Positions 1-64,000 of a stretch of DNA of 64,000 nucleotides are shown piece by piece (position 1 is the first letter of the stretch; every line of letters starts with the position of its first letter). The stretch is from Antiquaquibacter metalliresistens (GTDB taxonomy: Bacteria; Actinomycetota; Actinomycetes; Actinomycetales; Microbacteriaceae), in assembly GCF_029211225.1 (NCBI RefSeq), contig NZ_JARGEM010000002.1, positions 248,001 to 312,000 of the forward strand, in the 5' to 3' direction. Made by a program: the position numbers and the translations under genes. The notes below the pieces were generated by a model. The model was not told the origin of the DNA, ran no database searches, and saw only the letters and a program-made list of their open reading frames with translations.

Positions 1-212
1 AGCCGCTCACCGACGAGGTCGTGCGGGCGGCGGATGTGGTGGTCACGATGGGCTGCGGGGACGCCTGCCCCGTGTATCCCGGCCGTCGCTATCTCGACTG
101 GGAGCTGCCCGACCCGGCCACGCTGACGATGGATGGGGTGCGCGAGGTGCGCGACGACATCGACCGCCGCGTGCGCCAGTTGCTCACCGAACTCGATTCG
201 CAAAAAGCATAG
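1..212 (+). CDS. ArsC-like low-molecular-weight phosphatase family protein, 3' end only
   Basis: About 70 C-terminal residues are visible because the window starts inside the gene; the frame is open from base 3 to a TAG at 210-212. The visible part (VVVTMGCGDACPVYPGRR, then WELPDP and a DDIDRRV helix) aligns closely with the C-terminal half of the complete arsC at 234-632, including both cysteines of the GCGDxCP segment. It is therefore a tandem paralogue of an arsenate reductase of the LMW-PTPase fold. The N-terminal CX5R loop lies outside the window, so catalytic competence cannot be judged. The 22-bp gap to the next gene suggests co-transcription. Confidence 0.85.
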   Translation, partial: PLTDEVVRAADVVVTMGCGDACPVYPGRRYLDWELPDPATLTMDGVREVRDDIDRRVRQLLTELDSQKA

Positions 213-230
213 ATAGCGGTCTATGCTTTT
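203..230. promoter_or_regulatory. Inverted repeat spanning the first arsC stop, just upstream of the second arsC
   Basis: AAAAGCATAGA (203-213) and TCTATGCTTTT (220-230) are perfect 11-bp arms around the 6-nt spacer TAGCGG. The element ends 3 bp before the ATG at 234. It is AT-rich against its surroundings. It could be an ArsR-type operator, or an intercistronic hairpin that separates expression of the two genes. No ArsR gene is in the window. Confidence 0.5.
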
Positions 231-233
231 CTC

Positions 234-632
234 ATGAAGCCTGTCGTCCTCTTCGTCTGCATCCACAACGCCGGTCGCTCCCAGATGGCCGCCGGTTACA
301 TGAAGGCCCTCTCCGGGGGTGCTGTCGAGGTGCGCTCCGGCGGCTCCGAGCCGGGCGACCAGATCAACCCGATCGCGATCCAGGCGATGGCCGAGGAGGG
401 CATCGACATCTCGCAGGGCGTGCCCCAGCTGATGACCACCGAGCAGGTGCGCGACTCGGACGTCGTGATCACGATGGGCTGCGGCGACGTCTGCCCGATC
501 TTCCCGGGCAAGCGCTACGAGGACTGGGAGCTCACCGACCCCAAGGGCAAGAGCATCGAGGAGGTGCGCCCGATCCGCGACGACATCAAGGGCCGCGTCG
601 AGGCGCTGCTCAAGGAGCTGCTGCCCGCCTGA
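234..632 (+). CDS. arsC: Arsenate reductase, LMW-PTPase family
   Basis: Complete 132-residue protein of the single-domain LMW-PTPase/ArsC family that reduces arsenate to arsenite in the cytosol with thiol cofactors. The P-loop CX5R(S) is at residues 9-16 (CIHNAGRS; Cys9, Arg15). The MGCGDVCPIFPG segment at 81-92 carries the two further cysteines (Cys83, Cys87) expected for thiol relay, and the acidic loop with Asp97-Trp98 follows. The length matches the family. The partner could be thioredoxin or mycothiol/mycoredoxin; sequence alone does not decide. No efflux gene is visible because the operon extends off the left edge. Confidence 0.9.
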   Translation: MKPVVLFVCIHNAGRSQMAAGYMKALSGGAVEVRSGGSEPGDQINPIAIQAMAEEGIDISQGVPQLMTTEQVRDSDVVITMGCGDVCPIFPGKRYEDWELTDPKGKSIEEVRPIRDDIKGRVEALLKELLPA

Positions 633-733
633 GTGGCCACTGAGTGGTCACCACTCATGGTGCCCGGTGACCGGGTGCGCGACGGTGGATGCAGCGGTCG
701 AACGACCGGCCATCCCGTCACGAAGGAACTGAC

Positions 734-1186
734 ATGCGTGCCACGTCCCTGCCCATCGCCGTCCTCGGCGCCGCCGCGCTGACCCTCTCGCTCACCGGAT
801 GCTTCGGCAACCCGGTCGAGAACCTCGTCGAGGGCGTGATCGAGAACCAGACCGGCATCGACGTGGACACCAGCGCCGGTGGCGGCTCGGCACAGGTGCC
901 GGACGGCTGGCCGGGCCTGCCCATCCCCGAGGGGCAGATCGTCTCCTCGCTCGCCATCGACACCACGTACACCCTGACCATCACGGTCGCCTCGGACGAG
1001 GTCGCTGGTTCGGTCGCCGACCAGATCGAGGGCCTCGGATACGAGGTGCTCGCCGAAGGCGACATGGGCGAGCTGAAGACCACGGTGCTGCAGAGCCCGG
1101 AGTGGACCGTGAGCCTCAGCTGGTACACCGACCCGGATTCCAACGGCGTCGTGCTCAACTACGGGGTCGCGAAGACCGACTCCTAG
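734..1186 (+). CDS. Putative secreted lipoprotein, unknown function
   Basis: 150 residues. The ATG at 734 is chosen because a GAAGGA-type ribosome-binding site (722-727) sits 6 nt upstream; upstream in-frame codons look non-coding. A lipoprotein signal peptide ends in the lipobox LTGC with Cys23. The mature part opens with an NPVENLVEG segment and a Gly/Ser linker, and the rest is a small beta-rich domain. I do not recognise a family. The stop codon overlaps the stop of the convergent regulator gene in a shared CTAG (1183-1186). Confidence 0.75.
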   Translation: MRATSLPIAVLGAAALTLSLTGCFGNPVENLVEGVIENQTGIDVDTSAGGGSAQVPDGWPGLPIPEGQIVSSLAIDTTYTLTITVASDEVAGSVADQIEGLGYEVLAEGDMGELKTTVLQSPEWTVSLSWYTDPDSNGVVLNYGVAKTDS

Positions 1187-3759
1187 ATCGGGCTCGCCTC
1201 GTCGAGCGCGCGCGCGAGTTCGTCGCGCCCGGTGACCCCGAGCTTGCGGTACACGCTCGCGAGGTGGTTCTCCACCGTGCGCAGCGAGAGCCCGAGCCGC
1301 TCGGCGATCTCACGATTGCGTTCGCGCCGGGCCGCCGCCACGGCCACCTCGCGCTCGCGCTCGGTGAGCTCGATGTCCGGATCGCGCGCGCGGTGAACCA
1401 GCACCATGCCGGGCCGGGCGATATCGGCCCGCCGTGCCGCCGCGCGCACCGCCAGGCGCGGGGCGCGATCGCGCTGGGCGAGACGCTCGGCCAGCAACAG
1501 CCCCTCCACCGCCGTCGTCACGTGACCGGCGCCGACCAGGCGATCCGTCAGGTCGACCACCGCAGCGATGTCGCCGACGTGCAGCGCCTCCGCTTGGGCC
1601 GCCACCACCGCGATGAACTCGCTGCCGGATCGATCGGCCGCCTCGCGCAGCAGCGGCGCCGAGCGCGCGGCATGCCCGAGTCGGGTGAGCAGCGCGAGGG
1701 TCATCGCGGTGAGCAGGTCGTGGCGGAACTCGAGCCCGGTCACGGCGGCGCGATGCACGGCGTCGGCCGCGGCATCCGTTCGCCCCTCGGCGGCCAGCAG
1801 CCACGCCTCGGCCTCGGCCGCGTGCAGCACCACCTTGACGTCGTCGCGGTGCGCGGCGGTCAGCGCGTCCAGCGCGCTGCGGGCCGCCTCGGCCTCGCCG
1901 AGCTGCGCCTGGATGCCGGCGTGCAGGGCGCTCGCCGCGCCGAGCAGTCCCGTGAAGTCCCGCCAGCGCAGTTGCTCCACGGCGAGCGCGGCGAGGTGCG
2001 CGGCCGCGTCGAGGTCGCCGCCCTGGGCGTGCACGATCGCGAGCGCGTAGGACCATTGGCCCGCCGCATCCGGGATCGCGGCCGAGCGCCGCTGCTCGGC
2101 GAACACCCGGGCGTCGCTCAGCCGCCCCTCCGCCACCAGCACCAGGAACTCTGAGAGGTCGAGCAGGTGCGGCGCGAACGGCATGGCGTCGACGGCGAGC
2201 CCCGCGAGCGGTCGCCCCACCGCCACCGCCTCCCGCGCCGGTGCGGCCTGACCCGCCATCGTGGCGAACATGGCCTGCCCGACCGCGGTGCTGAGCGCGG
2301 CGGCCAGATCGTCCGGACTCGCCGCCAGCTGCGTCAACCCGGCGCGGTCGCCGGCCATCACCCGCCACTTCGCGAGGTCGGGTGCCAGCAGCGCCCGCCC
2401 GGCATCGTCGAGACCGGCGAGCAGCGGCTCGACCTCGTCGACGGCGAGCGCGGGCGACCCGAGCCGGTACGCGATGTGCTGTCCGTGCCGGGATGCCACG
2501 ACCGCCCGCTCCCGCGGACCCGTCGCGAGCACCGTCGCCTGCGCGAACGAGCGCCCCGCCGCCTCGGCGTCCCCGAGCGCGGAGAGGGCACCCGCGCGCA
2601 CGATCATGGCCGCGAACCCCGACCCCGCCGCGAGCGCTGCATCGGCGAGCCGCAGCGCGGATCCGTGGTCCCCCGCCGCCTGGGCGTAGCCGGCCACCCA
2701 CTCGAGGTCGGCCACCCGGATCTGCTGTTCGGCATCCAACCGCAGGCACAGCGCCGTGAAACGGTACTGACCGTCGTCGAGCGGTTCGAGCCGTGCGGCA
2801 GCGGCGAGCCGGTCCTCGCGCCGCTCGCGGTCGGATCGGGCGGCGACCGCCTCGGCATACATGGGATGCACCACCCGCACATACCGCCCAGCACCGATGC
2901 TCTGCTCCGAGACCGCATCCGCCCGCAGCAACTCGTCGAGCGCGGACTCGTCCGCCGGCAGCACGGCCTCGCGAGGCCAGGGCTGGCTCAACGCGATCCT
3001 GCGCAGCAGCGCGCGGGCCGCGGCTCCGAGCGAGTCGAGGTGCCCGGCGACGGAGGCGAGGATGTGGGCCGGCAGTCCGGCGAGATCGAATTCGAGGCCG
3101 AACGGCCCGCTGTGCACGCCGTGCTCGCGCTCGGCCGCGAGCACCAGCTCCCGCACGAACAGCGGATTGCCCATCGTGCGCGCGCGCAGGTTCTGCACGG
3201 TGTGGGGGCTCACCCCGGCACCCAGCCTGCGGACGAGCACTTCGCGCAACTCGTCGTCGCTGAAGCCCTCGAGCTGGGTGACCTCCACGAGATCCTCGTG
3301 CAGCAGCCTGGCGATCGGGCCGGTGATGGGGTGCTCGTCGCGGGCGGTCAGCAGCGCTCGCACGCCGTACACCCGGGCGAGCTGGTAGACGGCGGCCGCC
3401 GACACCTCGTCGAGCAGCGGCGCGTCGTCGACCAGCAGTACGTGGTCCGCGGCGGCGGAGCCGATCGCGTTCACGAGGGCCGCGAGCCGCTCGTCCGCCG
3501 ACGCCAGGTGACGGAACCGCTCGGATGCCAGCAGCGGAGCCAGCGCCCCCATCGGCACCGACCGCAACTCGGCGAGCGCGACCACGGGCACCACGACCCG
3601 GCCGCCGACGCCGAGGCTCGCCGCCACCGTGGAGGCGAGCGTCGTCTTACCGACACCGCTGGGGCCGCGCAGCAGCTGCGAGCGGCGCCGTGCACCGCCG
3701 AGCCGCGCAACCAGTTGGTCGAGGATCGACTCTCGTCGCACGATCGGCCAGTCCTGCAC
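1183..3759 (-). CDS. LuxR-family regulator with N-terminal ATPase domain (LAL type)
   Basis: About 858 residues from the GTG at 3759. A longer in-frame extension exists but is low-complexity Arg-rich shadow. A Walker A loop GPSGVGKT lies at residues 32-39, and a Walker B-like LLVDDAP follows about 75 residues later, as in STAND/AAA-type signalling ATPases. A long alpha-helical middle part resembles TPR-like repeats. The last ~65 residues form a LuxR/GerE helix-turn-helix (ELTEREREVAVAAA, then NREIAERLGLSLRTVENH). LAL regulators integrate an unknown inducer with nucleotide binding to activate transcription. No obvious target operon adjoins it; the neighbours are a convergent lipoprotein and a divergent membrane protein. 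Confidence 0.88.
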   Translation of the reverse strand: MQDWPIVRRESILDQLVARLGGARRRSQLLRGPSGVGKTTLASTVAASLGVGGRVVVPVVALAELRSVPMGALAPLLASERFRHLASADERLAALVNAIGSAAADHVLLVDDAPLLDEVSAAAVYQLARVYGVRALLTARDEHPITGPIARLLHEDLVEVTQLEGFSDDELREVLVRRLGAGVSPHTVQNLRARTMGNPLFVRELVLAAEREHGVHSGPFGLEFDLAGLPAHILASVAGHLDSLGAAARALLRRIALSQPWPREAVLPADESALDELLRADAVSEQSIGAGRYVRVVHPMYAEAVAARSDRERREDRLAAAARLEPLDDGQYRFTALCLRLDAEQQIRVADLEWVAGYAQAAGDHGSALRLADAALAAGSGFAAMIVRAGALSALGDAEAAGRSFAQATVLATGPRERAVVASRHGQHIAYRLGSPALAVDEVEPLLAGLDDAGRALLAPDLAKWRVMAGDRAGLTQLAASPDDLAAALSTAVGQAMFATMAGQAAPAREAVAVGRPLAGLAVDAMPFAPHLLDLSEFLVLVAEGRLSDARVFAEQRRSAAIPDAAGQWSYALAIVHAQGGDLDAAAHLAALAVEQLRWRDFTGLLGAASALHAGIQAQLGEAEAARSALDALTAAHRDDVKVVLHAAEAEAWLLAAEGRTDAAADAVHRAAVTGLEFRHDLLTAMTLALLTRLGHAARSAPLLREAADRSGSEFIAVVAAQAEALHVGDIAAVVDLTDRLVGAGHVTTAVEGLLLAERLAQRDRAPRLAVRAAARRADIARPGMVLVHRARDPDIELTEREREVAVAAARRERNREIAERLGLSLRTVENHLASVYRKLGVTGRDELARALDEASPI

Positions 3760-3867
3760 GCGACCAGTATTCCGCACCCCGCCGCGGCCCGCGCGAGCGT
3801 GTCGAGGCGCCCGACGGCACGGCCATGGATAACGTGAGAGACGCCCCGAACCAGGACTGAGACGACG

Positions 3868-4488
3868 ATGCAGGTCACCACCCGATATCGACGCCGGGCT
3901 CTCGCGATCGCGGTCGTCGCGGTCGCGATCGCGTCGGCGATCGTCTTCGCCATCGCGAGTTTCGTCGCGGGTGCGCCGACGGACAGCCCGGTTCCGGCGC
4001 TCGCCGTGCTGGTGATGTGGGCGCTGCTCACGCTCGTGACCGGACGTGCGGCGTGGAACGGGTTGGCATTGCGCCGCCTGGCGAAGCTGCATCCGACCGC
4101 CCTGGTGTTCCTCGCCGAGCGGCAGGCCACACTGGCACCGGACCTGCCCGCCTATATGGCCGCGAAGGGTTACACGGCCGACGTGAGTCAGGGCTGGTTC
4201 CCCGCACTCGTCGATGATCGCGGCATCTCCGCGTGGTCGCCCGGGCCGCGGCCCAGGGAACTGCTGTTGATGCCCTGGGCCGAGCTCGACTCGATCACCG
4301 CGACCGCGTTCACCACCATCGACGGCCGCCCCGGGCGCGGCATCGCGGTGGATGTCGCCCCCTACGCGACCCCCTTGATCGTGACGGTGGGCTTCGCCGC
4401 GTTCGGCGTTCAGGCCGCGTTCGGCTCGCGCGGCATCGCGGAGATCGTCGCGGCCAGCAACGCGCAGCGGCCGGTCAGCCCGTCGTGA
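3868..4488 (+). CDS. Two-helix membrane protein of unknown function
   Basis: 206 residues. Two hydrophobic segments, roughly residues 10-33 (AIAVVAVAIASAIVFAIASF) and 44-58 (ALAVLVMWALLTLVTG), anchor the protein. They are followed by about 140 soluble residues with a PWAEL/SITAT region that could be PH-like; that fold guess is an inference. I recognise no family. The 3' end overlaps the 3' end of the convergent VIT1 gene by 14 bp. Confidence 0.7.
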   Translation: MQVTTRYRRRALAIAVVAVAIASAIVFAIASFVAGAPTDSPVPALAVLVMWALLTLVTGRAAWNGLALRRLAKLHPTALVFLAERQATLAPDLPAYMAAKGYTADVSQGWFPALVDDRGISAWSPGPRPRELLLMPWAELDSITATAFTTIDGRPGRGIAVDVAPYATPLIVTVGFAAFGVQAAFGSRGIAEIVAASNAQRPVSPS

Positions 4489-5524
4489 CCCCGAACAGCA
4501 GCCCGAGCAGGTAGGTGGCCGCGGCGGCGCCGTAGCCGATCGCCAGCTGGCGCAGCGCGCGCCCGAGCGGCGAGGTGCCGGAGAGCAGCCCGACGACGGT
4601 GCCGGTGGCCAGCAGTGCGACACCGACGAGCACGGCGGCGATCGCGGCCGCCGTGAAGCCCTCGGCACCGAAGATGTAGGGCAGCACGGGGATGATCGCG
4701 CCGGACGCGAAGAACAGGAAGCTCGAGAGCGCGGCGCCGATGGCGGTGCCCACGGACTCGTGCTGCGCACCCTCACGCCTGGGCATCAGCTCGATGCCGG
4801 CGATGATGAGGTCCGCGTGGGCCTTCGCGTCGTCCGGGGACATGCCGCGGGCGCGGTAGACCAGGGCGAGTTCGTTCGCGTCGACGTCGAGGTGGGGCAG
4901 GGCATCCGCACCGTTGTCGTTCGGCGTGGTGGCGTCGAGCAGCTCGCGCTGCGACTGCACCGAGACGAACTCGCCGGCACCCATCGAGAGCGCCCCAGCG
5001 AGCAGACCGGCGATGCCCGCCAGCAGCACCACGTGGTTCGGCATGCCCGCGGCGGCGAAGCCGAGCACGAGCGCGAGGTTGGAGACGAGCCCGTCGTTGG
5101 CGCCGAACACGGCCGCGCGGAACGTGCCGGAGAGCCGCTGCCGACCGCGCGCGGCGAGGGCGCGCACGACCTCCTCGTGGATGCGCTCGTCCGCGGCCAT
5201 CTGCGTCGTGGCATCCGCGTCGCGGTCATAGGGCGAACGGGACTCGGCCCGCTGCGCGAGCGCGAGCACGAACACCGAACCGAACCGCCGGGCGAAGAAG
5301 CCGAGGAACGCGGTGCGCAGGTCCCGCTTGGGCTCGCCGGCCTGGTCGCCGAGCAGGTCGAGCCAGTGCTGTTCGTGCCGGCGCTCGGCATCGGCCAGGG
5401 CGAGCAGGATCTCCTGCTCCTCCCCCGTGCGGCGCGAGGCGAGGTCGCGGTAGATGGCGGCCTCCGCGCGCTCGGCGGCGAGGTAGCGGCGCCAACGGCG
5501 GATCTGGGCGTTGGTGGGCGTCAT
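4475..5524 (-). CDS. Ferritin-like/VIT1 fusion, predicted iron or manganese transporter
   Basis: 349 residues. The N-terminal ~150 residues form a rubrerythrin/ferritin-like helical bundle with metal-ligand patterns (Glu21; E47-R-R-H50; a later DERIHEE). The C-terminal half is a VIT1/CCC1 transporter with five hydrophobic helices; SMGAGEFVSVQSQ is the family's conserved first-helix and cytosolic metal-site segment. Such erythrin-VIT1 proteins export or sequester Fe2+/Mn2+ at the membrane. The ATG at 5524 was chosen over 5533 because GAAGG lies at proper spacing only for 5524. A predicted structured RNA precedes the gene, suggesting metal-responsive control. Confidence 0.9.
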   Translation of the reverse strand: MTPTNAQIRRWRRYLAAERAEAAIYRDLASRRTGEEQEILLALADAERRHEQHWLDLLGDQAGEPKRDLRTAFLGFFARRFGSVFVLALAQRAESRSPYDRDADATTQMAADERIHEEVVRALAARGRQRLSGTFRAAVFGANDGLVSNLALVLGFAAAGMPNHVVLLAGIAGLLAGALSMGAGEFVSVQSQRELLDATTPNDNGADALPHLDVDANELALVYRARGMSPDDAKAHADLIIAGIELMPRREGAQHESVGTAIGAALSSFLFFASGAIIPVLPYIFGAEGFTAAAIAAVLVGVALLATGTVVGLLSGTSPLGRALRQLAIGYGAAAATYLLGLLFGVTTG

Positions 5525-5563
5525 GGTGGACATCCTTCGGTCTGGTCCGGCCGGAGAATGCGG

Positions 5564-5628
5564 GGTGCACACTTCGGCCGGAGTCGTGGCCGAAGGTCTC
5601 GTTCGCCAGTTCGCACTGGTGGAGCACC
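5564..5628 (-). ncRNA. Candidate structured leader RNA (three-helix junction) upstream of ferritin-VIT1
   Basis: Read on the minus strand, 65 nt fold as follows. P1 is GGTGC (5628-5624) with GCACC (5568-5564). P2 is CCAGT-GCGA-ACTGG (5619-5606) with a GNRA tetraloop. A 10-nt linker CGAACGAGAC follows. P3 is CTTCGGCC-N8-GGCCGAAG (5595-5572). It ends about 40 nt before the VIT1 start, and CTCCGGCCG is repeated downstream, which could allow an alternative pairing. It has no GGGGAGUA box, so it does not look like a standard yybP-ykoY manganese riboswitch. A riboswitch role is inference from position and foldability. Confidence 0.4.
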
Positions 5629-5694
5629 GGGTCACCTGCGTCGGCGACCAGTATGTCGATGTCTCACTCGACCGCGCTCGTGGCGCGGCGGGAA

Positions 5695-6609
5695 CTACTC
5701 CCCTTCGATACCACCATGGTACTGGATGCCCCAGCCGACCGCCCAGGCCGCCCCGGGTTCCAGCCACTGCAGCCCGAGCCCCGAGTTGAACGCGTTCGCG
5801 GGGGCGGTCATCGGCTCCAGCGCGATCGCGGTGCCGGCGCCCGGGAACTCGCGCGTGATGAACGCCTGGAGGTAGCCGTGGCGCTCGTCCTGCAGCAGGC
5901 GCACCTCCCGGCCGTCCGGCGCGCGCAGCAGGGCGCTGACCCCGCCGACCGTGCTCACGCCGCCGAACGCGTCGTCGAGTTCGAGGTCGCGCACGAGGCG
6001 GCCGGCGCGCAGGTCCCACTCGGTGCCCTCGACGTCGTGCTCGCGGATCGGGTTGAGGCGGGCATCCACCTCGAAGTGGGTGGCGGCGTTGAGCACCAGG
6101 GTGAGCTCGTCGGTGGGCACCCCACCGATCTTCAGGAACGGGTGGGTGCCGACCGCGACCGGTGCGCGACCCGATCCGACGTTGCGCACGCCGTGGGTGA
6201 CCTCGATGCCCTGCGCGACGAGCGCGTAGCGCACGGTGGTCTCGAGGTGGAACGGATACCCGTGCTGCGGGAACACGTCCGCGGCGAGCACCACCGACTC
6301 CGCGTCGCGCTCGACCAGCCGGTACGGGGTGTTGCGCAGCAGCCCGTGGATCGCGTTGTTGCGCTCGACCTCCGTGAGGTCGAGCTGCTGCACCGCGCCG
6401 TCGAGCTGCCAGCGGCCGTCTTCGACCCGGTTGGGCCACGGCATGAGCACGATGCCCTCGCCGAACGGCGGCAGGCTGTGCTCGGGGTAGGACTGCACGA
6501 GGTCGACGCCGTCGACCGAGAGCTCGCGCAGGCTCGCCGCGAGCTCGGTGATCACCGCCCGCGCCGTGCCTCGGGTGATGACGTGCTGTTCTCCGGTTGG
6601 CGCTTTCAC
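5695..6609 (-). CDS. galM: Aldose 1-epimerase (galactose mutarotase)
   Basis: 304 residues, the normal size. It interconverts alpha and beta anomers of galactose/glucose ahead of GalK. Family signatures are the NNAIHGLLRN segment with the first catalytic His, VGTHPFLKIG with the second His, and the C-terminal ALEPMTAPANAFNSG segment containing the catalytic Glu. The GTG at 6609 lies 7 nt downstream of a TAGGCT box, so it may be transcribed leaderless as well as by read-through from the DeoR gene 10 bp upstream. It belongs to the gal locus with galT and galK. Confidence 0.92.
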   Translation of the reverse strand: MKAPTGEQHVITRGTARAVITELAASLRELSVDGVDLVQSYPEHSLPPFGEGIVLMPWPNRVEDGRWQLDGAVQQLDLTEVERNNAIHGLLRNTPYRLVERDAESVVLAADVFPQHGYPFHLETTVRYALVAQGIEVTHGVRNVGSGRAPVAVGTHPFLKIGGVPTDELTLVLNAATHFEVDARLNPIREHDVEGTEWDLRAGRLVRDLELDDAFGGVSTVGGVSALLRAPDGREVRLLQDERHGYLQAFITREFPGAGTAIALEPMTAPANAFNSGLGLQWLEPGAAWAVGWGIQYHGGIEGE

Positions 6610-6616
6610 GGCGTCC

Positions 6617-6622
6617 AGCCTA
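6617..6622 (-). promoter_or_regulatory. -10 box for leaderless galM
   Basis: TAGGCT on the minus strand, 7 nt before the GTG at 6609. It overlaps the stop codon of the DeoR gene. No convincing -35 was seen. Confidence 0.45.
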
Positions 6623-7384
6623 GGCCCGCACCACTGTCAGCCCGTCGACGGGGAACTCCCCATCGGTCACGAGGGCGTCGAAGTCATCGAGGGCGGCGAT
6701 GCGGGCGAGCTCGATGCGGCCGAGCTTCGTGGCATCCGCGAGCACGATGCTGCGGGCGGAGCGCCGCATCGCCAGCGTCTTGATCTCGGCCTCCGGCAGG
6801 TTGAGGTTGGTGACCCCGGCGTCGGGGTGGATGCCGTTGCAGCCGATGAAGGCGAGGTCGAGGTTGAGCGCCGCCAGCATCGGTGCCGCGAACGGATTCA
6901 CCAGCGAGTGCTGCAGCGGCCGCAGGGTTCCGCCCGTGACGACCACGCTGAACCGCGGCAGCGCGGCCTCCAGCGCGAGCGCGATGGTCAGACCCGGCGT
7001 GACGACGGTGAGGTCGTGCAGCTCGCGGCGTGCGACGAGCGCACGGGCCAGGGCCATCGCCGTGGAGCCGGCATCGACGTAGACCGCCTGCCCCGACGTG
7101 ACGAGGGCTGCCGCGGCCCGGCCGATCGCGGTCTTGGCGGCGGCCTGCCGATCGAGGGAGGATTCCAGGCTCGGTTCGCTGAGGGTCGTCGGCATCGCTC
7201 CGCCGTGCACCCGGGTGATCAGCCCGGCCGCCTCCAGCGCGGCCAGATCACTGCGTACCGTGACCTCGCTGACGCCGAGCTCGAGGCTCGCCTCGCCGAC
7301 CCGCACGAAACCGCGCTCCGCGACCATGCCTGCGAGCTCGCGGCGGCGCGGGCTTACGATATCTTTCGCATTCGCAAGTTCCAC
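6620..7384 (-). CDS. DeoR-family transcriptional repressor of the galactose locus
   Basis: 254 residues from the GTG at 7384, which is preceded by TACGAT-N7, the local leaderless pattern; the next in-frame ATG would cut the DNA-binding domain. The N-terminal DeoR helix-turn-helix (RELAGMVAERGFVRVGEA, then LGVSEVTVRSDLAAL and HGGA) is followed by a DeoRC sugar-phosphate sensor domain with YVDAGSTAMALA and the conserved FIGCNGI and LADATKLGR motifs. It probably senses a galactose-pathway phosphosugar and represses itself, galM and the divergent galTK by binding the palindromic site in the shared promoter. Confidence 0.9.
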   Translation of the reverse strand: MELANAKDIVSPRRRELAGMVAERGFVRVGEASLELGVSEVTVRSDLAALEAAGLITRVHGGAMPTTLSEPSLESSLDRQAAAKTAIGRAAAALVTSGQAVYVDAGSTAMALARALVARRELHDLTVVTPGLTIALALEAALPRFSVVVTGGTLRPLQHSLVNPFAAPMLAALNLDLAFIGCNGIHPDAGVTNLNLPEAEIKTLAMRRSARSIVLADATKLGRIELARIAALDDFDALVTDGEFPVDGLTVVRA

Positions 7385-7398
7385 TTTCGATATCGTAA
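7354..7398. promoter_or_regulatory. gal operator with divergent overlapping leaderless promoters
   Basis: TTACGATATC (7354-7363) and GATATCGTAA (7389-7398) are perfect 10-bp inverted copies 25 bp apart. Two CTTTCG direct repeats (7363-7368, 7384-7389) lie between them, a pattern common in DeoR operators. The right copy contains both -10 boxes: TATCGT (7391-7396, plus) 6 nt before the galT ATG, and TACGAT (7397-7392, minus) 7 nt before the regulator's GTG. Binding here would shut both directions at once. Confidence 0.7.
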
Positions 7399-7402
7399 CG
7401 GC

Positions 7403-8487
7403 ATGCTCTTGGCCGGGATCACGAAGCACGCGACGACCATGGCGGACGGTCGCGAGCTCATCTACTACGACGACGCCGACACGACGCTGCCCGCGGAGCG
7501 CGCCGCCGACGTACGCGACCTGCCGGCGCGACCGGTCACCGCGACGATGCGCCAGGATCCGCTCACCGGCGAGTGGATCTCCATCGCGGCGGCGCGGCAG
7601 AACCGCGTGTTCCTGCCCTCGGCCGACCGCGACCCGCTCTCCCCCTCGACCCCGACCAACCCCTCCGAGGTGCCGTCGAACTACGACGTGGTGGTCTTCG
7701 AGAACCGCTCCCCCTCCTTCGGCCCCGAGCTCGGTGCGGTCGATCTGCACGGCGTCGGCATCGGGCGCACCGCGCCCGCGGTCGGCCGCTGCGAAGTCGT
7801 GTGCTTCAGCCCCGAGCACGAGGGGTCGTTCGGCTCGCTCAGCCCGAGCCGCGCACGCACGGTGATCGAGGCCTGGGCCGATCGCACCGAGGCGCTCTCG
7901 GCACTGCCCGGGGTGGCGCAGGTGTTCCCGTTCGAGAACCGCGGGGAGGCCATCGGGGTCACGCTGCACCATCCGCACGGCCAGATCTACAGCTATCCCT
8001 ATGTGACCCCTCGCACCCAGCGCCTGCTCGCCGCGATCGACGAGCAGGGCCCCGACCTCTTCGAGCGCATCCTCGACTTCGAGCGCGCGGGCGAGCGGGT
8101 CGTGCTCAGCGGCGAGCACTGGACCGCGTTCGTGCCGTTCGCCGCGCGCTGGCCGCTCGAGGTGCACATGCTGCCGCACCGCCACATCCCCGACCTCGCC
8201 GCCACCGACGACGCCGAACGCACCGAGCTCGCCGAGCTCTACCTGCGACTGCTGCGTGGGCTCGACGCCCTGTACGAGACCCCGACGCCGTACATCGCGG
8301 CGTGGCATCAGGCCCCCGTGCACGTCGGTCGCGACGCCGTGCGGCTCATGCTGCAGGTCACCTCGCCGCGGCGTGCCGCCGACAAGCTGAAGTACCTCGC
8401 CGGCTCGGAGTCGGCGATGGGAGCATGGATCGGGGACATCCCGCCTGAGCAGGCGGCAGAGTTCATCAGGGACGGGATCGGCAGGGC

Positions 8488-8491
<4 letters not shown>
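7403..8491 (+). CDS. galT: Galactose-1-phosphate uridylyltransferase
   Basis: 362 residues. It transfers UMP from UDP-glucose to galactose-1-phosphate (Leloir pathway, cytosol). The active-site HPHGQ is at residues 190-194, with His192 the expected nucleophile. FENRSPSFGPEL and the DPLTGEWISIAAARQNRV substrate-binding region are also present. The ATG at 7403 is the first base of a predicted leaderless transcript. The stop overlaps the galK start in ATGA (8488-8491), so galT and galK are translationally coupled. No galE is in the window. Confidence 0.95.
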
Positions 8492-9648
<1,157 letters not shown>

Positions 9649-9652
9649 CCAC

Positions 9653-9658
9653 TAGGCT
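9653..9658 (+). promoter_or_regulatory. -10 box for leaderless lipoprotein gene
   Basis: TAGGCT, 7 nt before the ATG at 9666, four bases after the galK stop. The following gene can therefore be transcribed independently of galTK. Confidence 0.45.
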
Positions 9659-9665
9659 CGGCGCC

Positions 9666-10406
9666 ATGAAGCTCATCATGCCCGGCCTCGCGATCGTGAC
9701 CGCCCTCGCGCTGGGCGGCTGCGGCACCATGACCCTGCCCGGCGGGGCGACCCCCACACCGACCGCGTCGGCCACCGCGACCGCGACGGCGACGCCGAGC
9801 CCCACCCCGAGCCCGAGCGCGTCGAGCACGCCCGCACCGGGCGTCGACGGCGAGGTGCTCTTCACGATCAAGGCGAAGCTCACCTCGCCCACCGGTGCCA
9901 CCGCCACGATCACCCAGACCGTCTTCGCACCATTCGACGACCTCGACGACGAGAGCGCCGTCGAAGACCAGCTCGACGAGGAGTGCAGCGGCTGGCGCGA
10001 CACCATCGGCGACGACGCCTGGCTGGTCTCCGAGATCACCGCGAACGACACCTCGACGGGCGGCCGCACGTGGAGCAGCGGCTCGCAGTTCGTGGTGACG
10101 ATGGCCGGGGCGCCGGTGTTCCAGGGCGACTACTCGCCGTTCCAGGCCTATTGCGTCAGCGCGCAGGGTCACGTGCCGGGCGTCATGCGCGCGGTGAGCC
10201 CGCTCGATCCCGACATCGCGCCCGATTCGCCCGGCGGCTGGGCGACGTTCGCCTACGGCTTCGGCACCGCGGACGAGGTCAACCGCATCAGCGCCTGCAC
10301 CATCACGGTGAGCGCGCTCGCGCGCGCCGAGAGCACGCTCGCCAAGGCCTGGACGTCGATCCGACAGAACCCCGGGTTCTGCGAGATCAACACGCTCGGG
10401 CTGTAG
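9666..10406 (+). CDS. Putative lipoprotein with Thr/Pro/Ser linker
   Basis: 246 residues. The lipoprotein signal peptide ends with lipobox LGGC (Cys about residue 19). A low-complexity linker of alternating Thr, Ala, Pro and Ser (about residues 29-58) looks like a wall-spanning tether. The folded domain of about 185 residues contains paired cysteines and a DDLDDESAVEDQLDEECSGW helix. I do not recognise the domain. It follows galK directly, but a separate leaderless promoter argues against a galactose role. Confidence 0.75.
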   Translation: MKLIMPGLAIVTALALGGCGTMTLPGGATPTPTASATATATATPSPTPSPSASSTPAPGVDGEVLFTIKAKLTSPTGATATITQTVFAPFDDLDDESAVEDQLDEECSGWRDTIGDDAWLVSEITANDTSTGGRTWSSGSQFVVTMAGAPVFQGDYSPFQAYCVSAQGHVPGVMRAVSPLDPDIAPDSPGGWATFAYGFGTADEVNRISACTITVSALARAESTLAKAWTSIRQNPGFCEINTLGL

Positions 10407-10417
10407 CGCTCGGGCGC

Positions 10418-11290
10418 TCAGTACTCCGCGAGCTGCACCACGTTCTGCAGCAGCATCGCGCGCGTCATGGGACCGACCCCGCCGGGGTTCGGTGAGAGCC
10501 ACCCAGCGACCTCGGCGACATCCGGATGCACGTCCCCGTGCAACCGCGCCCGGCCGGACTCACTCATGCCGATGCGCGTCACCCCCACGTCGAGCACCGC
10601 CGCGCCGGGCTTGATCCAGTCGGGCTGGATGAAGTGCGGCACCCCGAGGGCGGCGACGACGATGTCGGCGCGCCGCACCTCGGCGGGCAGATCGACCGTG
10701 CGGGAGTGCGTCAGCGTGACGGTCGCGTCGACGCCCTTGCGGGTGAACACTAGCCCGAGCGGGCGGCCCACCGTGAGCCCGCGCCCGACGATCGTGACGT
10801 GCTTGCCCGCGATCGGCACGTCGTGGCGACGCAGCAGCTCGACGACGCCGGCCGGGGTGCAGGGCAGCGGGGAGTGCAGTTCGCCCTCCACACCGAGCAC
10901 GAGACGACCGAGGTTCGTGGGGTGCAGACCGTCGGCGTCCTTGTCCGGATCGATGAGCTCGAGCATCGCGTTCTCATCGAGCCCGGCGGGCAGGGGCAGC
11001 TGCACGATGTAGCCGGAGACGGCACCGGAGGCGTTGAGGTCCGCGATCGCCGCGCGCACGTCCGCGGCGGATGCGGTGGCCGGCAGGTCGACGCGGATGG
11101 ACTCGATGCCCACCTCCGCGCAGTCGCGGTGCTTTCCGGCGACGTAGGCCTGCGAGCCCGGGTCATCCCCCACCAGCAGCGTGCCGAGGCCGGGCACGAT
11201 GCCGCGGCCGCGCAGGGCAGCGATGCGCAAGGCGAGCTCGCCCTTGATCGCGGTCGCCGTGGCGACGCCGTCGAGCGTGACCGCGGTCAT
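10418..11290 (-). CDS. folD: Bifunctional methylenetetrahydrofolate dehydrogenase/methenyltetrahydrofolate cyclohydrolase
   Basis: 290 residues. It interconverts 5,10-methylene-THF, methenyl-THF and 10-formyl-THF with NADP. Signatures are the substrate motif [14 protein letters not shown] with the catalytic Lys, the [11 protein letters not shown] segment, the NAD(P) loop [10 protein letters not shown], and the C-terminal [17 protein letters not shown] motif. It is downstream of glyA in the same direction. Its ATG overlaps the TGA of a short intervening ORF (ATGA at 11290-11287), implying coupling. Both genes probably answer to the ZTP riboswitch ahead of glyA. Confidence 0.95.
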
Positions 11291-11430
11291 GCGGCGCCTC
11301 GCCGCGGCATCTTCGGCGGGACCTGCACACGGATGGCGGGAGTCATTGACCCCGCCATCCGGCTCCAACTCCCGCCAAAGCGGGGATTGCTCCCGCCACC
11401 CGTGAGGACGCTCGTCACGAGCACCCTCAT
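11287..11430 (-). CDS. Possible 47-residue ORF coupled between glyA and folD
   Basis: It starts with an ATG inside the glyA stop (ATGA at 11430-11427) and stops with a TGA inside the folD start (ATGA at 11290-11287), so it fills the whole 136-bp gap with coupling junctions on both sides. The product ([20 protein letters not shown] at the N-terminus, [10 protein letters not shown] at the C-terminus) is basic and has no recognised domain. Codon choice is mixed (TTT, AAT, TCA, ACT and CGA occur), and the DNA is rich in nested inverted repeats. It may therefore be a structured spacer that merely stays open. The coordinates are exact; the coding status is doubtful. Confidence 0.3.
11330..11400. 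repeat. Nested inverted repeats of the TGGCGGG type between glyA and folD
   Basis: CGGATGGCGGG (11330-11340) pairs with CCCGCCATCCG (11351-11361), perfect 11-bp arms with a 10-nt loop. TGGCGGGAGT (11334-11343) can instead pair with ACTCCCGCCA (11368-11377). CCCGC-CAAA-GCGGG (11371-11384) and another TCCCGCCA (11391-11398) follow. The stems are mutually exclusive. They may act as an intercistronic attenuator or stabiliser of the glyA-folD transcript. Confidence 0.55.
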
Positions 11431-12710
11431 GCCCACGTCCCGGGCGAGGTGAGCCCGGGGTAGAGCGGGAAGCCGTCGGTGAGCTTCAGCACGCGCTCGC
11501 GCAGGGCCGCGACATCCGGGTTCGGCTTGAGCGCGTTCGCGATGATGTCGGCGACCTCGGTGAACTCGGCGTCGCCGAAGCCGCGGGTGGCCAGCGCGGG
11601 GGTGCCGATGCGCACGCCGGAGGGGGTCATCGGCGGGCGCGGGTCGTTGGGCACCGCGTTGCGGTTCACGGTGATGCCCACCGAGTGCAGGATGTCCTCC
11701 GCGTCCTGACCGTGGATCGCCGAGTCGCGCAGATCCACGAGCACGAGGTGCACGTCGGTGCCGCCGGTGAGCACATCGATGCCCGCCGCCTTCGTGTCGG
11801 CCGCCATCAGCCGCTCGGCGAGGATCTGGGCCCCGCGGATCGTGCGCTCCTGGCGCTCCTTGAACTCCGGCTCGGCGGCGAGCTTGAACGCGGTGGCCTT
11901 CGCCGCGATCACGTGCATGAGCGGTCCGCCCTGCTGGCCGGGGAACACGTTGGAGTTGAGCTTCTTCTGCAACTCCAGGTCGTTGGTGAGGATGAAGCCC
12001 GAGCGGGGTCCGCCGATGGTCTTGTGCACGGTGGATGAGGTGACGTGCGCGTGCGGCACCGGCGACGGGTGTAGGCCCGCGGCCACCAATCCCGCGAAGT
12101 GGGCCATGTCGACCCAGAGCATCGCGCCGACCTCGTCCGCGATCGCCCGGAAGGCGGCGAAGTCGAGCTGACGGGGGTAGGCGCTCCAGCCGGCGATGAG
12201 CACGTGCGGCTTGACCTCGAGCGCCTTCTCGCGCACGGCATCCATGTCGATGCGGTTGGTCGCCGGGTCGACGCCGTAGGCGTTGGCCTCGTAGAGCTTG
12301 CCGGAGAAGTTGAGCTTCATGCCGTGCGTGAGGTGGCCGCCCTGGTCGAGCGCGAGGCCGAGGATGCGGTCGCCGGGGTTCGCGATGGCGCTCAGCACCG
12401 CGGCGTTCGCCGAGGCTCCGGAGTGCGGCTGCACGTTCGCGTAGGCGGCACCGAAGAGGCTCTTCGCGCGGGCGATGGCGAGCGTCTCGGCGACGTCGAC
12501 GAACTCGCAGCCGCCGTAGTAGCGCCGGCCGGGGTATCCCTCGGCGTACTTGTTGGTGAGCACGGAACCCTGCGCCTCGAGCACGGCGCGCGGCACGAAG
12601 TTCTCGCTCGCGATCATCTCGAGCGTGCCGCGCTGGCGGCCCAGCTCGTCGGCGAGCGCCTGCGCGATCTCCGGGTCGACCTCGGACAGGGGGGCGGTGA
12701 ACTGGGACAT
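11427..12710 (-). CDS. glyA: Serine hydroxymethyltransferase
   Basis: 427 residues. A PLP enzyme that converts serine and THF to glycine and 5,10-methylene-THF. The PLP-lysine motif [13 protein letters not shown] is present, with [14 protein letters not shown] near the N-terminus and [15 protein letters not shown] in the cofactor/substrate region. AAGGAA lies 4-9 nt before the ATG at 12710. It is the first gene of a one-carbon operon with folD, and the leader carries a ZTP riboswitch, matching the known regulon of that class (glyA, folD, purH). Confidence 0.97.
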
Positions 12711-12737
12711 GACATTCCTTCCACGGTGAGCGAGAGT

Positions 12738-12820
12738 CGTGGCCCAGGCGTACGGCCACCAACCGTGAATTGGGTCGCTCCCCGATGGGATCCCATCTGA
12801 ACGCCAGTCGCGACGAAGCC
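12738..12820 (-). ncRNA. ZTP (pfl motif) riboswitch controlling glyA-folD
   Basis: Read on the minus strand, the element shows the hallmarks of the class. GTCGCGACTGGCG is the 5' domain, a short GATGGGATCCCATC hairpin follows, and GGGGAGCGACCC (12783-12772) closes the first domain. After a variable linker comes GGCCGTACGCCTGGGCC (12757-12741), the 3' domain that contacts the first in a pseudoknot. ZTP/ZMP accumulates when 10-formyl-THF is short, and these riboswitches switch on one-carbon genes. It ends about 28 nt before the glyA ATG, so either translational or transcriptional readout is possible. Confidence 0.9.
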
Positions 12821-12826
12821 ATTCTA
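12821..12826 (-). promoter_or_regulatory. -10 box of the glyA promoter
   Basis: TAGAAT on the minus strand, immediately 5' of the riboswitch. The predicted start point falls at its first base-paired stem. The region 17-18 bp upstream (CTGGAT) is a poor -35. Confidence 0.6.
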
Positions 12827-12993
12827 CCCGCGCGGCGACGCGAATCCAGCGGATGTTCGACGCGGTCGCCTAGCGCACCATTCACCCCTCACTAGCCCCG
12901 TTTCCGCCCCCTTGCGCACTCGCAATTCACCCCGGGCGCGGGAGTTGCATGAGCGCGTTGCGCGACTGCGCCCGAGGGAAACGGAGTACGACG

Positions 12994-14457
12994 ATGATGT
13001 CAACCGACACTGGCCCAACAACAACCGGTCACCGAATGCGTGCGGGATCACCCGAGCGCGCGTCGCGATGGCGCCGCGGTCTCGCCGCGCTGGCAGTGGC
13101 GGCCCTGGGATTCACCGGGGTCGGGATGCTCGGCCTCGCTCCCGCGGCGGCCGAGGACGCACCCCCCGCCGCGTGCACCGAACCGCAGGTGCTCGACGCC
13201 GACGGCATCACGTGCATCGACCCCGCACCCGCTGAGGAGACCGCGCCGCCCGCCGAGGAGAGCGCGCCACCCACCACGTGCACCGAACCGCAGGTGCTCG
13301 ACGCCGACGGCGCCACGTGCATCGACCCCGCACCCGCCGAGGAGACCACGCCACCCACCACGTGCACCGAACCGCAAGTGCTCGACGCCGACGGCATCAC
13401 GTGCATCGACCCCGCACCCGCCGAGACGCCGACCGCCGCACTGAAGGTCGACGAGGTGGTGGCCCAGGCACCGCAGGGCAAGATCGCCTTCTGTCACCGA
13501 ACGGCCAGCAACACGAACCCCTACGTGCCGATCGAGACGAACCTCAACGCGTTCTACAACGCCGGGCACATCGATCACACCGGGCCGGTGTGGCCCGCGG
13601 TCGGCCCGGACGGCAAGTGGGGCGACATCTACCCGCCGAACGTCTACGACGCGGACGGCCAGAACTGGGGTCCCGACGCACAGGCCTTCGTCGACAACGG
13701 CTGCAGCAGTGAGCAGTCGCTGACCCCCGGCATCGCGATCGATGCGCAGAGCTGCACCTACTACGACGGCTACGGGTGGGCGGAGATCGCGGCCACCAAC
13801 ACCGACAGCGACTACTTCTACGAGCTGCTGCTCGACGATGTCGTCGTCGACTCCGGCTGGGGCAGCGAGGAGATCGCCTACTTCTCCTACCTCGACCCGG
13901 GCACCTACACGGTCACCGTGCGGATGTACGACAGCGATGAGGAGGGCGATCTCGTCACCGAGTCGAGCACCGAGTTCACGCTCGAACCGTGCCCGGAGCT
14001 GGGCATCACGGCAACGCCGTCGACCTGCAGCACGGGCTCGAACGGCTCGGCGCAGGTTCTCGTCACGGGGCTGCTCACCGACGAGTCGCTCTATCAGGAG
14101 TACGAGTGGGGATACACCGGACCGAACGGGGCCTACGGTGGCGGTGCGATCGTGCCGACCGGGCCGAGCTACGAGTTCACCATCAGCGGCCTGGCACCCG
14201 GTGACTACACCGTGACCGTGTACTGGAACGCGGTGGCCGGAACCTCGGAGAAGGCGATCGTCGCCGAGGAGCAGTACCTCACCGTCTCGACCACGTTCAC
14301 GATCGCGGCCTGCCCTGCCCTGGCCAACACCGGGGTCGGCGACATCGCCGGGCCCGTCAACCTCGCTCTGCTCCTGACGATCCTTGGCGGCACCGCCATG
14401 GCGATCGCCTACCAGCGGCGCGAGAACGCAGCGTTGCGGACCCCCTTCCTCGGCTAG
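12994..14457 (+). CDS. Cell-wall-anchored surface protein with N-terminal tandem repeats and LANTG motif
   Basis: 487 residues from the ATG at 12994, which has ACGGAG 7 nt upstream. Order: signal peptide (hydrophobic ~25-45, AAAE cleavage region); three copies of a CTEPQVLDADGITCIDPAPAE repeat separated by Pro/Glu-rich linkers; a CHRTASNTNPYVPI domain seen in actinobacterial surface proteins; two Ig-like beta domains ending in DPGTYTVTVR and APGDYTVTVYWN; then LANTG (443-447), a hydrophobic helix and a basic QRREN tail. This is a class E-like sortase substrate architecture. The repeat cysteines could form intra-repeat disulfides. The ligand is unknown. No sortase gene is in the window. Confidence 0.85.
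   Translation: MMSTDTGPTTTGHRMRAGSPERASRWRRGLAALAVAALGFTGVGMLGLAPAAAEDAPPAACTEPQVLDADGITCIDPAPAEETAPPAEESAPPTTCTEPQVLDADGATCIDPAPAEETTPPTTCTEPQVLDADGITCIDPAPAETPTAALKVDEVVAQAPQGKIAFCHRTASNTNPYVPIETNLNAFYNAGHIDHTGPVWPAVGPDGKWGDIYPPNVYDADGQNWGPDAQAFVDNGCSSEQSLTPGIAIDAQSCTYYDGYGWAEIAATNTDSDYFYELLLDDVVVDSGWGSEEIAYFSYLDPGTYTVTVRMYDSDEEGDLVTESSTEFTLEPCPELGITATPSTCSTGSNGSAQVLVTGLLTDESLYQEYEWGYTGPNGAYGGGAIVPTGPSYEFTISGLAPGDYTVTVYWNAVAGTSEKAIVAEEQYLTVSTTFTIAACPALANTGVGDIAGPVNLALLLTILGGTAMAIAYQRRENAALRTPFLG
13174..13426 (+). repeat. Three tandem ~65-bp coding repeats in the surface protein
   Basis: Copies begin at 13174, 13279 and 13363, each opening TGCACCGAACCGCA and running to CCCGCACCCG. They are nearly identical at the DNA level, including third positions. 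Spacing is 105 then 84 bp because the linkers differ. Such identity suggests recent duplication and copy-number variability. Confidence 0.85.
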
Positions 14458-14474
14458 TCGGGTGGGAAGGGAAG

Positions 14475-14505
14475 CGGCGGGCGTCCGTTCACCGGGCGTC
14501 CGCCG
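14475..14505 (+). terminator. Strong hairpin after the surface-protein gene
   Basis: CGGCGGGCGTCCG (14475-14487) pairs with CGGGCGTCCGCCG (14493-14505), a 13-bp stem with two G-U pairs and loop TTCAC, 17 bp after the stop. There is no clear U-tract, which is usual in high-GC actinobacteria. Confidence 0.6.
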
Positions 14506-14537
14506 TCCCGCGCGTTGTCGAGGGCTGCGCACCACGG

Positions 14538-14543
14538 CATACT
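14538..14543 (+). promoter_or_regulatory. -10 box for leaderless GH20 gene
   Basis: CATACT, 6 nt before the ATG at 14550. Confidence 0.45.
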
Positions 14544-14549
14544 CGATGG

Positions 14550-15848
14550 ATGCTCCCCCGCCCCACGAACGCGCAGTTGCGCCCGGGCGTCGCCGCCGGC
14601 CCGATCACCACCGCGCTGGTCGCAGGCCTCCCCGCGGAGGGCTACCGCATCGAACTGGCCGAGACCGGCATCCGCATCGAGGCGGCCGATGACGCCGGGC
14701 TGTTCTACGCAGCGCAGACCCTGGAACAGCTCGGCGAGCACCCGCCGCTGGGGAGCATCGAAGACCACCCCCGCTTCGCCTACCGCGGGGCGATGCTCGA
14801 CGTCGCCCGACACTTCTTCTCGGTGGCGGATGTCACGAGGTACATCGACGACATCGCGCGACTGAAGCTCAACCACCTGCACCTGCACCTCACGGACGAC
14901 CAGGGATGGCGCATCGCGATCGACGCGTATCCGCGCCTGACGGAGGTGGGCGGGGCCACCCAGGTCGGCGGCGGGGGCGGCGGCTGGTACTCGAAGGAGG
15001 ACTACCGCGCGATCGTGGAGCACGCGGCATCCCGGTTCGTCACGATCGTGCCCGAGGTGGACATGCCCGGTCACACGAACGCGGCGATCGTGGCGTATCC
15101 GGAGCTCGGCGATGAGCCCGCGACCGCCTATGAGGGCATCGAGGTGGGTTTCAGCTCGCTCGCGATCGGGCGGCCGACCACCTACGTCTTCGTCGAGACG
15201 GTGCTGCGCGAGCTCGCCGCGATGACACCGGGGCCATACCTGCATCTGGGCGGCGACGAGTCCCTGGCGACGACGGACGAGGACTTCCTGGCCTTCATCG
15301 CGCGGGCGACGGCGCTCGGGGCGACCACCGGCAAGCGACTGATCGGCTGGCACGAGATGGGCCGCAGCCGCGAGCTGCCGCCCGGCACGATCGGCCAGTA
15401 CTGGGACTACCGCGTTCCGAGAGAGCATGCGGCCGAGCACACCCGGTCGTTCGTCGAGCAGGGCGGGCGCGTGATCATGTCACCGGCGGATGTGGCCTAC
15501 CTCGACATCAAGCCCACGGCGGACTCGCCGCTCGGGCTCACCTGGGCGGACGGCCCCACGTCGGTGCGCGACGCCTACGAGTGGGACCCCGCCGACATCG
15601 TGCCCGGCGTCGGCGACGAGCAGCTGCTGGGGGTCGAGGCGCCGCTGTGGACGGAGACCATCACCTCCATCGACGAGATCGAGGAGATGGCCTTCCCGCG
15701 CCTCGCGGCGATCGCCGAGATCGCGTGGTCGCCACGCGGCGAGCGCGACTTCGTGGAGTTCGCCGACCGCCTGGCCGTGCTCGAACGCCAGTGGGATGCC
15801 CTCGGCATCCGTTTCCACCGCGCCGCCGAGGTCAGCTGGCTCGACTGA
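14550..15848 (+). CDS. Beta-N-acetylhexosaminidase, glycoside hydrolase family 20
   Basis: 432 residues. It hydrolyses terminal beta-GlcNAc/GalNAc by substrate-assisted catalysis. The catalytic pair Asp236-Glu237 lies in LHLGGDES (231-238); RGAMLDVAR (79-87) and the HLHLTDDQGWRI barrel segment are family hallmarks. The N-terminal GH20b domain is short (about 70 residues), and there is no signal peptide, so the enzyme is predicted to be cytosolic and to act on imported chito- or muro-disaccharides. That fits the nagA, nagB and ABC importer genes nearby. The 3' end overlaps the convergent MFS gene by 17 bp. Confidence 0.92.
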   Translation: MLPRPTNAQLRPGVAAGPITTALVAGLPAEGYRIELAETGIRIEAADDAGLFYAAQTLEQLGEHPPLGSIEDHPRFAYRGAMLDVARHFFSVADVTRYIDDIARLKLNHLHLHLTDDQGWRIAIDAYPRLTEVGGATQVGGGGGGWYSKEDYRAIVEHAASRFVTIVPEVDMPGHTNAAIVAYPELGDEPATAYEGIEVGFSSLAIGRPTTYVFVETVLRELAAMTPGPYLHLGGDESLATTDEDFLAFIARATALGATTGKRLIGWHEMGRSRELPPGTIGQYWDYRVPREHAAEHTRSFVEQGGRVIMSPADVAYLDIKPTADSPLGLTWADGPTSVRDAYEWDPADIVPGVGDEQLLGVEAPLWTETITSIDEIEEMAFPRLAAIAEIAWSPRGERDFVEFADRLAVLERQWDALGIRFHRAAEVSWLD

Positions 15849-17040
15849 CCGCGCGGCGCCGCAGCCACACGTCGCCGATCAGGATGAGCGCGACGCCGAG
15901 GAGCGCGAGTGCCGCCTCGACGAACGGCAGCGCCCCCACACCGACCCGATCGAGCACGACGCCGCCGACGAAGGCGCCGCCCGCGATCGAGAGGTTGAAC
16001 GAGGTGGTGAAGCCTGCCGCCGCGAGGTCGCGCAGCCGCGGCGATGCGGCCCGCAGCATCCGAGCCTGCATCAGCGCAGGCACCCCGCCGAAGGCGAACC
16101 AGAGCACCGTCATCGCCGTGATGGCGAGCGCGGTGTTGGAGGCCGCGAGTCCCGTCACGAACACCGCGAGCCCCATGAGCACCACGGAGCCGACGATCGA
16201 GGCGTGCGGCCAGCGATCCCCCAGCACGCCGGCGGCGACGAGGCCGATGGCCCCCGCACCGCCGAAGAGGAAGAGCGCGCCCGCGACGCCCTCCTCGGTG
16301 ACGCCGACCGGGCCGATCAGGAACGGCGCGACATAGGTCGTGAAGATGTTGTGCCCGAGGGCTACGACGATCACGATCGACCAGGTGAGCACCACGGCCG
16401 GCAACGTGCGGTCGCGGTGCAGCGGCAGCGGGATCTCCCCCGTCGACAGCGGCACACGGTGATCGACCGGCGGCAGGAACTTCACCGCGAGCACCGTGAA
16501 GACGAGGATGATGGCCGCGATCACGACGAAGGCGAGCCGCCAACCGAGTGCGTGCCCGATCGCGGTGCCGACCGGCACGCCGAGCACGAACGCCGCGGTG
16601 CCGCCGCCGCTGGTGATCGCCACCGCCCGCCCGAGCTGGTGCGGCGGAACGAGGTGCCCCGCGTAGGCGCCCACGACGGCCCAGAACAGCCCGTGGGCCA
16701 GGCCGCCGAGCACGCGGGCGACGACGAGCATCTCGTAGGTCGGCGCGAGCGCGGCGAGCACGTTGGAGACGATGAACACCAGCAGCACGACGATCACGAG
16801 CGACTTGCGCGAGTAGCGCCGCGTCAGCAGGGAGAGCGGCACGCTGGAGAGCACCACGGTGCCGGCGAACACGGTGATGAGCAGACCGATGCGCGACTCG
16901 GAGACCCCGAGGTCCGCCGCCATCTCCGGCAGCAGGCCGGTGGGCAGGAACTCGCTGGTGACCGACGTGAAGATGAGCGCGGCGAGAACGATGAGTCCGA
17001 GCCAGGGGAATGGACGGGTGGTGGTGTCCGTGACACGCAT
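15832..17040 (-). CDS. MFS transporter, drug/sugar efflux type
   Basis: 402 residues with twelve predicted hydrophobic segments. The A-motif-like loop VFAGTVVLSSVPLSLLTRRYSRKSL follows the second helix, and the ARVLGGLAHGLFWAVVGAYAGH segment is typical of the DHA1/AraJ-like efflux group (YdhP, chloramphenicol-efflux relatives). The ATG at 17040 has GAAGGA 10 nt upstream; a longer in-frame start looks non-coding. The substrate cannot be deduced. It is a single-gene unit, convergent with GH20 and divergent from purU. Confidence 0.88.
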   Translation of the reverse strand: MRVTDTTTRPFPWLGLIVLAALIFTSVTSEFLPTGLLPEMAADLGVSESRIGLLITVFAGTVVLSSVPLSLLTRRYSRKSLVIVVLLVFIVSNVLAALAPTYEMLVVARVLGGLAHGLFWAVVGAYAGHLVPPHQLGRAVAITSGGGTAAFVLGVPVGTAIGHALGWRLAFVVIAAIILVFTVLAVKFLPPVDHRVPLSTGEIPLPLHRDRTLPAVVLTWSIVIVVALGHNIFTTYVAPFLIGPVGVTEEGVAGALFLFGGAGAIGLVAAGVLGDRWPHASIVGSVVLMGLAVFVTGLAASNTALAITAMTVLWFAFGGVPALMQARMLRAASPRLRDLAAAGFTTSFNLSIAGGAFVGGVVLDRVGVGALPFVEAALALLGVALILIGDVWLRRRAVSRAS

Positions 17041-17147
17041 GGTGCGGTGATCCTTCGGTGCTGCGTGCGCCGCCGCGGGATGCCGGGGATGCGGCATCCG
17101 TTCAAGCTTACGACCCGGCGCCGGGCCTTCGCAGCGCCGACCGCCGC

Positions 17148-17153
17148 TACCCT
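17148..17153 (+). promoter_or_regulatory. -10 box for leaderless purU
   Basis: TACCCT, 6 nt before the GTG at 17160. Confidence 0.45.
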
Positions 17154-17159
17154 GGGAGC

Positions 17160-18017
17160 GTGACCGACACGGCGACGCACTGGATTCTGACGATCGTCTG
17201 CGATGACCGCCCGGGCATCGTGCACGCGATCAGCGGCGCGATCGTGCAGGCCCAGGGCAACATCACGGAATCGCAGCAGTTCTCGAGCGAAGACACCGGC
17301 CGCTTCTTCATGCGGCTGCAGGTGGAGTCCTCCGCCGGCCGGGTCGCGTTCGAGGCCGCGCTCGCGCCGGTCGTCGCACGCTACGACATGGACTGGCGTC
17401 TGGATGTCGTCGGCCGCCCCCTGCGAACGCTCGTGCTCGTCTCCAAGGCCGGCCATTGCCTCAACGACCTGCTCTACCGCCAGCGCGCGGGACAGTTGTC
17501 GGTGGACATCCCGCTCGTGCTGAGCAACCACGCGGATCTCGCCGACCTCGCGACGTTCTCCCAGGTGCCGTTCGAGGCGCACCCGGTGACCTCTCCGGGG
17601 CAGAAGCTCGCCTTCGAACAGCGCGTGCTCGAGGTCGTCGAGGAGCACGACATCGAGCTCGTGGTGCTCGCCCGCTACATGCAGATCCTGTCGCCGGAGC
17701 TGTGCGAGGCGCTCAGCGGTCGGATCATCAACATCCACCACTCGTTCCTGCCGGGGTTCAAGGGCGCCAACCCCTACAAGCAGGCCCACGCCCGCGGCGT
17801 GAAGCTCATCGGCGCGACGGCGCACTTCGTCACGAGCGATCTCGACGAGGGGCCGATCATCGAGCAGAACGTGGTGCGCGTCGACCACTCCCGCACCCCG
17901 GCCGAACTCGTCGCGATCGGCCAGGACGAGGAGTCGCGCACCCTCACCCAGGCGGTGAAGTGGTTCGCCGAGCATCGCGTGCTGCTCGACGGCGCCCGCA
18001 CGATCATCTTCCGCTGA
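17160..18017 (+). CDS. purU: Formyltetrahydrofolate deformylase
   Basis: 285 residues. It hydrolyses 10-formyl-THF to formate and THF, balancing the one-carbon pool and supplying formate for PurT. An N-terminal ACT domain (about 7-85, WILTIVCDDRPGIVHAISG) senses glycine/methionine in homologues. The formyltransferase domain carries the catalytic triad in NIHHSFLPGFKGANPY (Asn191, His193) and SDLDEGP (Asp229). The GTG start follows the leaderless pattern. It is functionally linked to glyA-folD 5 kb away, though in a separate unit. Confidence 0.95.
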   Translation: MTDTATHWILTIVCDDRPGIVHAISGAIVQAQGNITESQQFSSEDTGRFFMRLQVESSAGRVAFEAALAPVVARYDMDWRLDVVGRPLRTLVLVSKAGHCLNDLLYRQRAGQLSVDIPLVLSNHADLADLATFSQVPFEAHPVTSPGQKLAFEQRVLEVVEEHDIELVVLARYMQILSPELCEALSGRIINIHHSFLPGFKGANPYKQAHARGVKLIGATAHFVTSDLDEGPIIEQNVVRVDHSRTPAELVAIGQDEESRTLTQAVKWFAEHRVLLDGARTIIFR

Positions 18018-18051
18018 GTCGCGCCTGCCGAGCATCGCTCGCCGCGCTGGC

Positions 18052-18057
18052 TAGGCT
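18052..18057 (+). promoter_or_regulatory. -10 box for leaderless nagA
   Basis: TAGGCT, 6 nt before the GTG at 18064. Confidence 0.5.
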
Positions 18058-18063
18058 GGGCGC

Positions 18064-19209
18064 GTGACCGGCCAGACCCTCTTCCACGGTGCCCGCAAGC
18101 TCGACGCGCACGGCCAGGTCGACGACTTCTGGATGCTCGTCGACGGCCCCGACATCGTCGCGACCGGCAGCGGCCACCTGCCCGACACGGAGCGCGGCAC
18201 GCGCACCATCGACGTCGACGGCAAGTGGTTCGTGCCCGGCTTCATCGACATCCACGGGCACGGCGGCGGCGGGTGCGTCTTCGACGACGGGCCGGAGCAG
18301 ATCCTCGGCGGTCTCGCCGCGCACCGCGCACGCGGCACGACGCGCTCGGTGGTGAGTCTGGTCGCCGCCCCGATTCAGGCGCTGGAGACGAGCCTGCGCA
18401 CGATCGCAGACCTCGCCGACGCCGACCCGCTCATCCTGGGTTCTCACCTCGAGGGGCCGTTCCTGGCACCCGACCAGCGCGGTGCCCACGACCCGCGATT
18501 CCTGCTCGAGCCGCAGCCGGAGGAGGTCGAACGCCTGATCGGCGCGGCCCGCGGCACGCTGCGGCAGTTGACCATCGCCCCGGAACTGCCGGGGGCGTTC
18601 GAGGCGATCGACGTGCTCGTCGAGGCCGGGGTGGCCGTCGCCGTCGGGCACACGACCGCGGACCAGGCGTGCGCGAAGGAGGCGTTCGACCGCGGGGCGC
18701 GGATTCTCACGCACGCGTTCAACGCGATGCCGGGCATCCACCACCGCGCCCCGGGCCCGGTGGTCGCCGCCTTCGACGACGAGCGCGTGACCCTCGAGCT
18801 GATCATGGATGGCAAGCACGTGCATCCGAGCGTCGTGCACCTGGCGTTCACGGCGGCACCGGGCCGGGTGGCGCTCGTCACCGACGCGATGGCCGCGGCC
18901 GGGTTCAGCGACGGCGACTACACGCTCGGTTCGCTCACCGTGTCGGTGCGCGACGGCCTGGCCATGCTGCGCGGCACGACGACCATCGCTGGCTCGACGG
19001 TCACCCAGGACTCGGCGTTCCGTCAGGCGATGCGCGACGTGCACATCTCGCCGACCGACGCGATCGCCGCCCTCACCCGCACCCCGGCGCGCGCCCTCGG
19101 GCTCGATCACCGGCTCGGGATGCTCGCCCCCGGCTTCGCCGCCGACGCCGTGATCCTGAACCACGAGTGGCGGGTCGAGCAGGTCTGGGCGAACGGGGAA
19201 CTGCTCTAG
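18064..19209 (+). CDS. nagA: N-acetylglucosamine-6-phosphate deacetylase
   Basis: 381 residues, amidohydrolase family. It converts GlcNAc-6-P to GlcN-6-P plus acetate. Metal and catalytic features: FIDIHGHGGGG (His64, His66), HLEGPFL with metal-binding Glu130, GHTTADQ, THAFNAMPG, and VTDAMAA with the catalytic Asp. It stands alone on the plus strand facing the BadF kinase/ABC/murQ operon; together with nagB (27486-28259) it completes the route to fructose-6-P. Confidence 0.95.
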   Translation: MTGQTLFHGARKLDAHGQVDDFWMLVDGPDIVATGSGHLPDTERGTRTIDVDGKWFVPGFIDIHGHGGGGCVFDDGPEQILGGLAAHRARGTTRSVVSLVAAPIQALETSLRTIADLADADPLILGSHLEGPFLAPDQRGAHDPRFLLEPQPEEVERLIGAARGTLRQLTIAPELPGAFEAIDVLVEAGVAVAVGHTTADQACAKEAFDRGARILTHAFNAMPGIHHRAPGPVVAAFDDERVTLELIMDGKHVHPSVVHLAFTAAPGRVALVTDAMAAAGFSDGDYTLGSLTVSVRDGLAMLRGTTTIAGSTVTQDSAFRQAMRDVHISPTDAIAALTRTPARALGLDHRLGMLAPGFAADAVILNHEWRVEQVWANGELL

Positions 19210-19228
19210 CCCGGATGGACGTCGCGCG

Positions 19229-20185
19229 CTAGCGGCGGCCGGCCCGCAGCGTCACGAGCGGTGCCCCCATCCCCAGGGTCGCGCGATGCGCCAGCAGCAG
19301 CGACCCGTCGAGGGAGGTGCCGAGCCCGGGAGTCGGAACGATGTCGGGGCGACGCGTGGCGAACTCGGCGAGGAACGGCTCGAGGAACACCGACTCCGGA
19401 AGGCTGAACAGTCCGCCGGTGTACGCCGCCCGCGCGGGGATGGGCTCCTGCAGCGCGGCCGCGAGGGTGGCGGCGACCTGCGAGGCGGCGCTCCGCAGGA
19501 TCGCCGCGGCGATCCCGTCGCCGCGCATCGCGAGATCGGCGACGCTGGGAACGAGGCTCGCCAGCACGGCGGCGCGGTCGGGGCGAAGGTACACCTGAGA
19601 GGGCCAGTTCGTCACGGGACCGAACGCGTCCATCACGACGGCCAGCAGGGCGCCACCGTCGGAGGCACGCCCGTCCGCCAGTGCGGCGGCGGCTCGGAGC
19701 GCCTCGATGCCGATCCATGCCCCCGAACCGAGATCGCCGATCAGGTGGCCCCAACCGTCGACACGATGCCAGGTGTTCTCATGGTCGGTACCGAACGCGA
19801 TCGCCCCGGTGCCTGCGGCAAGGACGGCGCCGCCCTCGCCGCCGAGCGCGCCCAGATGGGAGGTGACCATGTCCGCGGCGAGCGCGACCGGGGCTCCCCC
19901 AAGGCGGTGCTGAAGAGCGCCAGCGATCTCATCGGGGTCGAGCACGAGCGTGGCGAATCCGGCGATGCCAGCGCCAAAGCCCGAGATGCCGCGCATCGCA
20001 TCCGGCCACTCCTGCTCCGCGCGATCGATGAGGTCGAGCAGCACCTGCCGAGCCGTGCTCTGGCCATCGACGACCGCTGCGGGTGGACCCGACAGTGGCG
20101 CGCGTTCGCGCGGTCGCCCGGCCTCGGCGAGCGCGAGCCGACTTCCCGTCGCCCCGACGTCGACGCCCAGCAGCCAGGAGGTCAC
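19229..20185 (-). CDS. BadF/BadG/BcrA/BcrD-family kinase, predicted GlcNAc/MurNAc kinase
   Basis: 318 residues, ASKHA fold: GVDVGATGSRLAL is the phosphate-1 loop, LAAGTGAIAFG the phosphate-2 region, and a Gly-rich YTGGLF adenosine loop follows. Characterised actinobacterial and clostridial relatives phosphorylate N-acetylglucosamine or MurNAc at C6. The GTG at 20185 overlaps the TGA of the upstream permease, so it is the last gene of the murQ-SBP-permease-permease-kinase operon. A kinase is needed because import is by ABC, not PTS, while MurQ requires MurNAc-6-P. Substrate assignment rests on context. Confidence 0.82.
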   Translation of the reverse strand: MTSWLLGVDVGATGSRLALAEAGRPRERAPLSGPPAAVVDGQSTARQVLLDLIDRAEQEWPDAMRGISGFGAGIAGFATLVLDPDEIAGALQHRLGGAPVALAADMVTSHLGALGGEGGAVLAAGTGAIAFGTDHENTWHRVDGWGHLIGDLGSGAWIGIEALRAAAALADGRASDGGALLAVVMDAFGPVTNWPSQVYLRPDRAAVLASLVPSVADLAMRGDGIAAAILRSAASQVAATLAAALQEPIPARAAYTGGLFSLPESVFLEPFLAEFATRRPDIVPTPGLGTSLDGSLLLAHRATLGMGAPLVTLRAGRR

Positions 20186-21027
20186 TTGCTCATGCCCGCC
20201 GTCAATCCGGAGACGATCTGCTTGGTGGCGAAGAGGAACAGCACCACCAGCGGCAGCGTCGCGAGGGTGAGGCCGGCGAACAGCGTCGCCCAGTCCGTCT
20301 GGAACTCGCCGAAGAAGCGGGTCAATCCGACGGGGAGTGTGTAGACGTCGCGGTCGCGCATGAGGATGAGCGGGTAGAAGAAGTCGTTCCAGATCGGCAC
20401 GAAACGGAACACGATCACCGTCGCGATCGCCGGCCGCACCAACGGCAGCAGCACGAAGAAGAACGCCCGGAAGGGCCCCGCTCCGTCGATGCGAGCGGCC
20501 TCCTCCAGCTCCAGTGGTAGCTGACGGAAGAACGAGGCGAGCACGAAGGTGGAGAACGGGATGCCGAGCGCCGAGTAGACGAGGATGAGCCCGCCGAGGT
20601 TGCTCACCAGCCCGAGTCCGTCGAGAAGAAAGAAGATCGGCAAGATCGCGAGGTACACCGGCAGCATCAGGCCGGAGAGGAACAGCCCCTCGAGCGCCAG
20701 GAAGAACTTGCTTCGCGATCGCGCGAAGGCGTACGCAGCGAGCACCGACACGATCGTGGAGATCGCCACAGACGAGATGGTGACGAGCATGGAGTTGAAG
20801 AAGTACGAACTGAAGTCCGCGGTGACCCAGGCCTTGACATAACTCGAGAAGCTCGGGTTCTGCGGAAGGCCCAGCGGGTTGGAGGCCATCTCCGACGTCG
20901 TGCGGAACGAGTTCATCACCATGAGCACGAGCGGGGCCAGCGAGACCACGACGTAGGTCCACAGCAGGACGCCCGTGGCGGTGCGGGAAGCGAGAGGCGC
21001 TCGCGCCAGTCTGCCGTGACGCGACAT
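20182..21027 (-). CDS. Carbohydrate ABC transporter permease (MalG-like)
   Basis: 281 residues, six predicted membrane helices, with the ATPase-coupling EAA loop near ELEEAARIDGAGPFRAFFFVLLP. It forms the inner-membrane channel with the MalF-like permease encoded just upstream (TGATG junction at 21029-21025). No ATPase gene is in the operon, as is usual in actinobacteria where one shared MsiK-type ATPase serves many CUT1 systems. By context the cargo is a MurNAc- or GlcNAc-containing sugar. Confidence 0.9.
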   Translation of the reverse strand: MSRHGRLARAPLASRTATGVLLWTYVVVSLAPLVLMVMNSFRTTSEMASNPLGLPQNPSFSSYVKAWVTADFSSYFFNSMLVTISSVAISTIVSVLAAYAFARSRSKFFLALEGLFLSGLMLPVYLAILPIFFLLDGLGLVSNLGGLILVYSALGIPFSTFVLASFFRQLPLELEEAARIDGAGPFRAFFFVLLPLVRPAIATVIVFRFVPIWNDFFYPLILMRDRDVYTLPVGLTRFFGEFQTDWATLFAGLTLATLPLVVLFLFATKQIVSGLTAGMSK

Positions 21028-21968
21028 CAGTACATCCTCTTCTCGCGGGTGTCCAAGTACCAACGCATCAGCATCGCGACGCCGAAGATGCACAGGAACA
21101 GCAATGTGGCGATCGCCGACGAGACGCCGATGGCGTTGTTCGAGCCGGACTCGAACGCCGTGCGGTAGAACAACAGCGACATGACGTCGGTGGCGCCCGC
21201 GGGGCTCCCGGTCGAGCCGCCGAGCGCATACGGGATCGGGAAGGCCTCCATGGCTCCGATGAAGGTCAGGATGCTCACCGTGCCGATCGCAGGCACGAGC
21301 AGCGGCAGCGTGATGTGTCGGAATCGCTGCCAGGATGTCGCGCCATCGAGCGAGGCGGCCTCGTTCAGCTCCTCGGGCACACCGCCGAGCGCGGCGCCGT
21401 AGAGCAGGATCGGGAAGCCGATCCACTGCCACGCCGTGACGAGGACCACGACCCAGATCGCCGTCTGCGGATCACCAAGCCACGGTCGAGCCAGATCGCC
21501 GAGTCCGACCGCCTTGAGCAGCGCATTGACCGGCCCGAAGAGCGGGGACAGCATGAGCGACCACAGGTAGCCGATGACCAGCGGGCTGACAAGGTAGGGC
21601 AGCGTGTAGACGGTCTGGAAGAACCGCTTCAGTCGACCGATTCGGTGCAACAGCGCTGCCAGCCCCAGACCGACGGTGTTCTGAAACACCATCGCCCCCA
21701 GGAACAACAGGATGTTGTGGGCGAACGCCCCGGCGATCTCGTCTTTGTAAGGCAGTCGGGTGAAGACCGTGACGTAGTTGTCCAACCACGAGAAGCCGTC
21801 GTTGACGGTGCCTCGCCAGTTGAAGAACGAATACCCGAGCGCTGTGAGCAGCGGGTAGAGGATGAAGACGGCGAACAGCGCCAGCGCGGGAAGCACGAAC
21901 ATCATGCTCGTCCCCCAGGGCAGACCCACCCCCGTAGTCAGGCGCTTGCGCCGTCCGACCGCCTTCAT
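21027..21968 (-). CDS. Carbohydrate ABC transporter permease (MalF-like)
   Basis: 313 residues with six helices. The coupling loop ELNEAASLDGATSWQRFRHITLPLL is the EAA motif. It pairs with the MalG-like protein at 20182-21027. The gene begins 30 bp after the solute-binding protein gene, with a GAGATCAGAGG purine-rich site before the ATG. It belongs to the CUT1 importer of the murQ operon. Confidence 0.92.
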   Translation of the reverse strand: MKAVGRRKRLTTGVGLPWGTSMMFVLPALALFAVFILYPLLTALGYSFFNWRGTVNDGFSWLDNYVTVFTRLPYKDEIAGAFAHNILLFLGAMVFQNTVGLGLAALLHRIGRLKRFFQTVYTLPYLVSPLVIGYLWSLMLSPLFGPVNALLKAVGLGDLARPWLGDPQTAIWVVVLVTAWQWIGFPILLYGAALGGVPEELNEAASLDGATSWQRFRHITLPLLVPAIGTVSILTFIGAMEAFPIPYALGGSTGSPAGATDVMSLLFYRTAFESGSNNAIGVSSAIATLLFLCIFGVAMLMRWYLDTREKRMY

Positions 21969-21998
21969 CCTCTGATCTCCTTGTTCAGACTGCCACGG

Positions 21999-23270
21999 CT
22001 AGTTGCCGGGAACGAACCACTGGTCGATGCCGGCCTGGAGCTTGTCCGCCACTGCGGCCGGGTCCAGCTCTCCGAGGAACATCTGCTGCACGCCCTCGCC
22101 GAGCACCGCGGTCCCCTGGGGCTCTCCATAGCGGAAGTTCACCAGGAGCAGGTACGAGGCGGGGCTGGCCTGATAGAGGTCCCACATCTCCTCGAGCACC
22201 GGGTCGTCGTAGGTCACGCCGGGAATCGGGGAGAACATCGAGAGCTCGTCGGCGAACAACTGCGCGAACTCCTCGGTGGTGAACCAGTTGAGCAGCTTGG
22301 CCGCCTCGTCCTGGTGCTCCGACGCCGAGTTGATCGCGAAGCTCCCGTCGGCGTACGCCGGGGTGACGGGTGCGTCTGCGACGGCATCCGGCGGAAGCGG
22401 CACCTGGTAGACACCGAGTTCCAGATCGGGAGCCTGCGTGTTGAACGTCGTCAGTTCGAAGGTACCACCGGGGTACTGAGCGGCCAGTCCGGAGGTGAAC
22501 TGGATCTGAGCGTCCGTGTATCCCACCCCGACGACGTCCGGGGAGAGGTACTGCTGCATGTCGTCGACGAGCGCGAGCGAGGCGACGTAGTCCGGGTCGG
22601 TGAAGTTCTTCTCGCCGGAGAGCACCGCCGCTTCGAACTCTCCAGCACCATAGCGGCCAGCGCCGATGATGTCGGAGAAGATCGGCAGCATCCAGGAGTC
22701 CTTCGCGCCGAGCGCCATGGGCGTCACTCCGGCTGCGAGGAGCGCGTCGTTGAGCTCGATGAACTCATCCCAGGTAGTGGGTTCCTCGAGCCCCAGCTCG
22801 TCGAACATGCCCTTGTTGTAGAACATCTGCAGGGTCTGGGTGGCGAAGGGAACACCGTAGATCAGGCCGTCTTCGTGCCCCCGGGCGCCCGCGAGAACCG
22901 CCGGCTCGATGGCGTCCAGACCATCGACGATGTCGTCGATCGGCACGAGCTGGCCAGCGGAGACCCAGGCCTGAAGGCCGCCGTAGGAGCGGACCATGGC
23001 GATGTCCGGTCCGTCGGAACCCGACAGGCCGGTGGTCAGAAGCTGGTTGTACTCGGTGTTCAGGAAGGCCTCGAACTCGATCGTGACACCGGGGTTGGCC
23101 TCTTCGTAGACATCGAAGATCCGGTTGTACTTCTCCACGTCTTCGGTGCGCCACGACCAGAGGGTGAGCGTGACCTCGTCACCGGTGTCGGTGGCACTCG
23201 GAGCGCATGCGCTGAGTGCCAGGGCGCTGGCCGCGGCGATGCTGACCGCGGCGAGGTGTGTGCGTTTCAT
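21999..23270 (-). CDS. ABC transporter sugar-binding lipoprotein (murQ operon)
   Basis: 423 residues. A lipoprotein signal with lipobox LSAC (Cys22) tethers it outside the membrane; the rest is a family-1 extracellular solute-binding protein (TLTLWSWRTEDVEKYNRIFD, then FYNKGMFDELGLEEPTTWDE). The ATG at 23270 is favoured by GTAGGAGAA immediately upstream over an ATG 15 nt earlier. It lies between murQ and the two permeases, which points to MurNAc, GlcNAc or a muro-disaccharide as ligand; this is inference from context. Confidence 0.9.
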   Translation of the reverse strand: MKRTHLAAVSIAAASALALSACAPSATDTGDEVTLTLWSWRTEDVEKYNRIFDVYEEANPGVTIEFEAFLNTEYNQLLTTGLSGSDGPDIAMVRSYGGLQAWVSAGQLVPIDDIVDGLDAIEPAVLAGARGHEDGLIYGVPFATQTLQMFYNKGMFDELGLEEPTTWDEFIELNDALLAAGVTPMALGAKDSWMLPIFSDIIGAGRYGAGEFEAAVLSGEKNFTDPDYVASLALVDDMQQYLSPDVVGVGYTDAQIQFTSGLAAQYPGGTFELTTFNTQAPDLELGVYQVPLPPDAVADAPVTPAYADGSFAINSASEHQDEAAKLLNWFTTEEFAQLFADELSMFSPIPGVTYDDPVLEEMWDLYQASPASYLLLVNFRYGEPQGTAVLGEGVQQMFLGELDPAAVADKLQAGIDQWFVPGN

Positions 23271-23315
23271 TTCTCCTACTTTCATTGTTGGGTGCCGTGC
23301 GCGGGTATCGGTGGG

Positions 23316-24260
23316 TTATGCGTTGTCCGCGGCGCCGAGGGCGAGCGCGTCGCGAACGGACTCGGAACTGGCCGCGAGAAGCTCACGGGCTCGCTGACTG
23401 TCGACGCCGACAAGAGCCGAGACGAGCGCGGTCTTGAGCTCACCATCGGAGGCGTCGAGCAGCGCGCGGCTCTGCTCCGCGCTGATCGAGAGTGCCTGGC
23501 TGAGGATGCGCGTGGTGCGCACGCGCAGCTTCTCGTTGGTGGCGACGACCGACACCATGAGATTCGACCAGGTGCGTCCGAGCGCGACCATCACGGCGGT
23601 GGAGAATCCGTTCAGGATGAGCTTCTCGGCGGTTCCCGCCTTGAGTCGCGTGGATCCCGAAAGCACCTCGGGACCGGTGTCGGCGACGATCACGATGTCC
23701 GCGAGCGGGCCGAGTGCGGGTTCGGGGTTGCACGCGATCAGGGCGGTGGCCGCACCGCGGGACCGCGCTTGTTCGAGCGCTCCGCCGACGTAGGGCGTGA
23801 TGCCAGAGGCCGTGACGCCGATGGCGATGTCGTCGGGGCCCAGCCCTGCAGCATCCTGCGAGCCCAGTTCCCGAGAGTCCTCGGCGTTCTCGACGGCTCG
23901 CAGCACGGCGTCAGCGCCACCGGCGATGTGGGCAACGACGACGTCTGGCGGAAGATTGAAGGTCGGGAGAAGTTCGGCGGCGTCGAGGATCGCCAATCGT
24001 CCCGAGGTGCCGGCCCCGAAGTAGTGGACACGCCCGCCACGGCGCACCCGCTCCACCGCGGCATCCACGAGTTCTGCGACGTCGGGCAGGGAGGCGGCGA
24101 CCGCCTCGACGGCCCGGCGGTCCTCACTGTTGAGCAAGGCGAGGACCTCTATGCTGCTCATCTCGTCGAGGGCAACACTGGAGGGGTTGCGCTGCTCGGT
24201 GGACAGTTGCGCCGTCTGGGCGGCGACGCCACCGCTATCCGCCGTCGAATTGTTGGTCAC
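23316..24260 (-). CDS. murQ: N-acetylmuramic acid 6-phosphate etherase
   Basis: 314 residues from the GTG at 24260 (a TTG nine codons earlier is also open). It cleaves the D-lactyl ether of MurNAc-6-P to give GlcNAc-6-P and lactate. The conserved TEQRNP is at residues 21-26, the SIS-domain loop YFGAGTSGRLA at 80-90, and VENAEDS carries the catalytic Glu. SGSTRLKAGTAEKLILN is also typical. It is the first gene of the operon with the ABC transporter and kinase, and is divergent from the YbbE-like hydrolase and MurR. Confidence 0.95.
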   Translation of the reverse strand: MTNNSTADSGGVAAQTAQLSTEQRNPSSVALDEMSSIEVLALLNSEDRRAVEAVAASLPDVAELVDAAVERVRRGGRVHYFGAGTSGRLAILDAAELLPTFNLPPDVVVAHIAGGADAVLRAVENAEDSRELGSQDAAGLGPDDIAIGVTASGITPYVGGALEQARSRGAATALIACNPEPALGPLADIVIVADTGPEVLSGSTRLKAGTAEKLILNGFSTAVMVALGRTWSNLMVSVVATNEKLRVRTTRILSQALSISAEQSRALLDASDGELKTALVSALVGVDSQRARELLAASSESVRDALALGAADNA

Positions 24261-24347
24261 GCGACGATCATGGCAAAGATTTCCCAAGATGTCATCGTTT
24301 AGGGGAATTATTTACATCTGCGTTACATTCGCGCCTACGATTGACCC
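24261..24347. promoter_or_regulatory. Divergent murQ / hydrolase-murR promoter region
   Basis: An 87-bp AT-rich interval. TTACAT occurs twice 11 bp apart (24312-24317, 24323-24328). TTCCC and GGGAA arms flank a 17-19 bp centre around 24281-24306. These are candidate MurR sites. The plus-strand -10 is TACGAT (24336-24341), 6 nt before the ATG at 24348; on the minus strand CATGAT lies 6 nt before the murQ GTG. Confidence 0.45.
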
Positions 24348-25415
24348 ATGGAGACGATCCCCGCGATCATCGACCGCGAACTCGCGGCCCCCGACGGCAC
24401 GTCCTTCAGCGCGGCCCACGTCGTCGTCGCACGGTCCGGGAAGGTCCTGTTCGACTTCGCGGGCGGGGATGCCGCGCGCTACAGCGGCTCGACGCGCGAC
24501 GCTCTCGCCCCCGAACACCGCCCGCCCGTCACAGCGCAGACGCGATTCGACATCGCCTCTCTGACGAAACTGCTCACGGCGGGCACCCTGCTCGAACTGC
24601 TCGACCGAAACCACGAGAGCGTCGATGTGCCCGCGCACCGATACCTGCCCGAGCTCGCGGACGGACCTCGCTCCGAGATCACACTGCGCCACCTGCTCAC
24701 CCACACCGCCGGATACCCACCCGTCTGGTTCGGCTGGCGCGACCGCCCCTCGATCGAGGCGGCGCGGGCGGCGATCCTCGCCCTCGATCTCGAGGCCCCG
24801 CCCGGTCAGCGCCACCGGTACTCCTGTCTCGGGTACATCCTCGCCGGCATCGTCGCCGAACGGATCTCGGGAACGACGCTCGACGTGCTCATGCGTGAGA
24901 CGATGACCGATCCGCTGGACATGCGCAGCACCGGATTCCGGCCGGCCGGACCCGAGAACACGGTGGCCACCGAGTTTCAGTTGCTCCCCGAGCAGGTGGT
25001 GGTGCACGGTCGGGTTCATGACGAGACCGCGTGGACTCTCGGCGGGGTCGCCGGCAACGCCGGGCTCTTCTCGACGGGTTCGGACCTCATCCGCTTCGCG
25101 GAGGAGCTGCGCACCGGAGACCACGGGGTGCTCTCACCCCGCACGCGCGCGGCCATGACGACGGTACAGACACCGCCCGGGGTCGAGTCCGAGTACGGTC
25201 AGGCGATCGGGTCCCGGCTCGGGCACGACGCGTTCATGGGTGCGCTCGCCGACGGCGGCATCGGACACACCGGATTCACGGGCACGCTTCTGCTCGTCCA
25301 CCCGGCGCGCGAGTTGTCGCTAGTAGCGTTGACGAACCGCGTGCATCCCACCCGCACCGTGAATGATCCAATGGCATTCCGCCGTGAACTCGCCGCCGCA
25401 CTCGCGGTGCTCTGA
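24348..25415 (+). CDS. Serine hydrolase of the beta-lactamase/YbbE (AmlB) type
   Basis: 355 residues, class C beta-lactamase/esterase fold. The SxxK motif is SLTK (71-74, Ser71 nucleophile), and GHTGFTG occupies the KTG position near the C-terminus. The YxN motif reads YSC (158-160), so the usual Asn/Asp is Cys. There is no signal peptide. In Bacillus the equivalent gene (ybbE) sits with murQ, murR and namZ, exactly as here, so a role in processing muropeptides or their esters is likely. The reaction is not established. Confidence 0.82.
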   Translation: METIPAIIDRELAAPDGTSFSAAHVVVARSGKVLFDFAGGDAARYSGSTRDALAPEHRPPVTAQTRFDIASLTKLLTAGTLLELLDRNHESVDVPAHRYLPELADGPRSEITLRHLLTHTAGYPPVWFGWRDRPSIEAARAAILALDLEAPPGQRHRYSCLGYILAGIVAERISGTTLDVLMRETMTDPLDMRSTGFRPAGPENTVATEFQLLPEQVVVHGRVHDETAWTLGGVAGNAGLFSTGSDLIRFAEELRTGDHGVLSPRTRAAMTTVQTPPGVESEYGQAIGSRLGHDAFMGALADGGIGHTGFTGTLLLVHPARELSLVALTNRVHPTRTVNDPMAFRRELAAALAVL

Positions 25416-25429
25416 AAGGGAGACCACCC

Positions 25430-26317
25430 TTGGCTACCGATGTTCTGGTCGCACTGCGACAGGCTCTACCGACGCTGCGTCCCGCAGAGCAGCGCATCGC
25501 GAACGTCGTGCTCGAGAATCCATCGATCGTGCGGGACTCGACGATCACCGAGCTCGCCCGGGCCTGCGCCACATCGCTCGCCACGGTCACCCGTTTCTGC
25601 AGCGCGCTCGGTTTCTCGGGCTATCCCGAGTTCCGGATGGCGATCAGTTCGGCGACCGGCCGGGAGGAGGCCGAGCGCGAGCGGTTCAGCATCGCCGACA
25701 GCGACATCGATCCTCGAGACGCGGCCGAGGACGTCGTATCCAAGATCGCCTTTCAAGAGGCTCAAGCGATCGAGCAGACCGCCAAGGCGCTCGATCTCGT
25801 GACGCTCGACGCCGTCGTCGCGGCCGTCGTCGGGTCGTCGCGTGTCGATATCTACGGCGTGGCGTCGAGCGGACTCACCGGTCAGGATCTGCAGCAGAAG
25901 CTGCACCGCATCGGCTTGGTGTCGTACTGCTGGGTCGACCCTCACCTGGCGCTCACCTCGGCGGCGCTGCTCAACAGCGACTCGGTGGCCATCTCGATCT
26001 CGCACTCCGGTCTCACCATGGAGACCGTGCACGCCCTCGAGGTCGCCGCGAAGGCGGGCGCGCGAACCGTCGCGATCACCAACTACCCGGACTCGCCGCT
26101 GGCCGAGCGAGCGGACCTCGTGCTGACCACGGCAGCACGAGAGACCCGCTACCGCTCGGGCGCGATGTCCAGCAGAATCGCGCAGCTGGCGGTCGTCGAC
26201 TTCCTCTTCGTCAGGATCGCGCAACAGCTCTACGATCGCATGAGCGAGTCGCTCAAGCTCACCTACGATGCCGTGCAGAGTCACCGATTGAGCTACGACA
26301 GGAAGCCGCGCGCGTGA
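25430..26317 (+). CDS. murR: MurR/RpiR-family transcriptional regulator
   Basis: 295 residues starting with TTG at 25430, chosen because AAAGGGAG lies about 8 nt upstream. The N-terminal HTH_6 domain (about 1-77; LRPAEQRIANVVLENP, then TVTRFCSALGFSGYPEFR) binds DNA. The C-terminal SIS domain (about 115-265; IYGVASSG, SISHSGLT) binds a phosphosugar, MurNAc-6-P in characterised MurR proteins. It lies between the YbbE-like gene and namZ; its TGA overlaps the namZ GTG. It probably controls both arms of the divergent mur cluster. Confidence 0.85.
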   Translation: MATDVLVALRQALPTLRPAEQRIANVVLENPSIVRDSTITELARACATSLATVTRFCSALGFSGYPEFRMAISSATGREEAERERFSIADSDIDPRDAAEDVVSKIAFQEAQAIEQTAKALDLVTLDAVVAAVVGSSRVDIYGVASSGLTGQDLQQKLHRIGLVSYCWVDPHLALTSAALLNSDSVAISISHSGLTMETVHALEVAAKAGARTVAITNYPDSPLAERADLVLTTAARETRYRSGAMSSRIAQLAVVDFLFVRIAQQLYDRMSESLKLTYDAVQSHRLSYDRKPRA

Positions 26318-27474
26318 CCGGCACGAGACTCGGCATCGACCGGGTCGGCACGCTCGCCGGGTCATCCCTCCGCAGCGCTCGGTTCGGTCTCGTCACCAAC
26401 GACGTGGCGCTCACGAGCACCCTGCGCCCCGGCCGCGACGAGGTGCTGCGATCGGGGCTCGCGCTCACACGACTGTTCAGCCCCGAGCATGGGCTCTCGG
26501 CACAGGGCAGGGACGGGTCGTTTCAAGCCGACTCGTACGACGCCCTCACCGGGCTTCCGGTCACGAGCCTCTACGGTGAGCGGCTCGCCCCCGACCCGGA
26601 GAGCCTCGCCGGGCTCGACGCGGTGATCGTCGACCTCCCGGATGTCGGGTGCCGCTTCTACACCTACCTGTGGACGATGAGCCTCGTGATGGAGTCGTGC
26701 TCGAGCGCCGGCATCCCCGTCGTCGTGCTCGACCGCCCCAACCCCCTGGGCGGCGCCCCCGGCGTCGTGGAGGGACCCCTGCTCGACGAGGAGCACTGCG
26801 CCTCGTTCATCGGGCGCTGGTCGATGCCGGTGCGGCACAGTCTGACGATGGGCGAGCTGGCGCGTCTGTGGACGCACGAGTCCGCCGTGGATGTCGAGGT
26901 CGTGGTCGTCGGACTCGAAGGCTGGGACCGCGACCGCCAGGCCCTCGACGACACCCGCCCGTGGATTCCGCCGTCCCCCGGCATGCCGACCGCACACACC
27001 GCCGCGCTCTACCCGGGACTCGGCCTGCTCGAGGGTGTGAACGTGAGCGACGGGCGTGGCACCGCGCTGCCGTTCCGCGCGGTCGGCGCACCGTGGATCG
27101 ATCCGCTCGCACTGTGGCGGGAGTTCGAGGCGCTCGAGCTGCCGGGCGTCGCCGCGACCCCGTACTCGTTCACCCCGACCGCCGAGAAGTACCGCGGCGA
27201 GACCTGTTTCGGACTCCTGCTCACCGTGACGGACACCGCGAGCCTGCGCCCCGTCGCGGTCGGCGTCGAGCTCATCCGCGTGCTCGGCGCCCTCTGGCCC
27301 GAGCACCTCGCGGAGCACCGGTACGTGACGCGCGCCAACCCGAGCGGCACCCGCCATCTCGACCTTCTGCTCGGCGTGCCGGATGCGGCGCGTGGCATCG
27401 CCGAAGGATCGATCGACCTCTCGGTGGCCACCACCGACTGGTGGGATCGCGTGCAGCCCGCGCTGCTCTACTGA
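26314..27474 (+). CDS. namZ: Exo-beta-N-acetylmuramidase NamZ (DUF1343)
   Basis: 386 residues. NamZ releases terminal MurNAc from MurNAc-GlcNAc and peptidoglycan fragments. Family landmarks are LFSPEHGLSAQG (PEHG at 57-60, the proposed catalytic Glu-His pair), DLPDVGCRFYTYLWTM, VLDRPNPLGG and ALYPGLGLLEGVNVS. The Bacillus enzyme is secreted; this one has no signal peptide, so it should act on disaccharides after import. Its GTG overlaps the murR stop (GTGA). It ends 11 bp from the convergent nagB. Confidence 0.92.
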   Translation: MTGTRLGIDRVGTLAGSSLRSARFGLVTNDVALTSTLRPGRDEVLRSGLALTRLFSPEHGLSAQGRDGSFQADSYDALTGLPVTSLYGERLAPDPESLAGLDAVIVDLPDVGCRFYTYLWTMSLVMESCSSAGIPVVVLDRPNPLGGAPGVVEGPLLDEEHCASFIGRWSMPVRHSLTMGELARLWTHESAVDVEVVVVGLEGWDRDRQALDDTRPWIPPSPGMPTAHTAALYPGLGLLEGVNVSDGRGTALPFRAVGAPWIDPLALWREFEALELPGVAATPYSFTPTAEKYRGETCFGLLLTVTDTASLRPVAVGVELIRVLGALWPEHLAEHRYVTRANPSGTRHLDLLLGVPDAARGIAEGSIDLSVATTDWWDRVQPALLY

Positions 27475-27485
27475 CGCGCAGCCGG

Positions 27486-28259
27486 CTAGACGCGCTCCCA
27501 CGCGAGCCGGTTGTCCCAGGCGTATCGGTAGTAGTCGGCGAACCTGAGCCTGCTCGCCGCCGCCTCGTCGACGATCACGGTCACCTTGCGGTGCAGTTGG
27601 ATCGCCGAGCCCGGGAGGCTCGAGGTGACCGGTCCTTCGACCGCACCCGCCACCGCCTCGGCCTTACCCTCACCCCACGCGAGGAACAGCAGATGCCTCG
27701 CGCGCATGATGGTGCCGAGACCCTGGGTGATGCAGTGCATGGGAACCTCGGCGAGCGAGCCGAAGAACCGGGCGTTGTCGCGACGGGTCTGCTCGGCAAG
27801 GGTCTTGATGCGGGTGAGCGAGGCGAACGAGGAGCCCGGCTCGTTGAACCCGATGTGACCCGTGGTGCCGATGCCGAGAATCTGGATATCGATACCGCCC
27901 GCGGCATCAAGGTCGGCCTCGTAGCGCTCCCCCGCTTCATCCAGGGGACCGTCGTCGTCGGCCGGGACTCGCACCAGGGCAGGATCGAGGCCCAGCGGCT
28001 CGACGACCTCCCGAGTGATCACCGATCGATAGCTCTCGGGATGCTGCCGCGGAAGTCCCACGTACTCGTCGAGGGCGAACCCCCGTACCCGGTTCAGGTC
28101 GAGGTGTCGGCGCGCGAGCGACTGGTAGGTCGAGAGCGGCGTGGACCCGGTGGCGAGACCGAGCACGGCATCCGGTCGCGCTGCCACGAGTGAGGAGATG
28201 ATGTCGGCGGCGAGCTCGCCACCCTCCGCGGACGAGGGGACGATGACGACTTCAGCCAT
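27486..28259 (-). CDS. nagB: Glucosamine-6-phosphate deaminase
   Basis: 257 residues, standard size. It converts GlcN-6-P to fructose-6-P plus ammonia. Motifs: LATGSTP (35-41), FALDEYVGLP with the catalytic Asp, and GIGTTGHIGFNEPGSSF around residue 130. It follows the ROK kinase gene by 16 bp but also has its own leaderless -10 box (TAGGAT). It completes GlcNAc catabolism with nagA. Confidence 0.96.
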   Translation of the reverse strand: MAEVVIVPSSAEGGELAADIISSLVAARPDAVLGLATGSTPLSTYQSLARRHLDLNRVRGFALDEYVGLPRQHPESYRSVITREVVEPLGLDPALVRVPADDDGPLDEAGERYEADLDAAGGIDIQILGIGTTGHIGFNEPGSSFASLTRIKTLAEQTRRDNARFFGSLAEVPMHCITQGLGTIMRARHLLFLAWGEGKAEAVAGAVEGPVTSSLPGSAIQLHRKVTVIVDEAAASRLRFADYYRYAWDNRLAWERV

Positions 28260-28265
28260 TGTTCG

Positions 28266-28271
28266 ATCCTA
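28266..28271 (-). promoter_or_regulatory. -10 box for leaderless nagB
   Basis: TAGGAT on the minus strand, 6 nt before the ATG at 28259, inside the 16-bp gap after the ROK kinase gene. Confidence 0.45.
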
Positions 28272-28275
28272 TCGA

Positions 28276-29190
28276 TCAGGCCACGCCGACGAGCGCGGCA
28301 CCGACCGCGGCCGCCGGGAACTCAGCGGGCACGATCGTGACCCGCTCACTCAGGTGGGTCGACGCCAGGAACGGCGAGTGCCGCTCCCAGTCCGCGAGCA
28401 CGGCTCGTACGGCATCGAGCAGCTCCGTGCCGAGCGACGACAGTCCACCACCGATGACCACGGTATCCGTATCCACGGTGAGCACGAGCACGCGCACCGC
28501 CGCGGCGACGTTGTCCAGGAACCGGCGCCGCACCTCGAGGGCCGCCGGATCGCCGGATGCCGCGGCCGCGAACAGCGCGCGCGCCGGCTTCGGGTCGTCC
28601 GTCGGCCACTGCCGGGCGATGGCCGAGCCGGAGGCGACCGTCTCGAGACAGCCCCGCTGCCCGCACGGGCACTCCGGCCCATCCGGGTCGACCGGGATGT
28701 GGCCGATCTCGCCGGCGGTGCCGCGCGAGCCGCGCCACAACCGACCGTCGAGCACGAGCCCGGCCGCCAGGCCGGTGCCGAGGTTGAGGTAGGCGAGCGA
28801 TCGGGTGCGCTGCTCGCCGAGCAGGTGATAGGCCCCGATCGCCGCGGCGTTCACGTCGTTGTCGACGCGCACCGCCCGCCCCAGGCGACGGCCGAGATCG
28901 TCGCCGAGCTCCAGCCCGTCCAGTCCCAGGTTGACGGCGTGCGTGACGCGACCGCTCACGGGGTCGACGGCCCCCGGGATCCCGACGCCGATCGACGCGA
29001 AGTCCGCGATGCCGCCGTGGGCGAGCTCGGCGAGGGTGGTCAGTGCGGTCACCGCGGTCTCGAGCACGGCATCCGGCCCGAAGCCGGTCGGCAGCCGCAG
29101 CCGGTGCACGATGCCGCCCGCCTCGTCGACCGCTACGGCCTCGGTCTTGGTGCCGCCGATATCGATGCCTGCGCGCAATGCCCCGCTCAT
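28276..29190 (-). CDS. ROK-family sugar kinase, predicted N-acetylglucosamine/glucose kinase
   Basis: 304 residues. The ATP loop is GIDIGGTKT (8-16); the ROK zinc motif is GHIPVDPDGPECPCGQRGCLE, and VDNDVNAAA holds the catalytic Asp. There is no DNA-binding domain, so it is an enzyme. The ATG overlaps the stop of the upstream permease (ATGA at 29190-29187), placing it in the second ABC operon ahead of nagB. A GlcNAc kinase role fits this neighbourhood; a glucokinase role is the alternative. Confidence 0.88.
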   Translation of the reverse strand: MSGALRAGIDIGGTKTEAVAVDEAGGIVHRLRLPTGFGPDAVLETAVTALTTLAELAHGGIADFASIGVGIPGAVDPVSGRVTHAVNLGLDGLELGDDLGRRLGRAVRVDNDVNAAAIGAYHLLGEQRTRSLAYLNLGTGLAAGLVLDGRLWRGSRGTAGEIGHIPVDPDGPECPCGQRGCLETVASGSAIARQWPTDDPKPARALFAAAASGDPAALEVRRRFLDNVAAAVRVLVLTVDTDTVVIGGGLSSLGTELLDAVRAVLADWERHSPFLASTHLSERVTIVPAEFPAAAVGAALVGVA

Positions 29191-30017
29191 CCCTTCACCG
29201 CGCCGCTGACCAGTCCCGACGTCAACCGCCCCTGCACGATGAGGAAGAACACGATCACCGGGATGGCGACCAGGCTCGATGCGGCCATCACCTGTCCCCA
29301 GTCCGTCTCTCGCGTCGCGCTGGCCTGCACGAAGCCCCGCAGCCACAGGGGCAGCGTCTGGGCGGCCTCCGAGGGCAGCAGCACGAGCGCGACCGTGAAC
29401 TCGTTCCATGCCTGCAGGAAGGCGTAGACGCCGGAGGCCACGAGGCCCGGAGCCAGCAGCGGGAAGGTGATGCGCATGAACGCGCCGAAGCGGCTGAGGC
29501 CGTCGACCATGGCCGCCTCCTCGAGGTCCGCGGGGATGCCCGCCACGAAGCCGCGCAGCATCCAGATCGTGAACGGCACGACGGCGGCGATGTAGATCAC
29601 GCTCACGCCGATCACGGTGTCGAGCAGGTGCACGCTCGCGACCATCTTGTACTGGGCGATGAAGAGCCCCTCAGCCGGGAGCATCTGCACGATGAGCACG
29701 GCGAGCACGAAGCTCTTGCGACCCCGGAACCGGAACCGGCTGATCGCGATCGCCGCGAGGAACGCGAACAGGATGCAGAACACCACGACGGTGAGCGTGA
29801 TCGCCACGCTCATGCCGAGCGCCCGGAAGAACGACCCGTCGGCGAGCGCGCCCGTGAAGTTGCTCAGGGTGCCGTGCAGCGGGAAGAAGGTCGGCGTGAA
29901 CTGCTGCAGCACCGCGGTGGGGATGAACGCCGAGTTCACCATCCAGTACACCGGGAACACCCACATAACGGCGATCACGATAGCGAGCGCATTCAACAGA
30001 ACTCTGGCGGGTTTCAC
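29187..30017 (-). CDS. Carbohydrate ABC transporter permease (MalG-like), second system
   Basis: 276 residues with six helices; the EAA loop is DLEEAAMVDGLSRFGAFMRITFPLL. The GTG at 30017 overlaps the TGA of the MalF-like partner (GTGA). It lies in the operon SBP, permease, permease, ROK kinase, nagB. No ATPase gene is present. Confidence 0.9.
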   Translation of the reverse strand: MKPARVLLNALAIVIAVMWVFPVYWMVNSAFIPTAVLQQFTPTFFPLHGTLSNFTGALADGSFFRALGMSVAITLTVVVFCILFAFLAAIAISRFRFRGRKSFVLAVLIVQMLPAEGLFIAQYKMVASVHLLDTVIGVSVIYIAAVVPFTIWMLRGFVAGIPADLEEAAMVDGLSRFGAFMRITFPLLAPGLVASGVYAFLQAWNEFTVALVLLPSEAAQTLPLWLRGFVQASATRETDWGQVMAASSLVAIPVIVFFLIVQGRLTSGLVSGAVKG

Positions 30018-30904
30018 GCCTCGTCCTCCTTCAGCAGCGAGCGGATGTAGAACGAACTCAGCGCCACGGTGATCGCGAGCACGAGGATCGACACGGCCGA
30101 CGACATCCCGAAGTCCTGCGCGCTCGTGCCGAGCTTGTAGATGTAGGTGCCGAGCAGGTCGTAGTCGCCGGAGCCGGAGCCAGCCTCCTGCAGCATCTTG
30201 ATCTGGGTGAACACGCGCAGATCCCAGATCAGCTGCAGCAGCAGCACGATCGCGATCACCGGGCGGATCATCGGCTGGATGATCCACCAGAAGCGCTGCC
30301 AGCCGCTCGCGCCGTCGAGCTGCGCCGCCTCGAGCACCTCGTCGGAGACCTGGGTGAGTCCGGCGTAGATCGAGAACGCGACGAAGGGCACGCTCATCCA
30401 GATCACGATGATGCTCGCGACGAGCAGGAAGGTCAGGGGGTTGGTCAGCCATTGGAACCGGTTCATCTCGACACCGGGGATGAGGTCGAGCAGGTAATTG
30501 ATCACGCCGCGTCGGCGGTCGAAGAGCCAGATCCACACGGTCATCGCCGCGACGACCGGCATCGACCAGGCCAGCAGCAGCGAGATCTGCAGGATGAGCC
30601 TCGCGGTCTTGGTGACGGCGCTCATCAGCAGGGCCAACAGCGTGCCGATGGCCAGCGTGACGAACGCGGTGACGACGCAGAACACCAGGGACTTCGCGAC
30701 GACCACCCAGAACTGCACGTCGGTGGCCAGGCGCACGTAGTTGTCGAACCACACGAGGGTGGCCGGTTGCCCGAACTGCTGGGCGAGCCCGTACTTCTGG
30801 AACGAGGTGACGACCTGCCAGATCAGCGGGTACCCCATGCCGAGGATCAGGATGGCGATGGCCGGAACGATGAGCGCGTACGGCGCGCGCGAGCGGGTGA
30901 ACAC
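30014..30904 (-). CDS. Carbohydrate ABC transporter permease (MalF-like), second system
   Basis: 296 residues from the GTG at 30904, with GGAGG 8-12 nt upstream. Six helices, with the coupling loop EVLEAAQLDGASGWQRFWWIIQP. It is separated from the binding-protein gene by a large hairpin at 30947-30996 that may lower its expression relative to that gene. Confidence 0.9.
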   Translation of the reverse strand: MFTRSRAPYALIVPAIAILILGMGYPLIWQVVTSFQKYGLAQQFGQPATLVWFDNYVRLATDVQFWVVVAKSLVFCVVTAFVTLAIGTLLALLMSAVTKTARLILQISLLLAWSMPVVAAMTVWIWLFDRRRGVINYLLDLIPGVEMNRFQWLTNPLTFLLVASIIVIWMSVPFVAFSIYAGLTQVSDEVLEAAQLDGASGWQRFWWIIQPMIRPVIAIVLLLQLIWDLRVFTQIKMLQEAGSGSGDYDLLGTYIYKLGTSAQDFGMSSAVSILVLAITVALSSFYIRSLLKEDEA

Positions 30905-30946
30905 GACGAAGCCTCCTCTCGGGCTCGGATGACGTGGGTGGGGGTA

Positions 30947-30996
30947 CCGGTGGTCGAGCCCGCCGAGACCGGGTCTCGGCGGCGCTCGACCACCGG
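30947..30996. repeat. Long palindrome between SBP and permease genes (dispersed-repeat type)
   Basis: CCGGTGGTCGAGC (30947-30959) plus CCGCCGAGAC (30960-30969) is mirrored by GTCTCGGCGG (30973-30982) and GCTCGACCACCGG (30984-30996), with one bulged base and a 3-nt loop. The 23-bp stem follows the SBP stop (31003) by 6 bp. GTGGTCGAG/GTCTCG palindromes of this kind recur between genes in Microbacteriaceae; that statement is from memory and not tested here. Confidence 0.7.
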
Positions 30997-31002
30997 GTGG
31001 GA

Positions 31003-32292
31003 CTAGCCGTTGATCAGTTCGTCGATCTTGGCGTCGTACTCCTTGGCGAGGGCCGGGATGTCACCGCCGGCGTTCACCTTGCCGAAGAACTCCTCCAGCA
31101 GTCGTGCACCCTCCACCGCAGCCCAGCCGGGCGCCGCGGGGGTGAGCTTGGATCCGGCCGCCGACTCGATGAGCGCGGCGGCGAACTGGTCGTCACCGAG
31201 CGCGCTCGCGTAGTCGAGGTTGGCCGGCCCCAGACCGTTCTCGCCGAGCATGGTCTGGTACTCGGGCGAGAAGATGATCCTCAGCAGCTCCTTCGCGCCG
31301 GCCTGGTTCTGGCTGGCCGCGGAGATCGCGACGTTCGAGCCGCCCGCGAAGACCGGGGCGACCCCGCCGTCGACGCCCGGCAGCACGAAGGTGCCGAACA
31401 CCTCGTCGTTCCAGGTGGCCACCATCTTGGTGCTGTCCTTCGGGTCGGGAGTGAGGTCGCCGATCGACCAGTGCGCCCAACCGGGTGCGATGATCGTCGC
31501 CGCCTCCGGCACACCCGTCTCGGAGTTGTTGTTGATGTTCACCCACGGGGTGCTGTCCGCCTCGTTGACCGGGGCGAGCGAGGCATCCGCGAACAGCGCC
31601 TGCAGCTGCTCGAGGCCGGCGATCGTGTTCGGGTCGGAGAGCGTCGACTTCCAGGTGTCGCCGTCCTTGACGGCGAGCTCGCCGCCGTTGGCGAACACCC
31701 ACGAGATGCCGTTGCGCCAGTCCTCGCCGCCGAGGTAGAAGCCCGACTGGGTGTCGGTCTTCAGCGCGGCCGCGGCGGCGTTGAACTCCTCGAGCGTGGT
31801 CGGCACCTCGAGCCCGGCGGCGGACCACAGGTCTTTGCGGTAGAAGACGTAGCGCGAACCGAAGTAGTACGGCAGGGCGTAGTTGGCGCCGTCGACCTCG
31901 CCGACCTCGACGAAGGACGGCAGCAGCTTGTCGCCGCCGAGTTCCTCCACCATGTCGGTGATGTCGGTGAACGCGCCGACGGTCGTGAAGGTCGGTGACC
32001 AGGTGTTGCCGATCTCCGTCACGTCCGGGGTATTCTCGGCATCGGGCAGGGCTGTGGTGAGCTTCGCAAGGGCGTCGCCCCAGGACTGCTCCTCGATAGT
32101 GAGGGTGCCCCCGGTTGCGTCCGCGTACTCGGTCTTAAGGTAGTCGCGCAGCGCTTCCGGGGTGTCACCGCCCATCACCCAGAACGTGATGTCCTGTCCG
32201 TCGGCGTTGCCGTCCGACGGTGTGGTGGCGCACCCGGCGAGAACGACGAGTGCGGCGGTCGCGGCTGCGACCACTCCGATCTTTCGCTTCAT
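31003..32292 (-). CDS. ABC transporter sugar-binding lipoprotein, second system
   Basis: 429 residues. Lipobox LAGC (Cys21), then a family-1 solute-binding fold (DITFWVMGGDTPEALRDYLK, and YFGSRYVFYRKDLWSAAGLE). GGAACAGGAA precedes the ATG at 32292. It is the first gene of the operon with two permeases, ROK kinase and nagB, and divergence from no other gene suggests its promoter lies in the 65-bp gap to the ROK repressor, which is upstream in the same direction. The likely ligand is GlcNAc or a chito-oligosaccharide, inferred from context. Confidence 0.9.
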   Translation of the reverse strand: MKRKIGVVAAATAALVVLAGCATTPSDGNADGQDITFWVMGGDTPEALRDYLKTEYADATGGTLTIEEQSWGDALAKLTTALPDAENTPDVTEIGNTWSPTFTTVGAFTDITDMVEELGGDKLLPSFVEVGEVDGANYALPYYFGSRYVFYRKDLWSAAGLEVPTTLEEFNAAAAALKTDTQSGFYLGGEDWRNGISWVFANGGELAVKDGDTWKSTLSDPNTIAGLEQLQALFADASLAPVNEADSTPWVNINNNSETGVPEAATIIAPGWAHWSIGDLTPDPKDSTKMVATWNDEVFGTFVLPGVDGGVAPVFAGGSNVAISAASQNQAGAKELLRIIFSPEYQTMLGENGLGPANLDYASALGDDQFAAALIESAAGSKLTPAAPGWAAVEGARLLEEFFGKVNAGGDIPALAKEYDAKIDELING

Positions 32293-32357
32293 TTCCTGTT
32301 CCTTCTTCTTGGGGCTGCGGGGCGCCGGATGGACACTCCGCTGGTGCGGGATTCGGG

Positions 32358-33491
32358 TCAGGAGACCCCGAGCTGGGCGGAGAGCACCATCGCGGCGGCG
32401 CCGCGCATCACGATGTCTTCGCCGAGCGTCGTCATCCGCAGCGTCAGACGGCCATGGAACTCGGCCATCGTGCGGTTGCGGAGGGTTTCGCCGGTCGCCC
32501 TGATGAGCGGACCGTCGAGCAGGTGCGTCGGTCCGCTCAACACGACCTCGGCGAGGTTGAGCGCTCCGACGATGGGGGCCAACGCGATGCCGAGTCGCTG
32601 GCCGGCCTCGGTCAGCACGGCGTCGCGGTCGCCGTGCGCGATGGCGCGCTCCAGCCGCGGCGTCGCCAGCCACGTCTCCAGGCAGCCGTGCTTGCCGCAC
32701 ACGCAGGCGGGGCCACCATCGGTGCCGACGACGACGTGCCCGATCTCACCGGCGGCGAAGCGGCTGCCGAACAGGGGCGTACCGTCGAGCAGCAGTCCGG
32801 CACCGACACCGTGGCCGACCTTGACGAGCATCATGTCGCTGTCGGCGTCGCCGAAGCTGTGCTCGGCGAGCGCGGCGACGTTCGCGTCGTTCGCGACGAC
32901 CACCGGCAACGCGAAGCGGGCCGCGAGCTCGTCTTGCAGTCGTTCGCCGGACCAGCCGAGGTTCGGGGCGGAGAGCACGACGCCGGCGAGGTCGACCACG
33001 CCGGGTGATCCCACGCCGATGCCGAGCACCGGGAGGGTGGCGGCGGCCACGAGCTGCTCGGTGAGGCGGATGACGAGGGCGGTGGCATCCGGCCCCGTGC
33101 GCGCCTCGAGGGGCAGTTCGGCGCGCGCGAGGATGTGACCGTCGAGGTCGAGCACGGCGCCGCGGAAGGTGGCGTACTCGCTCAGGTCGATGCCGATGAT
33201 CTGGAACGCGGAGCGGTTGAGGTCGAGCAGCGTGGCCGGCTTGCCGGGGCGTGCGTCCTCGCGCTGACCGGTCTCGACGACGAGGCCCTCGCCGATGAGC
33301 TCGGCGACGAGGTCCGAGACGGTCACCCGGGTGAGGCCGGTCTCGCGGGCGATGTCGGCGCGGCTGAGTCCGGCGCGCTCGGCGCGGTAGAGGGTCTGCA
33401 GCACGAGCGATCGGTTGTGCCCGCGCGCGTGCTCGGGGAGCACCTTGCGTGTCGGCCTGAGCACCCGTCCGGATGCGAACCCCGTCGTCAT
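32358..33491 (-). CDS. ROK-family transcriptional repressor (NagC/XylR type)
   Basis: 377 residues. An N-terminal winged helix (NRSLVLQTLYRAERAGLSRADIARETGLTRVTVSDLVAELI) precedes a ROK sugar-binding domain with IGIDLSEYATFRGAVLD, ANDANVAALAE and the zinc motif GHVVVGTDGGPACVCGKHGCLE. It should repress the downstream SBP-permease-kinase-nagB operon and itself, with GlcNAc or GlcNAc-6-P as inducer. A palindromic operator abuts its start codon. Confidence 0.9.
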   Translation of the reverse strand: MTTGFASGRVLRPTRKVLPEHARGHNRSLVLQTLYRAERAGLSRADIARETGLTRVTVSDLVAELIGEGLVVETGQREDARPGKPATLLDLNRSAFQIIGIDLSEYATFRGAVLDLDGHILARAELPLEARTGPDATALVIRLTEQLVAAATLPVLGIGVGSPGVVDLAGVVLSAPNLGWSGERLQDELAARFALPVVVANDANVAALAEHSFGDADSDMMLVKVGHGVGAGLLLDGTPLFGSRFAAGEIGHVVVGTDGGPACVCGKHGCLETWLATPRLERAIAHGDRDAVLTEAGQRLGIALAPIVGALNLAEVVLSGPTHLLDGPLIRATGETLRNRTMAEFHGRLTLRMTTLGEDIVMRGAAAMVLSAQLGVS

Positions 33492-33518
33492 GTTTGTTAG
33501 TACACCTTACGAACAAAC
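33492..33518. promoter_or_regulatory. ROK operator palindrome at the repressor start codon
   Basis: GTTTGTTAGTA (33492-33502) and TACGAACAAAC (33508-33518) form an inverted repeat with one mismatch and 5-bp spacer. TTTGTNAG-N-CTNACAAA-like sites are typical of NagC/ROK repressors. It touches the ATG at 33491, implying autorepression and a leaderless or very short leader. Confidence 0.65.
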
Positions 33519-33680
33519 CTCAGCGCAAGTGCGAGAACAGAGGTTTACACGCTCGTTACATTTCGGGGATGTGGCGGGATGCTGCGAACTCACCGGATAC
33601 GCCCAGCCCGCTCACGGGCATCCGCCGCCCGGTAGGGAATGCTGGGGACACGACGTTTCCTGACCACGGAGAGAATCTCG

Positions 33681-34133
33681 ATGCGCTCACTGACCACCAG
33701 CAAGCCCGCCTTCGCCCTGCTCACCGGCCTCACCCTCACCGGTGCGCTCGCCGGTTGCGCGGCATCGACGCAGCCCGCCACCGAGGGGACCCCGCAAACC
33801 GACCAGAGCACCACGCCCGCCGACACCGGCGCGGGCACCTATGCCGACGGCACCTACACCGAGAGCGCGAACTACCAGTCCCCCAACGGCACCGAGACCA
33901 TCGATGTCACCATCACCCTGGCGGACGACGTGATCACCGACGTGCAGGTGGTCGGGCACGGCGAGAGCCCGGACTCCAAGCACTACCAGGGCGAGTTCAT
34001 CGGCGGCATCGACGCGATCGTCGTCGGCAAGGACATCGACTCGATCAGCGTGAGCAAGGTCGCCGGCTCCTCGCTGACCAGCGGCGGGTTCAACAAGGCC
34101 GTCGAGGCGATCAAGCTTGACGCTGCCGCATAG
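33681..34133 (+). CDS. FMN-binding-domain lipoprotein, predicted flavinylated electron carrier
   Basis: 150 residues from the ATG at 33681, with an ACGGAGAGA site upstream. Lipobox LAGC (Cys26), a Thr/Pro-rich linker, then an FMN_bind domain (GTYTESANYQSPNGTETIDV). Near the C-terminus GSSLTSGGFNKAVEAI matches the flavinylation motif region; Thr133 in SSLT is the probable phosphoester-FMN site. The gene overlaps apbE by 17 bp; ApbE is the enzyme that would attach the FMN. It is an extracytoplasmic one- or two-electron shuttle by family knowledge. Confidence 0.85.
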   Translation: MRSLTTSKPAFALLTGLTLTGALAGCAASTQPATEGTPQTDQSTTPADTGAGTYADGTYTESANYQSPNGTETIDVTITLADDVITDVQVVGHGESPDSKHYQGEFIGGIDAIVVGKDIDSISVSKVAGSSLTSGGFNKAVEAIKLDAAA

Positions 34134-34983
34134 CTGGCGGTTCGAGGCGATCGGCACCGGGTGGCAGATCGACGCCCCGCAGCCACTCGGCGGGGTGCTC
34201 GAGGCCGCGATCCTCGACCGCATCGCCGGGTTCGACCGCACCTACTCCCGGTTCCGCGATGACTCCCTCGTCGCGCGCATCACGACCACCCCCGGTCGAC
34301 ACGTCTTCCCGGATGACGCCGCCGCCCTCTTCGACGTGTACCGCGCGCTCTACGAGGCCACCGATGGTGCAATGAGCCCGCTGGTCGGTGCCGCCCTCGA
34401 CCGACTCGGCTACGACCGGGCGTACTCGTTGCGCTCCACCGGACCGGCGATCCCCGCACCGGACTGGGATGCGGCGGTGGCCTGGGACGGCACCGCGCTG
34501 ACCACGCTGCGACCGGTCTCGGTCGACGTCGGCGCGGCCGGCAAGGGATACCTCGTCGACATCGTCGCCGCGATGCTCGTCGCCTCCGGCGTCGAGGAGT
34601 TCATCGTGGACGCCAGCGGCGACATCGCGCATCGCGGCGCCGAGCCCATCCGGGTCGGGCTCGAGCACCCGCTCGACACGACCAAGGCGATCGGGGTGGT
34701 GTCGATCGGGAACGGTGCGATCTGCGCCTCGGCATCGAACCGACGGGTCTGGGGCGACGGGCTGCACCACGTGCTTGATGCGACCACGGGGCTGCCGACG
34801 CGCGGGATCATCGCCACCTGGGCGATGGCGGAGACCGCCCTCGCCGCCGACGCGCTCGCGACCGCGCTGTTCTTCGCCGACCCGGCACGCCTCGCGAAGC
34901 GGTTCGAGTTCTCATACGTGCGGATGCACGCGACGGGCCGGGTAGAGTCTTCGCCACACCTTGACGGGGAGTTGTTCACATGA
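34117..34983 (+). CDS. apbE: FAD:protein FMN transferase
   Basis: 288 residues from a TTG at 34117 inside the 3' end of the preceding gene; no better start is visible. ApbE transfers FMN from FAD to a Thr/Ser of target proteins. Landmarks are FEAIGTGWQID at the N-terminus, SVDVGAAGKGYLVD with the magnesium/FAD-binding region, IVDASGDIAHRG, HHVLDATTGLPT and the ETALAADALATALF C-terminal metal motif. There is no signal peptide, which is unusual for an enzyme modifying an exported lipoprotein and may mean cytosolic modification or a misjudged start. It overlaps the next gene by 4 bp (ATGA). Confidence 0.92.
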   Translation: MTLPHSWRFEAIGTGWQIDAPQPLGGVLEAAILDRIAGFDRTYSRFRDDSLVARITTTPGRHVFPDDAAALFDVYRALYEATDGAMSPLVGAALDRLGYDRAYSLRSTGPAIPAPDWDAAVAWDGTALTTLRPVSVDVGAAGKGYLVDIVAAMLVASGVEEFIVDASGDIAHRGAEPIRVGLEHPLDTTKAIGVVSIGNGAICASASNRRVWGDGLHHVLDATTGLPTRGIIATWAMAETALAADALATALFFADPARLAKRFEFSYVRMHATGRVESSPHLDGELFT

Positions 34984-36488
34984 AGCGATGGCTGGACCGC
35001 ACCACCGGCGCCGTGCCGATGTACAAGCTCGTCGTGATGTCGCTGGTGCTCATCGAGCTCGCCGCGATCGTCTTCGCCGCGCTCGGTCTCGTGCCGCGCG
35101 ACCCGCTCGCCATCGCGGTGTCCTCGGTCGTCGCGGTGGCGGCGAGCCTGGCCGGCACCTGGGCGGCCTCGCTCGTCGCGCGCGTGAAGCTGCATCTCGA
35201 GTCATCCATCATCACCGGCCTGCTCGTCTTCTTCGTGTTGGAGCCGAAGCTCGAGCTCGTGGCGCTCGCCGGTGTCGCGCTCGCCGCGGCCCTCGCCGGT
35301 GTCTCGAAGTTCCTCGTCGCGGTGCGGGGGCGCCACGTGTTCAACCCGGCGGCGCTCGGCGCGTTCGTGGTCGGACTCGTCGGGTTGAGCTACCCCGCGT
35401 GGTGGGCCGGCACCCCGGCACTGCTGCCGTTCGTCGCCGTCACCGGGTTCCTGGTGCTCTACCGCACCCAGCGCCTGGGCGTCGGGCTGTTCTTCCTCGC
35501 ACTCACCAGCGTCGTCTTCGGGCTGCGCATCGCCATCGCCGGCGGCACCGTAGGGGACTGGCTCGGGCTCGCCCTGCTCTCCTCGCCCGCGGTGTTCCTG
35601 GCGGTGTTCATGCTGAGCGAGCCGCTCACGCTGCCTCCGCGGCGCTGGCAGCAGCTCGTCGTCGCGACCGTCGTCGCGCTGCTGTTCACCATCCCCTTCA
35701 ACATCGGGCCGCTCTACTCCAGCCCGCTGCTCGCGCTGCTGGTGGGCAACCTCCTCGCGTTCTTCTTCGGTCAGCGCCGCGCCATCCGCATGACCTACCT
35801 CGGCAAGACGCAGCTGTCGCCCACGACCTGGGAGCTGTCGTTCCAGCCGTCGCGGGCCGTGCGCTTCGTGCCCGGGCAGTACATGGAGCTCACCATCCCG
35901 CACCGCCGGGCCGACTTCCGCGGCAGCCGACGCTACTTCAGCATCTCCTCGGCCCCGAGCGCGACCGCACCCATCACCTTCGCGATCACGGTGCCGAGCA
36001 AGTCGTCGAGCTTCAAGCAGGCGCTGCTCGACCTCGAGCCCGGCGCGATCGTGCACGGCACCGGCGTCGGCGGCGACTTCGCGCTGCCCGTCAAGGTGTC
36101 CGAACCGCTGCTGCTCGTGGCGGGCGGCATTGGCATCACGCCGTTCGCCTCGCAGCTCGCGCACGCGACCGAACGCGGTGAGCACCGGAATGTCGTGGTC
36201 GTCTACGCGACGAGCGCCGCGGGCGAGCCACCGTACGCGTCCCTGCTCGAGCAGTCCGGGGCGCGGGTCGTGCTCTACTCCCCCGAGCCTCCCGACCCGC
36301 TGCCGACCGGCTGGACCTACGGCGGTGCGGGCCGGGTGACGGGCGAGCGGCTCGCGGCGGACGTGCCGGATGCCGCCGGGCGTCGCACCTTCATCTCCGG
36401 CCCGCCGGCGCTCGTCTCGGAGCTCCGCCACGCCCTGCGCGGCCAGGGCGCCCGCCGCGTGCACACGGACGCGTTCTCCGGCTACTGA
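34980..36488 (+). CDS. NqrB/RnfD-like membrane domain fused to ferredoxin-NAD(P) reductase-type flavoprotein
   Basis: 502 residues. Residues ~1-270 hold about eight to ten helices with RGRHVFNPAALGAFVVG, resembling the NqrB/RnfD family. Residues ~275-502 are an FNR-type module: RFVPGQYMELTIPH, RRYFSISSAP (~316-325) for FAD, and VAGGIGITPFASQL (~380) for NAD(P)H, ending RVHTDAFSGY. The fused protein could take electrons from NAD(P)H and pass them across the membrane to the flavinylated lipoprotein made by the first two genes. The canonical NqrB flavinylation SGAT is not seen. It is translationally coupled to apbE. Confidence 0.88.
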   Translation: MKRWLDRTTGAVPMYKLVVMSLVLIELAAIVFAALGLVPRDPLAIAVSSVVAVAASLAGTWAASLVARVKLHLESSIITGLLVFFVLEPKLELVALAGVALAAALAGVSKFLVAVRGRHVFNPAALGAFVVGLVGLSYPAWWAGTPALLPFVAVTGFLVLYRTQRLGVGLFFLALTSVVFGLRIAIAGGTVGDWLGLALLSSPAVFLAVFMLSEPLTLPPRRWQQLVVATVVALLFTIPFNIGPLYSSPLLALLVGNLLAFFFGQRRAIRMTYLGKTQLSPTTWELSFQPSRAVRFVPGQYMELTIPHRRADFRGSRRYFSISSAPSATAPITFAITVPSKSSSFKQALLDLEPGAIVHGTGVGGDFALPVKVSEPLLLVAGGIGITPFASQLAHATERGEHRNVVVVYATSAAGEPPYASLLEQSGARVVLYSPEPPDPLPTGWTYGGAGRVTGERLAADVPDAAGRRTFISGPPALVSELRHALRGQGARRVHTDAFSGY

Positions 36489-36502
36489 CGCCCCCACATC
36501 CC

Positions 36503-36564
36503 GCCGAGGGGTCGCAACACGCCGCAGCGCCGGCGGCGTGGGCGGCATGTTGCGACCCCTCGGC
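36503..36564. repeat. 17-bp inverted repeat (CCGAGGGGTCGC type), cruciform-capable
   Basis: GCCGAGGGGTCGCAACA (36503-36519) and TGTTGCGACCCCTCGGC (36548-36564) are perfect inverted copies. The 28-bp centre contains a smaller CGCCG/CGGCG stem. It lies in the 107-bp gap after the FNR fusion gene and may serve as its terminator. The 13-mer GCCGAGGGGTCGC recurs inside the HxlR gene (43583-43595), consistent with a dispersed repeat. Confidence 0.7.
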
Positions 36565-36583
36565 AGGTGACGGTGGGGCGCCG

Positions 36584-36589
36584 TAGCAT
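36584..36589 (+). promoter_or_regulatory. -10 box for leaderless YdeI-like gene
   Basis: TAGCAT, 6 nt before the ATG at 36596. Confidence 0.45.
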
Positions 36590-36595
36590 GACGGC

Positions 36596-37168
36596 ATGGT
36601 GTCGTTCGCGGACAAGGCGCTGCTCGATGTGGCGACCGCGCAGGAGTGGGAGCGCTGGATCATCGAGCACGGCACCGATGACGGCGTGCGGCTCAAGCTG
36701 CGCAAGCGCACGTCGAGCGCGCCCGGCCTCACCTACGACGAGGCGCTCGACGTCGCGCTCTGCCACGGCTGGATCGACGGCCAGGTCGCGCGATTCGACG
36801 ACGACTACGTGCTGCAGGCCTTCACGCCGCGCCGTCGCAACAGTCCGTGGTCGCAGCGCAACGTCGGCCACGTCGAGCGCCTCACCGCCGAGGGCCGCAT
36901 GCGCCCGGCTGGTCAGGCCGAGATCGACCGGGCGAAGGCCGACGGACGATGGGATGCCGCCTACCGCGTCAAGGACGCGCCGGTGCCCGACGACCTGCGC
37001 GCCGCCCTCGACGCGAGCCCCGCTGCCGCGGCCTTCTTCGAGACCATCAGCGCCCAGAACCGCTGGGCGATCATCTTCCGTCTCAGCCAGCTCAAGCGCG
37101 CCGATTCCCGCGAGCGCAACATCCTCAAGTACGTGGCCATGCTCGAGCGCGGCGAGACGCTGCACTGA
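36596..37168 (+). CDS. YdeI/OmpD-associated family protein
   Basis: 190 residues. The sequence matches the bacteriocin-protection YdeI/OmpD-associated family, recognised by ALCHGWIDGQVARFDDDYVLQAFTPRR, then NSPWSQRNVGHVERLTAEGRM, and a C-terminal YdhG-like helical tail (LSQLKRADSRERNILKYV). It is soluble and cytosolic. Its biochemical role is unknown; relatives are linked to stress and polymyxin tolerance in some bacteria. It is a single-gene unit. Confidence 0.85.
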   Translation: MVSFADKALLDVATAQEWERWIIEHGTDDGVRLKLRKRTSSAPGLTYDEALDVALCHGWIDGQVARFDDDYVLQAFTPRRRNSPWSQRNVGHVERLTAEGRMRPAGQAEIDRAKADGRWDAAYRVKDAPVPDDLRAALDASPAAAAFFETISAQNRWAIIFRLSQLKRADSRERNILKYVAMLERGETLH

Positions 37169-37214
37169 CCGTCAGCCTTCGGCGAACATCGCCCCGCACC
37201 GATGCGCGCGTGCC

Positions 37215-37247
37215 TACACTCTGATTGTTGAGTCAACCCGACTCAAG
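37215..37247 (+). promoter_or_regulatory. Heat-shock promoter with HAIR operator (HspR site)
   Basis: TACACT (37215-37220) is a good -10. TTGAGT (37228-37233), 7 bp, ACTCAAG (37241-37247) matches the HspR-associated inverted repeat CTTGAGT-N7-ACTCAAG in all but the outermost base. It covers the expected start point of hsp20, so HspR binding would block transcription. HspR itself is not in the window. Confidence 0.85.
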
Positions 37248-37290
37248 TTTTCAGGAGTGGCCGATCACCCGGCCGAAGGAGTTGAACCTC

Positions 37291-37710
37291 ATGGCAACCG
37301 CCACCAGCCCGTTCCGCCAGGTCGGTCGCGTCGCGACCTACCAGCCCCAGTTCCGTTCCGGCCCGCGTCTTGCCGCCGTGGACATCTACCGTGCCGACGA
37401 CGTGTTCACGCTCGCGGTCGACCTGCCCGGTGTCGACGCGAACTCGATCGACGTCGACGTCGACGGCCGCACCCTCACCATCCGCGCGACCCGCACGGCG
37501 CCCGCCGTCGAGGGCGCGACCTGGATCTCGCGCGAGCGCTCCACCGGCGCCATCGTGCGGCGCGTGACCCTCGGCGACGGTATCGACACCGAGCACATCT
37601 CGGCCGACTACGTCAACGGTGTGCTCACCGTCAGCATCCCGGTCAGCGAGCAGGCCAAGCCGCGCAAGGTCGCCGTCGTCGGCGCCCCCGAGGTGGCCGC
37701 CGCGCAGTAG
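37291..37710 (+). CDS. Hsp20/alpha-crystallin small heat-shock protein
   Basis: 139 residues from the ATG at 37291 (GAAGGA 10 nt upstream). The alpha-crystallin domain runs about 28-130: VDIYRADDVFTLAVDLPGVD, VDVDGRTLTIRATR, and ISADYVNGVLTVSIPV, followed by a short Ala-rich tail. It binds unfolding proteins as an ATP-independent holdase. HspR control is predicted from the HAIR element; a strong bidirectional terminator follows. Confidence 0.95.
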   Translation: MATATSPFRQVGRVATYQPQFRSGPRLAAVDIYRADDVFTLAVDLPGVDANSIDVDVDGRTLTIRATRTAPAVEGATWISRERSTGAIVRRVTLGDGIDTEHISADYVNGVLTVSIPVSEQAKPRKVAVVGAPEVAAAQ

Positions 37711-37724
37711 CAGCAGCAACAACG

Positions 37725-37762
37725 CGAAAGGCCCGGAAGCGCGATCGCTTCCGGGCCTTTCG
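37725..37762. terminator. Bidirectional terminator between hsp20 and icd
   Basis: CGAAAGGCCCGGAAGCG (37725-37741) and CGCTTCCGGGCCTTTCG (37746-37762) form a perfect 17-bp stem with loop CGAT. The A and T runs at the base suit both directions. It lies 14 bp after the hsp20 stop and 11 bp after the icd stop. Confidence 0.88.
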
Positions 37763-37773
37763 TCGTGTCTGCG

Positions 37774-38988
37774 CTACGCCAGTCGCGCCGCGAGCGCCTT
37801 GTCGAGCGTGTCGAGGAACTCCTCGGTGGTCTCCCACTGCTGGTCGGGACCTACGAGCAGGGCGAGGTCCTTGGTCATGTGACCGGCCTCGACAGCCTTG
37901 ATCACGACATCCTCGAGCGTGTCGGCGAACTCGATGAGCGCCGGGTTGCCGTCCAGCTTGCCGCGGTGCTGCAGACCACGGGTCCAGGCGAAGATCGAGG
38001 CGATCGGGTTGGTCGAGGTGGGCTTGCCCGCCTGGTGCTGACGGTAGTGACGCGTGACGGTGCCGTGCGCGGCCTCCGCCTCGACGACCTTGCCGTCCGG
38101 AGTGGCGAGCACGCTGGTCATGAGGCCGAGCGAGCCGAAGCCCTGCGCCACGGTGTCGGACTGCACGTCGCCGTCGTAGTTCTTGCACGCCCAGACGTAG
38201 CCGCCCTCCCACTTCATGGCGGAGGCCACCATGTCGTCGATGAGGCGGTGCTCGTAGGTGAGACCCTTCTCGTCGAACTTCGCCTTGAACTCGGCGTCGA
38301 ACACCTCCTGGAAGATGTCCTTGAACCGGCCGTCGTAGGCCTTGAGGATGGTGTTCTTGGTCGAGAGGTACACCGGGTAGTTGCGGTCCAGGCCGTAGTT
38401 CAGGCTCGCGCGCGCGAAGTCGCGGATCGAGTCATCCAGGTTGTACTGCACCTGGGCGACACCCGAACCGGGCGACTGGTACACCTCGAACTTCAGCGGC
38501 TCGGAGCCGTCTTCCGGGGTGAACTCGACCGTGAGCGTGCCCTTGCCCTGGAAGCGGAAATCGGTGGCGCGGTACTGGTCGCCGAACGCGTGGCGGCCGA
38601 TGATGATCGGCTTGTTCCAGCCGGGCACCAGGCGCGGGATGTTGGAGATGATGATCGGCTCGCGGAAGATCACGCCGCCGAGGATGTTGCGGATGGTGCC
38701 GTTCGGGCTCTTCCACATCTGCTTGAGGCCGAACTCCTCGACGCGAGCCTCGTCGGGCGTGATGGTGGCGCACTTGACGCCGACACCGTGCTTCTGGATG
38801 GCGTGCGCCGCGTCGATCGTGACCTGGTCGTCGGTCGCGTCGCGGTTCTCGATGCCGAGGTCGTAGTACTCGAGGTCGATGTCGAGGTACGGGTAGATGA
38901 GCGTGTCCTTGATCTTCTGCCAGATGATGCGGGTCATCTCATCGCCGTCGAGTTCGACGACGGTTCCCTCTACCTTGATCTTGGACAA
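37774..38988 (-). CDS. icd: NADP-dependent isocitrate dehydrogenase
   Basis: 404 residues, the homodimeric class common in actinobacteria with eukaryotic-like IDHs. It oxidises isocitrate to 2-oxoglutarate. Signatures: [25 protein letters not shown] substrate loop, [21 protein letters not shown] with metal-binding Asp residues, and [12 protein letters not shown] for NADP. The start is a TTG at 38988 with GAAGGAG 7 nt upstream. A palindromic operator overlaps the presumed -35 region. Confidence 0.96.
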
Positions 38989-39022
38989 ACGGAACTCCTT
39001 CTAGTCTTTTGGGCCGTGAATC

Positions 39023-39028
39023 AGCATA
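39023..39028 (-). promoter_or_regulatory. -10 box of icd promoter
   Basis: TATGCT on the minus strand, about 35 bp before the TTG start. The matching -35 position falls inside the palindrome at 39040-39063. Confidence 0.5.
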
Positions 39029-39039
39029 CTCGCTTCCCC

Positions 39040-39063
39040 AACTATCTTGATATCGAGATAGTT
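39040..39063. promoter_or_regulatory. 24-bp palindromic operator between icd and the GNAT gene
   Basis: AACTATCT (39040-39047), T, GATATC, G, AGATAGTT (39056-39063): perfect except for one central pair. TCTTGATATC-type palindromes are typical of MarR or PadR dimers. It covers the icd -35 and lies just upstream of the GNAT promoter. The cognate regulator is not in the window. Confidence 0.6.
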
Positions 39064-39086
39064 ACGCGTTCGTCACACTCCCGCGT

Positions 39087-39092
39087 TAGCCT
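39087..39092 (+). promoter_or_regulatory. -10 box for leaderless GNAT gene
   Basis: TAGCCT, 6 nt before the ATG at 39099. Confidence 0.45.
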
Positions 39093-39098
39093 GGTCGC

Positions 39099-39551
39099 AT
39101 GGCTGCGTTGAGGCTCGAGGAACTGTCCGCGAAGACGATCGTCGCGGCCAACTCGCTCACACTGCGGCGCGGCCAGGAGCAATTCGTCACGCCGCCGTCA
39201 TATGCGATCGCCGACGCGGCCCTCAACCCCACCACCTCGTGGCCGCGCGTGGTGCTCGACGGGGATGAGGTGATCGGCTTCATCCGGGGCAACTTCGACC
39301 CGGAGGCGCCCGAGGAGCAGTTCCGCAGTTGCGTCTGGCGGGTCAGTGTCGCCGCCGACGCGCAGGGGCGCGGCGTCGGCCGGTTCGCCGTGCACGCCCT
39401 CGCGGAGGAGGCCCGCACCCGCGGCTTCGAGCGCCTCACCGCGATCTGGGAGCCGGGCGACGAGGGACCCGAGGAGTTCTTCCTGCGCGTGGGCTTCGCA
39501 ATCGTCGGCCAGACCGAGTACGGCGAGAACCTCGGCGTACTGACGCTCTAG
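39099..39551 (+). CDS. GNAT-family N-acetyltransferase
   Basis: 150 residues. The acetyl-CoA pyrophosphate loop is QGRGVG (89-94) inside VSVAADAQGRGVGRFAV. The preceding strand VVLDGDEVIGFIRG and the C-terminal FLRVGFAIVGQTEYGEN resemble polyamine or diamine acetyltransferases (BltD-like), a tentative assignment. Its TAG directly abuts the GTG of the next gene, so the pair is probably co-expressed. Confidence 0.88.
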   Translation: MAALRLEELSAKTIVAANSLTLRRGQEQFVTPPSYAIADAALNPTTSWPRVVLDGDEVIGFIRGNFDPEAPEEQFRSCVWRVSVAADAQGRGVGRFAVHALAEEARTRGFERLTAIWEPGDEGPEEFFLRVGFAIVGQTEYGENLGVLTL

Positions 39552-39862
39552 TGCGACTGCCTGCCGAGGACTTCGTCGGGCGCGTGCTCGAGGTGGTGGC
39601 GTCGATTCCACCGGGCTCGGTCATGACCTATGGCGATGTGGCTGCTGCGGTCGGATCGCGCGCCGCGCGCGCCGTGGGCACGGTGATGGCGCACTACGGC
39701 TCGGACATGCCGTGGTGGCGCGTCGTGCGGGCGTCCGGGCATCCACCGATCGACCACGAGTCCCGCGCGCTCGAGCACTACCGCGCCGAGGCCACGCCCC
39801 TCGTGTGGTCGCGCGAAGGTGCGTACCGCGTCGACCTGCGCGCCGCACGGCACGCGCCGTAG
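39551..39862 (+). CDS. Alkyltransferase-like protein (MGMT fold without cysteine)
   Basis: 103 residues from the GTG at 39551, only the DNA-binding domain of O6-alkylguanine transferases: IPPGSVMTYGDVAAAVGSRAARAVGTVM, then PWWRVVRASG at 54-63. The acceptor Cys of PCHRV is Trp (W55), and the His is also Trp, so it cannot dealkylate DNA. Known ATL proteins flip alkylated guanine and hand it to nucleotide excision repair. It directly follows the GNAT gene. Confidence 0.9.
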   Translation: MRLPAEDFVGRVLEVVASIPPGSVMTYGDVAAAVGSRAARAVGTVMAHYGSDMPWWRVVRASGHPPIDHESRALEHYRAEATPLVWSREGAYRVDLRAARHAP

Positions 39863-39871
39863 CGGCAGCGC

Positions 39872-40150
39872 TCAGATCTCGCAGACCTCGGCCGCCGTGC
39901 CGGCACCCGGTGCCGGGAAGCCGAGCTTGACGGCGAGTTCATCGTCGGTGGGCTCGACCTGGAAGCTGCCGTCGGCGAAGACGATAACCGGGCTGCGGCT
40001 GCCCCCGCTGATCGCGGCCGCGCGCTCGGCATCCTCGGCACTGGCGACGATGTCGTGCCACTGGAACGGCACCTCGAGCGAGTCGAGCAGCGCCTTCGAT
40101 CGCAGGAAGTCGGTGCAGTCGGGCTTGCCGTACACGATGAGGGAATCCAT
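39872..40150 (-). CDS. Glutaredoxin-like/mycoredoxin-like protein
   Basis: 92 residues. Thioredoxin fold (LIVYGKPDCTDFLRSKALLD, SRSPVIVFADGS with the cis-Pro). The redox motif is CTDF (12-15), so only the N-terminal Cys12 is present and the second cysteine of the usual CxxC is missing. A monothiol mechanism with mycothiol is plausible. The ATG at 40150 is 6 nt from a TATGAT box on the minus strand. Confidence 0.82.
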   Translation of the reverse strand: MDSLIVYGKPDCTDFLRSKALLDSLEVPFQWHDIVASAEDAERAAAISGGSRSPVIVFADGSFQVEPTDDELAVKLGFPAPGAGTAAEVCEI

Positions 40151-40156
40151 ATGACG

Positions 40157-40162
40157 ATCATA
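40157..40162 (-). promoter_or_regulatory. -10 box for leaderless glutaredoxin-like gene
   Basis: TATGAT on the minus strand, 6 nt before the ATG at 40150; the closest to the TATAAT consensus among the leaderless boxes here. Confidence 0.55.
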
Positions 40163-40200
40163 TGCACCACCTCTGGCGCGCGCGACGAACAGCGAGTACA

Positions 40201-40229
40201 GTTCGTTGAACGAACACTTGTGCGCACAA
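40201..40229. promoter_or_regulatory. Two adjacent palindromes upstream of pcaIJF, predicted IclR operators
   Basis: GTTCGTT-G-AACGAAC (40201-40215) is a perfect 15-bp palindrome. TTGTGCGCACAA (40218-40229) is a perfect 12-bp palindrome immediately after, followed by another ACGAAC half-site (40230-40234). IclR/PcaR proteins bind 15-bp palindromes of this kind. The array ends 18 bp before the pcaI GTG. The regulator is probably the IclR protein at the end of the operon. Confidence 0.65.
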
Positions 40230-40246
40230 CGAACGAGGACGATGCA

Positions 40247-40960
40247 GTGATCTCGAAGATCGTGCCGAGCCCGGCCGCGGCCGTCGCTGACATCCCCGAC
40301 GGGGCGACCGTGATGATCGGCGGATTCGGTCGTGCCGGGCAGCCCGTCGAACTCATCGACGCCCTGCGCGAGCACGGCGCCGGCGGGCTGACCGTGATCA
40401 ACAACAATGCCGGCAACGGCGACACCGGTCTCGCCGCGCTGCTCGCGGCGGGCCAGGTCGCGAAGATGATCTGCTCGTTCCCGCGACAGGTCGACTCGCA
40501 CGTCTTCGACGCGCTCTATCGCGCGGGCCGGATCGAGCTCGAGCTGGTGCCGCAGGGCACCCTGGCCGAGCGCATCCGCGCCGCAGGAGCCGGCATCGGA
40601 GCGTTCTTCACCCCCACCGGCTACGGCACGGAGCTCGCCGAAGGCAAAGAGGTGCGCACCATCGCCGGGCGACCCCAGGTGCTCGAGCATGCACTCCACG
40701 CGGACTACGCACTGGTCAGCGCCTGGCGGGGCGACCGCTGGGGCAATCTGGTCTATCGCAAGACGGCGCGCAACTTCGGGCCGATCATGGCCTCGGCGGC
40801 ACGCACCACCGTCGCGCAGGTCGATCGGGTGGTCGAGCTCGGCGAGCTCGACCCGGAGGCGGTCGTCACCCCCGGCATCCACGTCGCCCGCCTCGTGCCG
40901 GTGCCGGAGCGCGCCTGGCTGCGCGACGGCGTCTTCGTGGGCGAGGGACGCGCGTCATGA
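40247..40960 (+). CDS. pcaI: 3-oxoacid (3-oxoadipate) CoA-transferase subunit A
   Basis: 237 residues from the GTG at 40247, with GAGGA 8 nt upstream. Subunit A binds CoA: DGATVMIGGFGRAGQPVELIDAL, NNNAGNGDTGLAALL, and TGYGTELAEGKEVR are conserved. With PcaJ it moves CoA from succinyl-CoA to 3-oxoadipate. The stop overlaps the pcaJ start. Assignment to 3-oxoadipate rather than acetoacetate rests on the linked PcaF-type thiolase and IclR regulator. Confidence 0.88.
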   Translation: MISKIVPSPAAAVADIPDGATVMIGGFGRAGQPVELIDALREHGAGGLTVINNNAGNGDTGLAALLAAGQVAKMICSFPRQVDSHVFDALYRAGRIELELVPQGTLAERIRAAGAGIGAFFTPTGYGTELAEGKEVRTIAGRPQVLEHALHADYALVSAWRGDRWGNLVYRKTARNFGPIMASAARTTVAQVDRVVELGELDPEAVVTPGIHVARLVPVPERAWLRDGVFVGEGRAS

Positions 40961-41597
40961 GCGCCGGACTGAGCCGCAACGAGCTCGCCGCACGGATCGC
41001 CCGGGACATCCCCGAGGGCGCGGTCGTGAACCTCGGCATCGGAGCCCCGACGCTGGTGTCCAACTTCCTGCCGCAGGATCTCGAGATCATCCTCCACACC
41101 GAGAACGGCATGCTCGGCATGGGCCCGGAGCCCGCGCCGGAACGGATCGACCCGGACCTCATCAACGCCGGCAAGATCCCCGTCACCGAGTTGCTCGGCG
41201 CCTCGTACTTCCATCAGGCCGACTCGTTCGGCATGATGCGCGGCGGCCACGTCGACATCTGCGTGCTGGGCGCGTTCCAGGTCTCGGTCGGCGGCGACCT
41301 CGCCAACTGGAGCACCGGCGACGCCGATGCGATCCCCGCCGTGGGAGGCGCCATGGACCTGGCGATCGGCGCGCGTCAGGTCTGGGTGATGACCGACCTC
41401 ACGACCCGCGACGGCGCCCCGAAGATCGTGGCCGAGTGCAGCTACCCACTCACCGGTGTCGCCTGCGTCAGCCGCATCTACACCGAACGCGCCGTACTCG
41501 AAGTGACCCCCGACGGCCTGGTGGTCACGGAGCGCTTCGGCGACACCACCCTCGACGACCTCCGCGCCCTGACCGGCCTCGACCTCAAGGAGCAGCC

Positions 41598-41601
<4 letters not shown>
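40957..41601 (+). CDS. pcaJ: 3-oxoacid (3-oxoadipate) CoA-transferase subunit B
   Basis: 214 residues. The catalytic glutamate is Glu49 in HTENGMLGMG, forming the glutamyl-CoA thioester. VNLGIGAPTLVSNFLP and QADSFGMMRGGHVDICVLGAFQVS are family hallmarks. ATGA overlaps on both sides (with pcaI at 40957 and pcaF at 41598) mark a tight operon. Confidence 0.9.
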
Positions 41602-42767
<1,166 letters not shown>

Positions 42768-42777
42768 CGTGATCCAC

Positions 42778-43566
42778 ATGGACGATCACGACCCGACCGC
42801 GCCGTACGTGCAATCACTCGCGCGCGGTCTCGCGGTGATCCGGGCGTTCGATGCTGAGCATCCGAGGATGACCCTCAGCGAACTCGCGGTGCGCACCGAG
42901 CTCACCCGGGCCACCGCTCGCCGCTTTCTCCACACCCTCGTCGACCTGGGATACGTCACGACCGACGGCCGCACCTTCCAGCTCACCCCTCGCGTGCTCG
43001 AGCTCGGATACAGCTACCTGGCGAGCCTCAGCCTGCCGGAGCTCATGCAGGGCCCGCTCGAGGAGCTCAGTCGGCAGACCGGGGAGTCGACATCCGGATC
43101 GGTGCTCGACGGAAGCGACATCGTCTACATCGCACGCGTGCCCGTGCGGCGCATCATGGCGGTGAGCATCACGATCGGTACGCGATTCCCGGCGAGCGCG
43201 ACCTCGATGGGCCGCGTGCTGCTCGCCGGCCGATCGGATACCTGGCTCGACGAGCATCTGACCTCGAGTCCGGCATTCACCCCGCGCACCCAGACCGACC
43301 TCCCCCGGCTGCGGGAGATCATCGCCGAGGTGCGCAGCCAGGGCTGGGCGCTGGTCGATCAGGAGCTCGAGGGCGGCCTGCGGTCGATCGCCGCGCCCGT
43401 GCGCGGCGCCGACGGTGAGGTCGTCGCGGCCGTCAACATCGCGACCACGACCTCGACGGTCGGCACCGATCGCATCCTCGGCGAGTTCCTGCCGCGACTG
43501 CTCGTGACCGCCCACGCCATCGGCGAATCGATCGTGAGGTCGGGGTCCCGACCGGAGCGCCTCTAG
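42778..43566 (+). CDS. IclR-family transcriptional regulator (PcaR/PobR-like)
   Basis: 262 residues. An N-terminal winged helix (QSLARGLAVIRAF, then MTLSELAVRTELTRATARRFLHTLVDLGYV) precedes an IclR effector domain (SASATSMGRVLLAGRSD-like region, LRSIAAPVRGADGEVVAAVNIAT). The YVQSLARGLAVIRAFD opening is typical of PcaR/PcaU. It probably activates pcaIJF with 3-oxoadipate or a related dicarboxylate. Its TAG shares CTAG (43563-43566) with the stop of the convergent HxlR gene. Confidence 0.9.
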   Translation: MDDHDPTAPYVQSLARGLAVIRAFDAEHPRMTLSELAVRTELTRATARRFLHTLVDLGYVTTDGRTFQLTPRVLELGYSYLASLSLPELMQGPLEELSRQTGESTSGSVLDGSDIVYIARVPVRRIMAVSITIGTRFPASATSMGRVLLAGRSDTWLDEHLTSSPAFTPRTQTDLPRLREIIAEVRSQGWALVDQELEGGLRSIAAPVRGADGEVVAAVNIATTTSTVGTDRILGEFLPRLLVTAHAIGESIVRSGSRPERL

Positions 43567-43877
43567 GGCGTGTCGATGGGATGCCGAGGGGTCGCCTCGG
43601 CCTGCTCGGCGCCCCAGCGTCCGAGCGCGAGGACCGTCTCCCGCAGGGCGAGCCCGCGATCGGTCAGCGCGTAGGCCCGAGTGTTGTGCCGCAGGGGCAG
43701 ACGGAACAGCACGCCGGCCGCTTCGAGCTCCCGCAGGCGTGTGGCGAGGATGTTCGTCGGCACTCCGAGATCGCGCTGCAGATCGCCGTAGCGCTGCGGC
43801 CCGTCCAACAACCGCGCCACGATGAGCAGGGCCCACCGCGCGCCGATGACGTCGAGGGCGGCGGCGAGATCGCTCAC
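43563..43877 (-). CDS. HxlR-family transcriptional regulator
   Basis: 104 residues from a GTG at 43877 overlapping the VOC stop (GTGA). HxlR winged helix: ALDVIGARWALLIVARLLDGPQRYGDLQRDLGVPTNILATRLRELEAAG in outline. It lacks the N-terminal cysteine that many HxlR redox sensors use. It probably represses its own two-gene operon through the palindrome at 44286-44304. The 13-mer GCCGAGGGGTCGC, also in the 36.5-kb palindrome, lies in its 3' end. Confidence 0.9.
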   Translation of the reverse strand: MSDLAAALDVIGARWALLIVARLLDGPQRYGDLQRDLGVPTNILATRLRELEAAGVLFRLPLRHNTRAYALTDRGLALRETVLALGRWGAEQAEATPRHPIDTP

Positions 43878-44278
43878 GCGGCGGGATCGACGTCCGGCTT
43901 CATCCAGAACGGGGAGTAGTGGTAGCCGTCGGGGTCGTCAAACTGGCGCTGGTACATGAAGGGGTAGTCGTCGGTGTCACCGATCCTCCCGCCGGCGGCG
44001 CCGGCGCGCTCGACGAGCTCATCGACCGCCTCGCGGCCGCCGAGATCGAACGAGACCGTGACCTTCGAGGGCGTGTCGGGGCCACCGATCAGCTCCTCGA
44101 CGCCGCCGACGCTCGCGTACATTTCGCGACTGCCGAGCATCACGTACTGCTCAGGCGCGATCGCGAAGCACGACACGTTGTGGTCGGACATGTCCGCGTT
44201 GAGGGTCCAGCCGAGGGCGGTGTAGAAGGCGGTCGCTCGCTCGACGCTCTCGACCGGGCAGGTGATGAAGAGGCTCAT
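43874..44278 (-). CDS. VOC-superfamily (glyoxalase/bleomycin resistance-like) protein
   Basis: 134 residues, two beta-alpha-beta-beta-beta modules: SLFITCPVESVERATAFYTALGW opening and DDYPFMYQRQFDDPDGYHYSPFW closing, with Glu/His positions expected at the metal site. It resembles the PhnB/extradiol-like branch. The substrate is unknown. It is the first gene of an operon with the HxlR regulator. Confidence 0.85.
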   Translation of the reverse strand: MSLFITCPVESVERATAFYTALGWTLNADMSDHNVSCFAIAPEQYVMLGSREMYASVGGVEELIGGPDTPSKVTVSFDLGGREAVDELVERAGAAGGRIGDTDDYPFMYQRQFDDPDGYHYSPFWMKPDVDPAA

Positions 44279-44285
44279 GCGTAAA

Positions 44286-44304
44286 CACTTGCAAAATACA
44301 AGTG
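44286..44304. promoter_or_regulatory. HxlR operator over the VOC-hxlR promoter
   Basis: CACTTG (44286-44291), 7 bp, CAAGTG (44299-44304). On the minus strand the centre contains TATTTT (44298-44293), a good -10 for the VOC gene, so repressor binding would occlude polymerase. ACTTGC/CAAGT palindromes are typical HxlR sites. Confidence 0.65.
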
Positions 44305-44324
44305 ACGCGTCAAGACCCGACCGC

Positions 44325-45095
44325 TCAGCGCGCCATGAACCCGCCGTCGATCGGCAGGTTGACCCCGGTCACCCACGTCGACTCGTCCGAAGCGAGGTAG
44401 AGCACCGCGTACGCGACGTCGATCGGCAGCCCGAGGCGGCGGATGGACTGCGTCGTCGTGTTGACCTTCTCGTACTCCGCGAGGCCGCCGGGGAACGCGT
44501 TGGCGATCCCCTCCACGAGCGGGGTGAGCACCGTGCTCGGGTGCACCGAGTTCACACGGATGTTGTACTGGCCGTAGACGGCGGCATCCTGCTTGGTCTG
44601 CATCGTGACGGCGCCCTTGGCGACGTGGTAGGCCGTGAACTCGTCGTTGCCGGTGAGCCCGTAGATCGAGCTGAAGTTCACGATCGAACCCGAGCGCTGC
44701 GCGATCATGTATGGCAGCGCGTGCTTGGTGGAGAAGAACACACCCTTGACGTCGACGGCGAACAGGGCATCCCACTCCCCCTCGGAGAGCTCGTGGGTGG
44801 GCTTGTCGACGCCGATGATGCCGGCGCAGTTCACCAGCACGTCGATCGTGCCGTGCTCGGCGCCGACCGCGGCGTAGACGCGCGCGACATCCTCCTCGTC
44901 GGCGACGTTCATGGCGTGGAACTGCGCGCCCCCGCCCGCGGCACGGATGCCATCGACGACACCCTGCCCCAGTTCGGCGTTGAGGTCGGTCGCGATGACG
45001 GTCGCGCCCTCGGCGGCGAACAGTTCGGCGGTCGCCGCGCCCATGCCGGATGCGGCGCCGGTGATGACGGCAATCTTGCCGGTGAGTCGGTTCAC
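44325..45095 (-). CDS. Short-chain dehydrogenase/reductase, predicted (cyclic) alcohol dehydrogenase
   Basis: 256 residues, classical SDR. The NAD loop is TGAASGMG (12-19), NCAG (89-92) replaces the usual NNAG, and the catalytic Ser142/143, Tyr156 and Lys160 are present (FSSIYG, AYHVAK). A preference for NAD is suggested by Asp37 after the second strand (ATDLNAE). Secondary-alcohol and hydroxysteroid dehydrogenases are the nearest remembered group. It is last in the esterase-BVMO-SDR series, so it could oxidise a cyclic alcohol to the ketone used by the monooxygenase. Confidence 0.88.
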   Translation of the reverse strand: MNRLTGKIAVITGAASGMGAATAELFAAEGATVIATDLNAELGQGVVDGIRAAGGGAQFHAMNVADEEDVARVYAAVGAEHGTIDVLVNCAGIIGVDKPTHELSEGEWDALFAVDVKGVFFSTKHALPYMIAQRSGSIVNFSSIYGLTGNDEFTAYHVAKGAVTMQTKQDAAVYGQYNIRVNSVHPSTVLTPLVEGIANAFPGGLAEYEKVNTTTQSIRRLGLPIDVAYAVLYLASDESTWVTGVNLPIDGGFMAR

Positions 45096-45125
45096 GAGTG
45101 TCTCCTGAGGTTGGAATCGAGTGGA

Positions 45126-45162
45126 GCGGGGCGCCCGCCGTGTGCTGAAGCGAGCGCCCCGC
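45126..45162. terminator. Hairpin between BVMO and SDR genes
   Basis: GCGGGGCGC (45126-45134) pairs with GCGCCCCGC (45154-45162), 9 bp with a 19-nt loop, 11 bp after the BVMO stop on the minus strand. There is no U-tract. It may reduce rather than end transcription into the SDR gene. Confidence 0.45.
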
Positions 45163-45172
45163 GGATGGGTGA

Positions 45173-46774
45173 TCAGGCGCGGAAGCTCGCGTACTCCGCT
45201 TCCTCGGCCTCACGGCAGAACTGCTGGTAGACCTGGCCGCCGCCCATGTACACCTGGAACTCGTGCGGCTTGCCCGGCACGTTCTGGCCGAAGAACCACG
45301 CGTTCGCCTTCTGGCCCTCCGAGTACATGACCGTCGCCTTGCCCGCACGGTCGACCTCGGCGGCCCACCACTCCTCGGACTCCGGTGTGGCCTCGAGCCG
45401 CTCGATGCCGTTCCTCGTCGCGTAGTCGATGGCCCGGGCCATCCACTGCGCGCCGAGCTGGATCGGCACGGGCAGGTTGGAGTACGGGGTCTGCGGGCCG
45501 AGCGACAGCAGCAGGTTCGGGAAGCCGTGCATCGAGATGCCGAGGTTCGACCGGATGCCGTTCTTCCACTTGTCGCGCAGCACCTGACCGCCGCGCCCGA
45601 TGATGTCGATGTTGGTCAGCGTGCCGGTCATCGCGTCGAAGCCGGTCGCGCAGATCAGCACGTCGAGCTCGTACTCGGTGTCGCCGACCTTCACGCCCTT
45701 GGCGGTGATCTCGGTGATCGGGCTGCTCTTGACGTCGACGAGCTTCACCTGAGGCAGGTTGAACGCGGCGTAGTAACCGAAACCGGTGGGCACGCGCTTG
45801 CCGTTGAAGGAGTATCCGCGAGGCGACAGGAGTTCCGCCGTGGCCGGGTCCTTCACGATCTCGCGAATCTTGCTCCGGATGAACTCCGAGGCGAGCTCGC
45901 TCGACTCGTGGTTGGTGGCGAGGTCGTTGAAGCACTCGTTGGCGAAGTGGAAGCCGCCCTCGTTCCACTTGCCCTCGAAGATGCGGCGGCGCTCGTCGGC
46001 ATCCACCTCGAGGGCGCTGTACTGGGCCGGCACCATGTCCACGCCGAACGGGTGGTTCGCGGCGCGCTCCCAGATCTCGTCGTAGGTGGCGCGCACGTGC
46101 GCGAGCTGCTCCGGCGTGACCTTGTCGTTGTTGGTCTCGACGATGAAGTTCGGCTCACGCTGGAACACGACGAGCTCACCGCACTCGGGCGCGATCGTGG
46201 GAAGGATCTGGATGCCGGAAGCCCCGAGGCCGATGAGGCCCACCCGCTTGCCCTTGAGGTCCACACCCTCGCGCGGCCAGCGCGCGGCGTGCACGAGCGT
46301 GCCCTCGAAGCTCTCGAGTCCCGGGATCGCCGGCCAGATCGGCTGGGAGAGCACGCCCATCCCAGAGATCAGGTACTTGGTCGTGATCGTGCCGCCGCCC
46401 TCGATGTGCAGCGTCCAGAAATTGCCGGGCTCGTCGTACACCGCCGACTCGATGTAGGTGTTCAGACGGATGTCCTTGCGCAGGTCGAGGCGGTCGGCCA
46501 CGAAGTTGAGGTAGGCGAGCACCTCCTTGCCCGAGGGGTAGCGCTCGGTCCAGACCCATTCCTCGCGCACCTCCTTGGAGAACGAGAACGAGTAGTAGCT
46601 GAACTCGCTGTCGGTGCGCACACCGGGGTAGTTGTTGATCCACCAGGTGCCGCCGATTCCGTCGGCCCCGTCGACGACGAGGGTGCGCTGCCCCTTCTCA
46701 CGCAAGTGGTGCAGGATGGCGAGCCCGGAGAATCCGGCCCCGATGACGACGCTGTCGTAGTCGGTTGCGGTCAT
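45173..46774 (-). CDS. Baeyer-Villiger monooxygenase (class B flavin monooxygenase)
   Basis: 533 residues. FAD loop GAGFSG (12-17), NADPH loop GLGASG (182-187), and the Baeyer-Villiger fingerprint FxGxxxHxxxW(P/D) as FEGTLVHAARWP (156-167). GIGGTWWINNYPGVRTDSE is also typical. It inserts oxygen next to a ketone with NADPH and O2 to give an ester or lactone. AAAGGAAAG precedes the ATG at 46774. The gene follows the esterase by 70 bp, the classic arrangement for lactone formation then hydrolysis. Size and motifs resemble cyclohexanone/phenylacetone monooxygenases; substrate is inferred. Confidence 0.93.
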   Translation of the reverse strand: MTATDYDSVVIGAGFSGLAILHHLREKGQRTLVVDGADGIGGTWWINNYPGVRTDSEFSYYSFSFSKEVREEWVWTERYPSGKEVLAYLNFVADRLDLRKDIRLNTYIESAVYDEPGNFWTLHIEGGGTITTKYLISGMGVLSQPIWPAIPGLESFEGTLVHAARWPREGVDLKGKRVGLIGLGASGIQILPTIAPECGELVVFQREPNFIVETNNDKVTPEQLAHVRATYDEIWERAANHPFGVDMVPAQYSALEVDADERRRIFEGKWNEGGFHFANECFNDLATNHESSELASEFIRSKIREIVKDPATAELLSPRGYSFNGKRVPTGFGYYAAFNLPQVKLVDVKSSPITEITAKGVKVGDTEYELDVLICATGFDAMTGTLTNIDIIGRGGQVLRDKWKNGIRSNLGISMHGFPNLLLSLGPQTPYSNLPVPIQLGAQWMARAIDYATRNGIERLEATPESEEWWAAEVDRAGKATVMYSEGQKANAWFFGQNVPGKPHEFQVYMGGGQVYQQFCREAEEAEYASFRA

Positions 46775-46844
46775 GCTGTCTTTCCTTTCATGGGGATGTC
46801 CCGTGGTCACCGCCGCGCTGGGGCAGCGGTGCGAGCGTGCGTGA

Positions 46845-47771
46845 TCAGTGCTGCTGCGCGGCGCGTCCCGCGCGATACCAGTCGGCGATGCGCGCGATCT
46901 CCTCGTCGGCGCGCGGGTGACGGCCCGCGAGGAACGGGAACACGTGCTGCATCCCCTCGCCGATCGAGAAGGTCACATCGACCCCGGCGTCGAGGGCGAG
47001 CTGGTTGAGCCGCACGCTGTCGCTGAAGAGCGACTCGATGTCGCCCGCCGCGATGTAGAGCCGCGGAAAGCCGGTGAAGTCCTGATAGAGCGGGTTGGCC
47101 ATGGGGTCGGTGGGGCTCGTCGCGCCCAGGATGTACCGGTCGATGTTGCCCTGCAGCCCCTCCCTCGTGATGAGGAAGTCGGTCGCGTCGTTGGTCTCGA
47201 TGGTGACGCCGTCGTTCTCCATGTTGAGCCAGGGCGACATCGTGATGACCTGCAGCGGCAGGGGCAGCCCCTGGTTGCGGGCCTCGAACACCATGCTGAT
47301 CGCGAGGTTGCCGCCGGCGCTGTCACCGATCGGCGTCAGATCCTCGGGACGGTGCCCCGCGGCGAGCAGCGCGCGGTAGACGGCGATCCCGTCATCGATC
47401 TGCGCCGGGAACTTGAAGTCCGGCGCGAGCCGGAAGTCGAGCACGAACGCGCTGACGCCGAGGGCCTTCGCGATGTGGCCGGCGAGCTTGCGGTGGCTCG
47501 CGGACGAGCCGAGGGCGAATCCACCGCCGTGCATGAAGATCAGCACCTGGCTGCGATCGCAGCCGATCGGCGTCACCAGGATGCCGGGCACACCACCGAT
47601 CTCGGTGTGCTGATAGGTGACGTTCTCCGGCTCGGCGGTTGCGCGCTGCCAGTCGTCGAAGATGAGCCGCAGCAGCTCGGTCGAGAGCGGGGCATCGCCC
47701 AGCAGGGCCAGCTGGTCGATCCAGTGTGCGTAGATCTCCCCGAGCAGATCGGTGGGGGTCGGCGTCGACAT
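46845..47771 (-). CDS. Alpha/beta hydrolase of the hormone-sensitive lipase family, predicted lactone/ester hydrolase
   Basis: 308 residues. The oxyanion motif HGGG is at 81-84, the nucleophile elbow GDSAGG at 149-154 (Ser151), and the Asp and His of the triad lie near GDIESLFSD and GMQHVFPF. This is HSL family IV, as in ChnC-type caprolactone hydrolases. GAGGAG precedes the ATG at 47771. As first gene of the minus-strand operon it would open the lactone made by the monooxygenase. Confidence 0.9.
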   Translation of the reverse strand: MSTPTPTDLLGEIYAHWIDQLALLGDAPLSTELLRLIFDDWQRATAEPENVTYQHTEIGGVPGILVTPIGCDRSQVLIFMHGGGFALGSSASHRKLAGHIAKALGVSAFVLDFRLAPDFKFPAQIDDGIAVYRALLAAGHRPEDLTPIGDSAGGNLAISMVFEARNQGLPLPLQVITMSPWLNMENDGVTIETNDATDFLITREGLQGNIDRYILGATSPTDPMANPLYQDFTGFPRLYIAAGDIESLFSDSVRLNQLALDAGVDVTFSIGEGMQHVFPFLAGRHPRADEEIARIADWYRAGRAAQQH

Positions 47772-48183
47772 GGTGTAGCTCCTCGTGGCTACTCGGTCCC
47801 GACGCAGCACTGCGACGGGACGGTTGAGACGGTGGTGGATGGCTCCACGGCACAAGGTTGCATCGTCGATCGGGGCCGAAGAAGGGCCGTCTCAATATGA
47901 GTCACCGGGTTCGCAACGTGACTCAGTCGCCCCGATCGAGGGCTGCGAGTATGAGGCTCTCCCAGGGGTTCCGCCCCGGGTCGGATCCCCTTCCGAGGGG
48001 ACTCGCATGCTCCATCAACACGATGAATCGCCGGTCTCCGGCCCCGTCAAAGCAGACGAGGCAGGTCGAAGAGGACAGCACGGCAGGGGACCACGAATCC
48101 CTCGCCCGATGTGACCGGTGAGCCGTCCGGGCGATCGCGCCCCGCGCGACGCCCACCTCCATTCACTAAGAGAGAGAGTTCAC
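47772..48183. promoter_or_regulatory. 412-bp divergent control region between esterase-BVMO operon and ABC importer operon
   Basis: I see no convincing gene here. It holds CTCAATATGAG (47891-47901), overlapped by GAGTCAC (47899-47905) and its inverted copy GTGACTC (47918-47924), likely regulator sites. Small GC hairpins follow in the plus-strand leader, for example CCCCT-TCCG-AGGGG (47987-48000). The leader of the binding-protein gene ends with a purine-rich AAGAGAGAGAG ribosome-binding site. Confidence 0.55.
47891..47901. promoter_or_regulatory. CTCAATATGAG site, predicted target of the Fis-type regulator
   Basis: A near-perfect palindrome (CTCA-ATA-TGAG) preceded by CGT. A closely similar CGTCTCAAATTGAG occurs upstream of the Fis-type regulator (55602-55612). 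Confidence 0.5.
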
Positions 48184-49332
48184 ATGTACTCAAAGACCAG
48201 GATCTCGCTCGTGGCGCTCGCCGCCGCGGGTGCGCTGGCGCTCGCGGCGTGTTCGACCGGCGCCGGAGACGGCGGTTCGGGCGGATCGACCGCACCCGTC
48301 AACGAGGTCGGCATCTCGGGTGTCCAGGGCGACATCCTCGACATCTCGGAGTTCTGCGGCGACCAGCCGATCAAGGTCGCGTTCGCCGACGGCTTCGGAG
48401 GCAACTCGTGGCGCAAGACCACCCGCGCCATCTTCGAGGCCGAGGCCGCGAAGTGCGAGAACATCACCGACATCATCTACACCGACGCGCAGGCCGACAC
48501 CCAGAAGGCCATCTCCGACATCAACTCCCTCGTCGCACAGGGCGTCAACGTCATCGTGTCGTTCACGGATGGCGGTGAGGCGCTGCTGCCGACGATCCGC
48601 AAGGCGACCGAGGCCGGCGTGAAGTTCGTTCCGATCATCGCGTGCCCGGGAGGCGAACCCGGCGTGGACTACGTCGACTGCGTCTCGGAGAACGTCGATA
48701 CCTACGGCTACGGACTCGCGCTCTGGACCATCGACCAGATGGGCGGCAAGGGCAACCTCCTCATGACGGGCGGCCAGGCCGGCAACCCGTACTCGCAGGC
48801 GGTCTACGACGGCGTGAAGCGTGCCGTCGCGGAGAACCCGGACATCGTGTTCCTCAACGAGCAGCTCGGCGACACCTTCGTCGACACCGGCTGGGAGCCG
48901 GGCAAGACGAAGCAGGTCATGGCCGGTCTCATCACGCAGTTCGGCCAGATCGACGGCATCGTCGCGGACTACGGCGGAGGCTCCGTCGGCGGCATCGAGG
49001 CCTTCGTCGACGCCGGCAAGCCACTGCCCGTGTGGTCCGCGAACGACTCCAACCAGTTCGCGTGCCTCTGGTACCAGTACAAGGACAGCCAGCCCACCTT
49101 CCAGATCGCCACGATGTCGTCCCGCAACTGGGTCGCCATCCCGGCACTGCACAAGGGTCTGGCCGCGTTCAACGGCCTGCCCAACTCTGAGCCGTCCATC
49201 TTCAACCTCGAGATCATCGAGGACTCCACGAACCCCGACATGATGCCGGTGTGCGAGGAGGACCTCCCGAACGACGCGATCAACTCCTCCGGGTTGAGCG
49301 TCGAGCAGCTGAAGGCGCTCTTCAACGAGTAG
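48184..49332 (+). CDS. ABC transporter substrate-binding lipoprotein (ribose-type, periplasmic-binding 4 fold)
   Basis: 382 residues. Lipobox LAAC (Cys23), a Gly/Ser linker, then a type-I periplasmic binding fold: IKVAFADGFGGNSWRKTTRAIFEAEA, TDAQADTQKAISDINSLVAQGVNVIV. Three or more cysteines in the mature domain (FCGD, AKCEN, IACPGG, VDCVS) could form disulfides. It is first in an operon with an SDR and RbsA/RbsC-like components. The position opposite BVMO and esterase suggests it captures the alicyclic substrate or a glycoside of it rather than a pentose; this is inference. Confidence 0.88.
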   Translation: MYSKTRISLVALAAAGALALAACSTGAGDGGSGGSTAPVNEVGISGVQGDILDISEFCGDQPIKVAFADGFGGNSWRKTTRAIFEAEAAKCENITDIIYTDAQADTQKAISDINSLVAQGVNVIVSFTDGGEALLPTIRKATEAGVKFVPIIACPGGEPGVDYVDCVSENVDTYGYGLALWTIDQMGGKGNLLMTGGQAGNPYSQAVYDGVKRAVAENPDIVFLNEQLGDTFVDTGWEPGKTKQVMAGLITQFGQIDGIVADYGGGSVGGIEAFVDAGKPLPVWSANDSNQFACLWYQYKDSQPTFQIATMSSRNWVAIPALHKGLAAFNGLPNSEPSIFNLEIIEDSTNPDMMPVCEEDLPNDAINSSGLSVEQLKALFNE

Positions 49333-49348
49333 CCGACGGCTCTACCAC

Positions 49349-49384
49349 GTGGTGCCGGGCGGCCTCCCAGCCGCCCGGCACCAC
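49349..49384 (+). terminator. 15-bp hairpin after the substrate-binding protein gene
   Basis: GTGGTGCCGGGCGGC (49349-49363) and GCCGCCCGGCACCAC (49370-49384) pair perfectly around CTCCCA, 16 bp after the stop. It probably acts as a partial terminator or 3' stabiliser that keeps binding-protein mRNA in excess. Confidence 0.75.
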
Positions 49385-49467
49385 CGGACGCCACTTCCCA
49401 TCTCATCAACACCTTCGACGACGAAGTGACCCGGTCACCCGTCGCGATCACGGAACCGGAGCACCAC

Positions 49468-50187
49468 ATGAACCGACTGCAGGACAAGATCGCCATCGTC
49501 ACCGGCGCCGGCCGCGGCATCGGGCGCTCGATCGCCGAGCTGTTCGCCGCCCAGGGCGCAACCGTCATCGCCACCAGCCAGCACCCGCACAGCGACTTCG
49601 CCCCGGGCATCGAGTTCCATCAGCAGGATGTCGCGGACGCCGCGGGCTGGGACACGCTCGTCGCCGGCGTGATCGATCGGCACGGTCGAGTCGACGTGCT
49701 CGTGAACAACGCCGGGATCATCGCCTACGAGACGCTCGACGTCTTGACCATGGAGGACTGGAACCGGGTCATCGCGGTCAATCAGACCGGCGTCTGGCTC
49801 GGAATGCGCGCGGTCATGCCCTCGATGCTCGCCCACGGCAACGGTTCGATCATCAACGTCTCCTCGATCTGGGGCAACGCCGCCGTCGCCGGCGCGCACG
49901 CCTATCACGCCACCAAGGGCGCCGTGCGCAACATGTCCAAGAACGCGGCGATCACCTACGCGACGCAAGGCGTTCGCGTGAACTCCATCCATCCCGGCTT
50001 CATCGCCACTCCCCTGACCGATGCGCAGGCCCCCGAGGTCAACGAGTTCGTGGTCGGGATGACCCCGATGGGTCGCGCCGGGCGACCGGAGGAGATCGCC
50101 CACGGCGCAGTGTTCCTCGCCAGCGACGAGTCCAGCTTCGTGACCGGAGCGGAACTCGTCATCGACGGCGGATACCTCGCCCAGTAG
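49468..50187 (+). CDS. Short-chain dehydrogenase/reductase inside the ABC importer operon
   Basis: 239 residues from the ATG at 49468 (ACCGGAG upstream). NAD loop TGAGRGIG (12-19), NNAG, the Ser in NVSSIWG, and YHATK supply the SDR catalytic set. The residue after the second strand is Ser (ATSQHP) instead of Asp, so NADP is possible. It is a second, distinct alcohol dehydrogenase of the region, located between the binding protein and the transporter, which suggests its substrate is the imported compound. Confidence 0.88.
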   Translation: MNRLQDKIAIVTGAGRGIGRSIAELFAAQGATVIATSQHPHSDFAPGIEFHQQDVADAAGWDTLVAGVIDRHGRVDVLVNNAGIIAYETLDVLTMEDWNRVIAVNQTGVWLGMRAVMPSMLAHGNGSIINVSSIWGNAAVAGAHAYHATKGAVRNMSKNAAITYATQGVRVNSIHPGFIATPLTDAQAPEVNEFVVGMTPMGRAGRPEEIAHGAVFLASDESSFVTGAELVIDGGYLAQ

Positions 50188-50209
50188 CCAATCCGACAAA
50201 GGATCCCCA

Positions 50210-52753
50210 GTGAGCAAGAACAGCACCGCGTCGACCGCCGCCGTCGACATCGCACCCGCGCCCTCGCCAGGCCTGGAGCCTGGCACCACGGCTCTCCGAC
50301 TCGTGGGGATCGAGAAGTCGTTCCCTGGCGTCAGGGCGCTCAGGAACGTCGACCTCGAAGTGCTCGCCGGAGAGGTGCACGCCCTCGTCGGCGAGAACGG
50401 GGCCGGGAAGTCGACCCTCATGGCCGTCGCGTCGGGGGCACTCGCTCCCGACGCCGGTCGCATCGAGATCGTCGGGTCGACCCTGACCACCGCGTCGCCC
50501 GACGAGGCCCGCGAGCTCGGTCTCGGCATCGTGCGCCAGGATCCCGCCCTGCTTCCGGATCTCACGGTCGCGGAGAACCTCGCGATCGGAACGGGCCAGA
50601 CCGGCAGGGGCGACCTGCGGCGAGCGCCGAGCTGGGTGCAGGAGCACCTCGATCCGTGGCAGATGGGCATCGATGCTCGCGCCCGGGTCTCCGACCTCTC
50701 CGTCGAACAGCGCTTCATCGTGGAGATCGTGAAGGCCCTCGCGCTCAAGCCTCGGGTGCTGATCCTCGATGAACCGACCGAGCACCTGAACGGGGACGAG
50801 GTGCAGCGCCTGTTCCGGCGCGTGCGCGAGTTGACCGCACGCGCGACGGCGGTCATCTACATCTCCCACCGCATCCCCGAGGTCAAGGAGATCGCCGACC
50901 GCATCACGGTGCTGCGCGATGGCGAGGTGCGCGGCACCTTCGAGGCGTCCGAGGTGAGCGAGTCGAAGATCATCGAGCTCGTCATCGGACGCGCTCTGGA
51001 CACCGTCTTCCCGCCGAAGGGTGCGTCGGTCGACGGCGTCGCGAGCGCGGACGTGCTCCAGGTCACCGGACTCAGCGGGCGCCACTTCCACGACATCGAC
51101 CTCACGGTGCGCGCCGGAGAGATTGTCGGACTCGCCGGCGTGCAGGGCAACGGCCAGGCCGAGTTGATCCGCGCGCTCGCCGGTCTCGAACCCGCGAGCG
51201 GATCGGTGCGGATCTCGGGTCGCGAGGTGCGCACCTCGAGCAACGCCGCGGCATCCCGGGCCGGCGTCGTCTACGTGCCCTCCGACCGGCACGGCGAGGG
51301 CGTGTTCCTGCCGCTCAGTGTCGGCGAGAACATCGTCATGAAGACGCTGCGCAAGGTCTCGCGCTGGGGGCTCATCCGGGAGTCCCGCATCAACGAGACC
51401 GCGCGCGAACAGATCGAGAACCTGTCGATCAAGACACCGTCGTCGCGAACGGCGGTGGGCTCGCTCTCGGGCGGCAACCAGCAGAAGGTGGTGCTCGCGC
51501 GCACCCTGCTCGCCGAGCCGACGGTGCTGCTCGCCGAGGAGCCGACGCAGGGCGTCGACGCCGGCGCGCGCGTCGACATCTACCGCATCCTGCGCGGCGC
51601 GGCCGACGCTGGCGCCGCCGTCGTGATGCTGTCCTCGGACGGCGTCGAGCTCGAGGGGCTGTGCGACCGGGTGCTCATCATGTCGCGCGGCAGCGTGGTC
51701 GCCGAGGTCGACGGTGAGGATGTGACGGAGGCCGAGATCGCTCGCGCCGCCCTGACGTCGACCTCCGTGCGCAAACGCGCGGAAACGGCATCCCGCTCCG
51801 GCAGGTTCCGCAACTGGTTGCGCGGGGACCACTCGCCGGCCGCCGTGCTGGGCCTCATCGTCGTCGCGCTGAGCCTGATGGTCGGCTCGACGAACACGGC
51901 CTACTTCTCGCCCTTCAACCTCAACAACCTGCTGTTCACCGCCTCGCTGATGATCCTCATCGGCTGCGCGCAGCAGGTGGTGGTGCTCGGCTCCGGGTTC
52001 GACCTCTCGGTCGGGCCGCTACTGAGCCTGCTGGTCGTGATCGCGTCGTTCTTCGTGATCGACGGCGGCAACATCCTCATCGGGATCGGCCTGATGATCG
52101 TCGCCGCGCTGCTCGTCGGGTTCGTCAACGGCTTCCTGGTGACCCGCTTCGGACTCAATCCCGTCGTGGTCACGCTCGCGATCGCACTGGCGCTGCAGGG
52201 CACCCTGTTCACCCTGCGCGGGACGCCCGGTGGCATCATCACCCCGGAGGTCACCGACCTCGTCTTCGCGAAGATCGGCTTCATGCCGATCATCACGATC
52301 ATCGCGGTCGCCATCGCGCTGGGCCTCGAGTGGGCGCTGCGCCGCAGCCGCTGGGGCGTGGAGCTGCGCGCCGTCGGTTCGCGCAAGGATGCGGCGGAGC
52401 GACTGGGCATCCGCTCGGGTCGCGTGCAGCTGTTCTCCTACGTCGTCACCTCGCTGCTCGTGATGCCGACGGCCGTCGTGCTCATGTCGCAGATCGGCAT
52501 CGGGGATGGCCGCCCCGGCCTCTCCTTCACCCTCACCTCGGTGACCGTGGTGGTGCTCGCCGGGGCGAGCATCTTCGGCGGCCGGGGTTCGTTCATCGCC
52601 ATCATCGCGGCCGGACTCCTCGTGGCTCAGGTGCTCAGTGTGCCCACGTTCCTCGGGCTGTCCGGTGCCTGGGGCTATTGGCTTCCGGGCGTCATCACGG
52701 TCGGTGCGGCCGTGCTCTACGCGCAGCTGCGCAGGATCAGGAGGAGCTCATGA
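50210..52753 (+). CDS. Fused ribose-type ABC ATPase (two nucleotide-binding domains) and permease
   Basis: 847 residues from the GTG at 50210 (AAAGGA 7 nt upstream). First NBD: Walker A GENGAGKS (~62-69), signature degenerated to DLSVEQ, Walker B VLILDEPTEHL. Second NBD: degenerate Walker A GVQGNGQAEL, intact SLSGGNQQKV (~417), VLLAEEPTQGVD. From about residue 540 an RbsC-like permease follows (GLIVVALSLMVGSTN, VVVLGSGFDLSVGP, VAGASIFGGRG-type segment). RbsA and RbsC are normally separate genes. The reading frame is continuous with no sign of frameshift, so the fusion appears genuine. It pairs with the permease encoded next. Confidence 0.92.
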   Translation: MSKNSTASTAAVDIAPAPSPGLEPGTTALRLVGIEKSFPGVRALRNVDLEVLAGEVHALVGENGAGKSTLMAVASGALAPDAGRIEIVGSTLTTASPDEARELGLGIVRQDPALLPDLTVAENLAIGTGQTGRGDLRRAPSWVQEHLDPWQMGIDARARVSDLSVEQRFIVEIVKALALKPRVLILDEPTEHLNGDEVQRLFRRVRELTARATAVIYISHRIPEVKEIADRITVLRDGEVRGTFEASEVSESKIIELVIGRALDTVFPPKGASVDGVASADVLQVTGLSGRHFHDIDLTVRAGEIVGLAGVQGNGQAELIRALAGLEPASGSVRISGREVRTSSNAAASRAGVVYVPSDRHGEGVFLPLSVGENIVMKTLRKVSRWGLIRESRINETAREQIENLSIKTPSSRTAVGSLSGGNQQKVVLARTLLAEPTVLLAEEPTQGVDAGARVDIYRILRGAADAGAAVVMLSSDGVELEGLCDRVLIMSRGSVVAEVDGEDVTEAEIARAALTSTSVRKRAETASRSGRFRNWLRGDHSPAAVLGLIVVALSLMVGSTNTAYFSPFNLNNLLFTASLMILIGCAQQVVVLGSGFDLSVGPLLSLLVVIASFFVIDGGNILIGIGLMIVAALLVGFVNGFLVTRFGLNPVVVTLAIALALQGTLFTLRGTPGGIITPEVTDLVFAKIGFMPIITIIAVAIALGLEWALRRSRWGVELRAVGSRKDAAERLGIRSGRVQLFSYVVTSLLVMPTAVVLMSQIGIGDGRPGLSFTLTSVTVVVLAGASIFGGRGSFIAIIAAGLLVAQVLSVPTFLGLSGAWGYWLPGVITVGAAVLYAQLRRIRRSS

Positions 52754-53757
52754 CCGCCCAGGTCGACATGAAGACCGATGCCCGCTGGAAGCGACTGCTC
52801 TCGGGCGGATCCGGCGCCATCTGGTTCGCGACGGTCGCGCTGTTCCTGGTGAGCCCGCTCGTGGCCCCCGGGAGCCTCGGATACTCCTCCGTCGTCGGCA
52901 TGCTGCCGTTCGCGGCCGTGCTCGCGATCGCCGCGGTCGGTCAGACCCTCGTCGTGCAGCAACGGGGCCTCGACCTCTCCGTGCCCGCCATGATGGCCTT
53001 CGGCGCCGCGCTCGCCTCCGGGCTGCCGCAGTGGTACGGCTGGCCCGACTGGCTCGCGATCATCGCGGCGATCGTGCTTCCTGGCCTCGCCGGACTGGTG
53101 AACGGTGTCGTGATCACGCGCTTCGGCGTCATGCCGCTCGTGGCGACGCTCGGCATGAACGCGATCCTGCTCGGCACCGTCTTCGCGATCTCGAGCGGCA
53201 CGCCCGCCGGATCGCCTCAGGCGCTGGCCGACTTCGCGAAGGGCAAGGTCGGCATCGTGCCGACCGCGTTCCTGGTCGCGGTCGGGGTCGTGGTGATCGC
53301 CGGCTTCGCCGCCCAGCGCTCGATCGTGGGTCGCAGGCTCACGAGCGTCGGGGTGAGCGAGCGAGCCGCGGCCGCGATCGGCACCCGCGTTCGGCTCTAT
53401 CAGACGATGGCCTATGCGATCGCCGGTGCGACCTACGGCGTCGCATCGGTGCTCTACACGGGCTATGTCACGACGCCGCCGCTGTTCTTCGGCGACAGCT
53501 ACCTGCTGCCCACCGTCGCCGCGGTCGTGCTCGGCGGCACCGCGCTGACCGGCGGTCGCTCCGCGCTCATCTCCACCGGGGTCGCGGCACTGTTCCTGAC
53601 CCAGCTCGGGCAGCTGCTGCGTTCGGTGGGATGGCCGGAGCCCGTGCAGCTCATCGCGCAGGCGGTCGTGCTGCTCGCGGTCATCCTGATCCGTGCCCTC
53701 GTGCCGAGCATCGCGGAGTGGCGTCGGCGCAACCGGGCGATCGCCGCCGCGGCTTGA
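52750..53757 (+). CDS. ABC transporter permease (RbsC-like)
   Basis: 335 residues, about nine to ten helices; VVQQRGLDLSVPAMMAFGAALA and VVLGGTALTGGRSALISTGVAALFL are hallmarks of the branched/ribose BPD_transp_2 family. ATGA overlap with the fused ATPase-permease. The importer would thus contain two different permease domains, one fused and one free, forming a heterodimeric channel. Confidence 0.92.
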   Translation: MTAQVDMKTDARWKRLLSGGSGAIWFATVALFLVSPLVAPGSLGYSSVVGMLPFAAVLAIAAVGQTLVVQQRGLDLSVPAMMAFGAALASGLPQWYGWPDWLAIIAAIVLPGLAGLVNGVVITRFGVMPLVATLGMNAILLGTVFAISSGTPAGSPQALADFAKGKVGIVPTAFLVAVGVVVIAGFAAQRSIVGRRLTSVGVSERAAAAIGTRVRLYQTMAYAIAGATYGVASVLYTGYVTTPPLFFGDSYLLPTVAAVVLGGTALTGGRSALISTGVAALFLTQLGQLLRSVGWPEPVQLIAQAVVLLAVILIRALVPSIAEWRRRNRAIAAAA

Positions 53758-53779
53758 TCGAGCGGACGAGAAGGGAGGA

Positions 53780-55486
53780 TCAGGTGACGAGCCGATACGC
53801 CTTCATCTTGCGGTACACCGTCGCCCGCGAGATGCCGAGGATGTCGGCGGCGCGCACCCGATTGCCCTGGGCCTCCTGCAGCGCCTTGCGGATCGCCTCG
53901 AGCTCGACCTTCTCGATGAGGGAGAGCGTCTTCGAACTCTGCATGGAGGAGGGCAGGTCCGTGGGCGCGACCGCCCCGGACTTTCCGGCCGCACCCAGCT
54001 GGCTGACGAGCCGCCGCAGCTCCTTGAGGTTGCCCGGCCAGCCGTACGCGCGCAGGAGCTTGAGCGTCTCGTCCTGCAGCTCGAGCTTCGCGGCGGGCGC
54101 GAGTGCCGCGACGACGGCATTCCAGAGCACCGGGAGGTCCTCCACCCGATCGCGCAGGGGCGGGATCCACACCGCCCTCGCGCCGAACTTGAGCTCGAAG
54201 CGTTCGGCATCCCGCTCGTCATCGGTCGAGAGCGTCATCACGACCGCGACCTGGCCGGAGTGGGCTTCGATGAGCGAGCGCATGCCGTCGAGCGCGGGCG
54301 GATCGAGCGTCTCGATGCCGCGGATGACGACGGTCGCGTTCTCCGTGAAGCACTTGGCGAGCCGGGCGAGCCACTCGCGGGTGCCGAGGATGTGGCGCTC
54401 GGCCGCGTCGCTGAGCACCGGAGCCGTGGCGGATTCGCGCTCGCCGAGCGCGAGCGACGTCTTGCCCACGCCCGGCTCACCGGCCAGGATCACGGGTTCG
54501 CCGATGGCCCGCACCCGTTCGAACTGGTTCATCGCCGCGAGCCAGGCTGGTGAGCGACCGACGTTCCGCACGACCCGGCGCGGCGACGTCGCCGGGCGCG
54601 CGTTCGGGCCGGCGCCGACGACGACGACGTTGTTGTTCGGACCGATCGATGTGTACTCGAGCGTCGTCGGCCCCGATGAGAGTTCGAGCATGTACGTGCC
54701 CGTCGGGCGGTTCTCGTCGCCGAGCGTCCTGAGCAGGTGCATGTCATGAGAGGTGAGCGCGCTGGCCTTCGGGCTCTGGATCATCGCCCCCTGCGGACCG
54801 AACGCGACCACGGGATGACTCTGGTTGCGGCTCAGCTCCAGGAACACGGTGAACATCTCGCGGGCCGAGGGCTGCTCGACGGACAGCAGGTGCTGCTCGA
54901 GTTGCGTCGCCATCGAACGCACGAGCGGCTTGAGCAGGTCGGACCGCGGGGTCAGGTCGCACGACAGGGTCACGACCGCGAAGAGCTTGCGGGTGATCGG
55001 ATGGAACACCGGCGAACCGGTGCAGACGGCGTCCTGGTAGAAGTCGGCGTAGTGCTCGGTGCCGCGGATCTGCACCGGCTTGCCGAGCGTGACCACGGTG
55101 CCGACGCCGTTGGTGCCGACCACGTTCTCGGCGAGAACCGCGCCCCGCACGGTGCCGACGCGGTCGAGGTGCGACTCGGCCTGGCGGTCCTCGAACCAGC
55201 GCTGCAGGATCTGGCCGCGCGAATCCGCCAGCAGCAGAGCGAGGCCGGTGCCTTCGATGTCCTCGGCGAAGCGGTTCATGGGCGCCCCGAACATCTCAAG
55301 GAGGTGCTCGTCGAGCACGCTCTCCGGAACGTGCGGCACGTCGTGGATGTTGCCGGGATCCCCGATCGCGGCCTGGGATCGCTTCCAGGAGTCCACGAGT
55401 TCGAGCTTGCGATCGTCCGTGTGGGACCGCGACAGCGCGGCCTCCTTGGCAGATTGAACCCGATCGAGATCGAACTCGTCGTCCAT
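53780..55486 (-). CDS. GAF-AAA-Fis regulator (AcoR/MimR-like) lacking the sigma-54 contact motif
   Basis: 568 residues with an excellent AAAGGAGGTG ribosome-binding site before the ATG at 55486. The N-terminal half contains a GAF-type sensor (GLALLLADSRGQILQRW, GTNGVGTVVTLGKPVQIRG, EHYADFYQDAVCTGSPV). A reduced AAA module follows (GEPGVGKTSLALGE, ~334-347), without the GAFTGA loop used to contact sigma-54. A Fis helix-turn-helix (NRVRAADILGISRATVYRKM) ends the protein. Related actinobacterial proteins activate alcohol, ketone and alkane catabolism with the housekeeping sigma factor. Likely targets are the flanking operons through CTCAA-TTGAG-type sites. Confidence 0.88.
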   Translation of the reverse strand: MDDEFDLDRVQSAKEAALSRSHTDDRKLELVDSWKRSQAAIGDPGNIHDVPHVPESVLDEHLLEMFGAPMNRFAEDIEGTGLALLLADSRGQILQRWFEDRQAESHLDRVGTVRGAVLAENVVGTNGVGTVVTLGKPVQIRGTEHYADFYQDAVCTGSPVFHPITRKLFAVVTLSCDLTPRSDLLKPLVRSMATQLEQHLLSVEQPSAREMFTVFLELSRNQSHPVVAFGPQGAMIQSPKASALTSHDMHLLRTLGDENRPTGTYMLELSSGPTTLEYTSIGPNNNVVVVGAGPNARPATSPRRVVRNVGRSPAWLAAMNQFERVRAIGEPVILAGEPGVGKTSLALGERESATAPVLSDAAERHILGTREWLARLAKCFTENATVVIRGIETLDPPALDGMRSLIEAHSGQVAVVMTLSTDDERDAERFELKFGARAVWIPPLRDRVEDLPVLWNAVVAALAPAAKLELQDETLKLLRAYGWPGNLKELRRLVSQLGAAGKSGAVAPTDLPSSMQSSKTLSLIEKVELEAIRKALQEAQGNRVRAADILGISRATVYRKMKAYRLVT

Positions 55487-55601
55487 GCTGCACCTCCTTT
55501 GGCGCACCGTGCCGCGGCTTTTGTCGGGAGCTGGGGAGAATCGGGTCTCGCTCCGGAAGCCGTTCGAACCATCGTACGGTCCCGGTCGAGCATCCGATCG
55601 T

Positions 55602-55612
55602 CTCAAATTGAG
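55602..55612. promoter_or_regulatory. CTCAAATTGAG palindrome upstream of the Fis-type regulator
   Basis: CTCAA-A-TTGAG, an 11-bp palindrome in the sequence CGTCTCAAATTGAG. It lies 116 bp upstream of the regulator's ATG and 104 bp upstream of the aldehyde dehydrogenase ATG, and resembles the site at 47891-47901. Confidence 0.55.
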
Positions 55613-55629
55613 CCCCACGCTCGTAGTAT

Positions 55630-55638
55630 CGTAATACG
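55630..55638. promoter_or_regulatory. CGTAATACG site upstream of the aldehyde dehydrogenase operon, predicted GntR operator
   Basis: CGTAATACG fits the FadR-subfamily pattern GT-N3-AC. The same 9-mer, with T before it, lies upstream of the GntR gene at 60161-60169. Confidence 0.6.
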
Positions 55639-55715
55639 CGAATATGCTGATTGGGAAATCACGTCGGGCATCGTCTCGCGTTCCACCGCCTCGCCTCGTC
55701 TGAAGGAGCACCACC

Positions 55716-57209
55716 ATGCCCGCACTCATCGACCGTCCCGCGACAACGCTGCGCGGTCACGTCGTTCCCACCGGCCTCCTCATCGACGGCGAATGGCGTG
55801 CCACTGACGCCACGATCGCGGTGACGAATCCGGCCGACGGCGAGGTGATCGCGCACGTCTCCGACGGCACACCCGCGCACGCGCTCGAGGCGCTCGATGC
55901 GGCGACCCGCGCCAGCGCGCAGTGGCGCGAGTGGTCGCCGCGCGCCCGCGCCGACCTGTTCCACGCCGCGCACCGACTGCTGATGGACCGCGCCGACGCC
56001 TTCGCGGACGTCATGGTGCTCGAGAGCGGAAAGCCGCGGTCCGAGGCGGCGAGCGAGTTCGCGCTCTCCGCCGGATTCTTCCTCTGGTACACCGAGCAGA
56101 TCGCGCACCTGCACGGCACCTACCAGGAGGGGTCGCGCGGCGGGTACCGGGTGATCGAGACGCACCAGCCCGTCGGCCCGAGCTTCCTGGTCACCCCGTG
56201 GAACTTCCCGATGCTGATGTCCGCGCGAAAGGCCGGTGCCGCACTCGCCGCCGGTTGCACCGTGATCATGAAGTCCGCACGCGAGACCCCGCTCACGGCC
56301 GCGCTCTTCGTCGACACGCTCGTCGAGGCCGGCTTCCCGGCCGGAGTCGTCAATCTCGTGCACACGAGCACCTCGGCCGCGGTCTCCAGCGCGGTCATGG
56401 CCGACGAGCGCCTGCGCAAAGTGAGCTTCACCGGCTCCACGGGGGTCGGCACGACGCTGCTCGGCCAGGCCGCGCAGAACATCGTCAACTCGTCGATGGA
56501 ACTCGGTGGGGATGGTCCGTTCATCGTGCTCGACGACGCCGACGTCGATCTCGCCGTCGACGAGGCCATCGTCTGCAAGTTCCGCAACGCCGGGCAGGCC
56601 TGCGTCGCCGCGAACCGCATCATCCTCCACGAGGCGATCGCCGACGAGTTCACGGAGAAGTTCGTGGCGCGCACCCGCGCCCTGAAGGTCGGCGACGGGT
56701 TCGACCCGGAGTCGATCGTCGGCCCCGTCATCACCGCGAAGCAGCGCGAGCGAGTGATCGGCCTCGTCGCCTCGTTCCAGCAGGCCGGCGCGACGCTGCA
56801 CGTCGGGGGGCATCCGATCGATGGACCCGGCTTCTTCTACGAGCCCACGGTGCTCACCTTCCCGAACCACGACCACGAGTTCTGCAACGAGGAGCTGTTC
56901 GCCCCGGTCGCCGCCCTCTACCGGGTCGCCTCGGTGGCGGAGGCCATCGCCTTCGGCAACGACACGCACTACGGCCTCTCAGCGTACCTGTTCACCCGGG
57001 ACCTCTCCCGAGCGGTGGCCGTCGCCGAGCGCCTCGACTTCGGGATGGTCGGCGTCAATCGCGGCGTCATGGCCGATCCCGCGGCGCCGTTCGGCGGTAT
57101 CAAGGCCTCCGGGCTGGGCCGGGAGGGCGGCCACGACGGCGTCCACGAGTTCCTGGAGCGCAAGTACATCGCGCTCACGATCGACGAGACGGCAGGACTG
57201 GAAGGATGA
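55716..57209 (+). CDS. NAD(P)-dependent aldehyde dehydrogenase (succinate-semialdehyde dehydrogenase-like)
   Basis: 497 residues. Catalytic Glu262 in MELGGDGPF and Cys296 in NAGQACVAANR; Rossmann motif FTGSTGVG (238-245); PWNFP (161-165). It resembles the GabD/SSADH group that oxidises omega-oxo acids. In the proposed pathway it would convert 6-oxohexanoate (or a homologue) to adipate. GAAGGAG lies upstream of the ATG at 55716. It is the first gene of the ALDH-ADH-HADH operon; the stop overlaps the next gene's upstream ATG. Confidence 0.93.
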   Translation: MPALIDRPATTLRGHVVPTGLLIDGEWRATDATIAVTNPADGEVIAHVSDGTPAHALEALDAATRASAQWREWSPRARADLFHAAHRLLMDRADAFADVMVLESGKPRSEAASEFALSAGFFLWYTEQIAHLHGTYQEGSRGGYRVIETHQPVGPSFLVTPWNFPMLMSARKAGAALAAGCTVIMKSARETPLTAALFVDTLVEAGFPAGVVNLVHTSTSAAVSSAVMADERLRKVSFTGSTGVGTTLLGQAAQNIVNSSMELGGDGPFIVLDDADVDLAVDEAIVCKFRNAGQACVAANRIILHEAIADEFTEKFVARTRALKVGDGFDPESIVGPVITAKQRERVIGLVASFQQAGATLHVGGHPIDGPGFFYEPTVLTFPNHDHEFCNEELFAPVAALYRVASVAEAIAFGNDTHYGLSAYLFTRDLSRAVAVAERLDFGMVGVNRGVMADPAAPFGGIKASGLGREGGHDGVHEFLERKYIALTIDETAGLEG

Positions 57210-57211
57210 CG

Positions 57212-58456
57212 ATGCCCGACATCAGCAACCGGATCGGACTCGGGCTGCTCCGCCAGCCGAAGACCGTGGTGTTCGGCCCCGGCAAGCGGGACCAGATCCC
57301 CCTGCTGGTCGCCCCGCTCGGTTCGCGGGTGCTGATCTGCACGGACGCACGCATGGCCACGACCGTCGAGTTCGCGGGCATCCGATCCGCCATCGAGGCG
57401 ACCGGCGCCACGGTGGCGGTCTTCGATCAGGTCGAACCGGATCTGCCCCGCACCAACGTGGTCGAGCTCGTCGCGGCGTTCGGCGACGCGGGCATCGAGG
57501 TGGTCATCGGCATCGGCGGCGGCAGTTGCCTGGACATGGCGAAGGTTGCAGCACTCGTGCTGCACACCGGACGGGACATCAGCGAGTACTACGGCGAGAA
57601 CCTCGTCGAGGCGCCGGGACTGCCGGTGATCACAGTGCCGACCACGGGCGGCACGGGCGCCGAGGTGACCTGCATCTCCGTGGTCTTCGACGCGGACCGC
57701 GGCATGAAGGTGGGTGTGGCGAGCGAGCACCTCGAACCGGTCGCGGCGGTGATCGACCCGGAGCTCACCGTGAGCTGCCCGCCCGGGCTGACGGCGGCGA
57801 CCGGCGCCGATGCGCTCTCGCACCTGATCGAGTCCTTCACCGACCGGGCCAAGAATCCCGGCGCTGACGACATCGCGCGGCACCTCTATGTGGGCAAGAA
57901 CGTGCTCACCGACATCTTCTGCCGCACCGGCCTCGAACTGCTCAACACCTCGCTCGAACGCGTCGTCGCCGATCCCTCGAACCTCGCGGCCCGTGCCGAC
58001 ACCATGCTCGCCTCGTTCTGCGCCGGCATGGCCATCAACACGGCCGGCACCGCGGGGGCGCACGCGATCCAGTCGCCGATCGGCAACCTCACGCACACCG
58101 CCCACGGAATCGGCGTCGGCGCGCTGCTGCCCTACGTGATGCGCTTCAACCTCCCCGCCAACGTGTCGGCGTTCGCCGACATCGCCGCGGCGTTCGGCAT
58201 CGCGGACCCGCAGGCCACCGCTCTGGACAATGCCCGAGCGGCGATCGTGCGCGTCGAAGCGCTGCTGGCGGCCCTCGGGGTGCCGACGAACCTGAAGGAT
58301 CTTGGGCTGGATCCGGCGGACTTCGGATACGTCGCCGACCAGGCGATGCTCGCCACCCGGCTGACCGCGAACAACCCTCGCGAGCTCACCCGCGAGGCGA
58401 TCGTCGGGATCCTCGAGCGCGGCTACGCCGACGACCACACGTGGTGGGAAAACTAG
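57212..58456 (+). CDS. Iron-containing (group III) alcohol dehydrogenase
   Basis: 414 residues from the ATG at 57212, favoured by GGAAGG six bases upstream; an in-frame ATG at 57206 overlapping the ALDH stop is the alternative (416 residues). The NAD-binding GIGGGSCLDMAK and TVPTTGGTGAEVT motifs and the metal ligands in TGADALSHLIESF and GAHAIQSPIGNLTHTAHGIGVG identify the family. It could oxidise the primary alcohol of an omega-hydroxy acid to the aldehyde used by the preceding enzyme. Confidence 0.92.
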   Translation: MPDISNRIGLGLLRQPKTVVFGPGKRDQIPLLVAPLGSRVLICTDARMATTVEFAGIRSAIEATGATVAVFDQVEPDLPRTNVVELVAAFGDAGIEVVIGIGGGSCLDMAKVAALVLHTGRDISEYYGENLVEAPGLPVITVPTTGGTGAEVTCISVVFDADRGMKVGVASEHLEPVAAVIDPELTVSCPPGLTAATGADALSHLIESFTDRAKNPGADDIARHLYVGKNVLTDIFCRTGLELLNTSLERVVADPSNLAARADTMLASFCAGMAINTAGTAGAHAIQSPIGNLTHTAHGIGVGALLPYVMRFNLPANVSAFADIAAAFGIADPQATALDNARAAIVRVEALLAALGVPTNLKDLGLDPADFGYVADQAMLATRLTANNPRELTREAIVGILERGYADDHTWWEN

Positions 58457-58500
58457 CCCACCGCGACAATCCCAGCTCCACCCGCTCACAGAGGAACACC

Positions 58501-59424
58501 ATGAACCGCACCGTTGGCATCGCAGGCACCGGATCGATCGGCGTGGCATTCGCGGTGCTCTTCGCCACCGCCGGGTTCACGGTGCGCATGTGGGATGCCC
58601 TTCCCGGGGCCTTCGACCGCGCGCGCGCAGACCTCGCCGATCGCCTGCACCTGCTGTCACGGCACGGGCTGCTGAAGGAGCCCATCGACGCCGTCAGCGC
58701 CCGGGTGAGCTACCACGAGATCCTGCTCGACTGCCTCGAGGGCGCCGAACTCGTGCAGGAGTGCGTGCCCGAACGGCTCGAGATCAAGCGCGAGGTGTTC
58801 CAGCAGCTCGGGGCCTACAGCGAACCGGATGCCGTGCTCGCCAGTTCGAGTTCCGCGATCGTCTCGAGCGAGTTCGCCACGAGCACGCCGGCACGCGATC
58901 GCGTGCTCGTCGCACACCCGGGCAACCCGCCGTACCTCATCCCGGTGATCGAACTGGTGCCGTCGGCCTTCACAGCGCAGGACACGGTCGAGCGCGCCAA
59001 GGCCATCTACCGCGAGGCGGGCATGACGCCCATCCTCGTGAACGCGGAGATCGAGGGCTTCGTGTTCAATCGATTGCAGGGCGCCCTGCTGCGTGAGGCG
59101 TACTGTCTCGTGCGCGATGGGGTCGCGAGCGTCGACGACATCGATGAGGTGGTACGCAGCGGGCTCGGTCGGCGCTGGGCGTTCATCGGCCCGTTCGAGA
59201 CCGTCGACCTCAACACCCGTGGCGGCATCGAATCGCACGCGGAGAAGATGGGTCCCGCCTATCACCGGATGGGCGCGGTGCGGGGTCAGGACGATCCCTG
59301 GACGCCGGAACTGGTGGCCGAGGTCGCCCGGCAACGACGGGACATCCTGCCGCTGGAGCAGTGGGAGGACCGGGTGCGCTGGCGCGACGAGCAGCTCATG
59401 GCGTTGCGCCGGCTGCTCGACTGA
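58501..59424 (+). CDS. 3-hydroxyacyl-CoA dehydrogenase family protein
   Basis: 307 residues from the ATG at 58501 (GAGGAACACC upstream). NAD loop AGTGSIGVAF (8-17), SSSSAIVSSEF, and the catalytic region HPGNPPYLIPVIELVP with His and the downstream EIEGFVFNRLQGALLREAY. It is a stand-alone dehydrogenase without a hydratase domain, in the lambda-crystallin/gulonate-dehydrogenase-like branch. It could act on 3-hydroxyadipyl-CoA before thiolysis by PcaF, or on a free hydroxy acid. It is last in its operon. Confidence 0.88.
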   Translation: MNRTVGIAGTGSIGVAFAVLFATAGFTVRMWDALPGAFDRARADLADRLHLLSRHGLLKEPIDAVSARVSYHEILLDCLEGAELVQECVPERLEIKREVFQQLGAYSEPDAVLASSSSAIVSSEFATSTPARDRVLVAHPGNPPYLIPVIELVPSAFTAQDTVERAKAIYREAGMTPILVNAEIEGFVFNRLQGALLREAYCLVRDGVASVDDIDEVVRSGLGRRWAFIGPFETVDLNTRGGIESHAEKMGPAYHRMGAVRGQDDPWTPELVAEVARQRRDILPLEQWEDRVRWRDEQLMALRRLLD

Positions 59425-59426
59425 AC

Positions 59427-60131
59427 TCAGCTCGCGTCGCGCTCGGTGCCGTTGGCGGCGACGTGCTTGCGATACTCGAGGATCGCGAGGCGACCGGCGC
59501 CGCGGATGTGCTCCTCGCACGCCTGACGGGCCAGGACCGGATCCCGCAACTCGGTGGCGGCGTGGACGATGCGGCTGAGCTCCTGCATCGACAGGGCGAC
59601 GCGATCCGCGTCGAGGAAGGCGTAGTGGCGCAGGATGCCGATGCGGGTGTGGATGCCGCTGAGATCCGCCGTCAGCACCGGATTCTGGGCGCCATCGAGC
59701 AACAGCCGGTAGAACTCGTCCTTCGCGATGCCGCGCGACTCGAGTGTGCCGCGCAGGTAGCTGTCGCCCATCGACGCGAAGTGCTCGCGCAGGGCAGCGA
59801 CCTGCGCCTGGCTCGCGCGCTCGGCGAAGAGCTCGCCGACGAGCCCCTCGAGCGCGCGCCGCACCTCGTAAAGCGCTTCGATGTCCTCCACGGTCAGCAC
59901 CGTGACGATGGGGCCACGATTCGGCAGCATCGTGATCAGCCGCTCGGACTCGAGCTGGCGAAGCGCCTCGCGGATCACCGTGCGCGACACTCCGTAGCGC
60001 TCGCACAGAGTGTTCTCCAGCAGACGATCCCCGGGGTGGAGCACGTCGTCCAGGATCTCCTGGCGCATGATCTCGACCACCCGCTGCCGCAGCGGGGCGG
60101 CTTCCTGGCGAATGATCGTGCCGCTCGTCAT
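59427..60131 (-). CDS. GntR-family regulator, FadR subfamily
   Basis: 234 residues. Winged helix APLRQRVVEIMRQEILDDVLHPGDRLLENTLCERYGVSRTVIREALRQLESERLI in outline, then an all-helical FCD domain (EVRRALEGLVGELFAERAS, ending in HAATELRDPVLARQACEEHI with His metal ligands). Such proteins bind carboxylates. It is convergent with the dehydrogenase operon (2-bp gap). The shared CGTAATACG sites suggest it controls that operon and itself. The start follows TAGGCT-N7. Confidence 0.9.
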   Translation of the reverse strand: MTSGTIIRQEAAPLRQRVVEIMRQEILDDVLHPGDRLLENTLCERYGVSRTVIREALRQLESERLITMLPNRGPIVTVLTVEDIEALYEVRRALEGLVGELFAERASQAQVAALREHFASMGDSYLRGTLESRGIAKDEFYRLLLDGAQNPVLTADLSGIHTRIGILRHYAFLDADRVALSMQELSRIVHAATELRDPVLARQACEEHIRGAGRLAILEYRKHVAANGTERDAS

Positions 60132-60138
60132 GCCACCC

Positions 60139-60144
60139 AGCCTA
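60139..60144 (-). promoter_or_regulatory. -10 box for leaderless GntR gene
   Basis: TAGGCT on the minus strand, 7 nt before the ATG at 60131. Confidence 0.5.
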
Positions 60145-60160
60145 CGGGGTTCCCGCACAC

Positions 60161-60169
60161 CGTATTACG
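60161..60169. promoter_or_regulatory. CGTAATACG operator upstream of the GntR gene
   Basis: CGTATTACG on the plus strand (CGTAATACG on the minus strand), in the expected -35 region 17 bp from the TAGGCT box. It is identical to the site at 55630-55638, consistent with autoregulation. Confidence 0.6.
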
Positions 60170-60190
60170 ACCATATGCGCGCGGCGCGAG

Positions 60191-61996
60191 CTAGACCAGC
60201 GAGTCCCGCCACGCCGCGTGCAACTGCGCGAACCGACCGGTGCCGCCGATCAGTTCGGCAGGGGTGCCGTCTTCGATGATGCGCCCGTGCTCCATGACGA
60301 GCACGCGATCGGCGATCGCGACCGTCGACAACCGGTGCGCGATGATCACCGCCGTACGGTCGGCGAGCAGCGTCTGCAGGCCCTCCTGCACGAGCCGCTC
60401 CGAGGGGATGTCGAGCGACGCGGTCGCCTCGTCGAGGATGAGCACCACCGGGTCGGCCAGGAACGCCCGCGCGAACGACAGCAGCTGTCGTTGCCCGGCC
60501 GAGACGCGACCGCCGCGCTTGTTCACGTCGGTGTCGTAGCCGTTCGGCAGCGACTCGATGAACTCGTGCGCGCCCACCGCCTTCGCGGCGGCGACGATCT
60601 GATCGCGGGTGGCATCCGGGTTACCCAGCGCGATGTTGTCGGCCACGGTGCCGGAGAACAAGTACGCCTCTTGGGTGACCATCACGATCGCTCGCCGCAG
60701 ATCCTTCGGGTGCAGGCGCCGCAGGTCGACCCCGTCGAGCCGCACGGTGCCCTCGGAGGGGTCGTAGAAGCGCGAGATGAGCTTGGCGAGCGTGGACTTG
60801 CCCGCTCCCGTCGACCCGACGAGCGCGATCGTCTGCCCCGCCGGGATGTCGAGATCGAAGGCGGGCAGGATGACGCGGTCGGCCTTGTACGCGAACTCCA
60901 CGTTCTCGAAACTCACGCGTCCGCTCGCCTTGCGCAGGTCGATCGGGCGGGTCGGATCGGGCACGGTGGGTCGCTCCTCCAGCACCCCGGAGATCTTCTC
61001 GAGCGCCGCCGCCGCCGACTGGTACGAGTTGTAGAACATCGCCATCTCCTGCGCCGGGGCGAAGAACTGGCGGGTCCACAGCAGCACCGCGAGCAGCACG
61101 CCGATGCCGAGCCCGCCGGTCGCCACGCGCAGGCCGCCGACGAGCAGCACGGCCGTGAGGGCGAGGTTGCCGATGAGCACGAGTCCCGGATCGAAGATGC
61201 CGAACAGTTTGATGACCCGGCTGTTGGTGTAGCGGTAGTCCTCGACCAACCCACCGAACTCGACCTCGTTGCGCGGCTCCTTGCGGAACGCCTTCACCGC
61301 ACGAATGCCGGTCATCGTCTCCACGAACTGCACGATCAGCCGGGCGGATGCGGTGCGGGTGTCGCGGAAGTACAGCTGCGACCGCACCTGGAACCAGCGG
61401 GTGAGCACCGCCAGCGGCACGAGCGAACCGATCAGCACGAGCCCGCTGACCCAGTCGAAGGAGAACATCGCGATGGCGATGAACCCCATGTAGAGCGCGC
61501 CCTGCACGAGCTGGCTCACACCGGAGTCGAGCAGTTCGCGGATCGCATCGAGGTCGCTGGTCTGCCGCGCGATGATGCGCCCCGACGTGTAGCTCTCGTG
61601 GAACTCGAGCGACAGCCGCTGGGTGTGCAGGAACACGCGCTTGCGCAGATCGAACAGGATGGCCTGGCTCACGCGTGCCGTGAGCACCGTGTACCAGGCG
61701 ATGAGCAGGGCACCGATGAGTCCGGTGATCAGGTATGCGGCCACGATGCCGACCAGTGGCAGCCAATCCTGTCGCAGCAGCGCGGGCAGACCAGTGCTGA
61801 GCCCGAGCGCGATGAACGCGGGGCCGGCAACCTGCGCGGCCGTCGAGATCACGACGACGGCCATGGTGAGCGCGACCTTCGCCCGCACCGGCCGCAGCAG
61901 CGAGCCCAGCAGCCGCAGCGAGCGCTGTCGGATCTGGCGGCTCTCGGCCTTGGAGTAGTCGTTGCGCTCTTCGCCTTCGACGCCGGTGACGCTCAT
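60191..61996 (-). CDS. ABC exporter half-transporter, ATP-binding and membrane domains (subunit 2)
   Basis: 601 residues. An N-terminal six-helix exporter domain (about 30-330) is followed by an NBD with Walker A GSTGAGKS, signature [16 protein letters not shown] (VSAGQ in place of LSGGQ), Walker [14 protein letters not shown] and the H-loop in IIAHRLSTV. Its ATG overlaps the stop of the upstream partner (ATGA at 61996-61993), so the two form a heterodimeric exporter. The substrate (drug, lipid or peptide) is unknown. Confidence 0.92.
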
Positions 61997-63789
61997 CGGT
62001 TCGCCTCCGCTCGTTCGCGTCGTTCTTCGTCTTCCAGGCTCGAGATCACGAACCGGTAGTGCTCGCTCGAGGCGAGCAGCTCGGAGTGGGTACCGACGGC
62101 GGTGACGCGACCGTCTTCGAGCAGCGCGACCCGGTCGGCGAGCATGACCGTCGATGGACGGTGCGCCACGATGAGCGCGGTGGTCGCGGCGAGCACGCGC
62201 CGCAGTGCCGCCTCGACGAGGGCCTCGGTGTCCACGTCGAGCGCCGAGAGCGGGTCGTCGAGCACGAGGATCGACGGCTTGGCCGCGACCGCGCGCGCGA
62301 GCGCCAACCGCTGACGCTGGCCGCCGGAGAGCGAGAGCCCCTCCTCTCCCACCCTGGTGTCGAGACCGTCGGGCAGGTCGTGGACGAAGGCGGCCTGCGC
62401 GATCTCGAGGGCCTCGGCGAGGTCGGCCTCGGTGGCATCCGGGCGGCCGAGCAGCACGTTGTCGCGCACGCTCGCGGAGAAGAGCGTGGCATCCTCGAAC
62501 GCCATCGCGATGAGCGAGCGCAGTTCGACCAGCCTGAGGTCGCGGATGTCGACCCCATCGATCTCGATGGCTCCCCCGGTCACGTCGTACAGCCGGGTGG
62601 TGAGCGCCGTGAGGGTGGACTTGCCGGAGCCGGTCAACCCGACGAGCGCCATCGTCTCACCGGGCTCGATCTCGAGCTCGACACCGTCGATGAGGTCGGG
62701 CACCTGCGCCGGCGAGTCCGCGTAGCGGAAGTGCACGTCGCGGAACGCGAGCCTGCCCTTGGGGTCGACGACCGTCTTCGGCTCGGCCGGGTCGACGATG
62801 TCCTCCGGCTCGTCCATGACCTCGAAGAACCGATCGGCGGCGGTGCGGGTGTCGAAGGTCATGGAGAGCAGGAAGCCGATCGACTCCACCGGCCAGCGCA
62901 GCACGGTCGCGGTCGCGAAGAACGCGGCGAGATCGCCGACCGAGATCTGGCCGTTCGCCGCGAGCCACACCCCGCCGAGCAGACTCAACGCGAACGTGAC
63001 GTCGGGCACGAGCAGCAACCAGAGCCAGATGCCGGCGATCGCGCGCGCCTTCTCGATCTCGGTGCCTCGCAACTGCTCGGCCTGGTCGGCGAAGTTCTTG
63101 AGCGCGTGCTTGCCCCGCCCGAAGGCCTTGAGCACACGGATGCCGTGCACCGACTCCTCGACGGTCGTCGCGAGATCGCCGGCCTGGTCCTGGCTGCGAC
63201 GGGCCACTACCGAGTACTTGTTCTCGAACAGGTAGCCGTAGATCCACAGCGGGATGGAGCAGACGATGAACAGCACCCCGAGGATCCAGGAGATGTTGAT
63301 CAGGAACACGAACCCGATGACGATCGTCAGCACGTTGACGACCAGCAGCACGAGACCGAAGGAGATCCAGCGCCGGATCAGGTTGAGGTCGCTCACGGCA
63401 CGCGAGAGCAGCTGTCCGCTGGGCCACCGATCGTGGAACCCCACCGGGAGGTTCTGCAGCTTGCGATACAGGGTGTTGCGCAGGCGGGCCTCGACGTGGG
63501 TGCCGGGCGTGAGCACGAACGCCCGCCGGGCGTAGACCATCACCGCCTCGATGATGCCGAGCCCGAGCACGATGAACACCGCCGGCCAGATCTGGGCCGA
63601 GTCCCCGGACTGCAGGGGCCCGTCGACGAGCGCGCGCAGCTCCTGCGGTATCAGCAGCGCGACGACCGCCGCGACGAGCGCGGTGACCATCCCGAGGTAG
63701 ATGCGCGGCATGGCCGGCTTCGCGTAGGGGTAGAGGCGCGCCAGTGAGGCGAAGGTTGACGAGCGCTTTCGCGGCGTCGGTGACGACAT
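61993..63789 (-). CDS. ABC exporter half-transporter, ATP-binding and membrane domains (subunit 1)
   Basis: 598 residues. Exporter membrane domain, then NBD with Walker A GLTGSGKS, signature [17 protein letters not shown] (intact), Walker [14 protein letters not shown] and H-loop IVAHRPSTV. After Walker B the catalytic Glu is Asp (LDDP), whereas the partner has Glu (LDEA). This gives one canonical and one degenerate ATP site, typical of heterodimeric exporters such as BmrCD/TM287-288. It is first in the two-gene operon. Confidence 0.92.
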
Positions 63790-63825
63790 GTGAATGGTCC
63801 TGTGGTGGTGGTGAGAGCGGTGCGG

Positions 63826-63853
63826 AAGGCTGCTCCCGAGCCCGAGCAGCCTT
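63826..63853. terminator. Terminator hairpin downstream of the DDAH-like gene
   Basis: AAGGCTGCTC (63826-63835) pairs with GAGCAGCCTT (63844-63853), 10 bp with an 8-nt loop, flanked by A/T-rich bases. It lies between the DDAH-like stop (63892) and the exporter start (63789), so on the minus strand it would insulate the exporter operon. Confidence 0.7.
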
Positions 63854-63891
63854 TCAGACTAGACCGCGAGGCCGTTCTTGTCGAGCCGAAC

Positions 63892-64000
63892 TCAGCGCAC
63901 GCGCACGGACAGGCAGGTGACGCAGCCCTCGAGCTTCTCGAACTCGCTGATGTCCACGGTGACGACGCGGTACCCGAGGTCGGCGATGAGCGCTGCGGAC
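63892..64000 (-). CDS. Dimethylarginine dimethylaminohydrolase-like protein, 3' end only
   Basis: The last 35 residues are visible before the window edge: ADLGYRVVTVDISEFEKLEG followed by CVTCLSVRVR and TGA. This matches the C-terminus of DDAH/arginine-deiminase superfamily enzymes, where the first Cys of EGCVTCLSV is the nucleophile. It would hydrolyse methylated arginine (or a related guanidine) to citrulline. Only the end is present, so the assignment is tentative in detail but the motif is distinctive. Confidence 0.75.
   Translation of the reverse strand, partial: SAALIADLGYRVVTVDISEFEKLEGCVTCLSVRVR

Follow-up and report, generated by a model that had tools for sequence, protein, structure and literature searches.

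In Actinomycetes, a three-gene flavin module with an RnfD-like/FNR fusion pairs a GSSLT lipoprotein motif with a distinct ApbE clade

Positions 33681-36488 of the window (the whole analysed stretch of 64,000 nucleotides from Antiquaquibacter metalliresistens) hold three + strand genes, for an FMN_bind lipoprotein, a leaderless ApbE and an RnfD-like/FNR fusion protein, which we consider very likely to be the form that the published NQR/RNF-like flavinylation system takes in actinomycetes. What looks new in this lineage, judging from the sequences, is a serine rather than the usual threonine as the residue for the flavin, together with a distinct ApbE. This paired change of motif and transferase is more unusual than the features named in a preliminary description of the locus, whose proposed electron route is in substance already published, as passages of PMC8238504 and PMC11334425 show.

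Gene organization and domain architecture

The first gene (33681..34133, + strand) starts with ATG downstream of GGAGAG and encodes an FMN_bind (NqrC/RnfG-like) lipoprotein of 150 aa with the lipobox LAGC; the Pfam match exceeds the cut-off (E 3.7e-6). Its GSSLTS motif (residues 129-134, codons 34065..34082, + strand) was placed by alignment to the FMN-bearing SaFMN3-D2 and CbFMN4-D1. The second gene (34117..34983, + strand, TTG start) encodes an ApbE flavin transferase of 288 aa, likewise over the Pfam cut-off (E 1.1e-39), and the third (34980..36488, + strand, ATG start) encodes the fusion protein of 502 aa, identified by Pfam, structural model and profile match. The genes overlap, as had been described, by 17 bases between the lipoprotein stop and the ApbE start (34117..34133, + strand) and by the 4 bases of an ATGA between the ApbE stop and the fusion start (34980..34983, + strand). 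A scan for sigma-70-like promoter sites found none, and such a scan is uninformative in DNA this rich in GC.

The fusion joins an RnfD/NqrB-like membrane domain (residues ~1-265) to an FNR/NqrF-like FAD-NAD(P)H domain (~266-502). Scanned alone against Pfam, it matches NQR2_RnfD_RnfE (E 0.004) and NAD_binding_1 (E 7e-4) below the cut-offs; of the 30 members of its alignment, 23 match NQR2_RnfD_RnfE at E <= 0.1 (best 1.9e-11), and the profile of the membrane domain matches RnfD with E 4.3e-6. In a model built from 30 sequences (mean pLDDT 85.9), residues 10-266 superpose on Azotobacter vinelandii RnfD (8ahx_D; Z 23.4, rmsd 2.9, 240 residues, 20% identity), and residues ~263-501 superpose on NqrF and other FNR-type reductases (7qu5: Z 23.8, 231 residues). 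The match to 8ahx_D relates the membrane domain to NqrB/RnfD, so that the preliminary description is not refuted on this point. Its remark that the membrane part lacks the usual SGAT motif also holds, with no [ST]GA[ST] in residues 1-265; among 17 aligned membrane domains no threonine is invariant, T13 and T217 being nearly so. Pfam detects no ferredoxin domain in the fusion.

Distribution of the module

The genome of the window (3.07 Mb, 34 contigs, 97.7% complete) contains no PF02508 (Rnf-Nqr) match at E <= 1, and PF03116 matches the fusion gene only, which fits the earlier proposal of a system without the other Nqr/Rnf subunits. It contains two FMN_bind matches, the second of which lies in an MsrQ-like cluster at a contig end, where Ferric_reduct and NAD_binding_1 adjoin an FMN_bind gene with the motif SGATYT and VIT1 lies ~2 kb off. 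A piece of an ApbE gene lies at the start of another contig.

At E <= 1e-10, the fusion has matches in 127 of 299 genomes of the family, and in 118 after removal of nine that matched through the FNR domain only. Among 396 phylum-wide genomes, the actinomycete type is present in six and a second type in two. The remaining 14 listed at E <= 1e-6 have weak matches (E 1e-17 or more), and in the three of these that were inspected no FMN_bind or ApbE gene lies beside the match. We define the actinomycete type as loci of the window's own class, named Arthrobacter and Pseudarthrobacter records, and one Actinomycetota MAG (L034) with a fusion 64% identical to that of the window. The second type comprises copies from Chloroflexi, Patescibacteria and other MAGs, plus L177 and L178, which share only the phylum with the window (the ApbE of L178 also groups with the second type); its fusions are 29-36% identical to the window fusion.

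All three genes occur together in 69 of the 71 loci examined. Two loci (L113, L059) have no adjacent ApbE gene; in L056 ApbE comes first, and in L086 FMN_bind lies 2.3 kb away. Since 69 of 71 loci hold all three genes and the fusion is found in 118 of 299 family genomes, the co-occurrence is more than chance and, together with the Pfam matches and the predicted fold, bears out the earlier description of a three-gene module with an NqrB/RnfD-FNR fusion.

The flavin acceptor motif of the lipoprotein

The model of the lipoprotein has block pLDDT values of 79-95 across residues 51-150 and a helix at 131-149. Foldseek returned no match to it at E <= 0.001; the top match was 8p2b (E 0.005), and FMN_bind structures also made up several of the other matches, alongside SufU and lipoate ligases. 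Profile alignment of the lipoprotein family with FMN-bearing chains gave E 9.3e-17 for 8p2a and E 1.6e-4 for 8p2b, and placed Ser131 on the FMN-carrying threonine of both, and Thr133 on a residue that contacts the flavin ring in FMN-bearing structures. In the first alignment (one fragment, from L055, left out), each of the 72 rows with a residue at position 131 has Ser or Thr. According to passages of PMC10339131, the FMN is carried by threonine in the crystal structures of SaFMN3-D2 and CbFMN4-D1, and in the latter Thr67 is the attachment point, while Ser69, two residues on, hydrogen-bonds the flavin ring.

We therefore predict that FMN is probably attached to Ser131, and that Thr133 is probably a ring contact, because the alignment puts the acceptor on the former residue and the ring contact on the latter. 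The preliminary description of an FMN-binding lipoprotein with an SSLT motif thus stands as regards the FMN_bind domain and the conserved motif, but its choice of Thr133 as FMN site is probably wrong. That choice would imply that the attachment point slid by two residues as the motif changed, which we regard as improbable: all 61 actinomycete copies in the first alignment keep Thr133, which sits at the same helix start as Ser131, but this conservation is explicable by a ring contact like that of CbFMN4-D1 Ser69, and it is Ser131 that aligns with the attachment residue in a column that is invariably Ser or Thr.

Comparison of actinomycete-type copies shows that GSSLT is present in 140 of 141 (61/61 in the first alignment, 74 of the 76 in the second batch, 5/6 in the third) and that Ser is at the acceptor position in all 141. 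The two second-batch copies without GSSLT (L177, TGATNTS; L178, SGATNTS) are of the same phylum only and were counted as second type. The lone actinomycete-type exception (L257) reads IAGASGCA, with Ser at the acceptor position, and the fusion gene was not detected in the 14 kb examined there. FMN_bind was not found in L017, L181, L182, L183, L255, L256, L259, L282, L295 and L299. Of 13 second-type copies, 11 have Thr and 2 have Ser (L050, L058) at the acceptor position. The loci of these two are among the second-type ApbE rows, all of which retain TSG, so a Ser acceptor alone does not demand a changed ApbE. In the control, FMN_bind genes outside the module from 150 family genomes, the acceptor is Thr in 65 of 66 and GSSLT occurs in 0 of 66. 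The first part of this control (own genome and the 30 best-scoring FMN_bind loci) gave Thr in 31/31, and the second (the remaining matches outside the module, three loci having no readable match) in 34/35, the only Ser being that of AGASLS in L292.

Passages of PMC12052999 report that ApbE puts FMN on the last residue of D-x-x-[ST]-G-A-[ST], that these seven residues are its minimum target, and that Ser is modified as well as Thr, Thr being preferred. In the window motif, AGSSLT, the acceptor hydroxyl is kept as Ser and the A of [S/T]GA[S/T] is replaced by Ser, as it is in 140 of 141 actinomycete-type copies, and the Asp is not conserved. Flavinylation of the lipoprotein is therefore not guaranteed, and the motif may have decayed in this lineage, leaving a protein that binds flavin non-covalently or not at all. 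The break at both the Asp and the Ala position and the loss of TSG from the partner ApbE speak for such decay; however, GSSLT has been retained so consistently that it must be under selection, the three putative catalytic residues of ApbE are kept throughout, and a matching ApbE is present in every sampled family genome that has the fusion, so that we hold an unflavinylated lipoprotein to be very improbable, and attachment to Ser131 remains the preferred reading.

The lipobox of the lipoproteins was assigned by a simple pattern, and 130 of 136 rows have a strong hydrophobic stretch by a simple hydropathy measure. Twin-arginine export was considered and rejected: a crude RR pattern precedes the lipobox in 12 of 73 rows and is absent from the window protein.

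The partner ApbE forms a separate clade

The ApbE of the window reads ICASA where the ATSG motif is expected and keeps Ser205, His218, Asp245 and Thr249. TSG at positions 204-206 is found in 0 of 134 actinomycete-type ApbEs, vs. 27 of 27 beside other FMN_bind genes and 10 of 10 of the second type; six further ApbE rows, L257 among them, also lack it. Ser205, His218 and Asp245 are retained in all 134 actinomycete-type rows. Passages of PMC12052999 name a Ser, His, Asp catalytic triad in VcApbE, and from the order of the motifs we infer that S205, H218 and D245 correspond to its Ser241, His257 and Asp285.

In a tree of 66 ApbE rows (28 of the 134 actinomycete-type rows included; rows of fewer than 200 residues left out; long-branch warning for one outside row, L001), the actinomycete type forms one side of a branch of length 1.97 (support 100/99), and the second-type ApbEs group with MsrQ-like ones (support 97/91). 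Best-match scores of second-type ApbEs have medians of 154.5 bits to MsrQ-like ApbEs and 54.9 bits to the actinomycete type. Because the fusions of the two types are clearly related and their ApbEs are not close, it appears from these comparisons that the ApbE gene was either replaced or diverged very fast.

Each of the 118 sampled family genomes that carry the fusion has an actinomycete-type ApbE, and one further family genome (G268) has this ApbE but no fusion; the resulting count of 119 is that of 121 matching genomes minus two weak matches (E 8e-22 and 9e-21). Among the 396 phylum genomes, the same six hold both the fusion and this ApbE, the next ApbE match being at 4.7e-25. Within one genus, some genomes carry ApbE and the fusion as unlinked genes. 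The ApbE clade is thus tied to the module, with counts that reflect shared ancestry and not independent repeats. Motif and ApbE probably changed together in a single evolutionary event, and the correlation between them is accordingly one without independent repeats.

As had been noted, the ApbE of the window shows no signal peptide, and the open frame ahead of its domain contains no hydrophobic stretch. By the simple hydropathy measure, a strong hydrophobic stretch is found in 2 of the 126 scorable ApbE rows (132 in all). The trait is general here and not peculiar to this operon, since 26 of 27 ApbEs beside other FMN_bind genes of the family and 10 of 11 second-type ApbEs are also leaderless (L058 is the exception, and L177 is a fragment).

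Proposed electron route and candidate acceptors

In the route that we infer, as regards flavin occupancy, topology and electron direction as well as pre-export flavinylation and the acceptor, NAD(P)H would reduce the FAD of a cytosolic FNR domain, electrons would traverse the membrane via a non-covalent flavin in the RnfD-like domain and reach the FMN covalently held by the external lipoprotein, and this FMN would pass them to an extracytosolic acceptor. ApbE would attach the FMN, most likely to Ser131 and most likely in the cytosol before export of the lipoprotein, because no signal peptide is visible in the enzyme. Attachment to the still unfolded chain ahead of export would be possible because the seven-residue motif suffices for ApbE, according to passages of PMC12052999. 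We tentatively suggest, as a conceivable but doubtful extension, that in Actinomycetes a dedicated single-substrate transferase clade reads GSSLT and attaches FMN to Ser in the cytosol on the unfolded chain, and that Sec exports the flavin-bearing lipoprotein precursor.

The module might instead be an assimilatory iron reductase paired with a VIT1-type iron transporter, as VIT1 is reported in six published NQR/RNF-like clusters (passages of PMC8238504). This appears unlikely: no VIT1 gene lies within 10 kb of any of 41 operons, the nearest being 11.2 kb away, but one is found within 5 kb of 5 of 13 other FMN_bind genes in that genome set, including the MsrQ-like one of the window's own genome. 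All 41 genomes hold VIT1 somewhere, however, and a distant transporter would suffice. Because VIT1 is near 5 of 13 other FMN_bind genes and near none of the 41 operons, the comparison weakly suggests that the MsrQ-like system serves iron and the module something else.

Recurring neighbour families, named from the window's own neighbours, include isocitrate dehydrogenase (19 loci) and a ROK regulator (10 loci). As acceptor candidates they were rejected, inherited gene order being the best explanation of their recurrence; many more frames recur, mostly in closely related Arthrobacter-type loci. The genes between FMN_bind and ApbE in L086 and L179 yield no partner either: judged by their translations, they are an aldehyde dehydrogenase-like gene on the opposite strand and some unrelated ones.

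Discussion

A literature search found no biochemical study of a minimal NqrB/RnfD-based system, and the compact three-gene version could show whether flavins on their own, with neither haem nor iron-sulphur centres, can form a chain that carries electrons across a membrane. The near-fixed Ser motif and its matching transferase form a natural pair for studying target recognition by ApbE, and might be used as a further, separate pair for flavin tagging. That ApbE has no leader poses the question of where flavinylation takes place in such Gram-positive systems.

A literature search gave no mention of GSSLT or of its ApbE clade, nor did the main-text passages of PMC8238504, PMC11334425, PMC12052999, PMC10722498, PMC8065229 and PMC10339131 that were retrieved with terms other than the motif itself.

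Passages of Meheust 2021 (PMC8238504) describe the NQR/RNF-like system from 127 clusters, most of them in Actinobacteria and the candidate phyla radiation. These clusters encode a fusion of an NqrB/RnfD-like with an NAD-binding domain, and electrons are proposed to run one way, from NAD(P)H to external FMN. Passages of Huang 2024 (PMC11334425) report that its membrane domain has no flavin threonine, propose a non-covalent flavin site in that domain which the external flavin may sample, and present a structural model of a Ktedonobacter member; the Ktedonobacterales copy in our set (L052) reads TGATDSS. The module shares with this system, as described in those passages, the external FMN_bind protein, ApbE, the fusion of an RnfD/NqrB-like with an NAD-binding domain and the lack of a membrane flavin threonine, but the actinomycete branch differs from that description in having GSSLT instead of an SGAT-like motif and an ApbE of another clade without TSG.

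The MsrQ-like system (PMC8238504), present in the same bacterial family and in the window's own genome, shares with the module an FMN_bind protein, a leaderless ApbE and a membrane protein with an FNR domain. It differs in its membrane domain, which is Ferric_reduct (PF01794) in 11 of 11 cases tested (11 of the 66 control loci, the rest being presumably MsrQ-like), in its acceptor, which is Thr in nearly all copies, and in its ApbE, which has TSG in 27 of 27. Na+-NQR and RNF share with the module the RnfD/NqrB fold, an NqrF-like reductase and an NqrC/RnfG-like flavoprotein; unlike them, the module's genome has no PF02508 subunits and no second PF03116 protein, and the membrane domain of the module has no covalent flavin motif.

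Surroundings of the flavin operon

The flavin operon (33681-36488, + strand) is preceded by a divergent gene for a ROK regulator (32358-33491), and directly upstream of this regulator gene we found an imperfect palindrome, TTTGTTAG...CGAACAAA (33493-33517), which could be an operator between the regulator gene and the operon. A stretch of the VIT1 family (PF01988) lies about 28 kb from the operon (4502-5122, - strand). In several relatives the distance between the operon and a VIT1 gene is some 11-50 kb, which probably reflects a shared gene order. Scanning the window against Rfam at the gathering threshold returned a ZMP/ZTP riboswitch (12735-12821, - strand), with a score above that threshold, and no other match.

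Variants of the module and of ApbE

In genus g17 (loci L113, L255, L256 and L258-L261), extra copies of the gene for the RnfD-like membrane-FNR fusion are present, and some genomes have their ApbE gene at a site not linked to the fusion gene. One genome of the window's class carries a stop codon inside the fusion frame (L180, 4644-6551). In G268, a genome of the window's family, an ApbE of the actinomycete type (the clade found with the GSSLT acceptor motif) adjoins an FMN_bind lipoprotein with the motif IAGASGCA (L257, 5772-7334), and no fusion gene was found in the 14 kb examined of this 87% complete genome. This pair is possibly decaying or repurposed.

The genome of A. metalliresistens itself encodes a third, leaderless ApbE-like protein (contig C12, about 123.0-124.0 kb; L117, 9041-10003), in which Glu is aligned with the catalytic Asp245 of the window ApbE and Lys with Thr249, and which is possibly not an ordinary flavin transferase. 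The adjoining open frame contains NAD_binding_1 and 2Fe-2S domains.

Outside the module, only one of the 66 FMN_bind genes examined has a Ser acceptor (L292, 487-1083; motif AGASLS). SGGT replaces SGAT in three FMN_bind proteins (L294, L297 and L298), and Arg precedes AT in three (L266, L286 and L293); both forms are additional natural variants of the ApbE motif.
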